From Sulfurimonadaceae bacterium (lineage in GTDB: Bacteria; Campylobacterota; Campylobacteria; Campylobacterales; Sulfurimonadaceae): a stretch of 64,000 nucleotides of DNA. Location of the stretch: the NCBI GenBank assembly GCA_028683835.1, contig JAQUHB010000012.1, positions 1 through 64,000 of the forward strand, in the 5' to 3' direction. This document shows, one piece after another, positions 1 to 64,000 of the stretch. Each line of letters opens with the position of its first letter. The first letter of the stretch is position 1. A program made the translations under genes and the position numbers. The notes beneath the pieces are model-generated. The model had not been told where the DNA came from and ran no database searches. It worked only from the letters and a program-made list of their open reading frames with translations.

Positions 1-342
1 ATCAGTATGTTAAACTCTCTAAAAGAGTTAAACCCGACCTCTGTACCTATAAACTTTTATCACCACAATCCTGCCCTTCCACTCAAACCAAATGCCCTAA
101 GCGTTGATGAAGCGCTTGATCTTATCCACCTTTCACGAGAGATTTTATGTGACGCAGATCGCATTATGGTCGCAGGCGGACGAGAGATGATGTTTGGCGA
201 ACGTCAAGCCGAGATATTTGAAGCAGGCGCAAACTCTATCGTCATAGGCAACTATCTGACAACTTTGGGAAGAGAAAAAAATAGAGATTTAGAGATGCTT
301 CGCTCTCTAAATCTAGAGATCGCCGACTCACCAAATGCCTAA
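1..342 (+). CDS. bioB: Biotin synthase, C-terminal part (cut by window edge)
   Basis: Biotin synthase is a radical-SAM enzyme that inserts sulfur into dethiobiotin in the last step of biotin synthesis. The reading frame is open from base 1, so the N-terminal part, including the CxxxCxxC cluster motif, lies outside the window. The 113 visible residues carry the C-terminal family signature: an R-x-M-V-A-G-G-R-E stretch followed by GNYLTTLG. The stop overlaps the start of the downstream antiporter by 8 bp, so the two are probably co-transcribed. The family is clear from the signature, but the symbol rests on a third of the protein. Confidence 0.85.
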   Translation: MSMLNSLKELNPTSVPINFYHHNPALPLKPNALSVDEALDLIHLSREILCDADRIMVAGGREMMFGERQAEIFEAGANSIVIGNYLTTLGREKNRDLEMLRSLNLEIADSPNA

Positions 343-1501
343 TATATTTGATGATGTAACACTCATACTCACTGTCTCTTTAATAGTGATTTTTTCCCCT
401 TTTTTCGCCAAAGTTTTCAAACTTCCTACAACACCCATCGAGATTATATTTGGCGCTTTTTTGGGTTATATAGGCCTTATACACCAACAGCACCTTTTTG
501 ATATCGTCGCAAAATTTGGATTTTTATATCTTATGTTTATTGCCGGAACGGAGATCGATCTCAAAAAAGTTTTAAAGACACCGATGAAACTAATGAAGAT
601 GATCTCGCTCTATCTGCTTTTGCTTTATGGCTTTGCTTTCGCTTTTTCTCTCTATTTTTCTTTTGGCAAGATTTTTATGGTACTTTTACCTCTTATCTCT
701 GTTGGCCTTATCGCTACGCTTGCAAAAGAGTATGGAAAGACGCCGTGGCTTGTACTCTCTATGACAGCGGGAGGTATTGGAGAGGTCATTAGTATTGCCG
801 CACTGACTCTTGTCTCGGCAACTCTCGAGTTTGGGGGTGGGATTGGACTATTTCAGGCTATTTTAGCTCTCATTTTATTTTTACTTTTTATGGTTTTACT
901 CTTTCGTTCGCTCCAACTCCTATTTTGGTGGTTTCCCGAAGTCTCAGTTGCACTTATGCCTCACGATGATAACAAAGAACAAGATATTAGACTCTCAATG
1001 GGAATCTTTTTTATCCTTATCGCTGTTATGCTCTACCTTCACCTTGAACTTGCCTTTGGTGCCTTTTTGGCGGGTATCTTTATTCCGACCTTTTTTGAAC
1101 ACAAAAATGGCTTACCGGAGAAACTTTCAAGCTATGGCTTTGGATTTTTAATCCCTATCTTTTTTATCCATATTGGAAGTACCTTCAATCTCGAAGCACT
1201 TTTTATTAATGGCTTAGTGATTCAAGCACTCGTGATTACCTTTGTAATGATTGTAATGCGCTTGGTGAGTTCTCTTGTGTTTATAAAAGAGGTTGGAGTA
1301 AAAAATGCTATTTTGATGGGTCTTAGTCATTCTATGCCGCTTACACTTCTTATCGCGATGGCAACTTTGGCATACACTTCCAAGGGGATAGATGAGTTTA
1401 ATTATTTTGCTCTGATCCTTGCTGCTTTATTTCAAGTTCTCTTTGTTATGCTGATTATCAAGGTTATAAACCTCAGAGTAAAAGAGAAAGTAACGACATA
1501 A
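335..1501 (+). CDS. Cation:proton antiporter, CPA2 (KefB/NapA-type) membrane domain
   Basis: A 388-residue, almost entirely hydrophobic protein with about 11-12 predicted membrane segments. The AGTEIDLKKV segment near residue 70 matches the F-x-x-G-x-E-x-D signature of CPA2 exchangers, which swap Na+ or K+ for H+ across the inner membrane. It ends right after the membrane domain and has no C-terminal TrkA-N/RCK domain, so it is a minimal exchanger rather than a full KefB/KefC. The ATG lies inside the last codons of bioB, suggesting translational coupling. The transported ion cannot be told from sequence. Confidence 0.82.
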   Translation: MPNIFDDVTLILTVSLIVIFSPFFAKVFKLPTTPIEIIFGAFLGYIGLIHQQHLFDIVAKFGFLYLMFIAGTEIDLKKVLKTPMKLMKMISLYLLLLYGFAFAFSLYFSFGKIFMVLLPLISVGLIATLAKEYGKTPWLVLSMTAGGIGEVISIAALTLVSATLEFGGGIGLFQAILALILFLLFMVLLFRSLQLLFWWFPEVSVALMPHDDNKEQDIRLSMGIFFILIAVMLYLHLELAFGAFLAGIFIPTFFEHKNGLPEKLSSYGFGFLIPIFFIHIGSTFNLEALFINGLVIQALVITFVMIVMRLVSSLVFIKEVGVKNAILMGLSHSMPLTLLIAMATLAYTSKGIDEFNYFALILAALFQVLFVMLIIKVINLRVKEKVTT

Positions 1502-1506
1502 TTTGA

Positions 1507-1512
1507 TATAAT
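1507..1512 (+). promoter_or_regulatory. Sigma-70 -10 box upstream of the AMMECR1-like gene
   Basis: A perfect TATAAT sits about 30 bp before the ATG at 1542, in an AT-rich spacer right after the antiporter stop. No clear -35 is visible, which is usual for Campylobacterota promoters. An AAGGAG ribosome site follows at about 1529-1534. Confidence 0.45.
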
Positions 1513-1541
1513 TTAAAAATTGCTCAAAAAGGAGTTGCACT

Positions 1542-1907
1542 ATGACAAGATCTCCCCTGCTTCAAATCGTACGCGACTCCATTGAAGAGGTCATAGAGGC
1601 TAGACGCATTATTAAAAGAGAAGAGCTTCTAGAAAAGTATCCTGTGTTAGAACAGAATATCGCGTCTGTAATAACACTGATAGTAGAAGATGAACTCCGA
1701 GAAGCACGCTCAGATGAAGCATTAAAGCCGCTCATTGACGATATTATCTATAACGCCAAAGCAGCGGCATTTCAAGATACAAAGCTTCCACCTATAACAA
1801 CAGCGCAATATTTACATTGTCGTATCAGCCTTTCACTTTTGATCCCCGACGAAGAGGGAGGTTTTACAATGGAAACCTCCACAGATGAACCACTTTTAAA
1901 AGATTAA
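1542..1907 (+). CDS. Short AMMECR1-like protein lacking the GCIG motif
   Basis: A 121-residue soluble protein behind a good AAGGAG site. Residues about 5-20 (LLQIVRDSIEEVIEA) and about 75-105 (an N-A-x-A-A-A-F-Q-D stretch, then LPPIT, then ISLSLLIP) resemble the start and middle of AMMECR1 domains. There the corresponding segments are an amphipathic helix, a DPRFPP-type loop and an E/I-SVL strand. The R-G-C-I-G motif typical of AMMECR1 should lie between them but is replaced by LREARS, and the C-terminal half of the domain is missing. Its stop overlaps the end of the convergent reductase gene by 4 bp. The function is unknown; it may be a diverged or decaying paralogue. Confidence 0.55.
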   Translation: MTRSPLLQIVRDSIEEVIEARRIIKREELLEKYPVLEQNIASVITLIVEDELREARSDEALKPLIDDIIYNAKAAAFQDTKLPPITTAQYLHCRISLSLLIPDEEGGFTMETSTDEPLLKD

Positions 1908-2857
1908 ACTTTTTGAGTGTTGATATGACATGCTATTTGGTATCCGTGGTTGAGCCCAAGCGCTATCGATCCGCCTGATTCTTGCGTGATGTCTCCTGCC
2001 ACAAAAAGCCCTTCTATCGCTGTTTCATAGTTGTCATCATGAACAGGTTTTCCATCTTTTTCTTCAATGCCAGAACTTGCCAAAAATGCACTTGGCGTTG
2101 TTCCGCCAATAGCATAGATCACTCTATCATAAACTTCATGATCTATCTCATCAAATAAAACTTTCACTCTACCCTCTTCATCTTCAAGTCCTAAAATATT
2201 TACATTTAAAATAGCTCGTACTTCTTGATGAGCGATAGCGTTTGCTATATCTCTTTGATTTGTCGGATTCGCACGTCCAAATGTTCCCCGTCTATAACAT
2301 ATAGAAACTTTATTTTTTGCGCTCAAATCAACCGCGTATTCGATAGCGCTGTCTCCACCGCCTACAATGAGAATCTTTTCACCTTCGCTACAATCATCAA
2401 GTGTATATCCAACTCTTTTCTTGATTCCTGAGGCTATTTTATAATCTGGTTTATTTGGTTTACCCATTCTTCCAATGGTAACAACCACATACTTTGCCAT
2501 AATCACATCTCCAGCAAGATGAACTTCAAAAAGTTCCCCCGCTTTAACGATCTTACTTACTTCCGTATGGGTTTTGAGTTCAATGCCATGCGATTTGATA
2601 ACCTCATCAAAAAAGTCTAGAGTCGTCTCTTTTGTTCCATCAAGAAAATAGATATTCCCATCGAGCTCCACTTTTTGACCTTTCCAGTCTTTGTCAACGC
2701 GCTTATTGTCTTTATAATATTTTCGGATAGTGGCATTGTGATTATCATCTTTTTCAAGCATCAAAATATCTCTAATTCCCAAAAGGTAACTCTCAACTGC
2801 AGCGGCAATCCCAGCAGGTCCTGCACCGACGATAACCATTTCATAAACTCTTTGCAT
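1904..2857 (-). CDS. fqrB: FqrB-like NADPH flavoprotein reductase (thioredoxin-reductase fold without CxxC)
   Basis: A 317-residue two-dinucleotide-binding flavoprotein. The FAD motif VIVGAGPAGIAAA is at residues 8-20, the NADPH motif ILIVGGGDSA at 162-171, and the C-terminal FAD contact GLFVAGDITQ near 290. The redox CxxC that true thioredoxin reductases carry in the NADPH domain is absent. That architecture matches FqrB of Helicobacter and Campylobacter, which passes electrons between NADPH and flavodoxin or quinone and works with pyruvate:flavodoxin oxidoreductase. It is divergent from a BFD-like Fe-S gene, suggesting a shared redox role. The symbol is inferred from architecture, and a ferredoxin-NADP reductase of the same fold is the alternative. 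Confidence 0.72.
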   Translation of the reverse strand: MQRVYEMVIVGAGPAGIAAAVESYLLGIRDILMLEKDDNHNATIRKYYKDNKRVDKDWKGQKVELDGNIYFLDGTKETTLDFFDEVIKSHGIELKTHTEVSKIVKAGELFEVHLAGDVIMAKYVVVTIGRMGKPNKPDYKIASGIKKRVGYTLDDCSEGEKILIVGGGDSAIEYAVDLSAKNKVSICYRRGTFGRANPTNQRDIANAIAHQEVRAILNVNILGLEDEEGRVKVLFDEIDHEVYDRVIYAIGGTTPSAFLASSGIEEKDGKPVHDDNYETAIEGLFVAGDITQESGGSIALGLNHGYQIACHINTQKV

Positions 2858-2880
2858 CTAGACTCCTCATCCTGTAATGC

Positions 2881-2886
2881 TATAAT
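2881..2886 (+). promoter_or_regulatory. -10 box for the BFD-like gene
   Basis: TATAAT inside TGCTATAATTC, about 33 bp before the ATG at 2920, in the 62-bp gap between two divergent redox genes. An AAAAGG ribosome site follows at about 2908-2913. No -35 is evident. Confidence 0.45.
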
Positions 2887-2919
2887 TCTAGCACAGTAAA
2901 TAAAATAAAAGGTTTTGAG

Positions 2920-3141
2920 ATGATAAAAAAAGAGAGAGAAGTATGTGTATGTAACGATGTCACCGCGGCAGAAGTTATTAAACTCATAAAGGAAAACAAT
3001 ATTCACAGCATGAAAGAACTACTTGATCAAAACATCTGTCCCGTTGGAGACAAATGTGAAAGCTGTCATGAAGATGGCTATGACAATGACGGATTTTCTT
3101 TAGCTATGATCCTTTCACTCGTAGAACAAAAAAAAATTTAA
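2920..3141 (+). CDS. BFD-like [2Fe-2S]-binding protein
   Basis: A 73-residue protein whose cysteines Cys9-x-Cys11 and Cys46-x2-Cys49 reproduce the C-x-C...C-x2-C ligand pattern of bacterioferritin-associated ferredoxin domains, with the helical ATAAEVIKLI-type segment in between. It has an extra Cys40. Such domains carry a [2Fe-2S] cluster and usually shuttle electrons or sense iron. It is divergent from the FqrB-like gene, so an electron-transfer partnership is plausible but unproven. Its 3' end abuts the convergent msrA gene with a gap of 3 bp. Confidence 0.75.
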   Translation: MIKKEREVCVCNDVTAAEVIKLIKENNIHSMKELLDQNICPVGDKCESCHEDGYDNDGFSLAMILSLVEQKKI

Positions 3142-3144
3142 CGC

Positions 3145-3672
3145 TTATGCCAATTTGTCTGGAAAATAAGTCATAAACTTTTGCAGTTTTGGCGCAATGA
3201 CAACACTGCAATATCCTTGATTTGGATTGCGTGCAAAATAGTTTTGATGATATGCTTCAGCCTCGTAAAACTCTGGAAGCGGGCTTACTTCGGTGACTAT
3301 CTTGTCTCTAAAGTTTGCAGAGGCTTTTTTTATCGAATTTAAAATCTCCTCTTTTTGAGCTTCATCTTCGTAATAGATAACCGAACGATACTGAGTCCCC
3401 GTATCTGCACCTTGAGCATTTAAAGTTGTTGGATCATGAATTGCCCAAAAAATGTCTAAGAGTTCATCCATAGTAATGATCTCCTCATCATAATGGATCT
3501 CTACTACTTCTGCATGTCCACTCACACCCGTACATACCTGCTCATATGAGGGATTTTTTCTAGCCCCTCCCGCATAGCCGCTGAGCGCTTTTAATACACC
3601 TTTGACATTATTATAAACCGCTTCCACACACCAAAAACAGCCTCCGCCGAGCACAAGTTTTTTCATCGCCAT
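3145..3672 (-). CDS. msrA: Peptide methionine sulfoxide reductase A
   Basis: MsrA reduces methionine-S-sulfoxide in damaged proteins. The catalytic GCFWC motif (Cys12) lies at the extreme N-terminus, followed by family motifs SGYAGG, YEQVCTG, GHAEVVE and GTQYRSVI. At 175 residues it is the length of a stand-alone MsrA; no MsrB domain is fused. I start it at the ATG at 3672 (MAMKKL) because AAGGA sits 7 bases upstream. An in-frame TTG one codon earlier and an ATG two codons later are alternatives. It is probably its own transcription unit, convergent with the BFD-like gene. Confidence 0.93.
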   Translation of the reverse strand: MAMKKLVLGGGCFWCVEAVYNNVKGVLKALSGYAGGARKNPSYEQVCTGVSGHAEVVEIHYDEEIITMDELLDIFWAIHDPTTLNAQGADTGTQYRSVIYYEDEAQKEEILNSIKKASANFRDKIVTEVSPLPEFYEAEAYHQNYFARNPNQGYCSVVIAPKLQKFMTYFPDKLA

Positions 3673-3756
3673 CAAAAATCCTTTTTGTCGATTGTACTCA
3701 AATAAAATATTTTGTTTTTTAGAACAGAATATTAAACTTCTCTTCTAAGAGTAACA

Positions 3757-4635
3757 TCAGTGGTGAAGTTTCTGAAGTTCGCTATAGTATTTTTCTATGT
3801 TCGGCGCGCTTATTTGCAAGCGGTTTGCCTCTCGCACAAGATAACCGCCAAGTGTTTCGAGCTCATCCTTCTTTTGTGCTTTTATATCTTTATGCATAGA
3901 AGTTGATGCACTTTGAGGTAGTTTTGATGCTATAGCAAGCGACTTTTCAACTTCATCTTCTAAATCTATATTTTTTGCTTTTGCGATGGCTACCACCTCC
4001 TCTAAAAACTCTTTTGCTTCGTCGTAATGGTTTTCATAAACCTCTTTTATAGACATATCAAAATATGAGGTTAATACTCCAAAGGTGGAAATGAAAATAT
4101 ACTTTTTCCAAAGTGCATTATGTATATCATCTGCTATCTTGTATCGCAAACCCGCTTCATCCAAAACAGATGCCAAGACTTCACTTCCCTCGCCTGCGAA
4201 GAGTAGATTAAAAACATTCCCCATTTTTGTAATCTGTCCCGCTTTTTCGATGTGTGAAAGGATGTAGATACATCCATCAAGTACTTTGCAATCTAAAAGT
4301 TTACGAAGTTCATCTCCATGTTCTACTCCATTACTCAAAGAAAGAACGATGCTCTGTTGAGATAAAAAAGACTTACATGAAAACGCCACATTTTTGAGAT
4401 CATAGCTCTTCACGCAAAACAGGACTAAGTCAAAATATCCACTCAGTTCACTTTCATCTATAGCTGTAAAATTTGCAGTAAACTCCTTATTATCTTCGGT
4501 TATAAGCAGACCATTTTCTTGAATCATTTTTAAATGCTCACCTCGGGCTACACCAACGATTTCATTGCTTGTTTGACTTAAATATCCTACGATATATCCA
4601 CCGACTCCACCTAAACCATATATCAATATTCTCAT
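3757..4635 (-). CDS. panE: Ketopantoate reductase family (ApbA/PanE)
   Basis: A 292-residue NADPH-dependent reductase. The Rossmann motif GLGGVGGY is at residues 7-14. Lys177 in LWKKYI sits where the catalytic lysine of PanE is found, followed by the C-terminal helical domain with the SM-x2-D...E...GG pattern. In the pantothenate pathway the enzyme reduces 2-dehydropantoate to pantoate. No other pan gene is nearby, and this family includes paralogues of other specificity, so the symbol is a best guess. An AAGGAT site precedes the ATG. It is divergent from the SQR-like flavoprotein. Confidence 0.78.
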   Translation of the reverse strand: MRILIYGLGGVGGYIVGYLSQTSNEIVGVARGEHLKMIQENGLLITEDNKEFTANFTAIDESELSGYFDLVLFCVKSYDLKNVAFSCKSFLSQQSIVLSLSNGVEHGDELRKLLDCKVLDGCIYILSHIEKAGQITKMGNVFNLLFAGEGSEVLASVLDEAGLRYKIADDIHNALWKKYIFISTFGVLTSYFDMSIKEVYENHYDEAKEFLEEVVAIAKAKNIDLEDEVEKSLAIASKLPQSASTSMHKDIKAQKKDELETLGGYLVREANRLQISAPNIEKYYSELQKLHH

Positions 4636-4739
4636 GATTAATCCTTTTTTTATGACGAATTTATTATTTATTTAAACTAGTTTTAACGCCACTCTTTGTA
4701 TTATTGTGTAGTACATGAATTATATCATAAGGAGAGGTT

Positions 4740-5909
4740 ATGAAAAAAGCATTAGTTTTAGGCGGAGGATTTGCTGGAATCGAATCTGCGATCTATCTGA
4801 GAAAAAACAACTATGATGTCACCGTCGTAAGTGATCGCGACTTTTTTTATATCTATCCCACATCTATCTGGATACCAACAGGCGAGAGTAAATTTAAAGA
4901 TATTTGTATTGATCTCATAGAGCTTCAAGCGGCTCATGGATTTACTCTTATCATAGATGCAGTTACCAATATCGAGGCTAAAACAAAATGTGTTACGCTT
5001 CAAAGCGGCAAAGTGCTAGAAGGATTTGACACTCTTGTGATTGCTATGGGCGCGGCAAAGATGAAACCAAAAGGGGTTGAAAACACACTTTCTATTTGTG
5101 GCGATCCTATGCAGTCTCTTCTTATAAAAGAAAAACTTGATGCGCTTATAGCAAAGGGAAGCGGAAAAATCGCCTTTGGTTTTGGCGGAAATCCAAACGA
5201 CACTTCTGCAGTACGAGGCGGCCCGGGTTTTGAGTTGCTTTTTAATGTCCACAACCTGCTCAAGAAAAAAGGAATACGTGAAAATTTTGAACTCACATTT
5301 TTTGCACCTATGGAAAAACCAGGTGCGAGGATGGGACCGCAAGCGCTCAAGATGATGGACATGATATTCAAGCGTACCAATATCACAAAACATTTTGGTA
5401 AAAAAATAAAATCCTTTGAAACTGACGGCGTGCTTTTCGAAGATGATTCAAAACTAGAAAGTGACTTTATAATGTTTATTCCCGCTGGAAATGGACACGA
5501 TGTGATAAAAAATTCAGACCTTCCACAAAACAGCGCGGGGTTTATCAAGATAGATGATTTTTGTGCAGTAGAAGGGTTTGAAGGTGTTTATGCCGTCGGC
5601 GATATCGCAGCTATTGAAGGTCCGGAATGGAGAGCAAAACAGGGACATATTGCCGAGGTCATGGCACGGAATATGGCGCATAATATCAAAGTAAAAGAGA
5701 GTGGATCAGGGGAACTTAAAGGTTACCAAGAACATCTCAATATCCTTTGCGTCATGGACAGCGGAGATGGCGCGGCATTTGTTTATAGGGATGACAAAAA
5801 AGCAAAAATGATCCCGATGCCAATCTTTGGACACTGGCTAAAAAAAGGTTGGGGAATCTATTGCCGCCTTTCAAAACTTGATCGTATTCCACGTATTCCA
5901 GGAATGTAG
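4740..5909 (+). CDS. Sulfide:quinone-reductase-family FAD protein, canonical middle cysteine missing
   Basis: A 389-residue flavoprotein with an N-terminal FAD motif (LVLGGGFAGIESA, residues 6-18), a YAVGDIA motif near 285, and the SQR-type C-terminus including the C-x-x-D-x-G stretch at Cys337. SQRs oxidise sulfide at the membrane and pass electrons to quinone using redox cysteines. Here the segment that normally reads like S-C-F-G-P-A-Y-E is AVRGGPGFE (about 157-165) and has no cysteine. Cys120 and Cys337 remain. It may be a divergent SQR class, a related quinone reductase, or an enzyme with another substrate. A strong GGAGAGG site precedes the ATG. A 10-bp palindrome AAACTAGTTT lies at 4674-4683 in the promoter region. 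Confidence 0.7.
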   Translation: MKKALVLGGGFAGIESAIYLRKNNYDVTVVSDRDFFYIYPTSIWIPTGESKFKDICIDLIELQAAHGFTLIIDAVTNIEAKTKCVTLQSGKVLEGFDTLVIAMGAAKMKPKGVENTLSICGDPMQSLLIKEKLDALIAKGSGKIAFGFGGNPNDTSAVRGGPGFELLFNVHNLLKKKGIRENFELTFFAPMEKPGARMGPQALKMMDMIFKRTNITKHFGKKIKSFETDGVLFEDDSKLESDFIMFIPAGNGHDVIKNSDLPQNSAGFIKIDDFCAVEGFEGVYAVGDIAAIEGPEWRAKQGHIAEVMARNMAHNIKVKESGSGELKGYQEHLNILCVMDSGDGAAFVYRDDKKAKMIPMPIFGHWLKKGWGIYCRLSKLDRIPRIPGM

Positions 5910-5945
5910 TATACTTATCAATAAATAATTTTAAAAGGTTATCTC

Positions 5946-7754
5946 ATTTCTAAAAACTATAGATTTTATTTATCGATTTTTGTTGTCCTATTTATCGTTA
6001 TCGCGGTTGTTCTCTTTACCGGGTATATGAATACGCACACACAAGAGATGCGAAACACACTCTATGAACTCCAGGCAAAAGGGATGCGTGAAGATATAAA
6101 ACGCATGATCGAGCAAAAACAAAAAGCATCACTCGCCATAGCACTTAGTATCACTAATGATAAAAGTTTAGTAGAACTCATCAAACAAAAAAAAATCCCA
6201 AGCGATTACTATTCAAACCTAATATTAATGTTCCAAAAAGAAACACTTTATCAAAATGTCTGGATTCAGATAGTAGACAAAGACACGATTTCCCTTTACA
6301 GAAGCTGGAGCCCGCTCAAGGGTGACACTCTTGTTGATGAAAGAGATAATCTGCAAAATATCACTTCAAAAAAAAGTGTCATTTATACTATAAATGCCGG
6401 AAAATTTGATCTCTCTTTAAAAAGTATTGTTCCTATTTTCGACCATGATACTCTTATAGGTAGCTTGGGTGTCATTACCCATTTCAATTCCATCTCTAAA
6501 GATCTCAAAGAGAGCGATATAGACTCAGTAGTCCTTTTAAAAAAAGAGTACAAGAAAAATCTTATCTACCCTTTTACTAAGATGTTTCTTGATGACTATT
6601 ATATTGCGAATTTGGACGCTCCAAAAGAGCTGAGAGATTATCTCAAAGATCACGGTATAGAACACTATCTAAATAATTCATACAAAATAGAAAACGGCTA
6701 TATCATCGTCTCTTATGAACTCAAAAATACGCATGCGAAGACTCTTGGATATTATATAATGTCTAAAAAGATATCAGACCTTCCAAACTTGGATTTAAAA
6801 TATTTCAACTTTAAGATGATTGCTTTTTTTGTTCTCTTTGGCTTGATACTTCTTTTTATCTTCAGTACAACTCTTCTATTGAAAAATAGAAACCAGAAAA
6901 AATACTATAAAAATATTCTTGACTCATCAAATAATATTGTAGTTATTAACAACGGCATAAAAATGCTTTATGTCAATAACGCTTTTTTTAGATATTTTCC
7001 TACTTATAAAAGTTTAGAAGAGTTTAAAAAAGATTATGAATGCATATGTGATCTTTTTGCCAAAGAAAATGGTTATCTACAGGCCAAAGTTGGTGATGAC
7101 TACTGGGTAACCTATGTCATAAATACCCCTGATAAAGTACATAAAGCTAAAATAATTTTTTTAGGAAATACTTATTTTTTTACAGTCACAGCAGCACTCA
7201 TCTCAAAAGAAGAAAATCACTACAGTATAGTACTATCAGATATCACAAAAGAGGAAAACTATCAAAAAGAACTATTTAACCTAAGTATAAAAGACACCCT
7301 TACAGGGATAAACAACCGTCACTTTTTCGACCAAAAGTTTCAGGAAGAGTTTTCTAGAGCAGTGCGTTATAAGCAGCCTCTCTCTTTAATCATGTTAGAC
7401 ATAGACTTTTTTAAACGGGTAAATGACGAGCATGGGCATGATGTGGGAGACACTGTACTTATAGAATATACCAAGCTTATCTCAAAAATTTTACGAAAAA
7501 CAGATTTTTTCTGTAGAACAGGTGGAGAAGAGTTTATAATTATCCTTCCTCTTGTAGCCCTAGCTGAAGCTCAAAAACTTGCAGAAAAACTCCGATATGA
7601 AGTCGAGGCAGCCAAAAAAGTGGTGCCGATCACTATGAGTTTTGGAATTGCACAATATCAAAAAAATGATACTATCCCTTTACTGCTAAAAAGAGTCGAT
7701 GATGCTTTATATAAAGCAAAAGAAAATGGACGCAACTGTGTTGTTATAAGTTAA
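5946..7754 (+). CDS. Membrane diguanylate cyclase with extracytoplasmic sensor domain (apparent ATT start)
   Basis: The protein has an N-terminal membrane anchor (residues about 8-26), a periplasmic sensor domain of about 230 residues that looks Cache-like, a second membrane segment (about 292-312, FFVLFGLILLFIFSTTLL), a PAS-like linker and a C-terminal GGDEF domain. The active site reads GGEEF and an RxxD inhibitory site (RKTD) precedes it, so it should make c-di-GMP. The first ATG is at 6027, which would delete the first membrane anchor. The frame is open further up, and the AAAAGG site at 5933-5938 is followed after 7 bases by ATT at 5946. No ATG, GTG or TTG exists between the upstream stop and 6027. 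With ATT it is 602 residues. Confidence 0.8.
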   Translation: MSKNYRFYLSIFVVLFIVIAVVLFTGYMNTHTQEMRNTLYELQAKGMREDIKRMIEQKQKASLAIALSITNDKSLVELIKQKKIPSDYYSNLILMFQKETLYQNVWIQIVDKDTISLYRSWSPLKGDTLVDERDNLQNITSKKSVIYTINAGKFDLSLKSIVPIFDHDTLIGSLGVITHFNSISKDLKESDIDSVVLLKKEYKKNLIYPFTKMFLDDYYIANLDAPKELRDYLKDHGIEHYLNNSYKIENGYIIVSYELKNTHAKTLGYYIMSKKISDLPNLDLKYFNFKMIAFFVLFGLILLFIFSTTLLLKNRNQKKYYKNILDSSNNIVVINNGIKMLYVNNAFFRYFPTYKSLEEFKKDYECICDLFAKENGYLQAKVGDDYWVTYVINTPDKVHKAKIIFLGNTYFFTVTAALISKEENHYSIVLSDITKEENYQKELFNLSIKDTLTGINNRHFFDQKFQEEFSRAVRYKQPLSLIMLDIDFFKRVNDEHGHDVGDTVLIEYTKLISKILRKTDFFCRTGGEEFIIILPLVALAEAQKLAEKLRYEVEAAKKVVPITMSFGIAQYQKNDTIPLLLKRVDDALYKAKENGRNCVVIS

Positions 7755-8395
7755 AATCGAGGATTTTTACACTCTTGCATATATTCTATCTGGAACTCTA
7801 TCATCTTCTTGAAGGGGTGTAAAAACTCTTCAAGACCGCTTTTTTCTATCATCTCATCACTATTATTATTCATCAGTTCAAGCACACAAAGAGTGGACTC
7901 AATGGTCGAGAGGCAATACTCTGCAGGTTGCTCTTTGATGGCAAACTCTGAGATTTTTGCGTGAGTAAAACTAATACTTTGCAGAGAGGCGACATTTGTA
8001 CTTTCTCGTAGCATCTTTTTCGCACATGCCCACGTAGAATCGATGATAAATATCACGACTTTTTTATTCTCTTTGGAGAGTTTATGAGAATTAATCTCGA
8101 TACTGTTTTGATCTGGATAAAGCAGATAACAAAGGTTTTGTGTATCATCCAAGAGTTCATTGACTCTTTTATGTGCACTAAAATCGATTCCCACATATAA
8201 CTCGGAATTTGGCAGTGAAAGATGAGTCAAATGCCCCGTGCCGTTTTTGATCTTTCTATACTCTTTTGGATGCATTAAGATAACAAACTTTGTTTTCGTC
8301 TTAACAGGCCTTACATATAAGCACATACAGCTCGATTTTGGTCTATAACATCTGTAACACTTTTTTCGACTCTCAACTTGCGATGTCTCTATCAT
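7751..8395 (-). CDS. DTW-domain tRNA-uridine aminocarboxypropyltransferase
   Basis: A 214-residue protein of the DTW family, which transfers the aminocarboxypropyl group of SAM to uridine (acp3U) in tRNA. The N-terminus has a zinc-type cluster C-x2-C...C-x-C (CYRCYRPKSSCMC). An LMHPKEYRKIKNGTGHL segment follows, and the signature aspartate-x-tryptophan motif appears as DSTW near residue 120. The 3' end overlaps the upstream diguanylate cyclase by 4 bp in convergent orientation. The TapT/TuaA-type activity is inferred from the family; the tRNA substrate is unknown. Confidence 0.8.
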   Translation of the reverse strand: MIETSQVESRKKCYRCYRPKSSCMCLYVRPVKTKTKFVILMHPKEYRKIKNGTGHLTHLSLPNSELYVGIDFSAHKRVNELLDDTQNLCYLLYPDQNSIEINSHKLSKENKKVVIFIIDSTWACAKKMLRESTNVASLQSISFTHAKISEFAIKEQPAEYCLSTIESTLCVLELMNNNSDEMIEKSGLEEFLHPFKKMIEFQIEYMQECKNPRF

Positions 8396-8406
8396 AAACC
8401 TTAAAC

Positions 8407-8424
8407 ATCCTTATATGTAAGGAT
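8407..8424. promoter_or_regulatory. Small perfect hairpin upstream of metH
   Basis: ATCCTTA-TATG-TAAGGAT: a 7-bp perfect stem with a 4-base loop, between the divergent starts of the DTW gene and metH. Its centre, TTATATGTAA, differs by one base from the TTACATGTAA palindrome repeated through the window. It could be an operator, or the 5' leader of either gene. Confidence 0.4.
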
Positions 8425-8488
8425 TCCCTCATCCTATTTTATGCTCTCTTTAGATAGAATAATACCAATTAACTCATAAAGATAAAGA

Positions 8489-11400
8489 ATGTCTATAAAA
8501 CAGCAAATATTAGAAACTATAAAAAAGCGTCCCCTCATCATCGATGGTGCGATGGGAACTCAGCTTCAACAGCGAGATAAAGATATCCCTCTAGAAGCTT
8601 GGGAAGGACTTGAGGGGTGTAACGAACTCCTGAATGTGACTGCCGTTGATGTGATGGAAAGTATCTTCAGCGCTTATCTTACAGCGGGAGCTGATCTTAT
8701 CACTACCAATACTTTTGGTTCATTTTCTTGGGTGCTGGACGAATACGGTATCGGTCATCGCGCTTACGAGCTTTCACGCGCGGGCGCTGCAATCGTGCGC
8801 AAAAAATGTGATGAGTTTAGCACGCCCGAGCAGCCTCGCTACGTTCTTGGTTCTATAGGACCGGGGACAAAGCTTCCCTCTCTTGGACATATCCATTACG
8901 ATGAGATGTTTAAAGGGTACAAAGAGTGCGCGCTTGGTCTTATAGATGGCGGTACAGATATCTTCTTACTTGAAACATGCCAAGACCCGTTGCAGATAAA
9001 AGTCGCTTTACATGCGTGTGATGCGGCAAGCAAAGAGCGCGGAATCGAGATTCCTATTATGGTCTCAGTCACCATCGAGCTCGCTGGAACGATGCTTATC
9101 GGAACAGATGCGACGACTATCGCTGCAATTTTAGAACCTTTTGATATCCTCTCTCTTGGCTTCAACTGCGGAACCGGCCCCGATCAGGTAAAAAAACATG
9201 TGAAGACTCTCAGCGAAGTGTGGGGCAAACCTATCTCCATCCATGCAAATGCGGGTCTGCCTCAAAACCGCGGCGGATATACATTTTACCCGATGGGACC
9301 CGACGAGTTTGCAGAAAAACAGGAAGAGTTTTTAGAGTTTGACGGTGTAAGCTTTCTTGGCGGATGTTGTGGAACGACGCCTCAGCACATTCGTGCTCTG
9401 ACAAATCGTGTGACATCCAAGACTCCAAAACTACCAAGCGGTTCTCAGCCAAACTCTCTGGCTTCTCTTTTTAACACGACACCTTTGATGCAAAACCCTG
9501 CTCCGCTTTTAGTGGGCGAGAGAAGCAATGCGACGGGTTCAAAAGCATTCCGTGAACTTCTACTCGATGAAAACTACGAGGGAACTCTGAGCGTCGGACA
9601 ACAACAAGTGCGCGCAGGTGCGCATGTGCTTGATGTCTCGGTAGGTTTCGCAGGACGTGATGAGACAAAAGATATGAACAAAGTTATGAGTTTATACGCT
9701 CAAAAACTCTCACTTCCATTGATGCCAGATTCCACTCAAACGGCGGCGCTTGAAGAAGCACTCAAACTCATCGGCGGAAAACCGATCATCAACTCGGTCA
9801 ACCTTGAAGATGGGATAGAAAAGTTTGATGCCATCTGTACTTTGGCTAAAAAATTCGGAGCATCTTTGGTGTGTCTGACCATCGATGAGATCGGTATGGC
9901 TAAAACCCTCGAGCGCAAGATCGAGATCGCTGAGCGCATCTACGAACTAGCAACTCAAAAGCATGGAATCAACCCAGAAGATTTAGTGTTTGACCTTCTT
10001 ACTTTCACGCTTGGAAGCGGTGACGAAGAGTATTTTGACGCGGGTATCAACACCATCGAAGCGATCCGTGAGCTTCGTACTCGCCATCCTGAAGTGGGCG
10101 CGATTTTAGGGCTTTCAAACATCTCTTTTGGTCTTCATAAAGATGCGCGACCATATCTCAACTCGATGTTTTTACATCACTGTATAGAAGCGGGACTGAC
10201 ATCAGTCATCATCAATGTCCAGCATATCATTCCGCTCAATAAGATCTCTGATGAAGAGCAGAAAATCTGTGATGACCTTATCTTCAACCGCCAGCCCGAG
10301 GGACAAGCGCTCTTTACATTTATAGACCATTTTTCCAACAAAGAAGCGGTCGATTCTGAGGCTGAAGATGAGGCTTATAACGCACTCTCAACAGAGGAGA
10401 AGATAGCAAAACTTTTAATGGACGGCGATAAAGAGCGTATGATCCCTCTTGTCGAAGAGGCCCGCCATACAATCGCCCCTGAAAAGATAGTCAACGAAAT
10501 TCTCATCGATGCCATGAAAGTAGTTGGCGAGCTTTTTGGTTCAGGAAAAATGCAACTTCCTTTCGTGCTTCAAAGTGCTGAGACTATGAAAAAAACTGTC
10601 GATCATCTTCAACCCTATCTGCCAAAAATAGAAAAGAAAACAGATACGACGCTTATCCTTGGAACTGTCAAAGGTGACGTTCATGATGTGGGTAAAAATC
10701 TTGTGGATATCATCCTCTCAAACAACGGGTTTAAAGTCGTCAATCTTGGTATTAAAGTAGAGCTTGACAAATTCGTAGAAACGCTCAAAGAGTGTAATGC
10801 CGATGCCATCGGGATGAGCGGGCTTTTGGTAAAATCGACGCAAGTGATGAAAGACAATCTCGAAGCGCTCAAAAGTGCAGGCATCAAAGTACCAATATTA
10901 CTCGGCGGTGCGGCGCTTACCCGCGCGTTCATAGATGATTTTTGCCGCCCTTTTTATGATGGGCCGATCTTCTACTGTAAAGACGCGTTTGACGGCGTGA
11001 CTGCGATGAGCCGCATCGAAGCGGGTAATCCAGATACAAATCTGCATCCCCAAGCGCCAGTGATTGAAAGAACAGAGGAAAAAGAGGTGATCATCCCTCC
11101 ATTTTCCGAACTTACTATGCCAGATCGCGATGTCAAAATACCGACTCCTCCGTTTTGGGGAAGACGTGAGATGAAACTTACTCCCGCTCAGATAGAAAAA
11201 GCGTTTGACTGGGTAAATCACAAAATACTTTTTAAATCTCGTTGGGGTTACAGCTCAAAAGGGATGACAAAAGAAGCGTATGAAAAACAATTAAATGAGG
11301 TCGTCTGGCCTGCGTATGAGAAACTTAAAGCACAGTTTTTGGATGAAAAGCTTTTTGAGCCGACCATCATCTACGGCTACTGGCCATGTAGAAGCGATGA

Positions 11401-11977
11401 CAATCGTCTTGTGATCTTTGATGAGTCCGAAGGGTTTACATGTAAGGATGACACCAACTGTGAAGAGTTTCATGATGCCTATCCAAGGGCCATTGAAGAG
11501 TTTACCTTTCCACGTCAAAGACGCAAACCTCACCGTGCGCTGAGCGACTTTTTTCATCATGACAGACATGATCTCATCGCCCTTACCTGTGTGAGTGCGG
11601 GAGCAAAACTAAGCGATACAGAACGCAAAATCTATGAAGAGGGAAAATACACGGAGTATTACCAGTTTCACGGTCTTGGCGTCGAACTCGCAGAAGCACT
11701 GGCGGAAATGGTGCATAAGCAGATACGTCTTGATCTTGGCATCGCAGAGAATGAAGGCAATACTATCAACGATGTACAGATGAACAAATACCAAGGTGCG
11801 CGTTACTCTTTTGGCTATGCGGCGTGTCCGGACTTGGAACTCAACCGTCCACTTTTTAATCTCCTAAAACCTGAAGAGTTTGGAATCGAACTGAGCGAGA
11901 CATTCCAGATACATCCTGAACAATCAACATCGGCACTGGTCGTTTACCATCCAAACGCAACGTATTACAATGTTTAA
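8489..11977 (+). CDS. metH: Cobalamin-dependent methionine synthase
   Basis: A 1162-residue four-module enzyme that methylates homocysteine with methyl-tetrahydrofolate via cobalamin. In order: homocysteine domain (1 to about 310), with zinc ligands in GFNCGTGP (about 227) and GGCCGTTP (about 291); pterin domain (about 340-600, LLVGERSNATGS then NSVNLEDG); helical cap and B12 domain with the His-on motif GDVHDVGKN near residue 731; and a C-terminal SAM-binding reactivation domain (about 900-1162, with R-x-S-x-G-Y-x-A-C-P-D-L). It is full length for E. coli-type MetH. By eye the gene is more GC-rich than its neighbours. Only a weak ribosome site (AAAGA) is seen. A TTACATGTAA copy lies inside it at 11436. 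Confidence 0.97.
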   Translation: MSIKQQILETIKKRPLIIDGAMGTQLQQRDKDIPLEAWEGLEGCNELLNVTAVDVMESIFSAYLTAGADLITTNTFGSFSWVLDEYGIGHRAYELSRAGAAIVRKKCDEFSTPEQPRYVLGSIGPGTKLPSLGHIHYDEMFKGYKECALGLIDGGTDIFLLETCQDPLQIKVALHACDAASKERGIEIPIMVSVTIELAGTMLIGTDATTIAAILEPFDILSLGFNCGTGPDQVKKHVKTLSEVWGKPISIHANAGLPQNRGGYTFYPMGPDEFAEKQEEFLEFDGVSFLGGCCGTTPQHIRALTNRVTSKTPKLPSGSQPNSLASLFNTTPLMQNPAPLLVGERSNATGSKAFRELLLDENYEGTLSVGQQQVRAGAHVLDVSVGFAGRDETKDMNKVMSLYAQKLSLPLMPDSTQTAALEEALKLIGGKPIINSVNLEDGIEKFDAICTLAKKFGASLVCLTIDEIGMAKTLERKIEIAERIYELATQKHGINPEDLVFDLLTFTLGSGDEEYFDAGINTIEAIRELRTRHPEVGAILGLSNISFGLHKDARPYLNSMFLHHCIEAGLTSVIINVQHIIPLNKISDEEQKICDDLIFNRQPEGQALFTFIDHFSNKEAVDSEAEDEAYNALSTEEKIAKLLMDGDKERMIPLVEEARHTIAPEKIVNEILIDAMKVVGELFGSGKMQLPFVLQSAETMKKTVDHLQPYLPKIEKKTDTTLILGTVKGDVHDVGKNLVDIILSNNGFKVVNLGIKVELDKFVETLKECNADAIGMSGLLVKSTQVMKDNLEALKSAGIKVPILLGGAALTRAFIDDFCRPFYDGPIFYCKDAFDGVTAMSRIEAGNPDTNLHPQAPVIERTEEKEVIIPPFSELTMPDRDVKIPTPPFWGRREMKLTPAQIEKAFDWVNHKILFKSRWGYSSKGMTKEAYEKQLNEVVWPAYEKLKAQFLDEKLFEPTIIYGYWPCRSDDNRLVIFDESEGFTCKDDTNCEEFHDAYPRAIEEFTFPRQRRKPHRALSDFFHHDRHDLIALTCVSAGAKLSDTERKIYEEGKYTEYYQFHGLGVELAEALAEMVHKQIRLDLGIAENEGNTINDVQMNKYQGARYSFGYAACPDLELNRPLFNLLKPEEFGIELSETFQIHPEQSTSALVVYHPNATYYNV

Positions 11978-12009
11978 AATAGAGTCACTCAAAAAAAGAA
12001 AGGTCGACA

Positions 12010-12366
12010 ATGAAATCAACTAAACCAAGTTCTAAAAAAACATACACAGGAAAACCGCCAAGAAACGGCGCTAAAGCTACGCCTCACTATGAAAAAAGAA
12101 AATCTCCGCCTAAAAAAACGGTTCTAGATATCGCCCCTAAAAATGAGGTCAAAGAGATGTTTATGAGTTGGTTTAGAAGACACAACCAAGTCGGGCAGAT
12201 CATGACAAAGCAGGATGTCGTGAGAGAGGTTATCAAGAAGCTCGATAAGCCGCAAAACGAGGCACTCGAAGAGGCGATGAATGAGCTTGTAAAAAGTGGT
12301 TTTATGGTCGTGCAAGGGGATGGGGTTACGTTGGTGTTGACTGCGGAAGGTGCAGGGCTACTTTAG
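12010..12366 (+). CDS. Small basic protein with possible winged-helix C-terminus
   Basis: 118 residues. The first 45 are rich in Lys, Pro, Thr and Ser and look disordered and nucleic-acid friendly. Residues about 50-118 are predicted helical and end in VKSGFMVVQGDGVTLVLTAEG, which could be the wing of a small winged-helix fold. It lies 32 bp after metH in the same direction behind an AAAGAAAGG site, so it is probably in the metH transcript. I do not recognise the family; a DNA- or RNA-binding role is only a guess from charge. Confidence 0.7.
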   Translation: MKSTKPSSKKTYTGKPPRNGAKATPHYEKRKSPPKKTVLDIAPKNEVKEMFMSWFRRHNQVGQIMTKQDVVREVIKKLDKPQNEALEEAMNELVKSGFMVVQGDGVTLVLTAEGAGLL

Positions 12367-12378
12367 TCACAAGCTCTT

Positions 12379-12388
12379 TTACATGTAA
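12379..12388. repeat. Copy of the window-wide palindrome TTACATGTAA
   Basis: One of 11 exact copies I find, starting at 11436, 12379, 13671, 19324, 29704, 32022, 34001, 42541, 45864, 53494 and 55119. One-mismatch copies start at 8411, 14085, 15848, 23155, 26367, 33748, 33816, 34019, 42561, 45489, 46740, 47073, 49633, 55145 and 63887. This copy is intergenic and sits in an imperfect stem with CTCTT/AAGAG flanks, so it may end the metH transcript. The role of the family is unknown. Confidence 0.6.
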
Positions 12389-12431
12389 GAGTATCCTGAT
12401 TTTTTAGACTTATATTTTCACTAATACTTTG

Positions 12432-13154
12432 TTAAATATTTTTTAAGTAATTATCAACTATTGTCCATGTTGTTAAAAAAAGTATAGCTCGATCATCTGA
12501 AGTCATATCTTTTGGCTCCCCATGTCGTAGGGGATCAGCTGCAATTTTGAGCTTCTTAATGTCCTCAAAACTGGTATTAGAAATTTCTCTAAATTTCTTC
12601 CATTGATCTGATTTATTGCCTTTTGAAATATTTTGTATAACTGAACAATGATGTTTTAATGATTCTATCGCTCTGTAACAATAAAAGCCTGTATCATCTG
12701 CATGTTTCATCGCAGATACAAGATCATTTAAACAACGATTAATATATTTACCAATCTCACCAGATATTTTTTCTCTTAAATAAGGAATCTCTATCTCTAA
12801 ATTCACATCTTTGCCTCGTTCTTCAAGGCAAGGTATTTCAATGCCAAATACATAATCAATTTGTTTCCTTCTATTAATTACACGTGTGATTTCTAAATCG
12901 TATGCATACCCTTTTAAATAGCCTAACATATTTAGGTGACTTTTTACAAGATTATTTACAATATTTTTTAAATCAAATATATTCCAATGTAAACTGCTAT
13001 CTATCCAAACAGCAAGTTGATTATTTATAATATTAACTTTCATTCGCATAGGTTCTAGAATGTCTTTTGTTGAGAAATCCATTTCAAATGAAAATGTCAG
13101 TTGGGCTCTTTCTGGTAAAATAATACCTTGAAAATAAAATGATTCGTCTTGCAT
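12432..13154 (-). CDS. Orphan protein of unknown function, possible HEPN-like C-terminus
   Basis: About 240 residues, AT-rich, and not a family I recognise. The first half (to about 130) looks beta-rich and polar. The second half is helical, with YCYRAIESLKHHCSVIQ and near the end a DPLRHGEPKDM stretch followed by a hydrophobic helix. A beta-rich front with a helical R/H-containing back is the general layout of some HEPN-type proteins, but the classical RxxxxH motif is not clear. I start at 13154 because AAGGT lies 5 bases before that ATG; an ATG four codons earlier (13166) has no ribosome site. The convergent neighbour is the metH-linked gene. Its position beside a repeat element suggests accessory DNA. 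Confidence 0.65.
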   Translation of the reverse strand: MQDESFYFQGIILPERAQLTFSFEMDFSTKDILEPMRMKVNIINNQLAVWIDSSLHWNIFDLKNIVNNLVKSHLNMLGYLKGYAYDLEITRVINRRKQIDYVFGIEIPCLEERGKDVNLEIEIPYLREKISGEIGKYINRCLNDLVSAMKHADDTGFYCYRAIESLKHHCSVIQNISKGNKSDQWKKFREISNTSFEDIKKLKIAADPLRHGEPKDMTSDDRAILFLTTWTIVDNYLKNI

Positions 13155-13250
13155 TAGCACCTTCATAATTGAACTATTTATTCAATAACTATTGTATCAA
13201 ACTTTGTCAGAAATGGATAATTAGATTAGTACTATAAATGTTTTATTATG

Positions 13251-13632
13251 TACTTTTTTCTTCGCAAAAAAGTACCAAAAAGCTCTTGCAACGGCTTCGA
13301 GCTTGCCTTTGGCAAGTTCCCAAGAAACTACTCACAAATCCCTAAAAATTCAAAACTCACTACGTTCAAACAGTTGAATTTTCTTAACGAGATTTATAAG
13401 TAGTTTCTTGGCTCTGCAGGTGTTGCAACTGACGGATAAACTTTTGCGGCGTTCTCTTTGTGTCACTTTGGATTTTAGCTTTTTTGACCGAGTGGAGTCG
13501 TAAAGAAAATGCAACTGTTTGAGGCGTAGCCGAGTTTTGCATTTTCAGACGCAGCGACCGAAACAAAGCATGAAGAAATCCATCTTGCTGACACGAGCTT
13601 TTTTGCATACTTTTTTTGCGGAAAAAAAAGTA
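13251..13632. repeat. 382-bp non-coding element with terminal and nested inverted repeats
   Basis: This fills most of the gene-free stretch 13167-13760. The left end is a hairpin TACTTTTTT-cttcgc-AAAAAAGTA (13251-13274) followed by AAAAAGCTC. The right end is the inverted counterpart, GAGC plus a T-run, then a hairpin at 13607-13633 around GCGG. Together they make imperfect terminal inverted repeats of about 38 bp. Inside, 13319-13352 pairs with 13373-13411 (both carry CCAAGAAACTACT or its complement), and 13344-13382 is an inverted copy of 13507-13545. No credible gene, transposase or SD-preceded frame is seen. It resembles a MITE-like or structured-RNA element. The flanks 13167-13250 and 13633-13760 hold nothing else I recognise except a TTACATGTAA copy at 13671. 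Confidence 0.7.
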
Positions 13633-13760
13633 TGAGAGAGGTCTTGTAAAAAACTGACGGAAGAAAAGGCTTACATGTAAAGGTTTTATTTACTTCAACT
13701 TACGTCAAAAGAAAATTTCTTACGGAGCATATTCCCAAACAGAACTTGAAAACGAGAAGA

Positions 13761-13997
13761 TTAATGTTTATCGTGTGAGCCACAACCGCAGCCGCCGCCA
13801 AGCATACCGATAACATAGTGGTCGTTTACCTCTGTGATATCAAAGCTGTGCTTGCCACAGAAGTTTGCTGTCATAAAAGCAAGTTGGACTTTTGCCGCTT
13901 CTTCTGCAGCCTCTTTGCTCTCAAAACTTTCCATTTGTGAAAGTCCCTCTTTTTTAGCACAACTGCAAAGTTTTTCTATGATGACATGATGTTCCAT
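13761..13997 (-). CDS. Small Cys/His-rich protein of unknown function
   Basis: 78 residues behind a good AAAAAAGGA site 6 bases before the ATG. Cysteines occur near the N-terminus (KLCSCAKK), in the middle (NFCGKH), and in a C-terminal GGGCGCGSH tail followed by DKH, which looks like a metal-binding end. The middle is a short helix-strand module (ESKEAAEEAAKVQLAFM). No signal peptide. It could be a metal chaperone or sensor, but I know no named family and infer this only from composition. Confidence 0.7.
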   Translation of the reverse strand: MEHHVIIEKLCSCAKKEGLSQMESFESKEAAEEAAKVQLAFMTANFCGKHSFDITEVNDHYVIGMLGGGCGCGSHDKH

Positions 13998-14171
13998 GAT
14001 TATTCCTTTTTTGTATTAATCTTTCTATGCAAAAATGATTCTTGACGGAATGAATACACATAGAAAACAAAGAATAAAAGAGTCTTGCATGTAAGGTTTA
14101 GTAAAAATGAGGCAAAGACAAACAGCTCTTTAGCTATTTGCCTTTATAGCGGACTTCACTATTGGAGTAAA

Positions 14172-14330
14172 TTAATTAAATACTTTTTTATACGCTTCTG
14201 CTTTGCTCATTGGCTCCGCAGGTTGGGCAAGATTTTCCTCACTGCTTTTTTTATGCCACACATAAATAATAAGCAATATCATGAGCACTATTGCACCGAT
14301 GCCCGCTATTATAAGCTTTTTTAGATCCAT
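14172..14330 (-). CDS. 52-residue single-pass membrane protein (unannotated small gene)
   Basis: A short frame from the ATG at 14330 to a TAA at 14172. The product begins MDLKKLIIAG, has one strongly hydrophobic segment (residues about 6-24), then HKKSS and an acidic/helical cytoplasmic tail ending KAEAYKKVFN. The Lys-rich start, one membrane segment and charged tail are what a real small inner-membrane protein looks like. The opposite-strand frame covering it has no such logic. A GAGAGAAATGAA stretch precedes the ATG, giving only a weak ribosome site. It lies upstream of and co-oriented with the 78-residue gene, and just after gltX on the same strand. Function unknown. Confidence 0.6.
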   Translation of the reverse strand: MDLKKLIIAGIGAIVLMILLIIYVWHKKSSEENLAQPAEPMSKAEAYKKVFN

Positions 14331-14368
14331 TTCATTTCTCTCTGTTTTTTAAATTAATGAGTTGCTTT

Positions 14369-15757
14369 TTAGCTATTGGCTTTTATTGCAGATTCGATGC
14401 GTGAAAGCGTTTCCTCTTTGCCGATGATACTCATCACGGCATCAAGCCCTGGACCTGAGAGTTTTCCCATAAGTGCGATACGCAAAGGCTGACCGATCTT
14501 GCCAAAACCTATCTCTTTCTCGGCAACCAACGCTTCCATCACATGATGATAATCTATCGGAAGGTGCAGATTTTCACTCGACTTTAGTTTCTCTGCAAAC
14601 GCATGTAATATCTCTACAGCATCCCCTTTAAAACCTTTTGCAACAGCTTTTTCATCATAAACAACCGGAGCGGTCAATATCTCGCTTATCAAATCAGCCA
14701 AGTCCTGAAGAGTTTTTGCACGCTCTTTTAAAACGTCAAGCAGTATCTCTCTTTTATCATGAGAAGAGAGAACCAAACCAAAATATTCAAGCAGTTCTGC
14801 AAGCTTTGTATTTGACATATTTTTGATGTAATGAGCACTGAGCCAGTCAAGTTTTTCCACGTTGTAGATAGAAGCGGAGCGATTGATATCTTTTGGATCA
14901 AAATGTTCCATCATCTCATCCATAGAGAATATTTCCTGATCTCCATGACTCCAACCAAGACGTACCAAGAAGTTTAGCAGTGCCTCAGGCGTGTAACCCA
15001 TCTCTTTGTATGCCATAACATCCGTCGCACCGTCACGTTTAGAGAGCTTTTTGCCCTCTTTGTTGTGGATCATCGGGACATGATAAAACTTCGGAATATC
15101 AAATCCAAGTGCTTCATACACTACCATCTGCTTTGGAGTGTTTGAAAGATGGTCATCTCCGCGGATGACCGTATTGATGCCCATAAGCGCATCATCGACT
15201 GCAACGACAAAGTTATATGTCGGGCTTCCATCAGCTCGTGCAATGATGAAGTCGTCTAAAATATCTTTAACTTCAAACTTCACATCACCTTTTACGCCGT
15301 CTTCAACCGTAATACTACCGTTTAAGGGTGCTTTGATACGTACGACAGGCTCAACTCCCTCCGGCGGAGTCCCTGTAAAATCACGGTAGCGTCCATCATA
15401 CATCGCGCGTTCTTTTCTAGCCATCTGCTCTTCACGAAGCTCATTTAACTCCTCTTTTGACATATAGCAGTGGTAAGCCTTGCCATCGTCAAGAAGCTTT
15501 TGGATGTAGCGTTTATAGATATCCATTCTCTGAGACTGATACTCGATCTCACCGTCATGTGAAAGTCCAAGCCATTTAAAAGCCTGAACAATCGCTTCTG
15601 CGGCTTCAACAGAGTTACGGCTTTGATCCGTATCTTCGATACGTAAAATGAACTTGCCATTGTTCTTTCTAGCCCAAAGATAGCAAAGAAGTGCGGTTCG
15701 AAGTCCTCCGATATGGAGATATCCCGTTGGAGATGGTGCAAAACGCGTAACAACCAT
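14369..15757 (-). CDS. gltX: Glutamyl-tRNA synthetase
   Basis: A 462-residue class I synthetase that charges tRNA-Glu (in this phylum one of two GltX copies usually charges tRNA-Gln for later amidation). The HIGH motif appears as RFAPSPTGYLHIGG at the N-terminus and the KMSKS loop as KKLSKRDGA near residue 240. The C-terminal anticodon-binding region ends in IESAIKANS. I start at the ATG at 15757, which has AAAAGG 7 bases upstream; the frame is open 27 codons further but that stretch is not synthetase-like. Divergent from the SurA-like gene. Which GltX paralogue this is cannot be told. Confidence 0.95.
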   Translation of the reverse strand: MVVTRFAPSPTGYLHIGGLRTALLCYLWARKNNGKFILRIEDTDQSRNSVEAAEAIVQAFKWLGLSHDGEIEYQSQRMDIYKRYIQKLLDDGKAYHCYMSKEELNELREEQMARKERAMYDGRYRDFTGTPPEGVEPVVRIKAPLNGSITVEDGVKGDVKFEVKDILDDFIIARADGSPTYNFVVAVDDALMGINTVIRGDDHLSNTPKQMVVYEALGFDIPKFYHVPMIHNKEGKKLSKRDGATDVMAYKEMGYTPEALLNFLVRLGWSHGDQEIFSMDEMMEHFDPKDINRSASIYNVEKLDWLSAHYIKNMSNTKLAELLEYFGLVLSSHDKREILLDVLKERAKTLQDLADLISEILTAPVVYDEKAVAKGFKGDAVEILHAFAEKLKSSENLHLPIDYHHVMEALVAEKEIGFGKIGQPLRIALMGKLSGPGLDAVMSIIGKEETLSRIESAIKANS

Positions 15758-15851
15758 AATAAGCCTTTTAAATAAAGTCCCGTATTTTAGATAATCATTG
15801 GTTAAAAACGGGTAAAATAAGAACCTAAATATCATCATAAAGTGACTTTAC

Positions 15852-16688
15852 ATGTACAAAGCTCTATTTTTCATCCTTCTTTCTTTAAGCCTCAATGCGA
15901 AAATCATTGATGGTGTTGCAATCCTTGTTCAAAATGAACCTATCACGATGCAAGAGATTACAAATGCGATGGCAGAATCTCATCTTGATCAAGATAAAAC
16001 AGTAGATTTTTTGATACGAAAAAAACTTGAAGATCAAGAGATAAAATCAAGAAAAATCACCGTAACCGATGATGAAGTGATCGAAGAGATCAAAAGAATG
16101 GCTACACAAAATAATATGACCGTGAGCCAATTTTACGATGCAGTCGCAAGCTCTCAAAATCTCACTTCAGCTCAAGTGCAAAAAGAGATGAAAGAACGCT
16201 TGCTGAACCAAAAGCTTTTTCAAGCTATTGCCTACACTCACATGGATGAACCAGATGAGCAAGAGATTAAAAATTATTATGAACTCAACAAAGCAAAGTT
16301 CAATCATCCACTAAGCTACAGTACCGTTGTTTATGAATCGAAACAACAAAGTTTATTACAACAAAAAATTGATAATCCCATGTTCTACTCAGCTGAAATA
16401 GGGCATAAAGATCAAACATTTGAATACAATAAAATCGCGCCGCAACTTGCTGAACTTTTAGACAAAACACCTCTAAATCATTTTTCAGAGATTATCTCAA
16501 ACGGTAAAGATGGCTTTGTTTGTTTTTATATGCAAGCGGTTGAGCAAAACAATAAAGATGTAAAATTAGAAGATATCAAAGCGCAAGTTGAAAATATGAT
16601 TATGTCAGATAAGCGCGAGCAAGTTTTAAAAGAGTATTTCGACAGAGCAAAACTAAACGCAAATATCCAAACACTGCGCCTACCATAA
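15852..16688 (+). CDS. SurA-like periplasmic chaperone / peptidyl-prolyl isomerase
   Basis: 278 residues with a signal peptide (MYKALFFILLSLSLNA, cleavage likely after residue 16). A SurA-N type helical chaperone domain follows (about 20-145, starting IIDGVAILVQNEPITMQEI). The region about 150-250 resembles a parvulin domain but is short and divergent. Such proteins escort outer-membrane proteins through the periplasm. From memory, Campylobacter jejuni has a SurA-like protein (Cj1289) in the same place between gltX and accC, which supports the call. The start ATG lies inside a TTACATGTAC palindrome variant at 15848-15857. Confidence 0.82.
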   Translation: MYKALFFILLSLSLNAKIIDGVAILVQNEPITMQEITNAMAESHLDQDKTVDFLIRKKLEDQEIKSRKITVTDDEVIEEIKRMATQNNMTVSQFYDAVASSQNLTSAQVQKEMKERLLNQKLFQAIAYTHMDEPDEQEIKNYYELNKAKFNHPLSYSTVVYESKQQSLLQQKIDNPMFYSAEIGHKDQTFEYNKIAPQLAELLDKTPLNHFSEIISNGKDGFVCFYMQAVEQNNKDVKLEDIKAQVENMIMSDKREQVLKEYFDRAKLNANIQTLRLP

Positions 16689-16751
16689 ATCATTTCAAAG
16701 AGGAATAAACCGAAGGGTTGTGAACTTTTAAATGTTCACAACTTTACTTCT

Positions 16752-18092
16752 CTAGCCTTTATAGCCATCCAAATATTTTGTATCAAAATTGTTACTTATA
16801 AAATCTGGATTTGTCATCATTTTTTTGTGGAATGCCACAGTAGTTTTAATACCAGAGATCTTAAACTCGCTCAGTGCTCTATGCATTCTTGCAATAGCTT
16901 CAGCTCTATCATTTCCATATACGATTAGCTTACCTATCATCGAGTCATACGTTGATGGAACGATATAGTTTGCATGTGCATGTGTATCAATACGAACATC
17001 TTTTCCACCCGGAGCGATCCAAGTACTGATCTTTCCAGGACATGGTAAAAACTTGACAGGATCTTCTGCAGTAATACGGCACTCTATCGAATGACCTTTG
17101 AGAATAATCTCCTCTTGCGCAGGAAGAGTTTTACCTTCTGCCACTTCGATCATCATTTTTACTAAGTCAAGCCCACTTACCATTTCAGAAACAGTATGCT
17201 CAACTTGAAGACGAGTATTCATCTCCATAAAATAAAAATTTAGATCCGCATCAAGTAAAAATTCAAATGTACCAGCACCCTCGTACTTAATAAACTCTGC
17301 TGCACGAACTGCAGCATCATGTAATCTTGTTCTTACTTCTGGAGTCAATGCGACGGCTGGAGACTCCTCTATCAGCTTTTGATGACGACGCTGCATAGAA
17401 CAGTCACGCTCTCCAACATGGATAACATTTCCATGAGAGTCAGCCATAATCTGTACTTCAATATGGCGAGGATTTTTAATGAATTTTTCCATATAAATTG
17501 TGCCATCGCCAAATGCTGTGATCGCTTCACTCTCAGCTGCTAGAAATGCATTTTCCAAGTAACTCTCATCATCGACAACACGCATACCACGCCCGCCGCC
17601 ACCTTGAGCAGCTTTTAAGATAACTGGATAACCAACCTCTTTCGCTCTTTTTTTAGCATCTTGCATGTCACTAATCGCCCCATCGCTTCCGGGAACAACT
17701 GGAACATTTGCACGAACCATTACATCTTTTGCTTTTGATTTATCACTCATAAGAACCATAACTTCAGGAGTCGGTCCAATGAATTTAATATTGTGGTGTG
17801 TACATATCTCAACAAAATGTTGATTTTCACTTAAAAATCCATATCCTGGAAAAATCGCATCACAACCACTTATCTCAGCCGCGGATATAATAGCAGGAAT
17901 ATTGAGGTAGCTTTTTGCACTTGGTCCTGCACCCACACATATAGCTGCATCTGCAAGTTCTAAATACTCACTACCTTTATCGGCAGTTGAATAGATAGCG
18001 ACAGCCTCTTTACCCATCTCTTTGATAGTTCTAATCGCACGAAGAGCTATCTCCCCACGATTAGCAACCAATATACGTTTGATTTCTGCCAT
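16752..18092 (-). CDS. accC: Acetyl-CoA carboxylase biotin carboxylase subunit
   Basis: A 446-residue ATP-grasp enzyme that carboxylates the biotin on AccB in the first step of fatty acid synthesis. It starts AEIKRILVANRGEIALRAIR. The glycine-rich ATP loop reads KAAQGGGGRGMRVV near 160-173, HVGERDCSMQRRHQK follows near 230, and the active-site region is FYFMEMNTRLQVEHTVSE near 290. Length is normal. It is 3 bp downstream of accB and co-transcribed with it. Confidence 0.97.
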   Translation of the reverse strand: MAEIKRILVANRGEIALRAIRTIKEMGKEAVAIYSTADKGSEYLELADAAICVGAGPSAKSYLNIPAIISAAEISGCDAIFPGYGFLSENQHFVEICTHHNIKFIGPTPEVMVLMSDKSKAKDVMVRANVPVVPGSDGAISDMQDAKKRAKEVGYPVILKAAQGGGGRGMRVVDDESYLENAFLAAESEAITAFGDGTIYMEKFIKNPRHIEVQIMADSHGNVIHVGERDCSMQRRHQKLIEESPAVALTPEVRTRLHDAAVRAAEFIKYEGAGTFEFLLDADLNFYFMEMNTRLQVEHTVSEMVSGLDLVKMMIEVAEGKTLPAQEEIILKGHSIECRITAEDPVKFLPCPGKISTWIAPGGKDVRIDTHAHANYIVPSTYDSMIGKLIVYGNDRAEAIARMHRALSEFKISGIKTTVAFHKKMMTNPDFISNNFDTKYLDGYKG

Positions 18093-18095
18093 AGA

Positions 18096-18551
18096 TTAAA
18101 TCTTTTCTACTACAAATAACGGCATATCGTATTCAACAGCTTGACCATCACTCACTAGTACATCAAGAATTTTACAGTCAAATTCAGCTTCAAGTTCATT
18201 CATAATTTTCATAGCTTCAAGGATTGCCACAACGTGACCTTTTTTAATGATATCACCTTTTTTTACAAAAGCTGGAGAGTCAGGAGATGGTGATGCATAG
18301 AATGTACCGACCATTGGAGAAAGAATCAAATCTCCAGAAATTTCTGCTGCCGTTTCTGCTTGTACTGGTGCAGTCACAACAGCTGCAGAAACAGCTGCGA
18401 CAGGAGCTGCTTGAGTAGTCGCTACAGGAGCATAAATAGCCCCAACAACTTTTTCAAGTTCAATACTAAAATCCTCTTTAGCGATTTTTAATTTACTTAA
18501 ACCACTTCCATCAAACTCTTGCATTAACGCTTTTATCTGCTTCATGTCCAT
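18096..18551 (-). CDS. accB: Biotin carboxyl carrier protein of acetyl-CoA carboxylase
   Basis: 151 residues: a short N-terminal helical part, an Ala/Pro/Val-rich linker (about 40-70) and a C-terminal biotinyl domain. The biotinylated lysine is in EAMKIMNELEAE and the preceding strand carries SPMVGTFY. A GGAG site 7 bases upstream fixes the ATG at 18551. It is first gene of accB-accC. The bioB end at the left edge of the window belongs to the cofactor pathway serving it. Confidence 0.96.
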   Translation of the reverse strand: MDMKQIKALMQEFDGSGLSKLKIAKEDFSIELEKVVGAIYAPVATTQAAPVAAVSAAVVTAPVQAETAAEISGDLILSPMVGTFYASPSPDSPAFVKKGDIIKKGHVVAILEAMKIMNELEAEFDCKILDVLVSDGQAVEYDMPLFVVEKI

Positions 18552-18585
18552 TGTTAGTCTCCAAAATATATATTAAATTTTGCGA

Positions 18586-18591
18586 TATAAT
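18586..18591 (+). promoter_or_regulatory. -10 box for dcd
   Basis: TATAAT about 31 bp before the ATG of the dCMP deaminase at 18623, in the 71-bp gap divergent from accB. An AGGG ribosome site lies between. No clear -35 is present. Confidence 0.4.
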
Positions 18592-18622
18592 ACCATAACA
18601 AATATTAAATATTAGGGCACTT

Positions 18623-19063
18623 ATGCTGAGTGATACAAATTTTATCAATATAGCTTTCGAGATAGCGAGTGCTTCAAAATGTGTTTCAAAACAAGTCGGT
18701 GCAGTCATCGTAAAAGATGGGAGAATCCTCAGCTCTGGCTACAATGGCACACCCGCAGGTTTCATGAATTGTAAAGATCACTGGAACGGTGAATACACCA
18801 AAGATCATCATGAATGGTCTAAGACTTATGAGATCCATGCTGAGATGAATGCTATTATCTGGGCAGCTAGAAAAGGGATCAGTATAGAGGGTGCAACCAT
18901 TTATGTTACACTTGAACCGTGCAGTGAATGCAGTAAGAATCTCATCGCAAGCGGAATAAAACGCATTATTTACGCAAAAGCTTATGAACACACCCAGTCT
19001 GATATCATCTCCAAATTTATTGAAGATAACGGCGTGATTATAGAAAAGTTAGAAAAGCTCTAA
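18623..19063 (+). CDS. dcd: dCMP deaminase (ComEB/Dcd zinc deaminase)
   Basis: A 146-residue cytidine/deoxycytidylate deaminase-fold enzyme. The zinc and catalytic motif HAEMNAI is near residue 73, with PCSECSK near 99 supplying two cysteine ligands. A YNGTPAGF-N-C insertion near 34-44 is typical of dCMP deaminases rather than of cytidine deaminases. It converts dCMP to dUMP for thymidylate synthesis. From memory the same gene follows accB in C. jejuni. The last 15 bp overlap the convergent arsC gene. The symbol dcd is also used for dCTP deaminase, a different enzyme; this is the dCMP type. Confidence 0.9.
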   Translation: MLSDTNFINIAFEIASASKCVSKQVGAVIVKDGRILSSGYNGTPAGFMNCKDHWNGEYTKDHHEWSKTYEIHAEMNAIIWAARKGISIEGATIYVTLEPCSECSKNLIASGIKRIIYAKAYEHTQSDIISKFIEDNGVIIEKLEKL

Positions 19064-19393
19064 TATTTTCTCCGGCGGACGGCCTATAACAACACCTTTT
19101 TCGGTAATAACAATCGGTCTTTCGATTAGCTTGGGATGCTTAACCATAGCATCGATCAACTTCTCTTCATCCATCTCATTTTTTAGTTCTAACTCTTTGT
19201 ATAGATCCTCTTTTGTTCGCATCAATTCTCTTGGAGATATTTGAAGTCTTAATAAAAGATCTTTTATCTGTTCTTTTGAAGGATGAGCTTCCAAATACTT
19301 CACTATTTCTACATCCATACCATTTACATGTAAGAGTTCTAAGGCCTGACGTGATTTTGAACATTTTGGATTGTGCCAGATTGTTGCATGCAT
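19049..19393 (-). CDS. arsC: ArsC-family arsenate reductase (glutaredoxin type)
   Basis: A 114-residue thioredoxin-fold protein with the single redox cysteine in NPKCSKSRQALELL (Cys11), and the distal RPIVITEKGVVIGRP motif that includes the arginine pair needed for arsenate binding. ArsC reduces arsenate to arsenite using glutaredoxin. No ars efflux gene is adjacent, and family members without ars operons (YffB/Spx-like) can have other roles, so arsenic resistance is only a family inference. Overlaps dcd convergently. A TTACATGTAA copy lies in its coding sequence at 19324. Confidence 0.85.
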   Translation of the reverse strand: MHATIWHNPKCSKSRQALELLHVNGMDVEIVKYLEAHPSKEQIKDLLLRLQISPRELMRTKEDLYKELELKNEMDEEKLIDAMVKHPKLIERPIVITEKGVVIGRPPEKILELF

Positions 19394-19466
19394 ATTTTTT
19401 CCTCATAAATATAATATTTAGAGAATTTTAGTGTAGTTATTTGAGAGGAAGTTGAAAGAGGGTAAA

Positions 19467-19495
19467 AAGAAGAGTCCAAGCAGCCTAAAGCTGCT
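19467..19495 (-). terminator. Terminator of the cold-shock gene
   Basis: On the minus strand AGCAGC-tttag-GCTGCT (19479-19495) follows the stop of the cold-shock gene by 12 bases and is trailed by a T-rich run (TCTTCTTTTTA). This is a plausible intrinsic terminator with a short stem. Confidence 0.6.
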
Positions 19496-19506
19496 CGAGA
19501 GAAAGA

Positions 19507-19725
19507 TTACAGACCTGTAACGTTTTCTGCTTGTGGACCTTTTTCGCCTTGACCAACTTCGAAAGTCACTTTTTGACCTTCGTCTAGTGATACACGACCA
19601 TAGCCATTGCTATTGATTTGACGAAAGTGTACGAATACATCTTTTCCGCCGTTTTCTTGTTCGATAAATCCGAAACCTTTTTCACTATTGAACCATTTAA
19701 CTGTTCCATTTACTAATGTTGCCAT
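19507..19725 (-). CDS. Cold-shock domain protein
   Basis: A 72-residue single cold-shock domain: [17 protein letters not shown] with RNP1 KGFGFIE at residues about 16-22, RNP2 VFVHF near 30-34, and the C-terminal [18 protein letters not shown]. Such proteins bind single-stranded RNA and act as RNA chaperones. An AAGGATAAATA site precedes the ATG. It has its own promoter with a leader of about 145 nt and its own terminator, so it is a monocistronic unit of the CspA type. Confidence 0.96.
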
Positions 19726-19877
19726 TATTTATCCTTTTTTGTTTTGTGTACACCAAATTACTAAGGTGGTAAAAATCTAATATGAAGTTTTCTTTTAGGA
19801 TGGATCGTACTGTCAACAAAAAGTCATCAATATAAAGCAGACCAAAGATGTAACTAAAATCATCTTTTATTGGCTGT

Positions 19878-19906
19878 AGTATAACTGAATAAAAAATAAA
19901 GTGCAA
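19878..19906 (-). promoter_or_regulatory. Sigma-70 promoter of the cold-shock gene, long leader
   Basis: Reading the minus strand: TTGCAC (19901-19906), a 17-bp spacer, then TATACT (19878-19883). Transcription should start near 19871, leaving about 145 nt of untranslated leader before the ATG at 19725. A leader of this length is typical of cspA-type mRNAs, where it folds in a temperature-dependent way. Confidence 0.6.
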
Positions 19907-19962
19907 GAAAAGATAAATATTCCACAGATATATCCATCTTGCTCGATTTTTAGCTATTTTAA

Positions 19963-21351
19963 TCAAGCAATGCCAAAAAAACCATTGCGTCCTTGCTGTT
20001 TTACATGATACATAGCTTTATCAGCCTTTGTCATCAGTTCTTTACTGTCTTGTGCATCTTGAGGGTAAATAGATATGCCAATACTTGCTGAAATAGTAAT
20101 GATTTCACCATTTAAATCAAATGGTCGCGAGAGTGTTTCAACTATGGCAACAACAACTCTTTTTGCGTCATTGACTGAGTTTATTTGAGGTAAGATTGCG
20201 GTGAACTCATCTCCACCCATTCTTGCTACTGTATCTGATTCACGTACAACAGCACTGAGTCTCTTAGCTACAGCGACTAAAAGGAGGTCTCCTACGTCAT
20301 GCCCCATAGTATCATTCACAGATTTAAAAAAATCAAGATCAATAAACAAAAGAGCAAGAGAGAGATTTGTACGATGACTCATCTTAATCTCATGTTCCAA
20401 CCTATCAGCGAAAAGCTGTCTGTTGGGTAATTGCGTTAAGATATCATAATTTGCTTGCTTCCAAATAATCTCATCTGCCTGTTTTTTTTCGGTTACATCA
20501 GAAAAAAGAGCTACATGTATTTTTTTAGAACCATCTTCATTATAAACGACTTTAATCGAGAGCCATTCTGCGTATTCTTCCCCATTCTTACGTTTATTCC
20601 ATAATTCACCGTCCCAAAATCCAAGAGTATTGAGTTGATGCCACATCTGTTGATAGAATGCTGCATTCTGCTTTCCAGATTTAAGTATTCTAGGCGTCTG
20701 ACCAATCACTTCATCAAGTGAATAGCCAGTCAATGTAGTGAATGCAGGATTGACCGTTACGAACTGATTATATGCATCTGTTACGACTATAGCTTCGTTT
20801 GCAGAATCAAAAATCGTAGCTGAGAGCTGCAACTCATCCACATATTTACGTATTTCCTCGTGTGAGAGACTAAGATCAAGATGTGCCATTACACTATCAG
20901 CGAGTGTTTTTACAGCATCCAACTGTTGTGGTTGGAGTTCACGGGCTACTGTATCAATAACACACAATGTCCCTAAATGATGTCCATCCGAAGTAATAAG
21001 CGGAACACCTGCATAAAAACGGATTTCAGGACCTTCAGTTACCAAAGGATTATCAAAAAAACGTTCATCTTTTAGTGCATCAGGTACAACAAAAGCATCA
21101 TCTTGTAGGATTGCGTGGGCACAAAAAGCGACATCACGTGGCGTTTCTTTTGCATTAATGCCTACAATAGATTTAAACCACTGGCGATCTACGTCAATCA
21201 AACTGATTGCCGCGATTGGAGTTTGGCATATGTAACTTGCCAACTGCACCATATTGTCAAATACTGCGTCTGGCTCAGAATCCAATATATTATATTCTCT
21301 CAGTTTTGCTAAACGCTTTTGCTCATCTTGAGGCAGTGGTGCAATTTTCAT
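19963..21351 (-). CDS. GAF-PAS-GGDEF diguanylate cyclase
   Basis: A 462-residue cytoplasmic signalling protein with no membrane segment: GAF domain (about 20-165, with CQTPIAAISLIDVDRQWFKS), PAS domain (about 175-290, with NEAIVVTDAYNQF and GYSLDEVIGQTPRIL) and GGDEF domain (about 300-460). The active site is intact (RMGGDEF) and an RxxD inhibitory site (RESD) precedes it, so it should make c-di-GMP and be feedback-inhibited. The LPNRQLFADRLEH entry to the GGDEF domain is typical. AAAGGG precedes the ATG. No EAL domain follows, so it is not bifunctional. Confidence 0.92.
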   Translation of the reverse strand: MKIAPLPQDEQKRLAKLREYNILDSEPDAVFDNMVQLASYICQTPIAAISLIDVDRQWFKSIVGINAKETPRDVAFCAHAILQDDAFVVPDALKDERFFDNPLVTEGPEIRFYAGVPLITSDGHHLGTLCVIDTVARELQPQQLDAVKTLADSVMAHLDLSLSHEEIRKYVDELQLSATIFDSANEAIVVTDAYNQFVTVNPAFTTLTGYSLDEVIGQTPRILKSGKQNAAFYQQMWHQLNTLGFWDGELWNKRKNGEEYAEWLSIKVVYNEDGSKKIHVALFSDVTEKKQADEIIWKQANYDILTQLPNRQLFADRLEHEIKMSHRTNLSLALLFIDLDFFKSVNDTMGHDVGDLLLVAVAKRLSAVVRESDTVARMGGDEFTAILPQINSVNDAKRVVVAIVETLSRPFDLNGEIITISASIGISIYPQDAQDSKELMTKADKAMYHVKQQGRNGFFGIA

Positions 21352-21580
21352 TATTTTCCCTTTATCTTATGCATATAAATTATCGAGGATCACTTTAAAC
21401 CCATTCATTTCATAAAGTGCTAGCTCAGAATTTATGTAAATTTATAAAGTACCAATCTGGGCACCAATTACGCTTAGATCATGGTACCTTTTGTTAGATT
21501 AACTTAGACTAAAGAAAAATTATAAATGTGGTTTGAAGTTCGTATTTTAGGGATTTTTCAAAGGTGTTGAGATTAATAAA
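21352..21580. other. Non-coding stretch between the GGDEF gene and tRNA-Val
   Basis: The gene-free gap 21352-21737 contains the tRNA and, outside it, no frame with a ribosome site. An imperfect inverted repeat is visible: AAAGTACCA near 21446 against TGGTACCTTTT near 21481. It may fold behind the tRNA on the minus strand, where it would lie downstream. No integrase, attachment-site duplication or phage remnant is apparent. Confidence 0.4.
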
Positions 21581-21656
21581 TGGTGCTCACAACTGGACTC
21601 GAACCAGTGACTTTTACCTTGTCGAGGTAACACTCTACCAACTGAGTTATGCGAGC
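21581..21656 (-). tRNA. tRNA-Val (anticodon GAC), with C at position 33
   Basis: 76 nt folding as a full cloverleaf. Acceptor stem GCTCGCA/TGTGAGC, D-arm ACTC/GAGT with loop AGTTGGTA, anticodon stem TTACC/GGTAA with loop TCGACAA, T-arm ACTGG/CCAGT with loop TTCGAGT, then encoded A and CCA. Counting the 7-base loop as positions 32-38 gives anticodon GAC (valine) and C at position 33, where U is almost universal. Confidence 0.9.
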
Positions 21657-21737
21657 TTTGGTAGTTAGGAGTGAAATAATACTCACTTCCTTCTTAAATT
21701 AAGCAAAATGGAACATCGATTTTTGTAAAATCCTCTT

Positions 21738-22205
21738 ATGTCAGCTTTACCAAATATGTTAAACTCTTATTGGCTCTGGCGGGAAGTCCGCGAAAAACTT
21801 GATGTGTCCAATCCTTTATATAAATACTGGAAAGACACACCAAACATCAAACTCAACAATAAATATATCTTTGTACAAAAAAAGACTCTTCCTGAGAAAT
21901 ACGCATATGTTGAGCCGATACTTACAGATCTTTCAGGATATCTGCCTATTCGTTATGCTTCAGATCAGTTACATGTCAGCGAGCATATCTTTAACTATGA
22001 GAAGATGAAACTTTATAAAGAGTTTGAATACAAGTATGTTCAAGATGTGAAGTTTGTAAATATCAAAAAGTTTTTTGTGGAGTTTGGGATTAAAGTGGAT
22101 AAAAACGCTATCATCCACTTAGGTCGCTTAAAAGATCTTGAGATTACAAGTAACTCTACTTTTTACAACCTACGTGATGACTATGGTTTAGTTGTTTACA
22201 ACTAG
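21738..22205 (+). CDS. Uncharacterised 155-residue protein
   Basis: A soluble protein with many Tyr, Lys and aromatic residues (NSYWLWREVREKLDV, YKYWKDTPNIKLNNKYIF), no signal peptide and no domain I recognise. No ribosome site is visible before the ATG. A TAAAAT box lies only 8 bases upstream (21725-21730), so the message might be leaderless or the start may be elsewhere. It converges on, and overlaps by 4 bp, another unknown gene. Confidence 0.65.
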   Translation: MSALPNMLNSYWLWREVREKLDVSNPLYKYWKDTPNIKLNNKYIFVQKKTLPEKYAYVEPILTDLSGYLPIRYASDQLHVSEHIFNYEKMKLYKEFEYKYVQDVKFVNIKKFFVEFGIKVDKNAIIHLGRLKDLEITSNSTFYNLRDDYGLVVYN

Positions 22206-22687
22206 TCTTTTAAAACGTTTTTTACAAAATTCACATAACAAAAAAAGAGTGTTACAAAAAAAGGATTCAGCTCTGCGCTTGATTCATCAATCTTATTAAA
22301 AATCTTAAATTCAATCGGCGCAATACTATGTGAAACTTTAAACTGGAAGTTGATAACGGAAAGTGTACGGATAAGATTTATGATATTTTTACTTTTTTTA
22401 TCATCTTTGTTAAACTTGATCACATATCCATTTTCATCTCTGTTAGATTTGATCGTATTTTCCAAGAGTGTTACTTTATCCAAAAAGATCACCTTGTCCC
22501 AAGAGATCTCAAATCTCTCAACACTTGCCTTAGAATTTCTTGCAGATAAAGGATGAGGCTTGATAAGGCGCATTTTTTCAATGAAAGAAAGAAACAAATT
22601 TAATCCTCCCATTTTGCCTATAATATCTTGTAGTTGCAGTTTGAGAGTATCTTTCTCGTCTTGCGATAAATTATTGAAATTACACAT
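22202..22687 (-). CDS. Uncharacterised 161-residue protein
   Basis: A soluble protein beginning MCNFNNLSQDEKDTLKLQ, with AAAGG 6 bases before the ATG. It has an N-terminal helical part, a charged middle (KFNKDDKKSKNIINLIRTLSV) and a hydrophobic end (NPFFVTLFFCYVNFVKNVL) that may be a membrane or packing helix. I recognise no domain. It is divergent from nifS across a 148-bp gap and convergent with the 155-residue gene. Confidence 0.7.
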   Translation of the reverse strand: MCNFNNLSQDEKDTLKLQLQDIIGKMGGLNLFLSFIEKMRLIKPHPLSARNSKASVERFEISWDKVIFLDKVTLLENTIKSNRDENGYVIKFNKDDKKSKNIINLIRTLSVINFQFKVSHSIAPIEFKIFNKIDESSAELNPFFVTLFFCYVNFVKNVLKD

Positions 22688-22726
22688 AAGAAGCCTTTTT
22701 ATGAAATTATACCTTAAAGTAGACCA

Positions 22727-22748
22727 AAGCTTAATATTGCTTAAGCTT
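22727..22748. promoter_or_regulatory. Inverted repeat in the nifS promoter region
   Basis: AAGCTTAA-TATTGC-TTAAGCTT: two perfect 8-bp arms with a 6-bp spacer, about 90 bp upstream of the nifS start and between divergent genes. A TATTAT -10-like box follows at about 22765. The geometry fits a dimeric repressor operator; the regulator is unknown. Confidence 0.45.
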
Positions 22749-22754
22749 ATTTAA

Positions 22755-24056
<1,302 letters not shown>

Positions 24057-24094
24057 TCGCTTTGCGATTTATGGCACCTATTATTTAATGAGTC

Positions 24095-24121
24095 CGTTAA
24101 AGGGATTTTATCCCTTTAACG
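24095..24121 (+). promoter_or_regulatory. Hairpin between nifS and nifU
   Basis: CGTTAAAGGG-attttat-CCCTTTAACG: a perfect 10-bp stem with a 7-base loop, not followed by a T-run. It could partly terminate or protect the nifS message, so that nifS and nifU are made in different amounts. A GGAGG-like stretch at about 24132 is too far from nifU to be its ribosome site; AAGGAAA at 24166 is better placed. Confidence 0.55.
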
Positions 24122-24176
24122 TTATCAAAATGGAGGAGTTCCCTTCATTTTATGAAATAAAATTAAGGAAAAAACT

Positions 24177-25151
24177 ATGGCAAAAAATGATTTAATCGGC
24201 GAATCTTTATGGGATGCTTACTCAGATAAAGTAACTCGTCTTATGAACAACCCTCAGCACCAAGGGGAAATCAGTGAAGAAGAAGTAGAATCTCGCGGGC
24301 ACAAACTTATCGTTGCAGATTTTGGAGCTGAGAGCTGTGGAGATGCTGTGCGTCTTTACTGGGAAATCGATCCTAAAGATGACAAAATCGTAAACTCTAA
24401 ATTTAGAAGTTTCGGTTGTGGTACAGCGATCGCAAGTTCTGATGTTATGACTGAACTTTGTATCGGCAAAACAGTTCAAGAAGCGGTTAAGATCACAAAT
24501 ATCGATGTTGAGTTTGCTCTTCGTGACAATCCAGAAACTCCGGCAGTTCCACCTCAAAAAATGCACTGTTCAGTTATGGCTTATGATGTTATCAAAAAAG
24601 CGGCTGGACTCTACCTTGGTGTTGATGCTGAGAGTTTTGAAGAGGAGATCATCGTTTGTGAATGTGCACGTGTTTCTCTTAAAACATTAAGAGAAGTGAT
24701 CAAACTCAATGACCTTAAAACTATTGAGCAAATCACAGATTACACAAAAGCCGGCGGTTTTTGTAAATCTTGTATCAAACCGGGTGGTCACGAAGAGCGT
24801 GAATGGTATCTTGTAGATATCCTAAGAGATACTCGTCGTGAAATGGATGAAGAGAAAATGAAAGCGGCTGCAGAAGCCGGAATTAGCGGAAATTTCGCGA
24901 CTATGACTTTGGTGCAAAAGATCAAAGCGATCGACAGCGTCATTGATGAAAACGTACGTCAATTCCTTATTATGGATGGTGGAAATATGGAAGTTATCGA
25001 TATCAAAGATGGTGGCGATAACATAGATGTTTATATCAGATATATCGGTGCATGTAATGGATGTGCTAGCTCAACGACTGGAACACTTTACGCAATTGAA
25101 AGTACTCTAAAAGAGAAGCTTTCTGATAAAATTCGTGTTCTTCCTATCTAA
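24177..25151 (+). CDS. nifU: NifU Fe-S cluster scaffold
   Basis: A three-domain 324-residue scaffold on which Fe-S clusters are assembled with sulfur from NifS. The N-terminal IscU-like domain has cysteines at 54, 81 (FGCGTA) and 131. The central BFD-type [2Fe-2S] domain (about 165-230) has C-x-C (CECARVSLKTL) and C-x2-C (FCKSCIKPGG). The C-terminal Nfu domain has the CxxC of GACNGCASS near 297. All ligand sites are present. The AAGGAAAAA site supports the ATG. Ends in a stem-loop at 25148-25170. Confidence 0.95.
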   Translation: MAKNDLIGESLWDAYSDKVTRLMNNPQHQGEISEEEVESRGHKLIVADFGAESCGDAVRLYWEIDPKDDKIVNSKFRSFGCGTAIASSDVMTELCIGKTVQEAVKITNIDVEFALRDNPETPAVPPQKMHCSVMAYDVIKKAAGLYLGVDAESFEEEIIVCECARVSLKTLREVIKLNDLKTIEQITDYTKAGGFCKSCIKPGGHEEREWYLVDILRDTRREMDEEKMKAAAEAGISGNFATMTLVQKIKAIDSVIDENVRQFLIMDGGNMEVIDIKDGGDNIDVYIRYIGACNGCASSTTGTLYAIESTLKEKLSDKIRVLPI

Positions 25152-25170
25152 AAGAGTTTTTCTCTTTTAG
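25148..25170 (+). terminator. Stem-loop at the end of nifU
   Basis: CTAAAAGAG-ttttt-CTCTTTTAG: a perfect 9-bp stem with a 5-base loop that begins inside the nifU stop codon. It lacks a long T-run afterwards, so termination may be partial or depend on Rho. Confidence 0.55.
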
Positions 25171-25266
25171 ATCCCTCTAGTAAACTCTTCTCTTTTAAGA
25201 AAATCACTTATTATCATTTTGTCATATTTTAGAGCTATCCCTTCAATCTACTGTAAGCTTCATCTT

Positions 25267-26538
25267 ATGAAAATACATATTGATTTGGACTGCTTTTTTG
25301 TCTCTGCCCAGCGCACACTTGATCCTTCGCTTTTACATAAACCTGTCGCTGTAGGCGGACGAAGCGATACCCATATTTTCTCGAAGAGTTCACAAGATCA
25401 AGGGATCAATCTTACAAATTCAGGATCCTTCGTTTCAACTTTTTATCAGCAATATGACAAACGAGATGATGACCTTCAAAATTTCATTGATCCCGATGGC
25501 AAAGTCCGAGGAATACTCACAACTGCGAGTTATGAAGCCAGAAAATATGGCATTAAAACAGCAATGAGTATCAGCGAAGCGCTGCAACTCTGCCCGCATC
25601 TCATTATAAAATCACCCAATATGGCTTTGTATCAAGAGCTTTCTCATAAACTCCATCTCTTTTTACAAGAACGGATCCCGCTTGTCGAACAAGCAAGTAT
25701 TGATGAATTTTATGGAGATGTGAGCGGATGGATAGAAGATATTGATGTGCCGGAGTTTCTAGATTCTCTACGTCATGAGATACAAAAATCTCTCAATCTT
25801 CCCGTTTCCATCGGCGCGGCACATTCGAGATATATAGCAAAACTCGCAACAGGCGAAGCAAAACCTTTTGGATGTAAAACCGTCTATAAGTGGGATTTTG
25901 ATGACTTTATCAATCCCTTACAAGTAAGCAAGTTTTCCGGTATCGGAAAATCTATGATGGTAAAACTTCAAGATGCACAGATACTCACACTCGGAGAACT
26001 TCGTAAAAGACGCGGAACAATCGAATCTTGGGGGCCTTACGCCAAAGAGCTGTATAAACGTGTAAACGGCGAGATTGACACACCGATCAATCTCAAATCT
26101 CAGCGTAAATCTATAGGAATTTCCAGAACCTTTGATCTAGTTCATGAGAGAAGTGAACTTCGCCGCAGAGTGGTTATCCTCGCCCGTTATCTTCTCTTTG
26201 CTATCCAAAAGTTAAAGGTCATTCCCACAAGCTTTTCCCTTACCATCAGATATGAATATCAGCAAAAATCTCATATCAGTCTGACAAGAAGAAAAGAGTT
26301 TAGTGAAAAGGAGTTTAAAGATTTTTGTCTTGAAATGTTTTCTCAAGCGGACAATCAAAAACGCTTATATGTAAGCTATCTTGGAATCAATTCATCAGAG
26401 TTTACACATATCTCCAGACGTGAACTTTCACTGCTTGAAATGGATGATGATAATAAACTTCATGAGCTAACAAAACAGGCACAAAAAGTAAGAGAAAAAT
26501 ACGGGTTAGGTTCTTTGAAGTGGGGCAGTGAGATTTAA
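25267..26538 (+). CDS. Y-family DNA polymerase (DinB/UmuC type) with fingers insertion
   Basis: A 423-residue translesion polymerase. The catalytic aspartates are in HIDLDCFFVSAQ (residues 4-15), the steric and fingers region is TTASYEARKYGIKTAM, and the second carboxylate motif is QASIDEFYGDVSG. A thumb (FSGIGKSMMVKL) and a little-finger domain follow (SIGISRTF onward). Between VAVGGRS and GILTTASYEA there are about 48 extra residues absent from E. coli Pol IV. I start at the ATG at 25267; the frame is open 16 codons upstream only from a TTG. No ribosome site is obvious, suggesting low expression. It bypasses DNA lesions with low fidelity. Confidence 0.87.
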   Translation: MKIHIDLDCFFVSAQRTLDPSLLHKPVAVGGRSDTHIFSKSSQDQGINLTNSGSFVSTFYQQYDKRDDDLQNFIDPDGKVRGILTTASYEARKYGIKTAMSISEALQLCPHLIIKSPNMALYQELSHKLHLFLQERIPLVEQASIDEFYGDVSGWIEDIDVPEFLDSLRHEIQKSLNLPVSIGAAHSRYIAKLATGEAKPFGCKTVYKWDFDDFINPLQVSKFSGIGKSMMVKLQDAQILTLGELRKRRGTIESWGPYAKELYKRVNGEIDTPINLKSQRKSIGISRTFDLVHERSELRRRVVILARYLLFAIQKLKVIPTSFSLTIRYEYQQKSHISLTRRKEFSEKEFKDFCLEMFSQADNQKRLYVSYLGINSSEFTHISRRELSLLEMDDDNKLHELTKQAQKVREKYGLGSLKWGSEI

Positions 26539-26616
26539 AACAAAAGAGTACAAATTGAGTTATACAAGAGATAGACTGGCTCCACCCATAAGAGTGAATC
26601 CAAAAGTTTGAAAATA

Positions 26617-27615
26617 CTATACTAAAATAGCTCTTCTCTCACCCTTTTTAATCTCGCCGATGTGGTAGCTTCCCTCAGCTTTTGCAAGGACAGCATCGAC
26701 ATTTTCAGGACGCACGACGAGGATCATACCAACACCCATATTGAAGGCTCTAAACATCTCTTCGCGGGCTACGTGCTGACTTATGAGATCAAAAATAGGA
26801 AGCGTTCTAATACTGCTTTCTTTGACTTCAGCCATCAAATGCTCAGGCAATACACGAGGAAGATTTTCAACAATTCCCCCTCCTGTAATGTGCGCAAGTG
26901 CAATAATCTTATTTTTAAGTTTTTTAAATGTTTTTACATAGATATTTGTCGGTGTTAAAAGTGTTTCGATAAGCGATTTTCCATCAACCTCATCCTCAAA
27001 CTTCATACCCATTTTCTCTAGTAAGACTTTACGTGCCAATGAAAAACCATTTGAATGCAACCCTGAGCTTGGTAACGCGATAAGTTGATCGCCTTCACGT
27101 ACAAGTGCCACGCGATCCATCTCGCTTTTTTCAGCAACACCAACAGCGAAACCAGCAAGATCATAATCATCCGCGCTGTACATTCCCGGCATTTCAGCAG
27201 TTTCCCCACCGATAAGCGCACACTCAGCTTCAATACAGCCACTTGCGATTCCGCTAACCACGGCAGTTGCAACTTCAACTTCAAGTTTGCCCGTCGCATA
27301 ATAATCTAAAAAGAATGATGGAGTTCCAAAATTACAGATAAGGTCATTCACACACATCGCTACAAGATCGATCCCCACCGTGTTGTGCACACCCGAGTCA
27401 ATAGCAAGTTTGAGTTTTGTTCCAACACCGTCAGTTGCCGCAAGCATAACCGGCTCATCGTAGCCTTTAGGGAGTTCAAAAGCACCTGCGAATGAACCGA
27501 TTCCGCCTAAAACACCGGGGATTTTTGTAGATTTAACCAAAGGTTTAATGTTTTCAACAAAACTGTTTCCTGCATCAATATCGACACCAGCGTCTTTGTA
27601 GCTTATTTGACTCAT
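26617..27615 (-). CDS. purM: Phosphoribosylformylglycinamidine cyclo-ligase
   Basis: A 332-residue AIR synthetase of purine synthesis that closes the imidazole ring with ATP. Motifs: SYKDAGVDIDAGN at the start, GVGTKLKLA, then AMCVNDLICNFGTPSFFLDYYATG, GGETAEMPGMY, LPSSGLHSNGFSLAR and HITGGGIVENLPRVLP. The ATG at 27615 has AGGA 7 bases upstream; the frame is open 8 codons more without a ribosome site. From memory purM lies next to coaE-dapF in C. jejuni in this same divergent arrangement. Confidence 0.96.
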   Translation of the reverse strand: MSQISYKDAGVDIDAGNSFVENIKPLVKSTKIPGVLGGIGSFAGAFELPKGYDEPVMLAATDGVGTKLKLAIDSGVHNTVGIDLVAMCVNDLICNFGTPSFFLDYYATGKLEVEVATAVVSGIASGCIEAECALIGGETAEMPGMYSADDYDLAGFAVGVAEKSEMDRVALVREGDQLIALPSSGLHSNGFSLARKVLLEKMGMKFEDEVDGKSLIETLLTPTNIYVKTFKKLKNKIIALAHITGGGIVENLPRVLPEHLMAEVKESSIRTLPIFDLISQHVAREEMFRAFNMGVGMILVVRPENVDAVLAKAEGSYHIGEIKKGERRAILV

Positions 27616-27710
27616 AAATATTCCTGTGTGAAAGTTCAAGAGCCTGCACCCGAAGGCAATTTATATTTAAGGCTCTTTATTAAAGTTGTGCAATTATACC
27701 AAAGTGCTAT

Positions 27711-27899
27711 TTAGTTTTTGTTGATGTCACAATTTTTAGAAAACATACACAAAGGACAAACGTCGCAAACGCCTGCGAGAAGAGGGATCACACCCAGATA
27801 AAACCAACTATTTCCAGAACCCATAGCGTAGCCCACAAGCCCAGCACCTATGACTGTACGAAAAACTTTACAAAAAGATCTTATTTTATTGAGATTCAT
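27711..27899 (-). CDS. DUF2892 (YgaP-type) inner membrane protein
   Basis: 62 residues starting MNLNKIRSFCKVFRTVIGAG, with two short membrane segments around an N-S-W-F-Y-L-G turn and a CDVCPLC motif near residue 48. This fits the DUF2892 module also found fused to rhodanese in YgaP. An AAAAAGGAA site lies 7 bases before the ATG at 27899, and the 20 codons before it are not conserved in type. The paired cysteines suggest redox or sulfur chemistry but that is inference. Confidence 0.8.
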   Translation of the reverse strand: MNLNKIRSFCKVFRTVIGAGLVGYAMGSGNSWFYLGVIPLLAGVCDVCPLCMFSKNCDINKN

Positions 27900-28046
27900 T
27901 TCTGCTTCCTTTTTATGAAAATTATATCTATAATATTTTTTAGTTATAATAAGAGACAAGATTAATCCCTTTTTATAAGGGGAACTTTTTAATATTTTTT
28001 AAATCTAATCTGATACAATCGCAAAAACTTAAAAACAGGAACAATT

Positions 28047-28592
28047 TTGAAAGATTTTATCTATCCGGAAATGATGGTACATGTACCACTTTGTACACAT
28101 AAAGAGCCAGAAAATGTCCTTATTCTCAGCGATGATGCAATGAAACTTCAGCTCGAAATAGAGCGTCATGAAGATATGAAAGCTACGACTGTACCAGCGA
28201 CACTTGACGCTCTTCGCAACGTAAATGATGGCTCGTTTGAGGTCGTACTTTCAGAAGTTCCATGTGACGCGGCCGTTATCGCACATCTTGGACGGGTTTT
28301 GAGTGATGATGGTCTCGTTATGAGCGTTCATCCTTCACTTGATAATGTCAATGAAAACAAGATCATTATGGAGATCATGGCCAAATATTTCAAGATTATT
28401 ATGCCTTGTCGTCTTGAAGATGGCACGACTTTGTTACTTGCATCAAAAAGCTACCATCCGACAGCGGATGTAATCCTACAACGCGTAGATATGCTTGATG
28501 GTCTAAGCTTTTACAACTGTGATGTACATCCAGCATCTTTTGCTATGGGCAACTATATCCGCGAAGCATACCTTGGAGTCATCAAAAACTAA
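28047..28592 (+). CDS. speE: Truncated spermidine-synthase-like protein
   Basis: 181 residues, starting at a TTG with AGGA 6 bases upstream. The sequence corresponds to the middle and end of Helicobacter SpeE as I remember it: E-x-x-x-H-x-x-x-C-T before a VLILSDD strand, then a Rossmann core and a C-terminal YYN/FYNCDVH-AFA region. It lacks the N-terminal beta domain, and the usual glycine motif for decarboxylated SAM (G-G-G-D-G) is replaced by LSDDAMK. It overlaps coaE by 1 bp (stop TAA, start ATG), so translation is coupled. Whether it still makes spermidine is doubtful. Confidence 0.65.
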   Translation: MKDFIYPEMMVHVPLCTHKEPENVLILSDDAMKLQLEIERHEDMKATTVPATLDALRNVNDGSFEVVLSEVPCDAAVIAHLGRVLSDDGLVMSVHPSLDNVNENKIIMEIMAKYFKIIMPCRLEDGTTLLLASKSYHPTADVILQRVDMLDGLSFYNCDVHPASFAMGNYIREAYLGVIKN

Positions 28593-29185
28593 TGGCATTT
28601 AAGTACGCTATTGCTCTGACTGGTTCCATCGCAACGGGTAAAAGCACCGTCGCGTCGCTTTTGGCGTTAAATGGGATGCGTGTTATCGATGCGGACACGA
28701 TAAGCCACGAAATCTTAGAAGCCAATTCTGCTTGGGTCAAAGAGAACTTTGGCGAAGAGTTCGTAAAAAATGGTAAAGTCGATAGACCCTCACTTGGAAA
28801 ATTGATCTTTTCAGATCCAGAAGCAAAGAAAAAGCTTGAAAGTTTTTTACATCCACTCATCCGTCAAGAGATTGAGGCAAGAGCTGAGAAACAAGATAGT
28901 TTCAAATTTCCCTATCTCATCGATATTCCCCTCTTTTTTGAAAGTAAAGCGTACGATATCAAAGAGAGCGTTGTCGTTTATACTCCAAAAGAGTTGCAAC
29001 TAGAACGCTTTATGAAAAGAAATGGATTTAGCCAAGAGGAATCTTTAAAGCGCATCGCTTCACAGATGCCTATAGATGAAAAAAAAGAGAAAGCGACTTG
29101 GGTCATAGATAACTCAAAAAACCTCAAACACCTCCAACAAGAGGTTGAAAACTTTGTAACTACAATAAAGGAAAAATATCTATGA
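28592..29185 (+). CDS. coaE: Dephospho-CoA kinase
   Basis: A 197-residue P-loop kinase that adds the 3'-phosphate in the last step of coenzyme A synthesis. P-loop GSIATGKSTV at residues 11-20, then VIDADTISHEIL, LIDIPLFFES, and a lid with R-x-A-S-Q-M-P that is diagnostic of CoaE. It is tightly coupled with the speE-like gene before it (1-bp overlap) and with dapF after it (4-bp overlap). Confidence 0.95.
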   Translation: MAFKYAIALTGSIATGKSTVASLLALNGMRVIDADTISHEILEANSAWVKENFGEEFVKNGKVDRPSLGKLIFSDPEAKKKLESFLHPLIRQEIEARAEKQDSFKFPYLIDIPLFFESKAYDIKESVVVYTPKELQLERFMKRNGFSQEESLKRIASQMPIDEKKEKATWVIDNSKNLKHLQQEVENFVTTIKEKYL

Positions 29186-29928
29186 ATATAGCAAAATACA
29201 GTGCAAACGGAAATGATTTTGTACTTTTTCACAGCTTTATAAAAAAAGATCGCTCTTCATTGGCAAAAGAGATTTGCGACCGTCAAAGCGGTGTCGGAGC
29301 CGATGGTCTTATAGTCTTGGTTCCACACGATACTCATGATTTTGAATGGGAATTTTACAACTCTGATGGAAGTACGGCAGAGATGTGCGGCAACGGAAGC
29401 CGAGCGTGTGCTCACTATGCACTCTCTTATGGTCTGGCACCTGCGAATATGCATTTTTTGACACAAGCAGGAGTAATTGGCGCAGAGGTAAATGGAGGAC
29501 TGGTAAAAAGCGAACTCACTCCGCCAAAAATCTTGGACAAAGAGATAAATGAGGGTGGAAAATCTTGGTGGAAAATAGATACCGGTGTACCTCATCTCAT
29601 CACTTTTGACGCTGACTTTAATAATTTTGACATAGAAGAAGCAAGAGCACTCAGATACAAATACAATGCAAACGTGAATATTGCAATGATAAGTGAAAAT
29701 GGGTTACATGTAAGAACTTATGAACGCGGCGTAGAGGATGAAACACTTGCTTGTGGGACAGGAATGGCATCTGCATTTTATAGAGCATTTTGCCAAGAAA
29801 AACTCTCAAATGAGACAAAAGTATTTCCAAAAAGTGGCGATACCCTTTACCTTGGATTTTCAAACGAAACTATCACTTTTGCCGGTGAAGTCAAAGCGGT
29901 ATTTACAACCTCTTACGACTGTAACTAA
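29182..29928 (+). CDS. dapF: Diaminopimelate epimerase
   Basis: A 248-residue cofactor-free epimerase converting LL- to meso-diaminopimelate for peptidoglycan and lysine. The two active-site cysteines are in AEMCGNGSRACAHYA (about 71) and DETLACGTGMASAF (about 193). The N-terminus KYSANGNDFVLF is canonical. An ATGA overlap couples it with coaE. Convergent with the calcium exchanger gene 12 bp away. Contains a TTACATGTAA copy at 29704. Confidence 0.96.
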   Translation: MNIAKYSANGNDFVLFHSFIKKDRSSLAKEICDRQSGVGADGLIVLVPHDTHDFEWEFYNSDGSTAEMCGNGSRACAHYALSYGLAPANMHFLTQAGVIGAEVNGGLVKSELTPPKILDKEINEGGKSWWKIDTGVPHLITFDADFNNFDIEEARALRYKYNANVNIAMISENGLHVRTYERGVEDETLACGTGMASAFYRAFCQEKLSNETKVFPKSGDTLYLGFSNETITFAGEVKAVFTTSYDCN

Positions 29929-29940
29929 ACTTCCTCATCG

Positions 29941-31137
29941 CTAATAATAGATAGCGATGATTGTGAATGCACAAAAAAAGATCAAGTGCGAAATCCCCTC
30001 AAAATAGTTTGTCTCTCCATCATCCGTCGTTTTCCAAGCCAACATAATAGTAAAGATCAAAGCTCCAATCTCAAGTGGATTAAAATCCAATGTTAAGCGT
30101 ATATCGCTTATATACGCCAAAAATACGAGAACAGGAACTGTAAGCAAGATTGAAACTGTTGAAGCTCCCATGGCGATATTGACAACGCGCTGTATCTCAT
30201 CATTTTTTGCCGCTTTTATAGCTGTTGCTATCTCAGGAGCGACAGAGACTATGGCAATGATAAGACCAGAAATTCCCGCTGATATTCCATATTCTCGTGC
30301 AACTTTTATCCCCTCATTTGCAAACACTTCTGCACCAAGCGCGATAATCGCAATAAAAACAAAAAGGGAAAAGATTAATGCAATATTATTAAATTTTTCA
30401 AAAATATAATCATCATCATCTTCTTCGGCAACCTCTTTATTTTTTTTTGCCATTTTTCTTTTTAACCTGAAGATTCTACTTTTTGCAGTTTGCTTAAAAA
30501 AATGAGCATGAGTTTTTGTTTGAAATACCAAAATAGTCATATAAAAAAGGAAAAGTAAAACTGCAATAGCTTTAGAAGCACTTTCAATCGTTGTATTGGA
30601 ATGCGTCACGTGATTGAGTAAACCAGGAACTAAAAGTGCAATAGCTGCGACAAATAAAATAGTCGTATATGCGCTCGATGTTTCTTTATTGTGATTTTGT
30701 TCTGTAAACTTGAGTCCGCCCAAGAATACGGCAAGTCCAAGAAGAACGTTCAAATCCACAATCACCGCTGAAACGATACCCCCTTTGACAGTCTTGACAA
30801 CGTCAGGATTAGTATAAGCCTGCAGTAAAATAATATATAAAAGTATGATCTCAACAACAACGGCGCTCAAGGTGAGAACAAAGCTTCCATAAGGTTCTTG
30901 CAGCCTCTCTGAAAGTATCTCTGCAATCTCCGAAACACTCAGAGAAAGTGCACCGATTCCCACAGCCGCAAAAAATGTTGCAAGAAGATGTAAACCATTG
31001 TCGTGAAAATAAAATGCAGTTATGATAGATACAATCCCTACGACTATATCCCAATAATCCTCTATAAAATCTCTTACTCTACTATGATTATGATTGTGAC
31101 TACTACTATCGCCTTCAATACTCGTCGAAGAATCCAT
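29941..31137 (-). CDS. Sodium/calcium exchanger family (CaCA, ChaA/CAX type)
   Basis: A 398-residue membrane protein with about 10-11 segments arranged as two repeats. Each carries an acidic exchanger motif: ALSLSVSEIAEILSERL (about 65-81) and SVAPEIATAIKAAKND (about 305-320), the latter matching the second alpha repeat of CAX proteins. A His-rich start (SSSHNHNHS) and an acidic loop (EVAEEDDDDYIFEKF) may bind metal. It should swap Ca2+ (or Na+/K+) for H+. It sits in a cluster of ion-transport genes (mgtE remnant, mscS, corA). Specificity is inferred from family. Confidence 0.8.
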   Translation of the reverse strand: MDSSTSIEGDSSSHNHNHSRVRDFIEDYWDIVVGIVSIITAFYFHDNGLHLLATFFAAVGIGALSLSVSEIAEILSERLQEPYGSFVLTLSAVVVEIILLYIILLQAYTNPDVVKTVKGGIVSAVIVDLNVLLGLAVFLGGLKFTEQNHNKETSSAYTTILFVAAIALLVPGLLNHVTHSNTTIESASKAIAVLLFLFYMTILVFQTKTHAHFFKQTAKSRIFRLKRKMAKKNKEVAEEDDDDYIFEKFNNIALIFSLFVFIAIIALGAEVFANEGIKVAREYGISAGISGLIIAIVSVAPEIATAIKAAKNDEIQRVVNIAMGASTVSILLTVPVLVFLAYISDIRLTLDFNPLEIGALIFTIMLAWKTTDDGETNYFEGISHLIFFCAFTIIAIYY

Positions 31138-31145
31138 CCCTTTTC

Positions 31146-31823
31146 CTATAATAAAATAATACTAACAAGTCCAAAAAAACTAAAAAAACCTACAACATCA
31201 GTCACACTCGTCAACAGTACTGTACTGCCAATAGCCGGATCAATATCCATTTTTTGAAAGATCAACGGGATAACACTGCCAAAAAAACCTGCACTGATGA
31301 GATTGATAATCATCGAAAGTGCGATCACAACACCCAAAAGCGGTACATGAAACCAAAAATACGCAACTATCCCAATACCAAGTGCAAAAATAAATCCATT
31401 TGCCAAGGATATCACAATCTCTTTATAGATTGTCTTTCTTGCATCTGAGTCTTCGATATCTCTCAAAGCCATTTTACATACAGTAACAGTCAGTATTTTG
31501 AATTATCTTATCAAACATCCCAATAACAGAGGATGCAGCTACTACTGTAACAAGATTTATAGCAAGCCACATTGCCCTACTTTTACTAATCTCAAAAATA
31601 TCTTCATCCCGTTCAACATCATCGTCAACAACAGCAATGGCATTGAGATTATAGTTTGTCACTATCTTCTCTTACCTCTAAAAGCTGTTTTGCAATATCA
31701 TAAGGGTGCACGCCGCTTGCATTTTTTTCATATTGTTCTAACTCTAAAAGAATCAAATCTTTCAAAGAAACTAACTTTTCATTATCGACTTCCAAGGCAC
31801 CTTCCTTGGCAAAATGTTTCACT
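31146..31823 (-). pseudogene. mgtE: Decayed Mg2+ transporter mgtE
   Basis: Three out-of-frame or broken pieces in order on the minus strand match MgtE. 31649-31823 gives the N-terminal start (VSLKDLILLELEQY...GVHPYDIAKQLLEV), then a stop. 31474-31662 gives the end of the CBS region and the first membrane segment (NLNAIAVVDDD, RDEDIFEISKSRAMWLAINL, IGMFDKIIQ), then a frameshift and stop. 31146-31472 gives the last membrane part, from MALRDIEDSD to DIDPAIGSTVLLTSVTDVVGF. The conserved segment around MGGNAGTQ is deleted and most of the N-domain and CBS pair is missing. About 680 bp remain of a gene normally near 1350 bp. An intact corA nearby may have made it dispensable. Confidence 0.8.
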
Positions 31824-31907
31824 CAATATTTTAATTCGTGATTATAGCACTTATTCTATTAGCGCTCTTTAAACGAAGCTATTTAGCTTACTATTACCTA
31901 AACTCTG

Positions 31908-31913
31908 TATAAT
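31908..31913 (+). promoter_or_regulatory. -10 box for the MscS gene
   Basis: TATAAT in CTGTATAATCC about 45 bp before the ATG at 31959, with an AAAGGAG ribosome site between. No -35 is apparent. Confidence 0.45.
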
Positions 31914-31958
31914 CCAGTTTATCTACAGTAATATACAAAGTGCTTTAAAGGAGAAAAA

Positions 31959-32900
31959 ATGAATGTTGAAAGTACAATTGACAAAGCTGGAGTAACCACT
32001 GAATATGATTTTTACCATCTCTTACATGTAATCATAAAAACTCTTACAGAGCCCATGTTTTCGATTAACAATACCCAAATAAGTTTAGCTAAACTCTTTA
32101 CCGCACTTATGGTATTTATTCTGGCCTTTGTCATTGGCGGATTTTATAAAGTACAAATCAATAAAAGAGTCTCAAAAAAAGCAAACATCAGTTCATCCAC
32201 TCAAACCATTTTAGCGAATATGGGATATTACCTTATTATCGTTATCGCATTTTTTATTATGCTTAATATTCTTGGTATTAATCTCTCTTCACTCGCACTC
32301 GTAGCCGGCGCACTTTCTGTGGGTATTGGTTTCGGTTTACAAAACATTGTCTCCAACTTTGTTTCAGGACTTATACTAATGTTTGAGCGAAGCGTGAAGG
32401 TAGGTGATTTTGTAGAACTTTCAGACTCACTTCGCGGTCGTGTTCTTGATATCCGAATGCGCTCGACCATCATCAGCACAAATGCAAATATAAATGTCAT
32501 CGTTCCAAATCAGAGCTTCATCCAAAATAGTGTGATCAACTGGACGATGCATGATATGATAAAAAGATTTGAAATACCTTTTGGCGTGGCGTATGGCACA
32601 AAACCGCAAGTTGTGATAGATGTCATTATGGAAGCAGTCGAAAATAGCGGTTTTAGCGATATTTACAGAGATGACGAAAAAAAATCTAGAGTCGTCATGA
32701 CAAAAATGAATAACAGCAGTGTCGATTTTGAACTTTTTATCTGGGTCAAAGGTGATGAGATTTTAAGACCAAAAAGGACAATATCTCGATTTTTAATTCT
32801 CATTTATGATACTTTATACGAGAATGGCATCGAAATACCATTTCCGCAAATGGATCTACACATCAAAGAACAAAAGACAAAGCTTCCAACACAAGACTAA
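31959..32900 (+). CDS. MscS-family mechanosensitive channel
   Basis: A 313-residue small-conductance channel homologue: three membrane segments in the first 130 residues, with the pore helix ALSVGIGFGLQNIVSNFVSGLILMF in the Gly/Ala-rich MscS pattern. The beta domain (VKVGDFVELSDSLRGRVLDIRMRST and VIVPNQSFIQNSVINW) and the alpha/beta C-terminal domain follow. It releases solutes on hypo-osmotic shock. A good AAAGGAG site precedes the ATG. Its stop overlaps the convergent corA stop by 4 bp. Contains TTACATGTAA at 32022. Confidence 0.92.
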   Translation: MNVESTIDKAGVTTEYDFYHLLHVIIKTLTEPMFSINNTQISLAKLFTALMVFILAFVIGGFYKVQINKRVSKKANISSSTQTILANMGYYLIIVIAFFIMLNILGINLSSLALVAGALSVGIGFGLQNIVSNFVSGLILMFERSVKVGDFVELSDSLRGRVLDIRMRSTIISTNANINVIVPNQSFIQNSVINWTMHDMIKRFEIPFGVAYGTKPQVVIDVIMEAVENSGFSDIYRDDEKKSRVVMTKMNNSSVDFELFIWVKGDEILRPKRTISRFLILIYDTLYENGIEIPFPQMDLHIKEQKTKLPTQD

Positions 32901-33937
32901 AACCATTTTCTAAGTCGAAAATATCCTAACAATATAAAAGGAATAACCAGCATAAGAAGGTTTGAGTAGTCAAAAGCATTTTTTGACTCCAAAATTGTTT
33001 CATGCCGAAAGTTCATTCCAAAATATCCGGTTAAAAATGAGAGTGGAATAAAGATAGTCGAGATGATAGATAATGTTTTCATAATCTCATTCATGCGATT
33101 ACTCAATGTGGAAAGATAAATATCCAAAAAGCTCGATGCACTGTCGCGATACCCTTCGATAACATCGATGATGTTGATAATATGCTCATATGTATCTTTA
33201 AAATAAATGTAATACTGCTGACTGATATTTTCGGATTGTAAAATCGTATTGATCACTTCACGTGTCGGCCAAACAGATTTTTTGAGTTCTATAAGTGTGC
33301 GTTTGAGGTTATGAACCTTTTGAATACTCTCTTTTGTCGGTGAATAAAGTATCTCATCTTCAAGCAGTTCTATCTCTTCACCGATCTTTTCCAAAGCGAT
33401 AAAATACTGATCTACAAGATAATCGATAAGCGCAAAAAAGAGGTATTCATTACCCTCTTTTCTCATTCGTGAGTCTTTCTTTTCTATCCGTTTTTTGATG
33501 ACGTCAAAACGCTGAGGCGATTCATCTGCAAAACTGAGCAAAACATCATCTTTTAAGACTAAAGAGATTTGTGAAAACTTCAGACTACCTTCTGTATATT
33601 GCACATATTTCAGTATTGCAAAAAGATAATCTTCATACTCCTCGGCCATTGGTCGATGTGCGACGGAAAGAATATCTTCAACCGCAAGCGGGTGGATCTT
33701 AAAGAACTCACAGATCTGCGCTATCGCGTTTTGATCACTAATAGGTTCTACATGTAACCAAGTGGAAGCGACTAAATCTTTAGAATTATAGTCACTTTTA
33801 ACGCACTCAAAATCATTACATGTATGGATTATTACTTCATCTGTATTGTACCTTATGGTAGTAATTTGTGGATAACTGACACTGCGTGAGCCTGTATAAA
33901 TCGCGCTTCCCGGAGCGAGTCCGACTTTTTCTGTCAT
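32897..33937 (-). CDS. corA: CorA magnesium/cobalt channel
   Basis: A 346-residue protein with a large cytoplasmic alpha/beta and helical funnel domain and two C-terminal membrane segments. The pore signature GMN is at residues 307-309 in TGYFGMNF, followed by a short acidic/basic loop and the last membrane helix. It ends in a basic tail (RLRKWF). CorA is the usual constitutive Mg2+ uptake system. With mgtE broken next door it is probably the main Mg2+ route in this window. Convergent and overlapping with mscS. Confidence 0.94.
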   Translation of the reverse strand: MTEKVGLAPGSAIYTGSRSVSYPQITTIRYNTDEVIIHTCNDFECVKSDYNSKDLVASTWLHVEPISDQNAIAQICEFFKIHPLAVEDILSVAHRPMAEEYEDYLFAILKYVQYTEGSLKFSQISLVLKDDVLLSFADESPQRFDVIKKRIEKKDSRMRKEGNEYLFFALIDYLVDQYFIALEKIGEEIELLEDEILYSPTKESIQKVHNLKRTLIELKKSVWPTREVINTILQSENISQQYYIYFKDTYEHIINIIDVIEGYRDSASSFLDIYLSTLSNRMNEIMKTLSIISTIFIPLSFLTGYFGMNFRHETILESKNAFDYSNLLMLVIPFILLGYFRLRKWF

Positions 33938-33999
33938 ATTTTTTTCCGTAATTTTGAGCTAAAAAGATTGTAGCGAAGATGTTCTTAATATATAAAAAA

Positions 34000-34028
34000 C
34001 TTACATGTAAGTAAAAGCCTACATGTAA
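34000..34028. repeat. Inverted pair of TACATGTA palindromes between corA and prfA
   Basis: TTACATGTA (34001-34009) and TACATGTAA (34020-34028), a 9-bp inverted pair with a 10-base spacer, lying 15 bp after the prfA stop on the minus strand and upstream of corA. It can fold as a stem-loop and may terminate prfA transcription. Confidence 0.55.
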
Positions 34029-34044
34029 ATAAGTATTGAGAGTA

Positions 34045-35112
34045 TTATAATCCTGCAGATTCTACGATTTTTGCCTGATGGTCTGTGATAAGAGGCTCGA
34101 TTATCTCATCTAAAAGACCGCCACCCATAATTTCATTTAACCTGTAAAGAGTTAAGTTGATACGGTGATCAGACATACGGTTTTGAGGATAGTTATATGT
34201 ACGGATACGTCCGCTTCTATCACCAGTCCCGACTTGAACAGCACGCGCTTCACTGTCTTTTGCCTGAAGTTCTTGCATCTGCATATCGTACAGACGCGCT
34301 TTTAGAACTTTCATCGCTTTTTCTTTATTTTTATGTTGCGATTTTTGATCCTGATTCGTTACCACGATACCTGTAGGCAAGTGGGTGATACGAACAGCAG
34401 AGTCGGTAGTGTTGACACTCTGCCCGCCACATCCACTTGAACGCATAACGTCGATTTTTAAATCGTTTTCATTTATCGTGACTTCGACATCATCAACTTC
34501 TGCCATAACGGCAACAGTGATCGCTGATGTATGGACACGTCCCTGAGATTCAGTTGCCGGAACACGCTGTACTCTGTGAGTACCGCCTTCATATTTCAAC
34601 CGACTGTAGACCTGTTCACCTTTGATAAGTGCAATAACCTCTTTATATCCACCCGATTCCGATGGAGATGTGCTCATGAGCTCAACTTTCCATCCGCGGT
34701 TTTCGGCATAACGAAGATATGCATCAAAAAGATCCCCAACAAAAATAGCCGCTTCATCTCCACCAGCTCCAGCACGAAGCTCAATAATGGTATTTCTATC
34801 ATCATTTGGATCTTTTGGAAGTAAAAGAAGTTTTATCTCCTCTTCAAGCTCATCTACTTGAGGTTCAAGCTCTTTGAGTTCCTCTTTTGCCATATCTGAC
34901 ATTTCGGGATCACCAAGCATAGCTTTGGCATCTGCAATTTGTGCAAGCACAGATTTGTATTCATTTGCTTTGTCAACTATTTTTGAGAGTGAAGATTGTT
35001 CTTTGGAGAGTTCTGTCATCCTTTTGATGTCAGAGGTGATATCAGGGGAACTAAGCAAATTGCCTAGTTCATTATAGCGGTTGATAAACGGATTGAGTTT
35101 ATCTGATAGCAT
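34045..35112 (-). CDS. prfA: Peptide chain release factor 1
   Basis: A 355-residue class I release factor for UAA/UAG. The catalytic GGQ is at residues 229-231 ([17 protein letters not shown]), with the upstream [12 protein letters not shown] and [15 protein letters not shown] signatures. Domain 1 is the coiled-coil N-terminal region. RF1 rather than RF2 is supported by the length and by the absence of an in-frame stop or frameshift near the start. It lies 11 bp after rpsT in the same direction, the arrangement I recall in C. jejuni. Confidence 0.96.
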
Positions 35113-35123
35113 CTAATTCCTGA

Positions 35124-35384
35124 TTATAGAGCGTTTACAGCTTTATGTAGACGACTTACTTTTCTAGCAGCAGTCTCTTTTTTCAAGATACCTTTGCTTA
35201 CAAATGTGTGAAGTTGTTTGTTTGCAACTTTGAAAGCAGCTTCTGCTTCTGTTTTGTTCCCTGCATCGATTGCAGAACGAACATCTTTAACAATGTTTTT
35301 AAGACGTGTACGGTAAAAACGATTACGCTCTGTACGAACGATAGTTTGGCGAATACGTTTTAAAGATGACTTATGATTTGCCAT
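35124..35384 (-). CDS. rpsT: 30S ribosomal protein S20
   Basis: 86 residues, very basic: [23 protein letters not shown], then a helical bundle, ending LHKAVNAL. The ATG at 35384 has AAGGA 8 bases upstream; an open stretch of six codons before it is not ribosomal. S20 binds the 5' domain of 16S rRNA. First gene of rpsT-prfA. Divergent from glmM over 135 bp. Confidence 0.97.
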
Positions 35385-35519
35385 ATAATGAGTCCTTCTC
35401 ATAAAATTTAGTGTCGAATACTAGCTTAAAAATAATTAAATTTAAGTTAAAGCTAAACTAAATCGTCATTTTTATTTGCAATATGATAAAATACTGTCAC
35501 TTAATGGAGAGGATTTTTC

Positions 35520-36860
35520 ATGAAACTATTTGGAACTGATGGTGTACGAGGACAAGCTGGAAGCTTTTTAACAGCTCAGCTAGCTATGAGACTAGCGCAA
35601 GCTGCTGGTGTATATTTTAAAAAACACGCAAAAACGAAACGTATACTTGTAGGTAAAGATACAAGAAGAAGCGGTTATATGATAGAAAATGCGATAGTAA
35701 GCGGGCTCACCTCTGTGGGATACGACGTCATTCAAATTGGGCCTATGCCCACTCCTGCCATTGCTTTCTTAACTCAGAATATGCGTTGTGATGCAGGTAT
35801 TATGATCAGTGCATCCCATAATCCTTATGATGACAATGGAATCAAGTTTTTCGATTCACGCGGAGATAAGTTTTCTGTAGAGATCGAAAGAGAGATCGAA
35901 GCTATCTATTATGATGATACTAAAATAGAAGACGCTTGTGTCGTAGGCAAAAATATCGGTCAAGCAAAACGTATAGATGATGTTATCGGTCGTTACATCG
36001 TTCAGCTCAAAAACTCTTTTCCTACAGAACATACACTTCAAGATATGCGAATTGTTTTAGATGCCGCTAATGGAGCCGGATACAAAGTAGGTCCAACAGT
36101 TTTAGAAGAGCTTGGTGCAGAGGTAATCGTACTTCATGATAAGCCAGATGGTTTTAATATCAACGAAGACTGTGGAGCTTTACATACAAAAGAGCTTTGT
36201 GCGGCAGTAAAAAAGTATAGAGCCGACCTCGGTATCGCCCTTGATGGCGATGCGGATAGAGTTGTGATCGTTGATGAAAAAGGTGAAGTCGTTGATGGCG
36301 ATCAGCTTATTGGAGCGCTTGGAATGTATTTACATAAACAAAAAAAGCTAAAAGGCGATGGAATCGTTGCGACTGTTATGAGCAATCAAGCCCTAGAAGA
36401 TACACTAGAAAAAGAGGGACTTAAACTCTATAGAAGTGATGTCGGCGATAAAAATGTTTTAGATATCATGAAAAAAACAGGCATCAATTTTGGCGGAGAA
36501 CAAAGCGGACATATCATCATGCATGATTATGCAAAAACTGGAGATGGACTTGTCAGTGCACTACAGGTCTTAGCGCTTATTATTTCAAAGAAATCCCAAG
36601 CGTCAAAAGTATTGCGTCCATTTGAACTCTATCCGCAAGAACTTGTAAATATCAATATCAAGCAAAAGAAACCTTTAGACGAGATAGAAGGTTTATCTGA
36701 GATTCTAGCAGAGCTTGATAAAGATCATATCCGTCATCTTATAAGATATTCAGGCACTGAGAATAAGCTTCGTATCTTACTTGAAGCAAAAGATGAGAAA
36801 AAAACGAACGTTGCTATGAAAAATATTGTCGATTTTTTAGGTTCTAAACTCAATGCGTAA
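35520..36860 (+). CDS. glmM: Phosphoglucosamine mutase
   Basis: A 446-residue enzyme converting glucosamine-6-P to glucosamine-1-P for UDP-GlcNAc, hence peptidoglycan and lipid A. It starts [12 protein letters not shown], the phosphoserine loop is [13 protein letters not shown] (Ser99), the Mg site is DGDADR near 240, the sugar-specificity loop is GGEQSGHI, and the C-terminal phosphate loop is [11 protein letters not shown]. Behind a GGAGAGG-type site. Its last 8 bp overlap lspA. Confidence 0.97.
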
Positions 36861-37356
36861 TAGTTCTTACAAACTTATACTTACTCTCGTTCTTTCTATG
36901 TCGGTAATCTTTTTAGCCGATCAAGCTATTAAAGAGTTTTTTCTCTCCAAAGCGATGGAGATGTACTCAGTGCCTGAATCGTTTCTTTACACACATGCCC
37001 TAGATCTTTATGAAACAGCATATGTTAACATGCGCCTTGTATTTAACTACGGAGTTGCTTTTTCACTATTTTCATTTTTAGAAACTTATCTTAAATGGAT
37101 ACAGTTTTTACTCATTTCAGGTGCTTTTGTTTATGTTATACGTCTAAACAAAATGTGCTACGCTCTTCCTTCAGGTATTTTAATTGGAGCTGGTTTATCA
37201 AATATATATGACAGATTTATTCATGGAGGCGTAGTGGATTATGTATATTGGCACTACGGATTTAACTTTGCAATTTTCAACTTTGCAGACGTTATGATAG
37301 ATCTTGCAGTTGCGTGGATACTGCTCTTAAATCTCAAACCACGTCTTTGCAAATAA
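36853..37356 (+). CDS. lspA: Lipoprotein signal peptidase
   Basis: A 167-residue four-pass membrane aspartic protease that removes signal peptides from prolipoproteins. The catalytic aspartates are in [10 protein letters not shown]...GGVVDY and [12 protein letters not shown], with the [10 protein letters not shown] motif before them. Coupled to glmM by an 8-bp overlap, as in related genomes. Confidence 0.95.
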
Positions 37357-37438
37357 TTTAGGTTAAAGAACTTTTTAGGTATTATTGCCCAAAATTATCA
37401 TAATATAAAGTCCCTTACTGCGGACATAAAGGAAACTG

Positions 37439-38740
37439 ATGAATATCAACGCTAAAAAAATTGATGCAGCAAACGCTACAATAGAAGCGACTATCGCTAA
37501 TGAAGAGATTCAATCAAATGTAGAAAAAATAGCTAAAGAGCTTAGTAAAACTGCTAAAATAGCTGGTTTTAGAAAAGGTAAAGTACCTTTGAGCGCTGTG
37601 AAAAAACAGTATGGTGAAAAGTTAGAACAAGATGCAGAATCTCAAGGTTTACGAGATGCAATGGCTCAAGGGCTTAAAGATCTAGGCGTTGCAAGCGAAG
37701 CCCTTATGGGTGAACCTCAAATCACTAAATTTGAAAAAGGTGCTGACTCTATTGAAGTTGCTATCAAAATTGCTATGCGTCCAGAGATTGAACTTGGCGA
37801 ATACTCTGCAATGGTTGAAGATTTTGAAAAACCGGCTGTTAGCGATGAAGAGATCACTGAACGTATCAAAAATTTAGCTGACTCAAATGCTGCACTTGTT
37901 GATGTAACGGAAGACCGTGCACTCGTACTTGGTGATACTGCAAACATCAACTTTGAAGGTTTCCTTGACGGTGTTGCTTTTGATGGTGGAAAAGGTGAAA
38001 ACTTTTCACTTGCTCTTGGTTCGGGACAATTTATACCAGGATTTGAAGATCAACTCGTAGGCATGAAAAAGGGTGAAGAAAAAACTATCAAAGTAACTTT
38101 TCCAGAAAATTACGGCAGTGACAAGCTTGCAGGAAAAGAGACAGAATTTGCAATCAAAATCAACTCTATTCAAGAAAAAGCTGAAGTAACGCTCGATGAT
38201 GAACTAGCTCGTAAAATGCTTCCAGGTGAAGAAAATGCAACTTTTGACACACTCAAAGAGCAAGTAAAACTTCAAATTGAAAGTGAAAAACTTACTCAAC
38301 TTTACAATGATGAACTAAAACCAAAACTTTTAGAAAACTTTGTTGCAAAACTTGCATTTGCAATTCCTGAGTTTGTTGTAGAACAAGAGATGGATATGGC
38401 TCTAAACAAAAAAGCGCAAACAATGAGCGAAGAAGAGATCGCTGAACTTAGAGAAAATGCCGATAAAGTAACAGAAGTTCGTGAAACTTTCCGTGATGAT
38501 GCGACAAACAGCGTAAAAGCTACATTTATTATCGATGCTCTTGCAAGAGCAGAAAAAATCACTGTTAATGAGCAAGAAGTTATGCAAACTATCTACTTTG
38601 AAGCGATGCAAATGGGTCAAGATCCACAGCAAGCTTACAACCACTATCAAACTTCAGGATACCTCCCAGCTATCCAAATGGCAATGGTAGAGGACAAAGT
38701 TTTGAGTAAATTGCTTAACTCAAAGATAAAAGACGTATAG
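37439..38740 (+). CDS. tig: Trigger factor
   Basis: A 433-residue ribosome-bound chaperone. The N-terminal ribosome-binding signature is in [18 protein letters not shown] (about 42-59). The FKBP-type PPIase domain (about 160-245) includes [23 protein letters not shown] and [16 protein letters not shown], and a long helical substrate-binding C-domain follows. It folds nascent chains. Preceded by AAAGGAAA and followed after 1 bp by clpP. Confidence 0.96.
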
Positions 38741-38741
38741 G

Positions 38742-39332
38742 ATGAGTTATATTCCTTATGTAGTAGAAAAATCTGGGCGTGGAGAGCGCTCTTATGACAT
38801 CTACTCACGCCTTTTAAAAGATCGTATTGTAATGCTTAGCGGTGAAGTCAACGATGCTGTGGCTTCGACTATTGTTGCACAGTTTCTTTTTTTAGAAGCA
38901 GAAGATCCTGAAAAAGATATCTATTTCTATATCAACTCTCCAGGTGGAGTTGTGACTTCAGGAATGGCGATCTTTGATACGATGAACTACATCCGTCCAG
39001 ATGTTGCAACTATTTGTATTGGTCAAGCTGCTTCTATGGGTTCATTTTTACTTAGTTCTGGGGCAAAAGGCAAGCGTTATGCGCTTCCACATGCAAGAAT
39101 TATGATACATCAGCCTCTAGGCGGTGCACAAGGTCAAGCTTCGGATATCGCTATCCAGGCTAAAGAGATCCTTCGCATGAAAGCTGAGCTCAACGAAATA
39201 CTTGCAAAAAATACAGGTCAAGATGTCCAAACACTTGAAAAAGATACAGATAGAGATAACTTCATGAGTGCAGAAGAGTCTAAAAAATATGGTATTATTG
39301 ATGAAGTTTTAACAAAAAAAGAAAAAGAATAA
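38742..39332 (+). CDS. clpP: ATP-dependent Clp protease proteolytic subunit
   Basis: A 196-residue serine protease that forms the tetradecameric chamber used with ClpX/ClpA. Catalytic Ser98 in [11 protein letters not shown], His123 in [11 protein letters not shown], and the Asp in the [12 protein letters not shown] stretch near 171. N-terminus IPYVVEK as usual. It follows tig by 1 bp and precedes a GGDEF-like gene by 9 bp, in the tig-clpP-(GGDEF)-def operon. Confidence 0.97.
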
Positions 39333-39341
39333 ATAAATATC

Positions 39342-40397
39342 ATGGCTAAACTATTAAGAAAACGTAGAGATATTACAAACATCCCTTCTGAAAGTCTTAG
39401 TATCTCTTCAGTGGGCAATGTAGGCTCTAGTAATTTTAATGATCCAGGTAGTGATGTAGAGTTGTATGCGAAGGAAGTTTTAAACGCTCTTTTAAAAGAC
39501 TCTCTCCCTCCGACGCCAAATAATTTTTCTCTCTATTTTGACAGAATACTTGAAAACAAAAGTGAAACTCTTAGAAAACAGATAAAGTCTATTCTTCAGC
39601 TCGAAGAAAACAGCAATGATGAAACCACCATTGAATTAGAAAACACTCTTAAGCAAGGCTTCGTTTCTGTAAAAAACATCCTGACCGTTTCCGCAGGTCT
39701 TTATAAAAATATGGCCTTAATGTCGAAAATCCTTGTTAAAAGAAAAGATGAGTTACAAAATAAAGAGACATCTAATGTACTAAGCGTTGTCAACGCCCTC
39801 GAGACAGATCTTACTAAATTAGATGATATTTTAAAAAAACAAATTGATAATCTCAAGACTTTATATGAGCAAACGGCGACCATCGTAAAAAATGTAGAAA
39901 ACGAAACGATTTTTGATAACAAATATGGAATCTACAATAAAAGATATCTTCTTAGTAAAATCACTCAAGAGATACAGCTCATTAAAGAATTTAAACATCA
40001 TAGCAGTCTTATTATGATAGAACTTTCAAAAGAACTGACTCAAGATAAAAGCAATGAAAGAGCACTTTCTCTCATGACGAGAACTATTGCAAGATTACTT
40101 TTAAAAACATCCAGAAGAAGTGATATAGTTGCCCACTATGGAAACGGGATTTTTTGTATGCTCTTAAAGCATACCGACACTGAGAGTTCTATCAAAGCGG
40201 CCCAAAGACTAGTTGAACTCGTCCATAACAGTAACTTTTTCTTAGCAGATAAAGAGATAGAACTGAGTGTTTCCATCGGTGTTACTCCCATCTCTATCAC
40301 GTTAACAACTGAAGAGATTGTCGTAAATGCACTTAAAGCTATGGAAAAAGCATATAAGAATTCAGACATTAGTTATGCATTAATTTCAAATGAGTAA
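39342..40397 (+). CDS. Degenerate GGDEF-domain protein keeping its I-site
   Basis: 351 cytoplasmic residues: a low-complexity start, a helical region with coiled-coil character (about 60-190, rich in Lys/Glu/Leu), and a C-terminal GGDEF-fold domain starting YGIYNKRYLLSKI (about 200-340). The catalytic loop that should read GGDEF is GNGIF (HYGNGIF, about 264-270). The RxxD inhibitory site just before it is preserved (RRSD). That pattern is what c-di-GMP-binding receptors rather than cyclases show. It is inserted between clpP and def in an otherwise housekeeping operon (9-bp and 5-bp gaps), so it is co-transcribed with them. Confidence 0.82.
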   Translation: MAKLLRKRRDITNIPSESLSISSVGNVGSSNFNDPGSDVELYAKEVLNALLKDSLPPTPNNFSLYFDRILENKSETLRKQIKSILQLEENSNDETTIELENTLKQGFVSVKNILTVSAGLYKNMALMSKILVKRKDELQNKETSNVLSVVNALETDLTKLDDILKKQIDNLKTLYEQTATIVKNVENETIFDNKYGIYNKRYLLSKITQEIQLIKEFKHHSSLIMIELSKELTQDKSNERALSLMTRTIARLLLKTSRRSDIVAHYGNGIFCMLLKHTDTESSIKAAQRLVELVHNSNFFLADKEIELSVSIGVTPISITLTTEEIVVNALKAMEKAYKNSDISYALISNE

Positions 40398-40402
40398 AGA
40401 TT

Positions 40403-40927
40403 ATGAACCTAACAATACTAACCTATCCAGACAAAAGATTAAAACAAATTTCCAAAGATGTGGCAGTTTTCGATGCCAAATTACACCAACTGCTCAATGA
40501 AATGAATAAAGTTATGCTAAGCTCTAACGGGATCGGTTTAGCTGCTATTCAAGTCAATTTTCCTCTTAATATCTTGATATTAAATATCCCAAATAGTGAT
40601 GGAGATCAACCTCCGGAAAATTTATTGGAAATCATTAATCCTGTTATAATCAAAAAAAATGGAACAACTTCTTATCAAGAAGGGTGTTTAAGTGTCCCTG
40701 GTTTTTATGAAGATGTAGATCGCTTTGAAACTCTTAGCATTAGCTACCAAGACAGACATGGGAACAAAAAAACTTTAGATGCTGATGAACTACTTAGTAT
40801 CGCTATTCAGCATGAGATGGATCACCTAGCTGGTAAACTTTTTATAGAAAAACTCTCTTATTCAAGACGTAAAAAATTTGAAAAAGAGTATAAACGTGCT
40901 TTAAAAGAGAAAAAAGAGGAATATTAA
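40403..40927 (+). CDS. def: Peptide deformylase
   Basis: A 174-residue metalloenzyme that removes the formyl group from nascent chains. Its three motifs are intact: GIGLAAIQV (motif 1, G-x-G-L-A-A-x-Q), EGCLSVPG (motif 2, metal Cys), QHEMDHLAG (motif 3, HExxH). The C-terminus is basic and helical. Last gene of the tig-clpP-GGDEF-def run. All enzymes here except the GGDEF protein act on newly made proteins. Confidence 0.96.
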   Translation: MNLTILTYPDKRLKQISKDVAVFDAKLHQLLNEMNKVMLSSNGIGLAAIQVNFPLNILILNIPNSDGDQPPENLLEIINPVIIKKNGTTSYQEGCLSVPGFYEDVDRFETLSISYQDRHGNKKTLDADELLSIAIQHEMDHLAGKLFIEKLSYSRRKKFEKEYKRALKEKKEEY

Positions 40928-41017
40928 TAAATATTTCAATTTGCAATAAGAATAGTTTTTTTCTCGCAACATGCTACGCTTACATAATAAAGTTTGTAAG
41001 TGTAAGGAGTTGCTACA

Positions 41018-42523
41018 ATGAAACATGTTAAATGTGCAACATATGAAGGGGTCGAGGCCAAAGTTGTCGAGGTCGAGTCGAGCCTCACAAAAGGGCTTCC
41101 CTCTTTCAATATTGTAGGCATCGCATCAACATCCATAAACGAATCAAAAGAACGTGTTAAATCTGCGCTTCTTACTAATAACTATACTTTTCCACCTAAA
41201 CGTTTTATTATCAGCTTAACTCCAAGTGACCTCAAAAAGCAAGGAAGTCATTTTGATCTTAGCATCGCTCTTTTACTCCTAATGGACAATGAAGAGATCG
41301 ATATTTCAGAGTGGTTTATTTTTGGAGAACTGAGCCTTGATGGTAAAGTTCGGGAAAATGGTTATCTTTATCCACTTATTCTTTCTTTAGCAAATCAGCA
41401 ACTTATCACAAAAGCAATTGTTCCAAAAGAGAGTCTTGAAAAACTTACAAAGATAGCAAACGTAGAATTTTATGGAGTTTCACATATCAATGAGGCATTA
41501 GAGATTTTAAAAGATATTTCAGGTCAATTTGCTCCAAGTCAATCTTCTGCGATCACACATAAATATATAACAACACAAGAACCACTTTACTTTTGTAGTA
41601 AATATAAATATGATTTTAAAGATGTGAAGGGGCAGAGTATAGCAAAACGAGCTGCACTTATATCTGCAGCAGGCTTTCATAATATCTTACTTGAAGGAAG
41701 CCCTGGATGCGGAAAATCGATGATCGCACAAAGACTTCGTCATATTTTACCGCCACTTAGCATAGCTGATATTTTAGATATAGCAAAATTACAAGCTTTA
41801 GATGGGTATGAGCCAGATTTTATTCCGCTTCGTCCATTTCGTTCCCCTCACCATACTTCTACAACTGCGAGTATCTTTGGAGGGGGTTCTCATAATGCAA
41901 AAATCGGGGAAGTGGGACTTAGTCACAATGGAATTCTCTTTTTTGATGAACTTCCACACTATAGTAAAAATATCTTAGAAGCACTCAGAGAGCCTCTTCA
42001 GGATAATCAGATTCGTATTTCACGCGTTAACTCTAAAGTTGAATATCCAGCCTCATTTTTATTTGTATCTGCTATGAACCCTTGTCCATGCGGTAATCTT
42101 CTCGACACTTCAAAAGAGTGTAGGTGCAGTGAACTTGAAATTCAAAGATACAAAAATCGCCTTTCAGATCCATTTTTAGATCGTATCGATCTTCATGTCA
42201 CAATGCAAAATGTCACCCTGAATGATACAAGTGATGTCACCTCCACACAGCTTCACAATAAAGTTGTACAGACGATAGAGTTCATAGCAACACGTGGACA
42301 AAAAAGCTTTAATGGAAAAATGAATGATGAAGAGATAGAAAAATATTGTACAATGAATAACGAAGCCAAAGAAAGTTTAGAAAATGCCGTATATCGCTTT
42401 TCACTCTCGTTTAGAGCGATAAAGAAAGTACAAAAAGTTGCAAGAACGATTGCAGATTTGGATCAGAGTCAAATGATACGAAAAAAAGATATACTCGAAG
42501 CGCTAAGCTATAGAAGAAGATAG
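41018..42523 (+). CDS. comM: ComM/YifB Mg-chelatase-like AAA+ ATPase
   Basis: A 501-residue protein: a Lon-protease-like N-domain (about 1-165, with TKGLPSFNIVGIA and GELSLDGKVRENG), a P-loop AAA+ module (LLEGSPGCGKSMIAQRLR), a Walker B FFDELPHYSKN..LREPLQD, a zinc-type CPCGN...CRCSE insert near 345, and a C-terminal winged part with QRYKNRLSDPFLDRIDLH. ComM is a branch-migration helicase that promotes recombination of DNA taken up in natural transformation. A strong TAAGGAG site lies before the ATG. It is the one clear competence gene in the window. Confidence 0.9.
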   Translation: MKHVKCATYEGVEAKVVEVESSLTKGLPSFNIVGIASTSINESKERVKSALLTNNYTFPPKRFIISLTPSDLKKQGSHFDLSIALLLLMDNEEIDISEWFIFGELSLDGKVRENGYLYPLILSLANQQLITKAIVPKESLEKLTKIANVEFYGVSHINEALEILKDISGQFAPSQSSAITHKYITTQEPLYFCSKYKYDFKDVKGQSIAKRAALISAAGFHNILLEGSPGCGKSMIAQRLRHILPPLSIADILDIAKLQALDGYEPDFIPLRPFRSPHHTSTTASIFGGGSHNAKIGEVGLSHNGILFFDELPHYSKNILEALREPLQDNQIRISRVNSKVEYPASFLFVSAMNPCPCGNLLDTSKECRCSELEIQRYKNRLSDPFLDRIDLHVTMQNVTLNDTSDVTSTQLHNKVVQTIEFIATRGQKSFNGKMNDEEIEKYCTMNNEAKESLENAVYRFSLSFRAIKKVQKVARTIADLDQSQMIRKKDILEALSYRRR

Positions 42524-42538
42524 TCTTTATACAGTAGT

Positions 42539-42572
42539 CTTTACATGTAAGCAGATATCTCTACATGTAAAG
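42539..42572. terminator. Inverted pair of palindromes between comM and the YeiH gene
   Basis: CTTTACATGTA (42539-42549) and TACATGTAAAG (42562-42572) are perfect 11-bp inverted repeats with a 12-base spacer, placed between two convergent genes 15 and 11 bp from their stops. A shared bidirectional terminator is the likely role. Each arm is itself a copy of the window-wide palindrome. Confidence 0.6.
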
Positions 42573-42583
42573 TTTCCTGAAGA

Positions 42584-43684
42584 TTATAAGAAAGTTGTTA
42601 CCGCTTTCGTCACTAAAAAACCACCAATTACAAGCCATGCGAACATTGCTGCACCAGTATAAAGTGGAGCTATTCCGAGACCTTTAAATTTTGCGAAACG
42701 TGTTCCCATACCAAGAGCAGTCATCGCCATTGTAAGTAAAAAAGTATCGACTTCATTTACTGCAGAGATAATCCCATGAACAGTTTCAGCGATCGCTGCA
42801 CCACCACCAGTTAAATACATCTCAATCATAGAGTTCACACCAGCCATACCGATAAAATAAACTGCAAACCAAGGGATTACAAGTTGTACGGCACCAGCGA
42901 CAGAACCACTCTTTTTAGCTTGATATGAAAGATAAAGACCCAAAACAATAAGCATTGGAGCGATCATAATAACACGAGTCATCTTCACAATAACAGCACT
43001 GTTTGCCATGTCAATCGGAGCATTTGGAATAGAAAATGGAACCGCAACAACTTGTGCGACTTCATGGATGGTTCCCCCAGTATAAATACCAAACTGTGCA
43101 GGTGTTAAATGTAAGAAACCTGATGCCGGTTCAATAATCGTTTGATACATAACAGGATACAAAAACATAGAGACTGTTCCAAATAAGACAACCATACTTA
43201 CAGCAACCGCTGTTTTATGCCCCTCAGCCTTTAAAACTGGTTCTGTCGCCAAAACAGCAGCAGCACCACAGACGGCAGCACCAGATGCGGTGAGCATTGA
43301 AGTATCAAGATCCATTTTAAATATCTTGTGTCCGATCCATGTTCCTAAAATAAATGTACTGCTCAACATGATAAGAGAAACTAAAAATCCATCCATACCA
43401 ACTGCAGCGATCTGTTGAAAAGTAATACGAAAACCGTAAAAAACGATCGCAAAACGAAGAATTTTCTTTCCAGAAAATACAATACCTGTTTCCCACTCTT
43501 TAGGAAAATGGTTATGCAAAGTATTTGCATAAAAAATACCGATCACGATACCCACAACAAGTGCAGAAATCCCTAAACCTTTGATTGGACCAAGTGCTGC
43601 GATATAAGTAGCAGAGGCTGCTACTAACGCAACAAATATAATTCCGCTAATTGTCCCTTTGCGGTTTGCTGGAGAAAATGCCAT
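42584..43684 (-). CDS. YeiH/UPF0324-family membrane transporter
   Basis: A 366-residue protein with about 10-11 membrane segments and the family motifs GIFYANTLHNHFPKEWETGIVF, ASGAAVCGAAAVLATEP, TGGTIHEVAQVVA and LTMAMTALGMGTRFAKFKG. Homologues are annotated as putative sulfate/sulfonate exporters, but direct evidence for substrates is thin. In a sulfur-oxidising bacterium export of oxidised sulfur would make sense, which is context only. Preceded by a weak AAGGAAT site; its own transcription unit. Confidence 0.82.
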   Translation of the reverse strand: MAFSPANRKGTISGIIFVALVAASATYIAALGPIKGLGISALVVGIVIGIFYANTLHNHFPKEWETGIVFSGKKILRFAIVFYGFRITFQQIAAVGMDGFLVSLIMLSSTFILGTWIGHKIFKMDLDTSMLTASGAAVCGAAAVLATEPVLKAEGHKTAVAVSMVVLFGTVSMFLYPVMYQTIIEPASGFLHLTPAQFGIYTGGTIHEVAQVVAVPFSIPNAPIDMANSAVIVKMTRVIMIAPMLIVLGLYLSYQAKKSGSVAGAVQLVIPWFAVYFIGMAGVNSMIEMYLTGGGAAIAETVHGIISAVNEVDTFLLTMAMTALGMGTRFAKFKGLGIAPLYTGAAMFAWLVIGGFLVTKAVTTFL

Positions 43685-43767
43685 TAAATTCCTTTATATA
43701 TAATTTGAGATTATATTCTATTTATTATAATAAATCTAATAAAATATTTTTTACTTTTTATTCAAAA

Positions 43768-46700
43768 TTATTTAACATTAATATCAAGTTTTGTCTTAAC
43801 CTCTTTTGTGCTCTCCTGCGTTGCTTGTACTGGAGCAAATATAATTCTAGTAGGATCTATTTTTTGTTTGACTATTAGATACTCAGAGATTACTTTTGCT
43901 CTTGAAGCAGCAAGCGTTTTAAACTCATCTTCACTCACAGGCATAAAGTTGCTGTCTTCAACTGCTAGTTTTGCCGTATACTCTTCGTTGAACTCTTTTA
44001 TATCTTTATACTCATCTTTAAATTTATCTTTTATATTGTTCAGATTATCACGGGTTGAATTTTTGAGAAAAATCCCTTCTAGCATCTCTGCATTTAAAGC
44101 ATTTCTTCGCTCTTGTTCGTTTGTTGCACCACTTTTTTTCACGATCAAGTCGATCAATTTTTGTGTTTGAATCGCTTTTTTATCTGTATTTGTATCATAT
44201 GTGATTCCAACCCTCAGAGATATACTGAGACGTTTTTGTAAAGCTTTTGTCACATTATCAAGTTTTTCAATTTCAGGAGGCAATAAAACACTTTTACCTG
44301 GTTCAAAATCTATCGATTGTATATTGTCCCCGTTAAATCCCAACATAGATCCTAAAAGTTTAAAAGGAGCCGTCACAGCTTTTGTCACTAAATTACCAAG
44401 AACTTTCCAAACCATTGCTCCATATCTAAAATCAGGATTATTGAGATCGCCTTTAACAGGCAGATCAATATCGATAATGCCATCACTATCTTCTAAAAGA
44501 GCAACAGCAAGGCGAAGTGGCCAAACCGTAATGCTCGAATCTTTAACCGTATCACCAAGTTTTATATGCTTGATCACAACACTATTGGCAGCATCAAGTT
44601 TACCATCATTTATTTTATAGCCGAGCTTAACAAAAAGTTTGCCATCATCTATTTTATAACCTGCGAATGTTGCCGAATAGGCTGTGAGGTTATTGAGAGC
44701 TAAATTACTAAAATTCAGATTCATATCTGTATATTTTTTAGGATTTGCCGCATTGATGGAACCTTGAATCTTTGCTGAACCATATTGATCTACGACACCA
44801 TCAAGATCAACACTGCTTGTCTCATTTGGCTGAGAAGATATCCCATAAATTTTTCCATTAAGATCATGGATATGTGTTTTAAATAGATATAAAAGGGACT
44901 GGTCAGTAAAATCTGCACTCCCATTTTTCACTGTTATATCCATAATCTTTATCGGGAACGATTCTGATTTTTTAGCTGTTTGTTTTGGTCCTACTGTAGC
45001 ATTGTGATCCACTTTTACAGGTTTCATCAGCTTTGAAAAGTTGATCGTCTTATTTTGATCTATCAAAGTATTTGCATAAAGAGAATCAATGAGTACTTTG
45101 TCAATATAAAGCCTGTTTGGAGCATAATCAAAGGTATATCCAAGATCTAGTTTATTGAAAGAAGTAAGTAGTTTATGATCTCTACTATCTTTCAATACTA
45201 TTTTTTCAAGTCCAAAGTTACCTTTTACACTCATTTTCGGCGATTTTAAAACACTCTCATAACGCTCTTTGCCATTGATACTTAAAGCACCATCTTCTAT
45301 GCTTAGATACGTGTAAGGGTTAATATATGGATTTAAAAACTTTAACCCAAACGTGTTTATAGCAAACTCCCCTTCTTGTCTGAGTGGCTCACGCTGGAGT
45401 TTTCCAGCTAAGCTCATCGAGCATGTTTGGTTGATATGTGTACGGATATCATACTTAAACCAGCTTTTTGCATCCAAATCAAAATCGCTTACATGCAAGA
45501 GTAAATTTTCAAGTTTTACTACTTGATTTGGTTTAATATTTGTGTCTGTCAAAGTAAGGGCAGAGCTGTTTAAATCAAAATTTTTGAGGAGAAATTTTGG
45601 TTTACCTGTTTTGGATACATCTTCAGCTGCGCTAAAACTCTCTGAAGCACTCAAACTTAAAGCTCCATCAGCTTTGATTGGAGCAGTATATTTTGCAATA
45701 TACGGGTTTAAAAATTTGGATGTAAGGTTTGTGATGGAAAATTCACCCTCTTGTTTAAGTGGCGTCAACTGTGCTTTACCACTTGCTCCAAGGGCTGTCT
45801 CATGATTTAGATCTGTATGAAAATCATAACTTAACCAACCATCTTTGCCAAGAGCGAGATCGCTTACATGTAAAGATATATTTTCAAGAGCGATCTGTTG
45901 TGAAGGAGTAAGCATAGTGTCATTAAGACTTATTTTCGAATTCTCTAAAGCAAATTTGTCCAGTGTTACTTTCCATGACTTTGTTTCGTTTTTATCTTCT
46001 GATTCAGGTTTATCAGCAGTTTTATTTATTTTTATATACTCTTGCCAATCGATTTTATTGTCTGCGAGTCTTTGCGCTTTAAGATCAACGCCATTGATTG
46101 CAACAGCCGCTACATGCACCTCTTGGCGCAAAGGTAAAGCGCTGATTTGATTCACTTGCAATGTTGCAACACTTAAAATATCTGATGGTTTATTTTTAGC
46201 TTTTATTCTAAGCCCGGAAAGACTCACTGAAGTATTGTCAATTTTGAGATTTTTAAGCTCATCAAGATTGAGATGATATTGCGAGTGAGTACTAAGTTTA
46301 CCATCTGCGATTTCTATATTGAGCATATCTTTTAGATATTTCCATCCTGTGTAGAGCGCAACTGATTTTAGATCTAAAGTTCCATCGACAACAAAGGGAG
46401 AGATAGATTTTATGCTATTTACAAGCTCAAAGCTACCTCCATCACTAAAATCAAATTGCAACACAGAAAAGCCCGTTTTTGTACTTTTTTTAGAAGTGTC
46501 AATATTTTTTATTTTGAATGCTAAAGCATTAATAGCCGTTTTGTATGGAGAGGTTTTTGTATAATCTTCATAAGCGATTGTTCCATCTGTAACTGCCAAA
46601 TCATCAAGAATAAAACGAAAATCATTTTTTGAAGCAGTTTTGTTTTGATCATTTGAGGGTTTTGCGATGCTAAGTAGATTAAGCTTTTTACCTTTTGCAT

Positions 46701-47025
46701 ACACAACATCCAAAAATGGCTCTTGAAGTTCTACGCTTTTTACATGTATAGTTTTATCTAAAAGAGCCAATACTTGCAGATTGACATTGAGCTCACGGAG
46801 TGAAAATATCTTCTTTTTCTCAGTTGAATCAAGCTCAACGGCACCCAATTTTACTCGAAAAGTATATGGATTAAAGCTAGCTAATCCGATAGAAAGTTTG
46901 CCATTTATCTTTTCATTGGCGATTTCAACAGCTTTTGTTTTGATAAAGTAGGGGACTAAAAAAAAGCCAGCTAAAGTATAAAGCGCCACTAAAATATAAA
47001 CTGATCTTCTCAAAATTTTCATCAT
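43768..47025 (-). CDS. Giant AsmA-like DUF748 protein
   Basis: 1085 residues: one N-terminal membrane anchor (about 8-28), then a very long beta-strand-rich periplasmic region with DUF748/AsmA character. Two adjacent segments of about 100 residues (about 364-463 and 488-588) are clear copies: each has LT/SLNDT, an LHVSDL or LHVSDF core, P-L-x-Q-E-G-E-F, and FLNPYI. The C-terminal 150 residues (SIDFEPGKSVLLPPEIEKLDN) look OmpA-like. AsmA-family proteins bridge the envelope, and several move phospholipid to the outer membrane, so that role is inferred. A GAGG site lies 6 bases before the ATG at 47025. Confidence 0.82.
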   Translation of the reverse strand: MMKILRRSVYILVALYTLAGFFLVPYFIKTKAVEIANEKINGKLSIGLASFNPYTFRVKLGAVELDSTEKKKIFSLRELNVNLQVLALLDKTIHVKSVELQEPFLDVVYAKGKKLNLLSIAKPSNDQNKTASKNDFRFILDDLAVTDGTIAYEDYTKTSPYKTAINALAFKIKNIDTSKKSTKTGFSVLQFDFSDGGSFELVNSIKSISPFVVDGTLDLKSVALYTGWKYLKDMLNIEIADGKLSTHSQYHLNLDELKNLKIDNTSVSLSGLRIKAKNKPSDILSVATLQVNQISALPLRQEVHVAAVAINGVDLKAQRLADNKIDWQEYIKINKTADKPESEDKNETKSWKVTLDKFALENSKISLNDTMLTPSQQIALENISLHVSDLALGKDGWLSYDFHTDLNHETALGASGKAQLTPLKQEGEFSITNLTSKFLNPYIAKYTAPIKADGALSLSASESFSAAEDVSKTGKPKFLLKNFDLNSSALTLTDTNIKPNQVVKLENLLLHVSDFDLDAKSWFKYDIRTHINQTCSMSLAGKLQREPLRQEGEFAINTFGLKFLNPYINPYTYLSIEDGALSINGKERYESVLKSPKMSVKGNFGLEKIVLKDSRDHKLLTSFNKLDLGYTFDYAPNRLYIDKVLIDSLYANTLIDQNKTINFSKLMKPVKVDHNATVGPKQTAKKSESFPIKIMDITVKNGSADFTDQSLLYLFKTHIHDLNGKIYGISSQPNETSSVDLDGVVDQYGSAKIQGSINAANPKKYTDMNLNFSNLALNNLTAYSATFAGYKIDDGKLFVKLGYKINDGKLDAANSVVIKHIKLGDTVKDSSITVWPLRLAVALLEDSDGIIDIDLPVKGDLNNPDFRYGAMVWKVLGNLVTKAVTAPFKLLGSMLGFNGDNIQSIDFEPGKSVLLPPEIEKLDNVTKALQKRLSISLRVGITYDTNTDKKAIQTQKLIDLIVKKSGATNEQERRNALNAEMLEGIFLKNSTRDNLNNIKDKFKDEYKDIKEFNEEYTAKLAVEDSNFMPVSEDEFKTLAASRAKVISEYLIVKQKIDPTRIIFAPVQATQESTKEVKTKLDINVK

Positions 47026-47162
47026 AACTCACCTCAGTTTTTAATAACATTTTATCCAATAAAGGGTGAAGTGTACATGTAAAAGGAGATTTGTTGCAAT
47101 TTTTGACCAAATGAAGTGTTAAGCATAGGAGAACCTACGCTTTATTTAAAGGGTTTGATCTT

Positions 47163-47681
47163 CTATTTAATCGGAAGAAGATACATATTGTAATAACGAC
47201 CTTCAAAACTAGGCTGTTTATCCATCGTTGCTACATCTTCGAGCATTGGCCAGACACGAAGTAAAACCTCTTTTGCAGCTTCTGGATGAGCCATTTCACG
47301 CCCGCGAAGAAAAACACGAAATTTTACATGTTTGCCCTCTGCTAAAAATTCTCTTGCGTGTTTTACTTTGTAAGAGATATCGTTTTCAGCTATTTTTACA
47401 GACAATTTAATCTCTTTTACATCAATTTTTGTCTGATTTTTACGCTGCTCTTTGAGTTTTTTCTCTTCTTGGTATTTGAACTTACCGTAGTCCATAATCT
47501 TAGCAACTGGTGGTTTGGCAGTCGGAGCGATAAGAACTAAATCTAATCCCATCTGGTTTGCTTTTTCCATAGCTTCATCAGTAGAGATGATCCCTAATGA
47601 CTCACCACCATCTACGTTACAACGTACTTCAGGAACTCTGATATCGTCATTCATTATGACACGGTCTTGTTTTTTGTTCAA
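47163..47681 (-). CDS. infC: Translation initiation factor IF-3 (TTG start)
   Basis: 172 residues, both IF-3 domains. The N-domain has [32 protein letters not shown], and the C-domain [23 protein letters not shown] and RGREMAHPE. It starts with TTG overlapping the thrS stop (TTGA), with GAGG upstream. Many bacteria start infC with a rare codon so that IF-3 represses itself; here it is TTG rather than ATT. The next gene on this strand is the DUF748 protein; rpmI and rplT, which usually follow infC, are absent. Confidence 0.95.
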
Positions 47682-49501
47682 AAATTTACCTCATTTATTT
47701 TAGTTTGTATAAGCGACATGAACTCTGCTTCGCTTAGGTTGTATTGTTCACGCGTTCTTCTGTCTCTTATGGCAATCGTTTTGTTAGCGACCTCTTCGTC
47801 ACCCAATACGATAATCATAGGAACACGCGCCTTCTCAGCTGTACGGATACGTTTGTTCAAGCTATCATTTTTGTTATAGATCTCACTGTCCGCACCGATA
47901 TCAAGCAGTTTATCTGCCAACTCTTTAGCATATGCGTTATGTGTTTCGGCAATCGGAACGATCGCAACCTGCGTAGGTGCGACGAACATTGGAAACTCTC
48001 CCGCATAGTGTTCCGTCAATATACCAACAAAACGCTCAAAAGAACCTAAAATTGCTCTATGAATCATAACAGGTTGAATTTTATCGTTATCATCACCGTT
48101 ATACTCAAGCTCAAATCTGTGTGGCAGATTGAAGTCTAACTGAATTGTACCACACTGCCATTCACGCCCGATAGCATCAGTAATTTTGATATCTATTTTT
48201 GGTCCGTAAAATGCCCCGCCACCCTCATCTATCTCATACTTAAGATTATGTTTGTCCATCGCATTTTTTAAAGCCTGTGTAGAAATTTCCCACACTGCGT
48301 CATCGCCAACGGCTTTTTCAGGTTTAGTTGAGATCATCATTTTATAGTCAAATTTAAATGTACTCATGATTTTATCGACAAAATCTACAACCTCTATAAT
48401 CTGCTCTTCAACCTGCTCTGCAGTACAGAAAATATGTGCATCGTCTTGAGTAAATTCTCTTACACGGAAAAGTCCATGAAGTGCACCTGTCATCTCATGA
48501 CGGTGAACAACGCCGTATTCAAAGTATTTTAGAGGAAGATCCCGGTATGAGCGAAGATCATCTTCATATACTTTAATATGTCCGACACAGTTCATCGGTT
48601 TGATACCGAACTCGATTTTTTTGTCTTCTGACTCTTCAATGTGAGTAAAATACATATTTTCGCCGTAGTTTTGATAATGTCCTGAAACCTTCCAAAGATC
48701 GCTTCTAAGCATCTCAGGTCCACGAACCGGTTCATAACCGCGTTTACGGTGTGCTTTGAAAAGAAGCTGTTCCAAACGACTTCGTAAACGCGCGCCAGCA
48801 GGAAGCCAAAGAGCAAATCCAGCGCCTACCTCTTCACGGAAACTAAAAAGTTTCATCTCTGCACCGATCTTTCTATGATCGCGTTTTTCCGCTTCTGCCA
48901 TCATATCAAGATAGTTTTTGAGGGCCTCTTTATCTGCAAATGCAATTCCGTAAATTCGAGTCAAAACCTCATTTTTAGAGTCTCCGCCAAGATATGCACC
49001 GGCAATTTTCATGAGTTTAAAATAACGGATCATCCCAATATTTGGCAAGTGCGGTCCGCGGCAAAGGTCTTCAAAATCACCTTGCTTATAGATAGAAACT
49101 GTCTCGTTTGGAATGCGTTTCATAACTTCAAGTTTGAGATGATCGTTTGCAAATTTCAGTTTTGCTTCATCCATAGAGATATCATATTTCTCTATCTCTG
49201 TTTTTTTCTTTGCTAAGTTAAGCATCTCTTTTTCTATCGTCTTAAGATCCGCTTCACCGATAGTCGTAGAGGTTTTAAAATCATAATAAAATCCCTCTTT
49301 AACAACCGGCCCGACATAAAACTCAGCGTCAGGATAGAGTGCTTTGATAGCTTGTGCCATAAGGTGCGCCGTCGAATGGCGTAAAACTTCTAATGACTCT
49401 TTTGAGTTATCTAGTTCTATCGGTTCACCCTCTATACCAAGTGCCTTTGCAGTCTGCAAGTCAACAATTTCATCATTGTATTTCAATGCGATTCTATTCA
49501 C
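47678..49501 (-). CDS. thrS: Threonyl-tRNA synthetase (TGS-less)
   Basis: 607 residues from a GTG at 49501 with AGGA 8 bases upstream. Editing domain (about 45-230, starting [14 protein letters not shown], with the HxxxH site and [10 protein letters not shown]), class II catalytic domain (about 235-500, with [22 protein letters not shown] and [11 protein letters not shown]) and anticodon-binding domain (about 510-607, [10 protein letters not shown]). The N-terminal TGS domain of E. coli ThrS is reduced to a stub. A weak hairpin GCATGCC-TTTTTT-GGTATGC lies before the start. Translationally coupled to infC by a 4-bp overlap. Confidence 0.96.
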
Positions 49502-49625
49502 GAATATTATCCTATTCAAGCATACCAAAAAAGGCATGCCGATTTTTAAAATTTTTGCATTATGCCTAAATATTACTTTATATAGAATGAATTTTATAAA
49601 GAAGGTATTGGGAGTTTAGATTACA

Positions 49626-49649
49626 AAAACCCTTACATGCAAGGGTTTT
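49626..49649 (-). terminator. Stem-loop behind aroC
   Basis: AAAACCCTT-acatgc-AAGGGTTTT: a perfect 9-bp stem with a 6-base loop and T/A runs on both sides, 7 bp after the aroC stop on the minus strand. A convincing intrinsic terminator. Its centre TTACATGCAA is a one-mismatch copy of the window-wide palindrome. Confidence 0.75.
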
Positions 49650-49656
49650 AAATACT

Positions 49657-50730
49657 TTATTTATAGTAGTTTTTTACGCCATTCATCGTTCGACCCATAT
49701 TGAGTAAAACCATATCTGCGACCACAATTGCCGCCATCGCTTCACAAACGATAGTTCCACGGATCGCGACACATGGATCATGGCGACCTTTGAGTGAAAA
49801 ATTAACCTCTTCATTATCTTTTGTCACGGTATGTTGCTCTTGAAAGATCGATGGAGTTGGTTTAAAATGGACATTTAAGATGATATTTTCGCCATTGGTG
49901 ATTCCGCCCAAAATTCCGCCTGCATGATTACTCAAAAAGCCACTTGAACGAATCTGGTCATTGTTCTGTGAACCTAGTTTCGTTGCACTGATAATGCCAT
50001 CACCTATCTCTACGGCTTTAACAGCATTAATGCTCATCATTGCATCCGCTAAAATCGCATCCATTTTATAGTACATCGGTTCGCCAAGTCCTATCGGTGC
50101 ATTTTTAATCAATATGCGAGATACTCCGCCGACAGAATCATGAGCATCCTTTGCTTTTAACACAGCTTCTTTTTGCGCTTCTTCAACTGAAGCATCAAGA
50201 GTATAAATAATACTTTTTTTTGCATATTCATAATCAAAACTCGTCGCTTTAATACCATCGATCTCGCAAATCCCGCTTTCTATTATAATGCCAAGCTCTT
50301 GTAACATCAATTTAGCAATAGCTCCAGCAGCTACACGAGCCGCTGTTTCTCTCGCAGATGAGCGTCCTCCACCTCTGTAATCACGAATGCCGTATTTATG
50401 AAAATAGGTAAAATCTGCATGCCCTGGACGAAACACGTCTTTGATGTTTGAATAGTCTTTTGATTTTTGGTCTGTATTATAAATCACCATCGCAATTGGA
50501 GTTCCAGTTGAAAGACCTTCAAAAACACCGCTGAGTATTTCAACTTTATCATCCTCTTTACGTGCTGTCTCAAACTTGCTTTTTCCCGGTTTTCTACGAT
50601 CTAGTTCACTTTGGATAAATGTTTCATCGATGTAAAGCCCTGCAGGAACACCATCGACAACACACCCTAGAGCTTTTCCATGAGATTCTCCAAAAGTTGT
50701 AAAACTAAATCTTTGTCCAAAACGGTTCAT
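49657..50730 (-). CDS. aroC: Chorismate synthase
   Basis: A 357-residue FMN-dependent enzyme closing the shikimate pathway to chorismate. Signature motifs [18 protein letters not shown], then [20 protein letters not shown], and near the end [18 protein letters not shown]. Its ATG overlaps the rnc stop by 4 bp. Operon rnhA-rnc-aroC as I recall from C. jejuni. Confidence 0.97.
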
Positions 50731-51398
50731 ACATCCTCCTTCTGTAAAATCTCTATTGCAATAAATGCCGCTTCTTGCTGTGCAGCTTTTTTACTTTTAC
50801 CTATCGCTCTTGCATACTCTTTACCTTCAATGATGACCGCAACTTCAAACTCTTTTTTATGGTCAGGCCCACTACTGCCGACAAGACGATACTCCGGAGT
50901 TTCACTAAATCTTGCTTGCGTAAGTTCTTGGAGTGTTGTTTTATAATCGCGAAAAAGGGAATCAAGCGATATCTCTTCATAGTTTTCTTCAAGCAAGGCA
51001 ATCATAATCTCTTGTACCTTTTGCAAACCTGCTTCAAGATAGATCGCGCCCATGAGAGCTTCAAAGGCATTGGATAAAAGTGAAGGTTTTGTTCGTCCTT
51101 CATTGTTTTCCTCTGCATTAGATAAAAAGATATGCTCTCCAAGTCCAAGTACGACTGCAAGCTTATTAAAGCCATTTTCATTCACAAGTGACGCACGGAT
51201 TTTGGAAAGTTTTCCTTCATCTGAAGTTGGAAAGTTTTTATATAGATACTCACCGACAATAAGATCTAAAACGGCATCTCCCAAAAATTCAAGACGCTCA
51301 TTATCGTAGGGCTGTTTATAGCTTTTATGCGTCAGCGCTTCGATAAGGAGCTGTTTGTTTTTAAATGTATATCCAAGTTGTTTCTCTAAAGAATCCAT
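50727..51398 (-). CDS. rnc: Ribonuclease III
   Basis: A 223-residue double-strand RNA endonuclease for rRNA and mRNA processing. The catalytic signature [20 protein letters not shown] (about 35-54) and the second acidic cluster [15 protein letters not shown] (about 107) are intact. A C-terminal dsRNA-binding domain (about 150-220) ends with [18 protein letters not shown] site precedes the ATG. Confidence 0.97.
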
Positions 51399-51412
51399 AG
51401 TGCCCTCTTTCT

Positions 51413-51844
51413 TTATTTTAATTGATCTTTTTGTTTTTGTGCTTCAGCTTTTGCAAGCAGATCACATTTTTCATTTTCATCATGTCCATTATGCCCACGA
51501 ACCCAAGTCGCTTTTATCTTATGCGGTTTTGAGACTTCAAGATAAAGAGTCCATAAATCCGGATTTTTCACCTTTTTAAAATCTCTTGCCACCCATCCGC
51601 CTAACCATTCATTAATCCCTTTGACTACATAAGAAGAATCAGAGATCACCTCAACTTGGCAAGGCTCTTTAAGCGCGCGAAGCCCTTCGATCACGCCGAG
51701 GAGTTCCATACGGTTGTTTGTCGTGTGTGCCTCTCCACCGCTTATAATCCGCTCTTTGTCATTATAACGAAGTATAGCGCCATATCCGCCTGGTCCTGGA
51801 TTACCCAATGCGCTTCCATCACTGAAAAGAGTTATTATTTTCAC
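51413..51844 (-). CDS. rnhA: Ribonuclease HI (GTG start)
   Basis: A 143-residue RNase H that cuts RNA in RNA-DNA hybrids. The four acidic residues are visible: D in [14 protein letters not shown] in [14 protein letters not shown] in [12 protein letters not shown] and D in [12 protein letters not shown]. The handle [19 protein letters not shown] is typical of the E. coli type. I start at GTG 51844 because AAGGA is 5 bases upstream; nine extra codons upstream have no ribosome site. Overlaps the TPR gene by 26 bp. Confidence 0.94.
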
Positions 51845-52862
51845 TATATTCCTTCGAGATGATCGGTTCACTCAAAACAGAATCTATGGCGTGGCAAGAG
51901 GGGCATCTATGAAACGCAAAGGGATAGATCTGCTTACACTCCTTACAAATATACTCAAAACTCAGTGTCGCACTTTTATAATCAGTTTTTCTAAGATTGA
52001 TAAGGAGATCAAATTCAAAGACTGAACTGCTTTTTTCGAGCGTTACAAAACCCTTTGCGCTAAAGAGTTCACGCAAATAGACATTTTGCGAAATTATATC
52101 AAAATCGATAACATCAATAGAAAGATTCCATAAGAGGTCACTTACTCTTTCACATTGAGATTGATCAAGATTTTGCCATGCTAATTTTGGATGCTTTCTA
52201 AATAGATACTCAAAAATAAGGTAAGTTAACCTTCTATGCTCTTTATATAAATCCAAAAGCTTCTGTGTTTTTTCATTTTCATCTATCGTATAATCATTTA
52301 AAAGTAAAATCGCTTCAAGATAGATCTTATCACTTTTCACATCTTCACCAAGTTCATCCAAAGGTTCCAAAACACTTAAAGCGGATTTGTAATCTTTAAG
52401 ATGCTCATAAATCAAAAGGAGATAGCGTAAAGCCTGTGGAGTACGAGGATTCGCTTTGAGTATCTCCAAAAAAATGTTTTTGCTGCGTTCTAAAAAGCCT
52501 GCTTTAAAGTAGATTCTTCCAAGTAAAAATAGTATCTCTTTTTGATTGACATCTTCTTGCTTATTTGCCAAAAGTCCGTAATAGATCTCTATACTTTTTT
52601 CATATTGACCATTTTTAGAATACGAATCCGCAAGTAAAAGCCAAGACTTTGATGATATTTGAGAGGAGGATAGTAACTCTTTTAGCTCTGTTTCTGAAGG
52701 CGGCGTTTTAAACTGGCGTAAAAATCTATCCAGATGTCGGTGATCATCTTTTGTTTTAAAACGTCCCCACCAGTAGCTAAATAAGGCTATCACAAAGACC
52801 AAAACAAAAAAGACGATGATCCCAAACAAAGGATCTCTATATTCTATAAACAGACTATTCAT
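51819..52862 (-). CDS. LapB/YciM-like TPR protein with zinc ribbon
   Basis: 347 residues: an N-terminal membrane anchor (about 13-32, GIIVFFVLVFVIALFSYWWG), a cytoplasmic array of TPR repeats (about 60-240, with repeats around YSKNGQYEKSIEIYYGLL and LGRIYFKAGFLERSKNIF), and a C-terminal rubredoxin-like zinc ribbon CKECKQIYPFAFHRCPSCH. This order is that of LapB, which in enteric bacteria controls LpxC turnover and lipopolysaccharide synthesis. An equivalent role here is inference, though LPS-type genes follow at 55-64 kb. Confidence 0.8.
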   Translation of the reverse strand: MNSLFIEYRDPLFGIIVFFVLVFVIALFSYWWGRFKTKDDHRHLDRFLRQFKTPPSETELKELLSSSQISSKSWLLLADSYSKNGQYEKSIEIYYGLLANKQEDVNQKEILFLLGRIYFKAGFLERSKNIFLEILKANPRTPQALRYLLLIYEHLKDYKSALSVLEPLDELGEDVKSDKIYLEAILLLNDYTIDENEKTQKLLDLYKEHRRLTYLIFEYLFRKHPKLAWQNLDQSQCERVSDLLWNLSIDVIDFDIISQNVYLRELFSAKGFVTLEKSSSVFEFDLLINLRKTDYKSATLSFEYICKECKQIYPFAFHRCPSCHAIDSVLSEPIISKEYSENNNSFQ

Positions 52863-52924
52863 GATGCGATTATATCAAACAAAAATATAAAGAACTCATC
52901 TTGACGAAAAAAATATTTTTTTTA

Positions 52925-52954
52925 TTGACTTTATACGTCAAAAAACACTATAAT
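52925..52954 (+). promoter_or_regulatory. Promoter with overlapping inverted repeat before the resolvase-like gene
   Basis: TTGACT (52925-52930), an 18-bp spacer, then TATAAT (52949-52954). The -35 is one arm of an inverted repeat TTGAC-N7-GTCAA (52925-52941), and further TGACG words occur at 52902 and 52954. This is a candidate operator; autoregulation by the downstream HTH protein is a natural guess. Confidence 0.6.
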
Positions 52955-52994
52955 GACGATGAAACTAAAAGTCAAGAGGAGTTTTAACGTTATT

Positions 52995-53639
52995 ATGGTT
53001 CACACGTACATTCGATCAGATAAAAATTTTGAAACTGCATATGAGCAACTGAAGTTCATAAGTTTATATGCTAATCAAAAAGGGATAGTTGTAAACGAAG
53101 AATTCATAGACCAAAAATCTCAGAACAAACGCTTAGATGAAAGAGATGAAGTTGCTTCATACTTTAAACATGGAGCAGGTGGAACTCTTTTAGTTTATGA
53201 TACTTGGGTTTTAAGCACAAATATGGAAGATGCTGTCCAAATGTTTAGCTGTCTTCTTAAGAATTCCTATGAAGTCCACTTTGTAAAACAATCTGTTATA
53301 ATTACCCGAGAGAGTGATGTGATGCTTGTTTTAGGCCTTATCGACGAGCTACGACAAACTCTTCAGGATAATTCAAAAAAGTCTATAGGTAGACCTAAAG
53401 GGAGCCGATCATCATCAAAATTCGACCAATATCATAATGAGATTTTATCTCTTATAAAGTCAAATAAAACCGTAAGCGAAATCGCTCGAGTTTTACATGT
53501 AAGTCGCAGTTCTTTAAAGGATTACATCGAATCACGAGAGCTAAAAGATTTTGCTTCAGGTTATTCAGTTCACGAAACACCAGAAAATGCTGAGGAAATT
53601 GTGATAAATAAAATCACTTGCCCTCAAACAATCAACTAA
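52995..53639 (+). CDS. Serine-recombinase-like HTH protein, catalytic site degenerate
   Basis: About 214 residues. The N-terminal 130 follow a resolvase/invertase fold (HTYIRSDKNFETAYEQLKFI, then GTLLVYDTWVLS, and a long helix ending LGLIDELRQTL), and the C-terminus is the resolvase HTH (GRPKGSRSSSKFDQYHNEIL and VSEIARVLHVSRSSLKDYI). Active serine recombinases have a Y-x-R-x-S-T motif; here it is YIRSDKN, shortened and without the catalytic serine in place. It probably binds DNA without recombining it. The upstream codons to 52953 overlap the -10 box, so I place the start at ATG 52995, though AGAGGAG is 13 bases away; ATT 52992 is closer. It sits 9 bp before ccoG. Confidence 0.72.
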   Translation: MVHTYIRSDKNFETAYEQLKFISLYANQKGIVVNEEFIDQKSQNKRLDERDEVASYFKHGAGGTLLVYDTWVLSTNMEDAVQMFSCLLKNSYEVHFVKQSVIITRESDVMLVLGLIDELRQTLQDNSKKSIGRPKGSRSSSKFDQYHNEILSLIKSNKTVSEIARVLHVSRSSLKDYIESRELKDFASGYSVHETPENAEEIVINKITCPQTIN

Positions 53640-53648
53640 GGAGAAACA

Positions 53649-55106
53649 ATGGCTATTATTGAAAAGCCCTTAAAAAAAGAGAAAACAACTCCATGGAGAA
53701 TTATGAGATACGTTGGATATGGTATCGCAACGATTCTGTCTCTTGTAATTCCATGGATCACTGTGAATGGGAATCACCTATTTTTACTAAGTTTTGACAA
53801 GCTCAAGCTCGACCTTGGATTTGTACAGTTTGACATGCAAGAGATGTATCTTATGCCATTTCTACTGATGATCATGTTCCTTGGAATATTTGGTTTGACA
53901 GTTCTTGGCGGACGTGTTTTTTGTGGATGGATTTGTCCCCAAACTGTATTTCGCGTTGTCTACCGTGACTTAATCGAAACAAAAATCCTAGGTCTTCGCA
54001 AACGTATCAAAAATAAACAGCAAGAACCAGATATGAGTAAACCTGAGAACAAAGTCAAAAAGTTAATCGCAATTCTCATCTGGATAGTTCTTGCAACTCT
54101 TGCAGCAGCAGACCTTCTATGGTTTTTTGTACCACCTCAAGATTTCTTTGTTTATATGCAACATCCTGGTGATCACATGGTCGTTGTTGGCTTTTTAGCT
54201 GGTGTCGTCGCATTTTTAGTCTATGACATCATCTTCTTAAAAGAAAACTTTTGTGTTTATGTTTGTCCTTACTCAAGAATCCAGTCGGTTCTTTATGATG
54301 ATGATACAGTCATGGCAATCTACAATCCTCACCGTGGTGGCGATATTTATAATGAAGACAAAGAAAAACAATTCACAAAACAAAAAGATCTCTTAGCAGT
54401 AAACCCAACGGCTGAGTGTACTGCGTGTGAAAGTTGTGTAACTGTTTGTCCTACACATATCGATATCCGTAAAGGTCTACAACTTGAATGTATCAACTGT
54501 CTTGAGTGTGTTGATGCATGTACAACGGTCATGGGAAATCTTGGAAAAGAGAGTCTTGTTGTTTGGTCAAGTGAGCATGAGATCTATGATCAAGGTAAAA
54601 CAAAATACTTCAGACCAAAAATCATCGGTTATGCTGTTATCTTAGTATTGCTCGCGATCATCGTTGGAGTTATGGGAAGTAAAAAAGAGCATATGCTTTT
54701 AAATATCAATAAAGAAACTCGTCTTTACTCTGTAGAAAAAACTGTTGATGGAAAATATGATGTTAAAAACTCATATATATTCTTGTTGCAAAATACTCAA
54801 GATCAAAAGTACAAATTCTTCTTTGATGTTATTCCTCCAAAAGGGATGGAAGGTAAGATTAAACTTGAACAACCTACAGCTCCATTTGAAGTTTCACCTG
54901 ACGTGAAAAAGAAAAAGATCGTTACACTGTATACAACTGACGAGCTCGTAGATGATAAAACAAAAGATACGGTTATTCCTATCACTATCAAAGCATATGC
55001 TTTAGATAAAAATGGCAAAATCATCGATAAAATAGTTGTTTTCAGACAAGCAACGTTTACATATCCTCGTGAAGATATGCTAATAAAAGAGACAGAAGGG
55101 AAGTAA
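53649..55106 (+). CDS. ccoG: CcoG/RdxA cytochrome oxidase accessory protein
   Basis: A 485-residue polyferredoxin-type membrane protein that reduces copper for cbb3-type cytochrome oxidase assembly. N-terminal membrane helices (about 19-37 and 72-92), then CGWICPQTVFR, two more helices, CVYVCPYSRIQ, and a double [4Fe-4S] stretch CTACESCVTVCPTHID plus CINCLECVDAC near 257-295. A further helix and a C-terminal immunoglobulin-like domain (about 350-480) complete the standard FixG layout. AAGGAG precedes the ATG. No ccoNOPQ genes are in the window. Confidence 0.93.
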   Translation: MAIIEKPLKKEKTTPWRIMRYVGYGIATILSLVIPWITVNGNHLFLLSFDKLKLDLGFVQFDMQEMYLMPFLLMIMFLGIFGLTVLGGRVFCGWICPQTVFRVVYRDLIETKILGLRKRIKNKQQEPDMSKPENKVKKLIAILIWIVLATLAAADLLWFFVPPQDFFVYMQHPGDHMVVVGFLAGVVAFLVYDIIFLKENFCVYVCPYSRIQSVLYDDDTVMAIYNPHRGGDIYNEDKEKQFTKQKDLLAVNPTAECTACESCVTVCPTHIDIRKGLQLECINCLECVDACTTVMGNLGKESLVVWSSEHEIYDQGKTKYFRPKIIGYAVILVLLAIIVGVMGSKKEHMLLNINKETRLYSVEKTVDGKYDVKNSYIFLLQNTQDQKYKFFFDVIPPKGMEGKIKLEQPTAPFEVSPDVKKKKIVTLYTTDELVDDKTKDTVIPITIKAYALDKNGKIIDKIVVFRQATFTYPREDMLIKETEGK

Positions 55107-55116
55107 CTCTTCTCTT

Positions 55117-55156
55117 CTTTACATGTAAGGATTTCGAAGAAGCCTTGCATGTAAAG
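55117..55156. terminator. Inverted palindrome pair between ccoG and the ABC exporter gene
   Basis: CTTTACATGTAAGG (55117-55130) and CCTTGCATGTAAAG (55143-55156), 14-bp arms with one G-T type mismatch and a 12-base spacer, between two convergent genes. Likely shared bidirectional terminator. Each arm contains a copy of the window-wide palindrome. Confidence 0.62.
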
Positions 55157-55176
55157 CATCCTTCTAATAGATACTT

Positions 55177-56886
55177 TTAATCCTCTAATTTCCCTGCCAA
55201 TTTTCTATAACTCTCTGAATTTGCCAGAAGCTCTTGATGTGTTCCGCTTGCGACTATATGACCAGCTTGAAATACAAGTATCTTATCTGCGTCTACAATA
55301 GTGCTGAGTCTATGTGCAATGGTAATAGTGATCTTATCTTTTGCATAGTCTTTAAGCGCATTTTGTATCCGTTTTTCACTTTCATTATCAAGTGCAGATG
55401 TTGCTTCATCAAAAAGAAGAAGCGAAGCGTGCTTATAGATGGCACGAGCGATGGCGATGCGCTGACGCTGACCTCCTGAGAGATTCGCGCCAAACTCTTC
55501 CATAAGTGTGTCTATGCCGTTTTCAAGCTTTGAGACAAACTCCGAAGCATCGGCAAGTTTTAAAGCTTCCTCAACTCTTTGGCGGTCTATTTCCTGACCA
55601 TATGCGACATTTGCCGCTAAAGTATCTTGAAAAATATAAACACGCTGAGAAACAAACGAAATGTGACGACGAAGTGACCTTTGCGTATACTCTTTAATAT
55701 CTTTTCCGTTGATGTGTATTTGTCCACCTGATGTATCATAAAAACGTAATACCATATTTACAAGAGAACTTTTTCCACCTCCGCTATCACCTACAAGCGC
55801 TATATTTTGTCCATATTTTGCGCTGAAACTTATATCTTTTAAAGCCTCTTTATTCCCATAAGAAAGCTCTACGTGATTGAACTCGACAGAGCTAATATCT
55901 TCATTTAAAACTTTTTCACCGTCTTTTATCGTATTTTCCATATCGAGTACTTCAAACACGCGCTCACTCGCAGCTACTGCGTCTTGAATCTTTGAGTAGA
56001 TAGAACCGATACGGCGAATAGGCTGAAATACAAGCCCGACAGCCGTTAAAAATGCAGTGAACTCACCAACTGTCATATAGTTATTATATACTTCATGCCC
56101 ACCCACAAAGATCACAGCCGCAAGTCCTCCAGCCCCAATGATCTCCATCGCTGGAGACACAATCTCGCCAACATAAGTAGACTTCATATTAATCTTAAAA
56201 AATCTCCAGTTTTCTATGGAAAATCGCTCCATCTCATAAGCCTCAGTTGCATTTGCTTTGATGATCTCGCTGTTATTAAAAACCTCTGTCAGACGTGTAA
56301 CCACATCTGCATTTTTTGCCTGTGAACGGTGAGAATATTTTTTCAACTTTCGAGCGATTGCAATGAGTGGATAGATAATTAACGGTACAAGTATGAGCGA
56401 ATAAAAAGCAAGTTTCGGGTTAAGATAAATCACATAACCGATAAGTGAGATAACCGTGATACTCTCACGGAACAACTCAGGCAACATATTTGACACAAAA
56501 TACTGAATACGACCGATATCATTTGTAACGCGAGATATAAGTTCTCCGCTTCTGTTAAGATATAAAAAACTCATATCAGCTCTGATGATCTTTTCTAAAA
56601 GAAGTTCTCTAAACCTAGAAACAATATGCATACCGATGTAGTTCATATATACAGACTGAATATAACGCCCGAGTGATTTTAAAAAATAGATCCCAACAAG
56701 TCCAAGAGGAATAAGATAAAGCATTTGTTCATCACGTTTTATAAACATATCATCCATCAAAGGTTTCATGATCTGTGCTGTCGCCGTCGTTGCCGCAACC
56801 GTTAAGATAATGCCTACGAGTACATAAATATATTGTAATTTATACTCTTTGATGTATGGTAAATAACGCTTATAGATTTTTTTCAA
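55177..56886 (-). CDS. MsbA-like ABC exporter (fused membrane and ATPase domains)
   Basis: A 569-residue half-transporter. Six membrane helices in the first 320 residues, then the ATPase: Walker A VGDSGGGKSSLV (about 364), signature LSGGQRQRIAIARA, Walker B LLLFDEATSAL, and an H-loop ITIAHRLSTI. Family members flip lipid A core or other lipid-linked molecules. The neighbouring genes (sulfatase, glycosyltransferases, O-antigen ligase) favour a lipid or glycan cargo, but multidrug exporters look the same. It lies 9 bp after the sulfatase gene and is probably co-transcribed. Confidence 0.88.
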   Translation of the reverse strand: MKKIYKRYLPYIKEYKLQYIYVLVGIILTVAATTATAQIMKPLMDDMFIKRDEQMLYLIPLGLVGIYFLKSLGRYIQSVYMNYIGMHIVSRFRELLLEKIIRADMSFLYLNRSGELISRVTNDIGRIQYFVSNMLPELFRESITVISLIGYVIYLNPKLAFYSLILVPLIIYPLIAIARKLKKYSHRSQAKNADVVTRLTEVFNNSEIIKANATEAYEMERFSIENWRFFKINMKSTYVGEIVSPAMEIIGAGGLAAVIFVGGHEVYNNYMTVGEFTAFLTAVGLVFQPIRRIGSIYSKIQDAVAASERVFEVLDMENTIKDGEKVLNEDISSVEFNHVELSYGNKEALKDISFSAKYGQNIALVGDSGGGKSSLVNMVLRFYDTSGGQIHINGKDIKEYTQRSLRRHISFVSQRVYIFQDTLAANVAYGQEIDRQRVEEALKLADASEFVSKLENGIDTLMEEFGANLSGGQRQRIAIARAIYKHASLLLFDEATSALDNESEKRIQNALKDYAKDKITITIAHRLSTIVDADKILVFQAGHIVASGTHQELLANSESYRKLAGKLED

Positions 56887-56895
56887 GTCTAACCC

Positions 56896-58884
56896 TTATT
56901 TTTGCGATTTTATCAAATACTCTGTTACTGCCAAAGAAGCTTTATACTGCGCGTCACACTCTTTTTGTAGCTCTGTTTTTGGCTCAGTTGCTTTAAAACC
57001 ACCATCATTTGCGACAATCACACCTGCGTCATTGTATCCGCAATGGAGTCGCTCTTTGTCTAAAAGATTTGTTCCGATAGCTGTGTAATTCACATCTGAA
57101 AGAGTGAGATTGTAAAGTGTCGGGAAGATATCTTTATCTGAACCAGCCGTTTTTGTATTGATGCCCTCAGTTTTATAATGTAAATATGGCGGTAAATAAA
57201 TATAAAAAGGGATACGTTTCGTCTGTGTATAGTAATCATCATAACGCATAACACCCTCGACTGTATTATTATCTCCCGTAATGGCTACAACCGTATTGTC
57301 TTTGAGTGGCGAACTTTTGAGAGCATCCATAAACTGCCCAACCATGTCCAGCGCATACTGATAATCTTGAAATCTTTTATGATTAAGATCAAGATCGCCC
57401 ACAAGATGTTTTTTCAGATCATCAGAAAATATCAGATTTTTACTTGCATAATTCACATCCAACTTATACGGAGGATGATTATTTGTCGTCATCACCACTA
57501 TCAAGAGCGGTTTTTTAGCCTCTTTGAGTTTTGCTAAAACAAACTGATGCAGATACTTGTCATAAACACCCCAATCATGTGAGACTTTTTTCTCATCCAA
57601 ATGAAGCTTTTCAATGATTGCCGCTTTTCCATAGACATGATCAAATCCTTGACGTGAGAAAAATGCTCCGACGTTTCGCCATGAAAGATCTCCGCCATAT
57701 ACAAACATCGTCTCATATCCAGCTTTTTGATACACTTTTGCACTCGCCTGAGAAAAAGAAGTATTGAGATATTGGCTTTGTCCAAATGTGGTTGACCCAG
57801 GACGAGCAGTAGTGTTGAGCATCAAAGGTTCTAAATCTTCAATCGTCCCATTGGACGTGGAGATAAAATTTGTAAACAAAGTATCCTCATCAAAATGCTT
57901 TTTCAAAGCGCGCATAATGTCAAAACTTTCACTTTGATACGCTAAAATCGGCATTCCAAAACTTTCTACGACTTCAAGTACTACATTTGGAGGCTTTTTT
58001 TCGAGTGTTGTATCTTTTTTGGTCGTATAGACGATATTTGATAAAAGATCTTTTTCATTGATCTCTTTTTTACCTGTCTGCACTCTAAACGCTTCGGGCA
58101 TCTTCCCGCTGTAGCCACTTATCTTGATAAGATCATAACTTCCATCTTTGCTTTTTACATATTGATCTTCTGCTTTTATCATCGCATGGACAGCATTTTG
58201 AGGAAGCTTATTTATAACCGGATCAGATGAGACATCTGGAATATACACAGCTAAAGGAAAAAGTCCGACAGAACCTCGCACAGCTAGAAAGACCACAACA
58301 AAAAGAGCTAAGAAAAAACCACTTTGAGTGAAATAGTTCCACTCTTTATGCACTATCTCTGTTTTATCTTTAATGAATTTTGCGATAGCTGCGTAACCCC
58401 CCACAACGTAAAAAAGTCCAATGAATCCATATAACCAAAGATTGTAATTCTTTTTTGCTATCTCAAAAAGAGCTTTTGTATCATCATCAAAAATTCCAAA
58501 CACCATCACCGACATGTGATCACCAAAAAAAGAAAAATACCCGACATCAGTAATAATCAAGACTGAAAGAATCAAGAAAATGAGGAAAAAATAAAGTTTG
58601 AAGAAACTATTTACAACGGTACTTAAAAACTTCAGACGGAAGATCCACAAGAGAAAAAGAACAAGTACGGGCATAATAAAGGTATATGCCAAAGCACTTA
58701 TATCAAGGCGAAAACCTATCCAAAAAGCATCTAAGAGTTCGACTAAAGTATATTTTGAATCTCCGCCATAACGTACAAAAAGGTACATACGTACCAAACT
58801 CAGCATCACTAAAAAGAGAAGCTCAACTTTGAAAAAAAGCTTCAACTGATGAAGCAAAAATGAGAAATGTGTTGTTTTATTCAT
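56896..58884 (-). CDS. LtaS/EptA-type membrane sulfatase-fold transferase
   Basis: 662 residues: five membrane helices in the first 210 residues, then a large periplasmic alkaline-phosphatase/sulfatase domain. Key stretches are VVLEVVESFG (metal Glu), FISTSNGTIEDLEPLM with the candidate nucleophile threonine (SNGT), FVYGGDLSWRNVG, HDWGVYD, and AITGDNNTV with metal Asp/His-type ligands. The family transfers phosphoglycerol or phosphoethanolamine to envelope glycans or lipids. I start at ATG 58884 (MNKTTH); an ATG eight codons upstream is equally without a strong ribosome site. Co-oriented with the ABC exporter. Confidence 0.85.
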   Translation of the reverse strand: MNKTTHFSFLLHQLKLFFKVELLFLVMLSLVRMYLFVRYGGDSKYTLVELLDAFWIGFRLDISALAYTFIMPVLVLFLLWIFRLKFLSTVVNSFFKLYFFLIFLILSVLIITDVGYFSFFGDHMSVMVFGIFDDDTKALFEIAKKNYNLWLYGFIGLFYVVGGYAAIAKFIKDKTEIVHKEWNYFTQSGFFLALFVVVFLAVRGSVGLFPLAVYIPDVSSDPVINKLPQNAVHAMIKAEDQYVKSKDGSYDLIKISGYSGKMPEAFRVQTGKKEINEKDLLSNIVYTTKKDTTLEKKPPNVVLEVVESFGMPILAYQSESFDIMRALKKHFDEDTLFTNFISTSNGTIEDLEPLMLNTTARPGSTTFGQSQYLNTSFSQASAKVYQKAGYETMFVYGGDLSWRNVGAFFSRQGFDHVYGKAAIIEKLHLDEKKVSHDWGVYDKYLHQFVLAKLKEAKKPLLIVVMTTNNHPPYKLDVNYASKNLIFSDDLKKHLVGDLDLNHKRFQDYQYALDMVGQFMDALKSSPLKDNTVVAITGDNNTVEGVMRYDDYYTQTKRIPFYIYLPPYLHYKTEGINTKTAGSDKDIFPTLYNLTLSDVNYTAIGTNLLDKERLHCGYNDAGVIVANDGGFKATEPKTELQKECDAQYKASLAVTEYLIKSQK

Positions 58885-58990
58885 ATGACATTTTACCCTA
58901 ATCGCCATTAGCCGTATTTTTGATTTATCAGGAATTTTACCTTAATTTAGGTACAATTTTGCGATTTAAAAACTCTTATGAGGACTGCTT

Positions 58991-59857
58991 TTGAAGAAAA
59001 AGATATTGGTAACAGGCGGCGCTGGATTTGTCGGAAGTCATCTTTGTGAGAGATTGGCTCAAGATGTAAACCATGAAGTTTATTCTCTTGACAATTATTT
59101 TACAGGAAGTAAAGCGAATCATGTGGCAAATGTCACTTACATCGAAGGCTCAACGGCTGACATTGCCGAGCTTGTCACATTTACTCCGGACATGGTTTAT
59201 CATCTTGGGGAATATTCAAGAGTTGAGCAGAGTTTTGATGACATAGAAAAAGTATGGAAGTTCAATAAAGACGGTATTTTCGCGGTTTTAGAATTTGTAC
59301 GCAGAGCCGGATGTAAAATACTCTATGCTGGAAGTTCTACAAAATTTGGCGATGGCGGACTGGGGAGAAGTGCAAGTCCTTACGCATGGACAAAAGCTAC
59401 AAATACTGAGCTTGTCATGAACTATGGAAACTGGTTTAACGTGCCTTATGCCATCACTTACTTTTATAATGTTTATGGACCAAGAGAGATCCAAACTGGG
59501 AAATATGCAACACTCATCGCTCTTTTTAAAGAGAAAATGAAAAATGACGAACCACTGACCATCGTGAGTCCTGGAAACCAAAAGAGAAACTTCACACATA
59601 TAGACGACATCATTAACGGCTTAATCCTTGTGGGTGAAAATGGTTATGGAGATGAATTTGGTATTGGAAGTCCTGATGCCTACAGCATCAAAGAGATTGC
59701 TGAGATGTTCGGTGGAAAAATAGAGATGCTTCCCGAACGAAAAGGAAATCGCATGACAGCAGATGTTATGACGGCAAAGACTGAATCACTTGGATGGAAA
59801 CCGACACGGACTATTAAGGAGTATATTGAAGAGATGAGAGTGGAAAATTGGAAGTAG
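58991..59857 (+). CDS. NAD-dependent nucleotide-sugar epimerase/dehydratase
   Basis: A 288-residue extended SDR enzyme. TTG start with AGGA 6-7 bases upstream. The NAD motif is TGGAGFVGSHL (residues 8-18). The catalytic triad region has AGSSTKFGDGG and YAWTK (Tyr-x3-Lys, about 131-135). Substrate contacts NVYGPREIQTGKYATLI and RNFTHIDDIINGL follow, as in UDP-glucose 4-epimerases and related enzymes. The exact sugar cannot be told. It overlaps the next glycosyltransferase by 10 bp, so they act in the same glycan pathway. Confidence 0.88.
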   Translation: MKKKILVTGGAGFVGSHLCERLAQDVNHEVYSLDNYFTGSKANHVANVTYIEGSTADIAELVTFTPDMVYHLGEYSRVEQSFDDIEKVWKFNKDGIFAVLEFVRRAGCKILYAGSSTKFGDGGLGRSASPYAWTKATNTELVMNYGNWFNVPYAITYFYNVYGPREIQTGKYATLIALFKEKMKNDEPLTIVSPGNQKRNFTHIDDIINGLILVGENGYGDEFGIGSPDAYSIKEIAEMFGGKIEMLPERKGNRMTADVMTAKTESLGWKPTRTIKEYIEEMRVENWK

Positions 59858-60939
59858 TAAATAAGCTAAAAGCTCCTACTGCAGTTATCTGTCTATCTCA
59901 CTATACAGGGGGGATGGAGCTTGCAGCTACAAAACTGGCAAACAATCTCAGTAAATTTGTAGATATAACTTATATTGTCAAGCAAAATACGTTCATTCAT
60001 GAGCAGTGCCAATCCAATCCAGACTACAAAAATCTCAACTATAAAACAATCAACTTTAGCACTACCGTGATGAGCCCTTCCATTATCTTGTCAGTTAGAA
60101 AAATCATTTTAGAGAATAAAATAAAAAATGTTATTTTCGTTGGCGCCTCTGAGATGAAATCGCTTTATTTTGCATTTTTAGGCCTTGATATCAATCTAAT
60201 AGTACGTCATGGCACTATCAAAAAAACTCCAAAAAAAGATTGGTTTCATACCTTAGTTTATTCAAAAGTCAACACTCATGTAGCTATATCAAAATACATG
60301 TCATCGAATGTAAAAGAGATCATTCCTTTTGGTAAAGATACAAAACTTACCGTCATTGTGCCCTCTCTTGCAAAAAATATATCCTCTTTAGAGAAAACAG
60401 AATCAAGCACTTTAAAACTCTTGCATGCAGGGCGTGTTACTTCAGGAAAAGGTATTGACAAAGCGATTTTAGCATGTGATATTTTATATAAAAATGAGAT
60501 TGAGTTTAATTTTGATAACTATGGACCTGCCGATTCAAAATATGAAAAACAGCTTAAAGAGCTTTTAAATTCTATCACTTATGCACAACATATTCATATA
60601 AATGGATTTACAAACAGCATTTATGATGAATATCCAAAACACGATATATTTATCTTTCCAACGCCTGATGAGGGTTATGGCAATGTAATGATGGAGGCAA
60701 TTTCACATGGAATCATCGTTTTAGCCTTTGATAATACAGCTATCTCGAACTTTGGGGAGATGGGATTTCATATCCATCTTGTAGAAGATGGTTCGCTTGA
60801 AGCTCTTAGAGAAAAGCTTCTGTACATAGCAAACAACCTAAAAGAGGAGCAGAAACTAGCTCTTGAAAACATTGAAAAAGCAAAGATTATCTTTGCTCCA
60901 TCGCGTGAAGCAAACGAATATTTAGAACTACTCATCTGA
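59848..60939 (+). CDS. GT4-family glycosyltransferase
   Basis: 363 residues with a TTG start overlapping the epimerase end. GT-B fold: an N-terminal Rossmann half (ICLSHYTGGMELAATKLANNL) and a C-terminal half with LLHAGRVTSGKGIDKAI, INGFTNSIYDEY and the nucleotide-binding PTPDEGYGNVMMEAISHG motif (E-x7-E) near 275-295. It should add a sugar from a nucleotide donor to lipopolysaccharide or a similar acceptor. Its stop abuts the convergent ligase gene with no gap. Confidence 0.87.
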   Translation: MEVVNKLKAPTAVICLSHYTGGMELAATKLANNLSKFVDITYIVKQNTFIHEQCQSNPDYKNLNYKTINFSTTVMSPSIILSVRKIILENKIKNVIFVGASEMKSLYFAFLGLDINLIVRHGTIKKTPKKDWFHTLVYSKVNTHVAISKYMSSNVKEIIPFGKDTKLTVIVPSLAKNISSLEKTESSTLKLLHAGRVTSGKGIDKAILACDILYKNEIEFNFDNYGPADSKYEKQLKELLNSITYAQHIHINGFTNSIYDEYPKHDIFIFPTPDEGYGNVMMEAISHGIIVLAFDNTAISNFGEMGFHIHLVEDGSLEALREKLLYIANNLKEEQKLALENIEKAKIIFAPSREANEYLELLI

Positions 60940-62283
60940 CTACATCAATTGATGTAGCAGACTTGCACTTCCAAAAACAATCACTAAAAAAACTATCTGA
61001 ATAAACTGTTTTTTATCATCAAGCTTTATATTTTCTATCGTCCTTCTTTCACGACTCACAAGTGTAACAGCTAAAAATACTGCCCATAATGGCAGGAAAA
61101 AGCGTAGATTGAACTGTGTCATCAATGTCCCAAAAGCGATGGCAAGCGTTACAAAGATCATGATAAACCTCAAATCTCTATCCTCTTGTTCTTTATACTT
61201 AAATATCTGATAAAAGATATTGAGATAGATGAATAATCCTACGATACCGAGTTTCACCAAGACGCTTAAGAATTGGTTATGTTCATGTGGCATCTGTTTT
61301 AAACTCTCCCATTTTTCGGGTATGACCTTTCTAATCTCATCCATCGAATCTCCCGTTCCAACGCCAAAAAAAGGATGCTCTTTTATAACCTTGTACGCAT
61401 AATAATAGATTCCTGCTCTTTGACCCAGAGAAGAGTTAAAATCAGGATCATCTTTAGAAAGATCTTTAAGACTTTGTTCGGTTTGAACTACTTTTTCATA
61501 AAAAATAGAGCTGAAATTATATGCTGTTGCAAATGCAAGCACAACAACTAAGAGCAGTTGTAAAGCCACTTTTCTTAGATAAAAAAGTGCCAACATTGTA
61601 ACCAACATAAAAAATGTGATATAGCCTGTTCTTCCGCCTGTAATAAAAATATTTGTTGTCGCACTCATAATAAAGAGACTCATAAAAAACTTAAATACTT
61701 TACTTCCTTGAGTAAAAAAAGTTTTATAAGTAAGTAGTATCACTGTAAAAGCCAATGCCACACCATAATGAATATGATGTAAGAATGGAGAAGGATCACC
61801 AATGGCATAAGACTGATAAAAAAGAACCTTCCCGATCTCCAACTTCCACGGCATTATGCCAAACTGCATCCCATAAGATGTCAATTCACTGACAAACATA
61901 CCAAGAATAAACGCGGAAATCACTTTGCCAATATATCTTCCATCGACTATTGCATAAAATAAAATGAGATAAAGTCCATATTTGAGATTTTTCACCCATA
62001 ACAGCCCCTCTTCCAGATGACTTGTCCATAAAAGTCCAACAGCATAAGCTATAAAAATATATAAAAATGCTCTGACAACACTGTTTGAAAGAGCATTTTG
62101 TATATGCTTTATGACATCTCGGCGCAAAATAAATAAAATCACCATAAATGAAAAAATAGTCGCTTTTATAGTCTGAGAGATTGGTAGTAAAAAAGCGTAA
62201 ACAACAAGAAGATTGTTAAGCCAGAGAGTTAGCAGATCGTTATCAAGGTGTTTTTTTGAGAGTAAAACAAGTCTACTCACCAT
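60940..62283 (-). CDS. O-antigen ligase family protein (WaaL-type)
   Basis: 447 residues, about 11-12 membrane helices. A large periplasmic loop after the central helices contains YYYAYKVIKEHPFFGVGTGDS and a downstream MPHEHNQFLSVLVKLGIVG, the Wzy_C/O-antigen ligase signature with the conserved HNQ/H. WaaL joins O-polysaccharide to lipid A core. I start at ATG 62283, which overlaps the upstream GT2 stop by 11 bp; the longer open frame upstream runs antisense-like through the GT2 gene and is not membrane-like. Polymerases of the same fold are an alternative. Confidence 0.86.
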   Translation of the reverse strand: MVSRLVLLSKKHLDNDLLTLWLNNLLVVYAFLLPISQTIKATIFSFMVILFILRRDVIKHIQNALSNSVVRAFLYIFIAYAVGLLWTSHLEEGLLWVKNLKYGLYLILFYAIVDGRYIGKVISAFILGMFVSELTSYGMQFGIMPWKLEIGKVLFYQSYAIGDPSPFLHHIHYGVALAFTVILLTYKTFFTQGSKVFKFFMSLFIMSATTNIFITGGRTGYITFFMLVTMLALFYLRKVALQLLLVVVLAFATAYNFSSIFYEKVVQTEQSLKDLSKDDPDFNSSLGQRAGIYYYAYKVIKEHPFFGVGTGDSMDEIRKVIPEKWESLKQMPHEHNQFLSVLVKLGIVGLFIYLNIFYQIFKYKEQEDRDLRFIMIFVTLAIAFGTLMTQFNLRFFLPLWAVFLAVTLVSRERRTIENIKLDDKKQFIQIVFLVIVFGSASLLHQLM

Positions 62284-63097
62284 GTTGGGATAATCCTTGT
62301 TCACAGATATATTTTTTTTCCTCTTTATTCTTATAAAACTTTGCCCACTGCTCTTGACTTGTCGGATTATTTTGCTTTTTGTGAAAAAGGTGAAAGGTAT
62401 TGGCAATATTTTTACAAGAGTATAAAGCAAGTCCATACGCACGAAACCTCCAATCCAAATCCATATCATCAGGCAGTGAAGATTCTCCATAACTTTCGTC
62501 AAATCCGTTAATGGTAACCATATCATCTCGAAAACATGAAAAATTACATCCTATAAGACTTGTATTGCGTTTTCTATTTGCAATTAATCTCTTATAGATA
62601 AAGGAGTTTGGACTTACATTCAATCCCTGCTCAAACCTTGCATTTCTATCAAACATCAATCTAAAACCTAAAATAAAATAGTATTTTTCTAAACTATAAG
62701 GCTTTAAAGTTCCCTCTCTAAATTTTTTTGTCAGCTCTGCGTTTAGGTTTACACGTCTTCCTGCAAGCACTCTACCTCTTTGCGCAAGAGCTACATGCCC
62801 CTCTATAAAAGTCGAATACGGAATAATATCTCCATCCAAAAATATAAGATATTCACCAGAACTTTTATAGATACCGTTATTTTGGGATCTTGATTTTCTC
62901 ACACCAATATCTTCTTGAAATGTGTGTTTTACATCTAAGCCTTCGATAGAAGCAATATAATCTTTCATCTCTTGAGCATCATTATCTTCTGCGACTATAA
63001 CCTCAAAGTTTTTATAAGTCTGAGTTTTGAGCGCTTCGATAATAAGGCTAAGAGATTCTATATCTTTATACACCGCAATTATTACACTGACTTTCAT
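62273..63097 (-). CDS. GT2-family glycosyltransferase
   Basis: A 274-residue GT-A enzyme: VSVIIAVYKDIESLSLIIEALKTQ at the start, the QNNGIYKSSGEYLIFLDGDIIP segment with the D-x-D metal motif (DGD, about 93), and a C-terminal part with GCNFSCFRDDMVTINGFDE and E-x-D-D-M-D-L-D-W-R-type catalytic acid (SLPDDMDLDWRF). It is of the galactosyl/chondroitin-type subgroup. Overlaps its upstream neighbour by 4 bp and its downstream neighbour by 11 bp, a tightly packed glycan operon. Confidence 0.88.
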   Translation of the reverse strand: MKVSVIIAVYKDIESLSLIIEALKTQTYKNFEVIVAEDNDAQEMKDYIASIEGLDVKHTFQEDIGVRKSRSQNNGIYKSSGEYLIFLDGDIIPYSTFIEGHVALAQRGRVLAGRRVNLNAELTKKFREGTLKPYSLEKYYFILGFRLMFDRNARFEQGLNVSPNSFIYKRLIANRKRNTSLIGCNFSCFRDDMVTINGFDESYGESSLPDDMDLDWRFRAYGLALYSCKNIANTFHLFHKKQNNPTSQEQWAKFYKNKEEKKYICEQGLSQHGE

Positions 63098-64000
63098 ATC
63101 ATCTCTTCCAATATCTTTTTGAGTTCCACGAACTGTTTCTCGTTGGAAAATTTCTCATAGCACTTTTCTTGTCCCGCTTTTGCGATCTTTTCTTTTAACG
63201 CAACATCATTGATAAGCAGTTCTATTTTTTTTTCCAAACTTTCATAGCTCTGATTTTCAAAAAGCAGACCTGTTTTTTCATCGTCGATGATCTCGACAAC
63301 TCCGCCGCTGTTTGAGCCTATAACTGCTGTACATGCTTGCATCGCTTCGATAAGTACAAGTCCAAAAGTTTCTCGTTTTGATGCGAGAACGACAGCGTCA
63401 CAGACCTGATAAAAGTGATGAGGATTTTTCATAAAGCCTAAAAAGTGGATGTTTTTTTCTATATTTCTTTCTTTGACTTCACGTTTGAGTGTATCAAGGT
63501 AGCTCTCTTTCATCGGATGTCCGACAAAGTAAGCGTTTATATTTAAGCCTTTTTTGACAAGCAGTTCAACGGCTTTTATGAGCAGATGCTGCCCTTTTGC
63601 TTCGTTGATACGTCCCACCATTCCGATATTAAAGCTCTTCTCATCCAATCCAAGTGTATTTTTTAGCTCTTTTACTTCGTCGTCTTTCAAAAGCTCAGGT
63701 TTGTCTGAACCCATATATAAAACTTCGATTTTTGGTCGTATCACTTCGGGGATGAATCGTTCCAACTGCTCTTTTACCTGAAAGGTCACTGGAAGCATCA
63801 AAGAGATATTTTTATAGAGCCATCTATGGTAAATATCATCTTTAAAACGGGTCATCGTCATATTTCTTGTTTGCACGATTTGAGGCTTACATGTAGAGAA
63901 TTGTTTTGCCAAAACTGCGACTAAAAGATCTTTTGTCCAGTGAGCGTGGATGATCTCTATCTTATTTTCATCAATGATGCGCGCAAGTTTTTTTGCCGTA
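63094..64000 (-). CDS. GT4-family glycosyltransferase (N-terminus outside window)
   Basis: The frame is open to the right edge, so the protein continues beyond base 64000; 301 residues are visible. The upstream part reads ENKIEIIHAHWTKDLL, typical of the donor-side loop in GT4 N-domains. The C-domain has IGMVGRINEAKGQHLLIKA, IHFLGFMKNPHHFYQVCDAV and the E-x7-E motif ASKRETFGLVLIEAMQACTAV. It should act in the same envelope-glycan pathway as the GT2 and ligase genes after it. A TTG at 63912 could be mistaken for the start but is internal. Confidence 0.9.
   Translation of the reverse strand, partial: TAKKLARIIDENKIEIIHAHWTKDLLVAVLAKQFSTCKPQIVQTRNMTMTRFKDDIYHRWLYKNISLMLPVTFQVKEQLERFIPEVIRPKIEVLYMGSDKPELLKDDEVKELKNTLGLDEKSFNIGMVGRINEAKGQHLLIKAVELLVKKGLNINAYFVGHPMKESYLDTLKREVKERNIEKNIHFLGFMKNPHHFYQVCDAVVLASKRETFGLVLIEAMQACTAVIGSNSGGVVEIIDDEKTGLLFENQSYESLEKKIELLINDVALKEKIAKAGQEKCYEKFSNEKQFVELKKILEEMI

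Follow-up and report, generated by a model that had tools for sequence, protein, structure and literature searches.

The window analysed here is a stretch of 64,000 nucleotides of a Sulfurimonadaceae contig. Its gene-free section at 13250–13634 (385 bp) is one copy of a scattered palindrome family, and lies between a 244-aa ORF (12432–13166, minus strand), which has no Pfam match, and a small gene beside gltX. As the initial annotation had stated, there is no gene inside: the element holds no ORF of at least 80 aa, and promoter-like and terminator-like matches within it are at chance level only.

Two units of ~150 nt, A and B, lie in inverted orientation to each other between two AT-rich terminal hairpins (Table 1). 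The terminal inverted repeats and hairpins described at first sight are present, with arms (13251–13271 and 13612–13632) that are 90% complementary and a continuation that is weaker (74%). Inner inverted repeats join 13320–13340 to 13391–13411 (90%) and 13366–13390 to 13498–13522 (92%). Two further inverted repeats (13319–13352 with 13373–13411, and 13344–13382 with 13507–13545) had been described as nested; both exist, but they are competing pairings of one plan, the first being the long arm of unit A, whilst the second results from the relation of unit B to unit A, of which it is a diverged inverted copy. Folded as single-stranded DNA, the 382 nt reach −67.3 kcal/mol (z = −5.2), and none of 100 shuffles folds as well. 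Of the earlier proposal of one elaborate cruciform or RNA, the elaborate fold stands, although its form is that of an inverted dimer and a DNA structure is favoured over RNA.

Table 1. Features of the element and its immediate surroundings (positions in the window)
Feature	Position	Strand	Basis
Left terminal hairpin, GTACTTTTTT-CTTCGC-AAAAAAGTAC, then CAAAAAGCTC	13250..13275	.	sequence
Unit A, three-way-junction palindrome (P1, P1b, P2, P3, P4)	13278..13431	+	covariance model R1, 163 bits, E 2e-44 (this unit is among the R1 training sequences); covariation in 39 units
Core hairpin of A, CTAAAAA-stem-AACTC-loop-TTCAAACA-stem-TTTTCTTAACG	13342..13389	+	cross-phylum pattern
Spacer between units A and B	13432..13456	.	
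Unit B, diverged version of A in inverted orientation, lacking hairpin P2 and closed by GTGTCAC/GCTGACAC	13457..13602	-	R1 match, E 5e-10
Core hairpin of B	13499..13548	-	
Right terminal hairpin, CATACTTTTTTT-GCGGA-AAAAAAAGTATG	13606..13634	.	sequence
Palindrome TTACATGTAA, adjoining the element; separate genome-wide motif	13671..13680	.	

Covariation and the fold of the unit

Aligned full copies have both terminal hairpins and two long arms in common, and the two sides of a hairpin stem change together among them (GAGCTTGCC/GGCAAGTTC, GAGCCTAAC/GTTAGGTTC and GAGCTCGCC/GGCGAGTTC). A modular make-up is seen in shorter copies, which consist of the ~154-nt unit A alone or with inverted copies. 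Covariation, which the initial annotation had proposed to look for, is strong. For 39 aligned A-units from several genera, a five-helix structure was drawn from the covarying columns; 82.4% of its cells are paired, compared with 62.2% after shuffling, and two-sided changes occur in 356 cells, compared with 113, counts which are not to be read as probabilities because the 39 sequences are related. Sliding the pairing by 1–3 columns leaves only 34–46% of cells paired, a control that flatters the structure since the structure was taken from the same alignment. The R1 covariance model was trained with no B unit and still recognises unit B of the window.

Wobble cells are scarce in the A-units (19 G–T and 56 A–C, versus 137 and 197 in shuffles). 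A fold conserved by two-sided changes and with almost no G–T pairs argues for DNA rather than RNA, and points to the conserved fold acting as a DNA structure.

Copies and turnover

The element is not a one-off, as further copies were found both in the genome and in relatives. Three copies in the genome are full or nearly so, and there are fragments besides; the copy on contig C9 matches at 95% and that on contig C75, from which the outermost hairpins are absent, at 86%. Related sequence occurs in 23 of 100 relatives, with the best matches in the same genus, and the covariance model returns 4–14 units per element-bearing genome (0–14 across the six genomes scanned). Short ORFs, read from the sequence only, cross several copies, in line with the remark in the initial annotation that similar intergenic sequences yield spurious predicted proteins in other Proteobacteria; the element family may explain a class of such intergenic ORFs.

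At the gltX site the element is present in G000, G001, G003 and G007, and directly beside gltX there is none in G004, G005 and G006. In G002 the site retains a single hairpin, fused from one terminal hairpin's left arm and the other's right arm; recombination between the two terminal hairpins would be expected to leave this product. The gltX-site elements of G000 and G001 are 92–93% identical, compared with 76–78% for the flanking genes; the two G000 copies at gltX and purL–purH are 95.6% identical to each other, but the purL–purH copies of G000 and G004 are 83.3% identical, so that different sites of one genome are more alike here than one site in different species. Exchange, conversion or re-insertion would each explain these values, and strong constraint or gene conversion could alternatively account for the high identity at orthologous sites. 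Turnover at orthologous sites within the genus of the window is established. For transposition there the evidence is indirect, consisting of copies that are more alike than their flanking genes and of the single fused hairpin in G002. Inheritance is probably also vertical in part, since several copies have the same location in more than one species. The copies of this genus end in hairpins; inspection by eye showed no target duplication at them and the analysis came upon no clean empty site, so that transposition in it is something we infer.

Target duplications, another proposed line of enquiry, were found in Bacteroidota copies only. Alkalitalea saponilacus has six core-bearing copies, each exactly 314 bp long, with the terminal inverted repeat (TIR) CAYTRKTGTCCGG and flanking 9-bp direct repeats (four perfect, two imperfect), which is the signature of a DDE transposase. 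These insertions show that the Bacteroidota version has transposed. A search with the Alkalitalea TIR pattern gave no autonomous partner, and no transposase at unpaired ends.

The 82 copies for which neighbouring genes were compared lie between convergent genes in 38 cases, divergent genes in 8 and tandem genes in 36. In the genus of the window the genes next to the copies are variable accessory genes, including defence or toxin–antitoxin genes, and the neighbouring ORFs include no recurrent gene family. As a separate observation, copies from L018, L036, L048, L052, L053 and G031 contain palindromes that are interrupted, at the centre or close to it, by smaller palindromic modules (around CCCAAGGGCACTTCCTTTGGG and GCGAAGCGCTCCCGTAGGGATGTTTCC); TTACA-TGTAA is among the palindromes interrupted in this way.

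The core hairpin across phyla

At the tip of the unit lies a 48-nt core hairpin, which we expressed as a pattern (CTAAAAA, stem, AACTC, small variable hairpin, TCARACA, stem, TTTTYTTNACG) and scanned against named genomes, matching at least 120 stretches. The isolates among the matches listed include Bacillota (Clostridium bowmanii, Anaerococcus lactolyticus, Peptoniphilus harei), Bacteroidota (Alkalitalea saponilacus, Natronoflexus pectinivorans, Sphingobacterium paucimobilis) and Campylobacterota (Arcobacter vandammei). The core is found in isolates of at least three phyla and in others through MAGs; the Thermotogaceae, Marinimicrobiota and Deltaproteobacteria cores come from draft or MAG records only, for which misbinning is possible. 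Its distribution in Campylobacterota is patchy (14 of 397 genomes; the reversed control pattern has 0 matches in the same 397). A search for the core in phages gave none, a scan of IMG/VR with the core pattern gave no match, and the plasmid search gave one Sulfurovum record. The view of the element as widespread but poorly described is borne out by this spread, and by the finding that the element matches no Rfam model and that a literature search by sequence returned no published description.

The stems, which the search pattern leaves free, are paired in 579 of 610 cells, none of them G–T, and the base after the pattern, likewise left free, is G in 118 of 122 distinct cores. At four stem positions these 122 cores have 464 Watson–Crick, 0 G–T and 16 A–C cells, where shuffling expects 57 G–T cells (p 5e-5, kinship among cores being ignored). 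Since A–C on the pattern strand is G–T on the other, this hints that it is the other strand which folds; that strand, complementary to the search pattern, reads C-GTNAAR-AAAA..TTTT-TA-G.

In Lachnospiraceae (L155, L162, L175, L218, L246 and L252) the core lies inside long inverted arms of 30–70 bp, whose outer sequence varies among copies yet is complementary within each copy; for six copies, compared over 50–75 nt, own-arm complementarity is 0.94 versus a cross-copy similarity of 0.70.

Relation to known repeats and proposed mode of movement

Dispersed extragenic palindromes are a kind of element already known. Like REP/BIME sequences, the present family comprises extragenic palindromes, forms inverted dimers (A/B), has conserved unpaired bases beside the stem and avoids promoter regions (38 convergent versus 8 divergent locations). 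GTAG and CGTC REP units are 20–40 bp long and usually exceed 100 copies per genome, GTAG REPs have an associated RAYT gene, and CGTC repeats, which are found in several phyla, have no known transposase (Di Nocera et al. 2013, PMC3733652), the last two properties being shared by our element. By contrast, its flank motif is CGTNAAR and the unpaired GTAG or CGTC tag is absent, its 48-nt core sits in a ~154-nt three-way junction, its copies are few (0–14 units per genome in six genomes) and no associated RAYT gene was found; it thus departs from these REPs in tag, size, copy number and transposase. The TIR repeats of TIRYT/RAYT genes are likewise dispersed long inverted repeats, some self-complementary (PMC3733652), but no Y1 transposase gene flanked by the present element was found. 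We rejected a RAYT/Y1 partner, since Y1 transposases are not present in step with the element and its copies flank no Y1 gene. What is unusual is the retention of a single core hairpin across phyla within otherwise unrelated palindromes.

We consider it probable that the element belongs to the dispersed palindromic repeats of REP/BIME/MITE type, being non-autonomous, moved in trans and lost by hairpin recombination. Two inverted copies of one structured unit sit between two terminal hairpins, each unit, as a DNA strand, folding into a three-way junction tipped by the core hairpin, and arm complementarity would be maintained by DNA-level processes. An enzyme supplied in trans would copy or exchange the element between intergenic sites, and loss would proceed through recombination between its own two terminal hairpins. 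The search for a partner transposase found none; the Campylobacterota version, too, would be moved by a trans-acting enzyme, and the core hairpin is presumably what some protein recognises. More speculatively, the core, on the strand that tolerates wobble pairs, may be the recognition site of a novel enzyme or host factor through which non-autonomous palindromes spread across several bacterial phyla, which would place the family as a third superfamily beside the GTAG and CGTC REPs; we regard this as a tentative possibility.

MITEs are short and non-coding, with inverted ends. The element is the same in these respects, and a reading as the MITE of a DDE transposon, with the core as functionless internal baggage, draws on the Alkalitalea copies with their TIR and 9-bp duplications, and on a 213-bp repeat in the same genome that has the same TIR and for which no core is reported. 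TIR and target duplication are, however, found together in this one distant lineage only, the genus of the window having inverted terminal hairpins, and no autonomous partner was found in Alkalitalea. The core is common to several phyla while the ends differ, and its retention in such differing surroundings is left unexplained by this reading, which we consider doubtful.

Another reading has a Y1/RAYT-type HUH transposase recognise the folded core or the terminal hairpins and move the element, which is then REP-like, in single-stranded form. It would agree with the conserved unpaired flanks of the hairpins, the inverted dimers, the location between convergent genes and the strand asymmetry of the wobble mismatches. 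A bias towards one replication strand, seen in Campylobacterota at 27 of 39 loci (p 0.02) and in G031 for at least 12 of 14 units, would also agree with it, although Clostridium has no such bias and Lachnospiraceae the opposite one. The complete genome G004 carries many copies and no Y1 match, in relatives the Y1 genes have no copy of the element on their flanks, the single RAYT gene beside a copy has its own repeat and the tag is neither GTAG nor CGTC; we judge an HUH mechanism unlikely.

A structured RNA, small RNA or 3′ UTR element would account for the elaborate conserved fold and for wobble pairs being tolerated on one strand only, but is improbable given the near absence of G–U pairs, promoter matches no more frequent than by chance, the lack of a strand preference relative to neighbouring genes (20 to 16 among tandem copies) and of an Rfam match. 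A role as boundary of an integron-like gene cassette system merits very little credence: one gene in G007 is bracketed by two inverted A-units and several copies lie next to accessory genes (RloB/AAA, NACHT, AbiH, Mrr-helicase), but most copies are cargo-free, those of G031 lie between core genes, and in a comparison of defence-gene neighbourhoods, which established no enrichment, control sites also score.

The analysis defines, by a covariance model and a pattern that can be used in searches, a palindromic repeat family whose DNA fold is conserved; few REP-like repeats have been described from the phyla concerned. It also provides a test case for the spread of such repeats without a known transposase.

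Two observations concern other repeats. The RAYT-like gene of a Campylobacteraceae MAG (L166, 3419–3952) is accompanied by a different repeat family of its own (CTCGTTCCACATCTCC.. / ..GGAGATATGGAGCGAG). The palindrome adjoining the element, TTACATGTAA, occurs 11 times in the window (at 11436, 12379, 13671, 19324, 29704, 32022, 34001, 42541, 45864, 53493 and 55119; 0.09 expected), about half of the occurrences being inside ORFs, and 321 times genome-wide (reversed control, 1); relatives have up to 1061 copies, and many sister genera almost none. It looks like a clade-specific genome-wide motif and is perhaps a candidate DNA uptake sequence. At the yqeY–trpC locus (L012 180–1060, L051, L123 2240–3240 and L360) it bounds a small accessory gene that differs from species to species, and the locus looks like a cassette-exchange hotspot.
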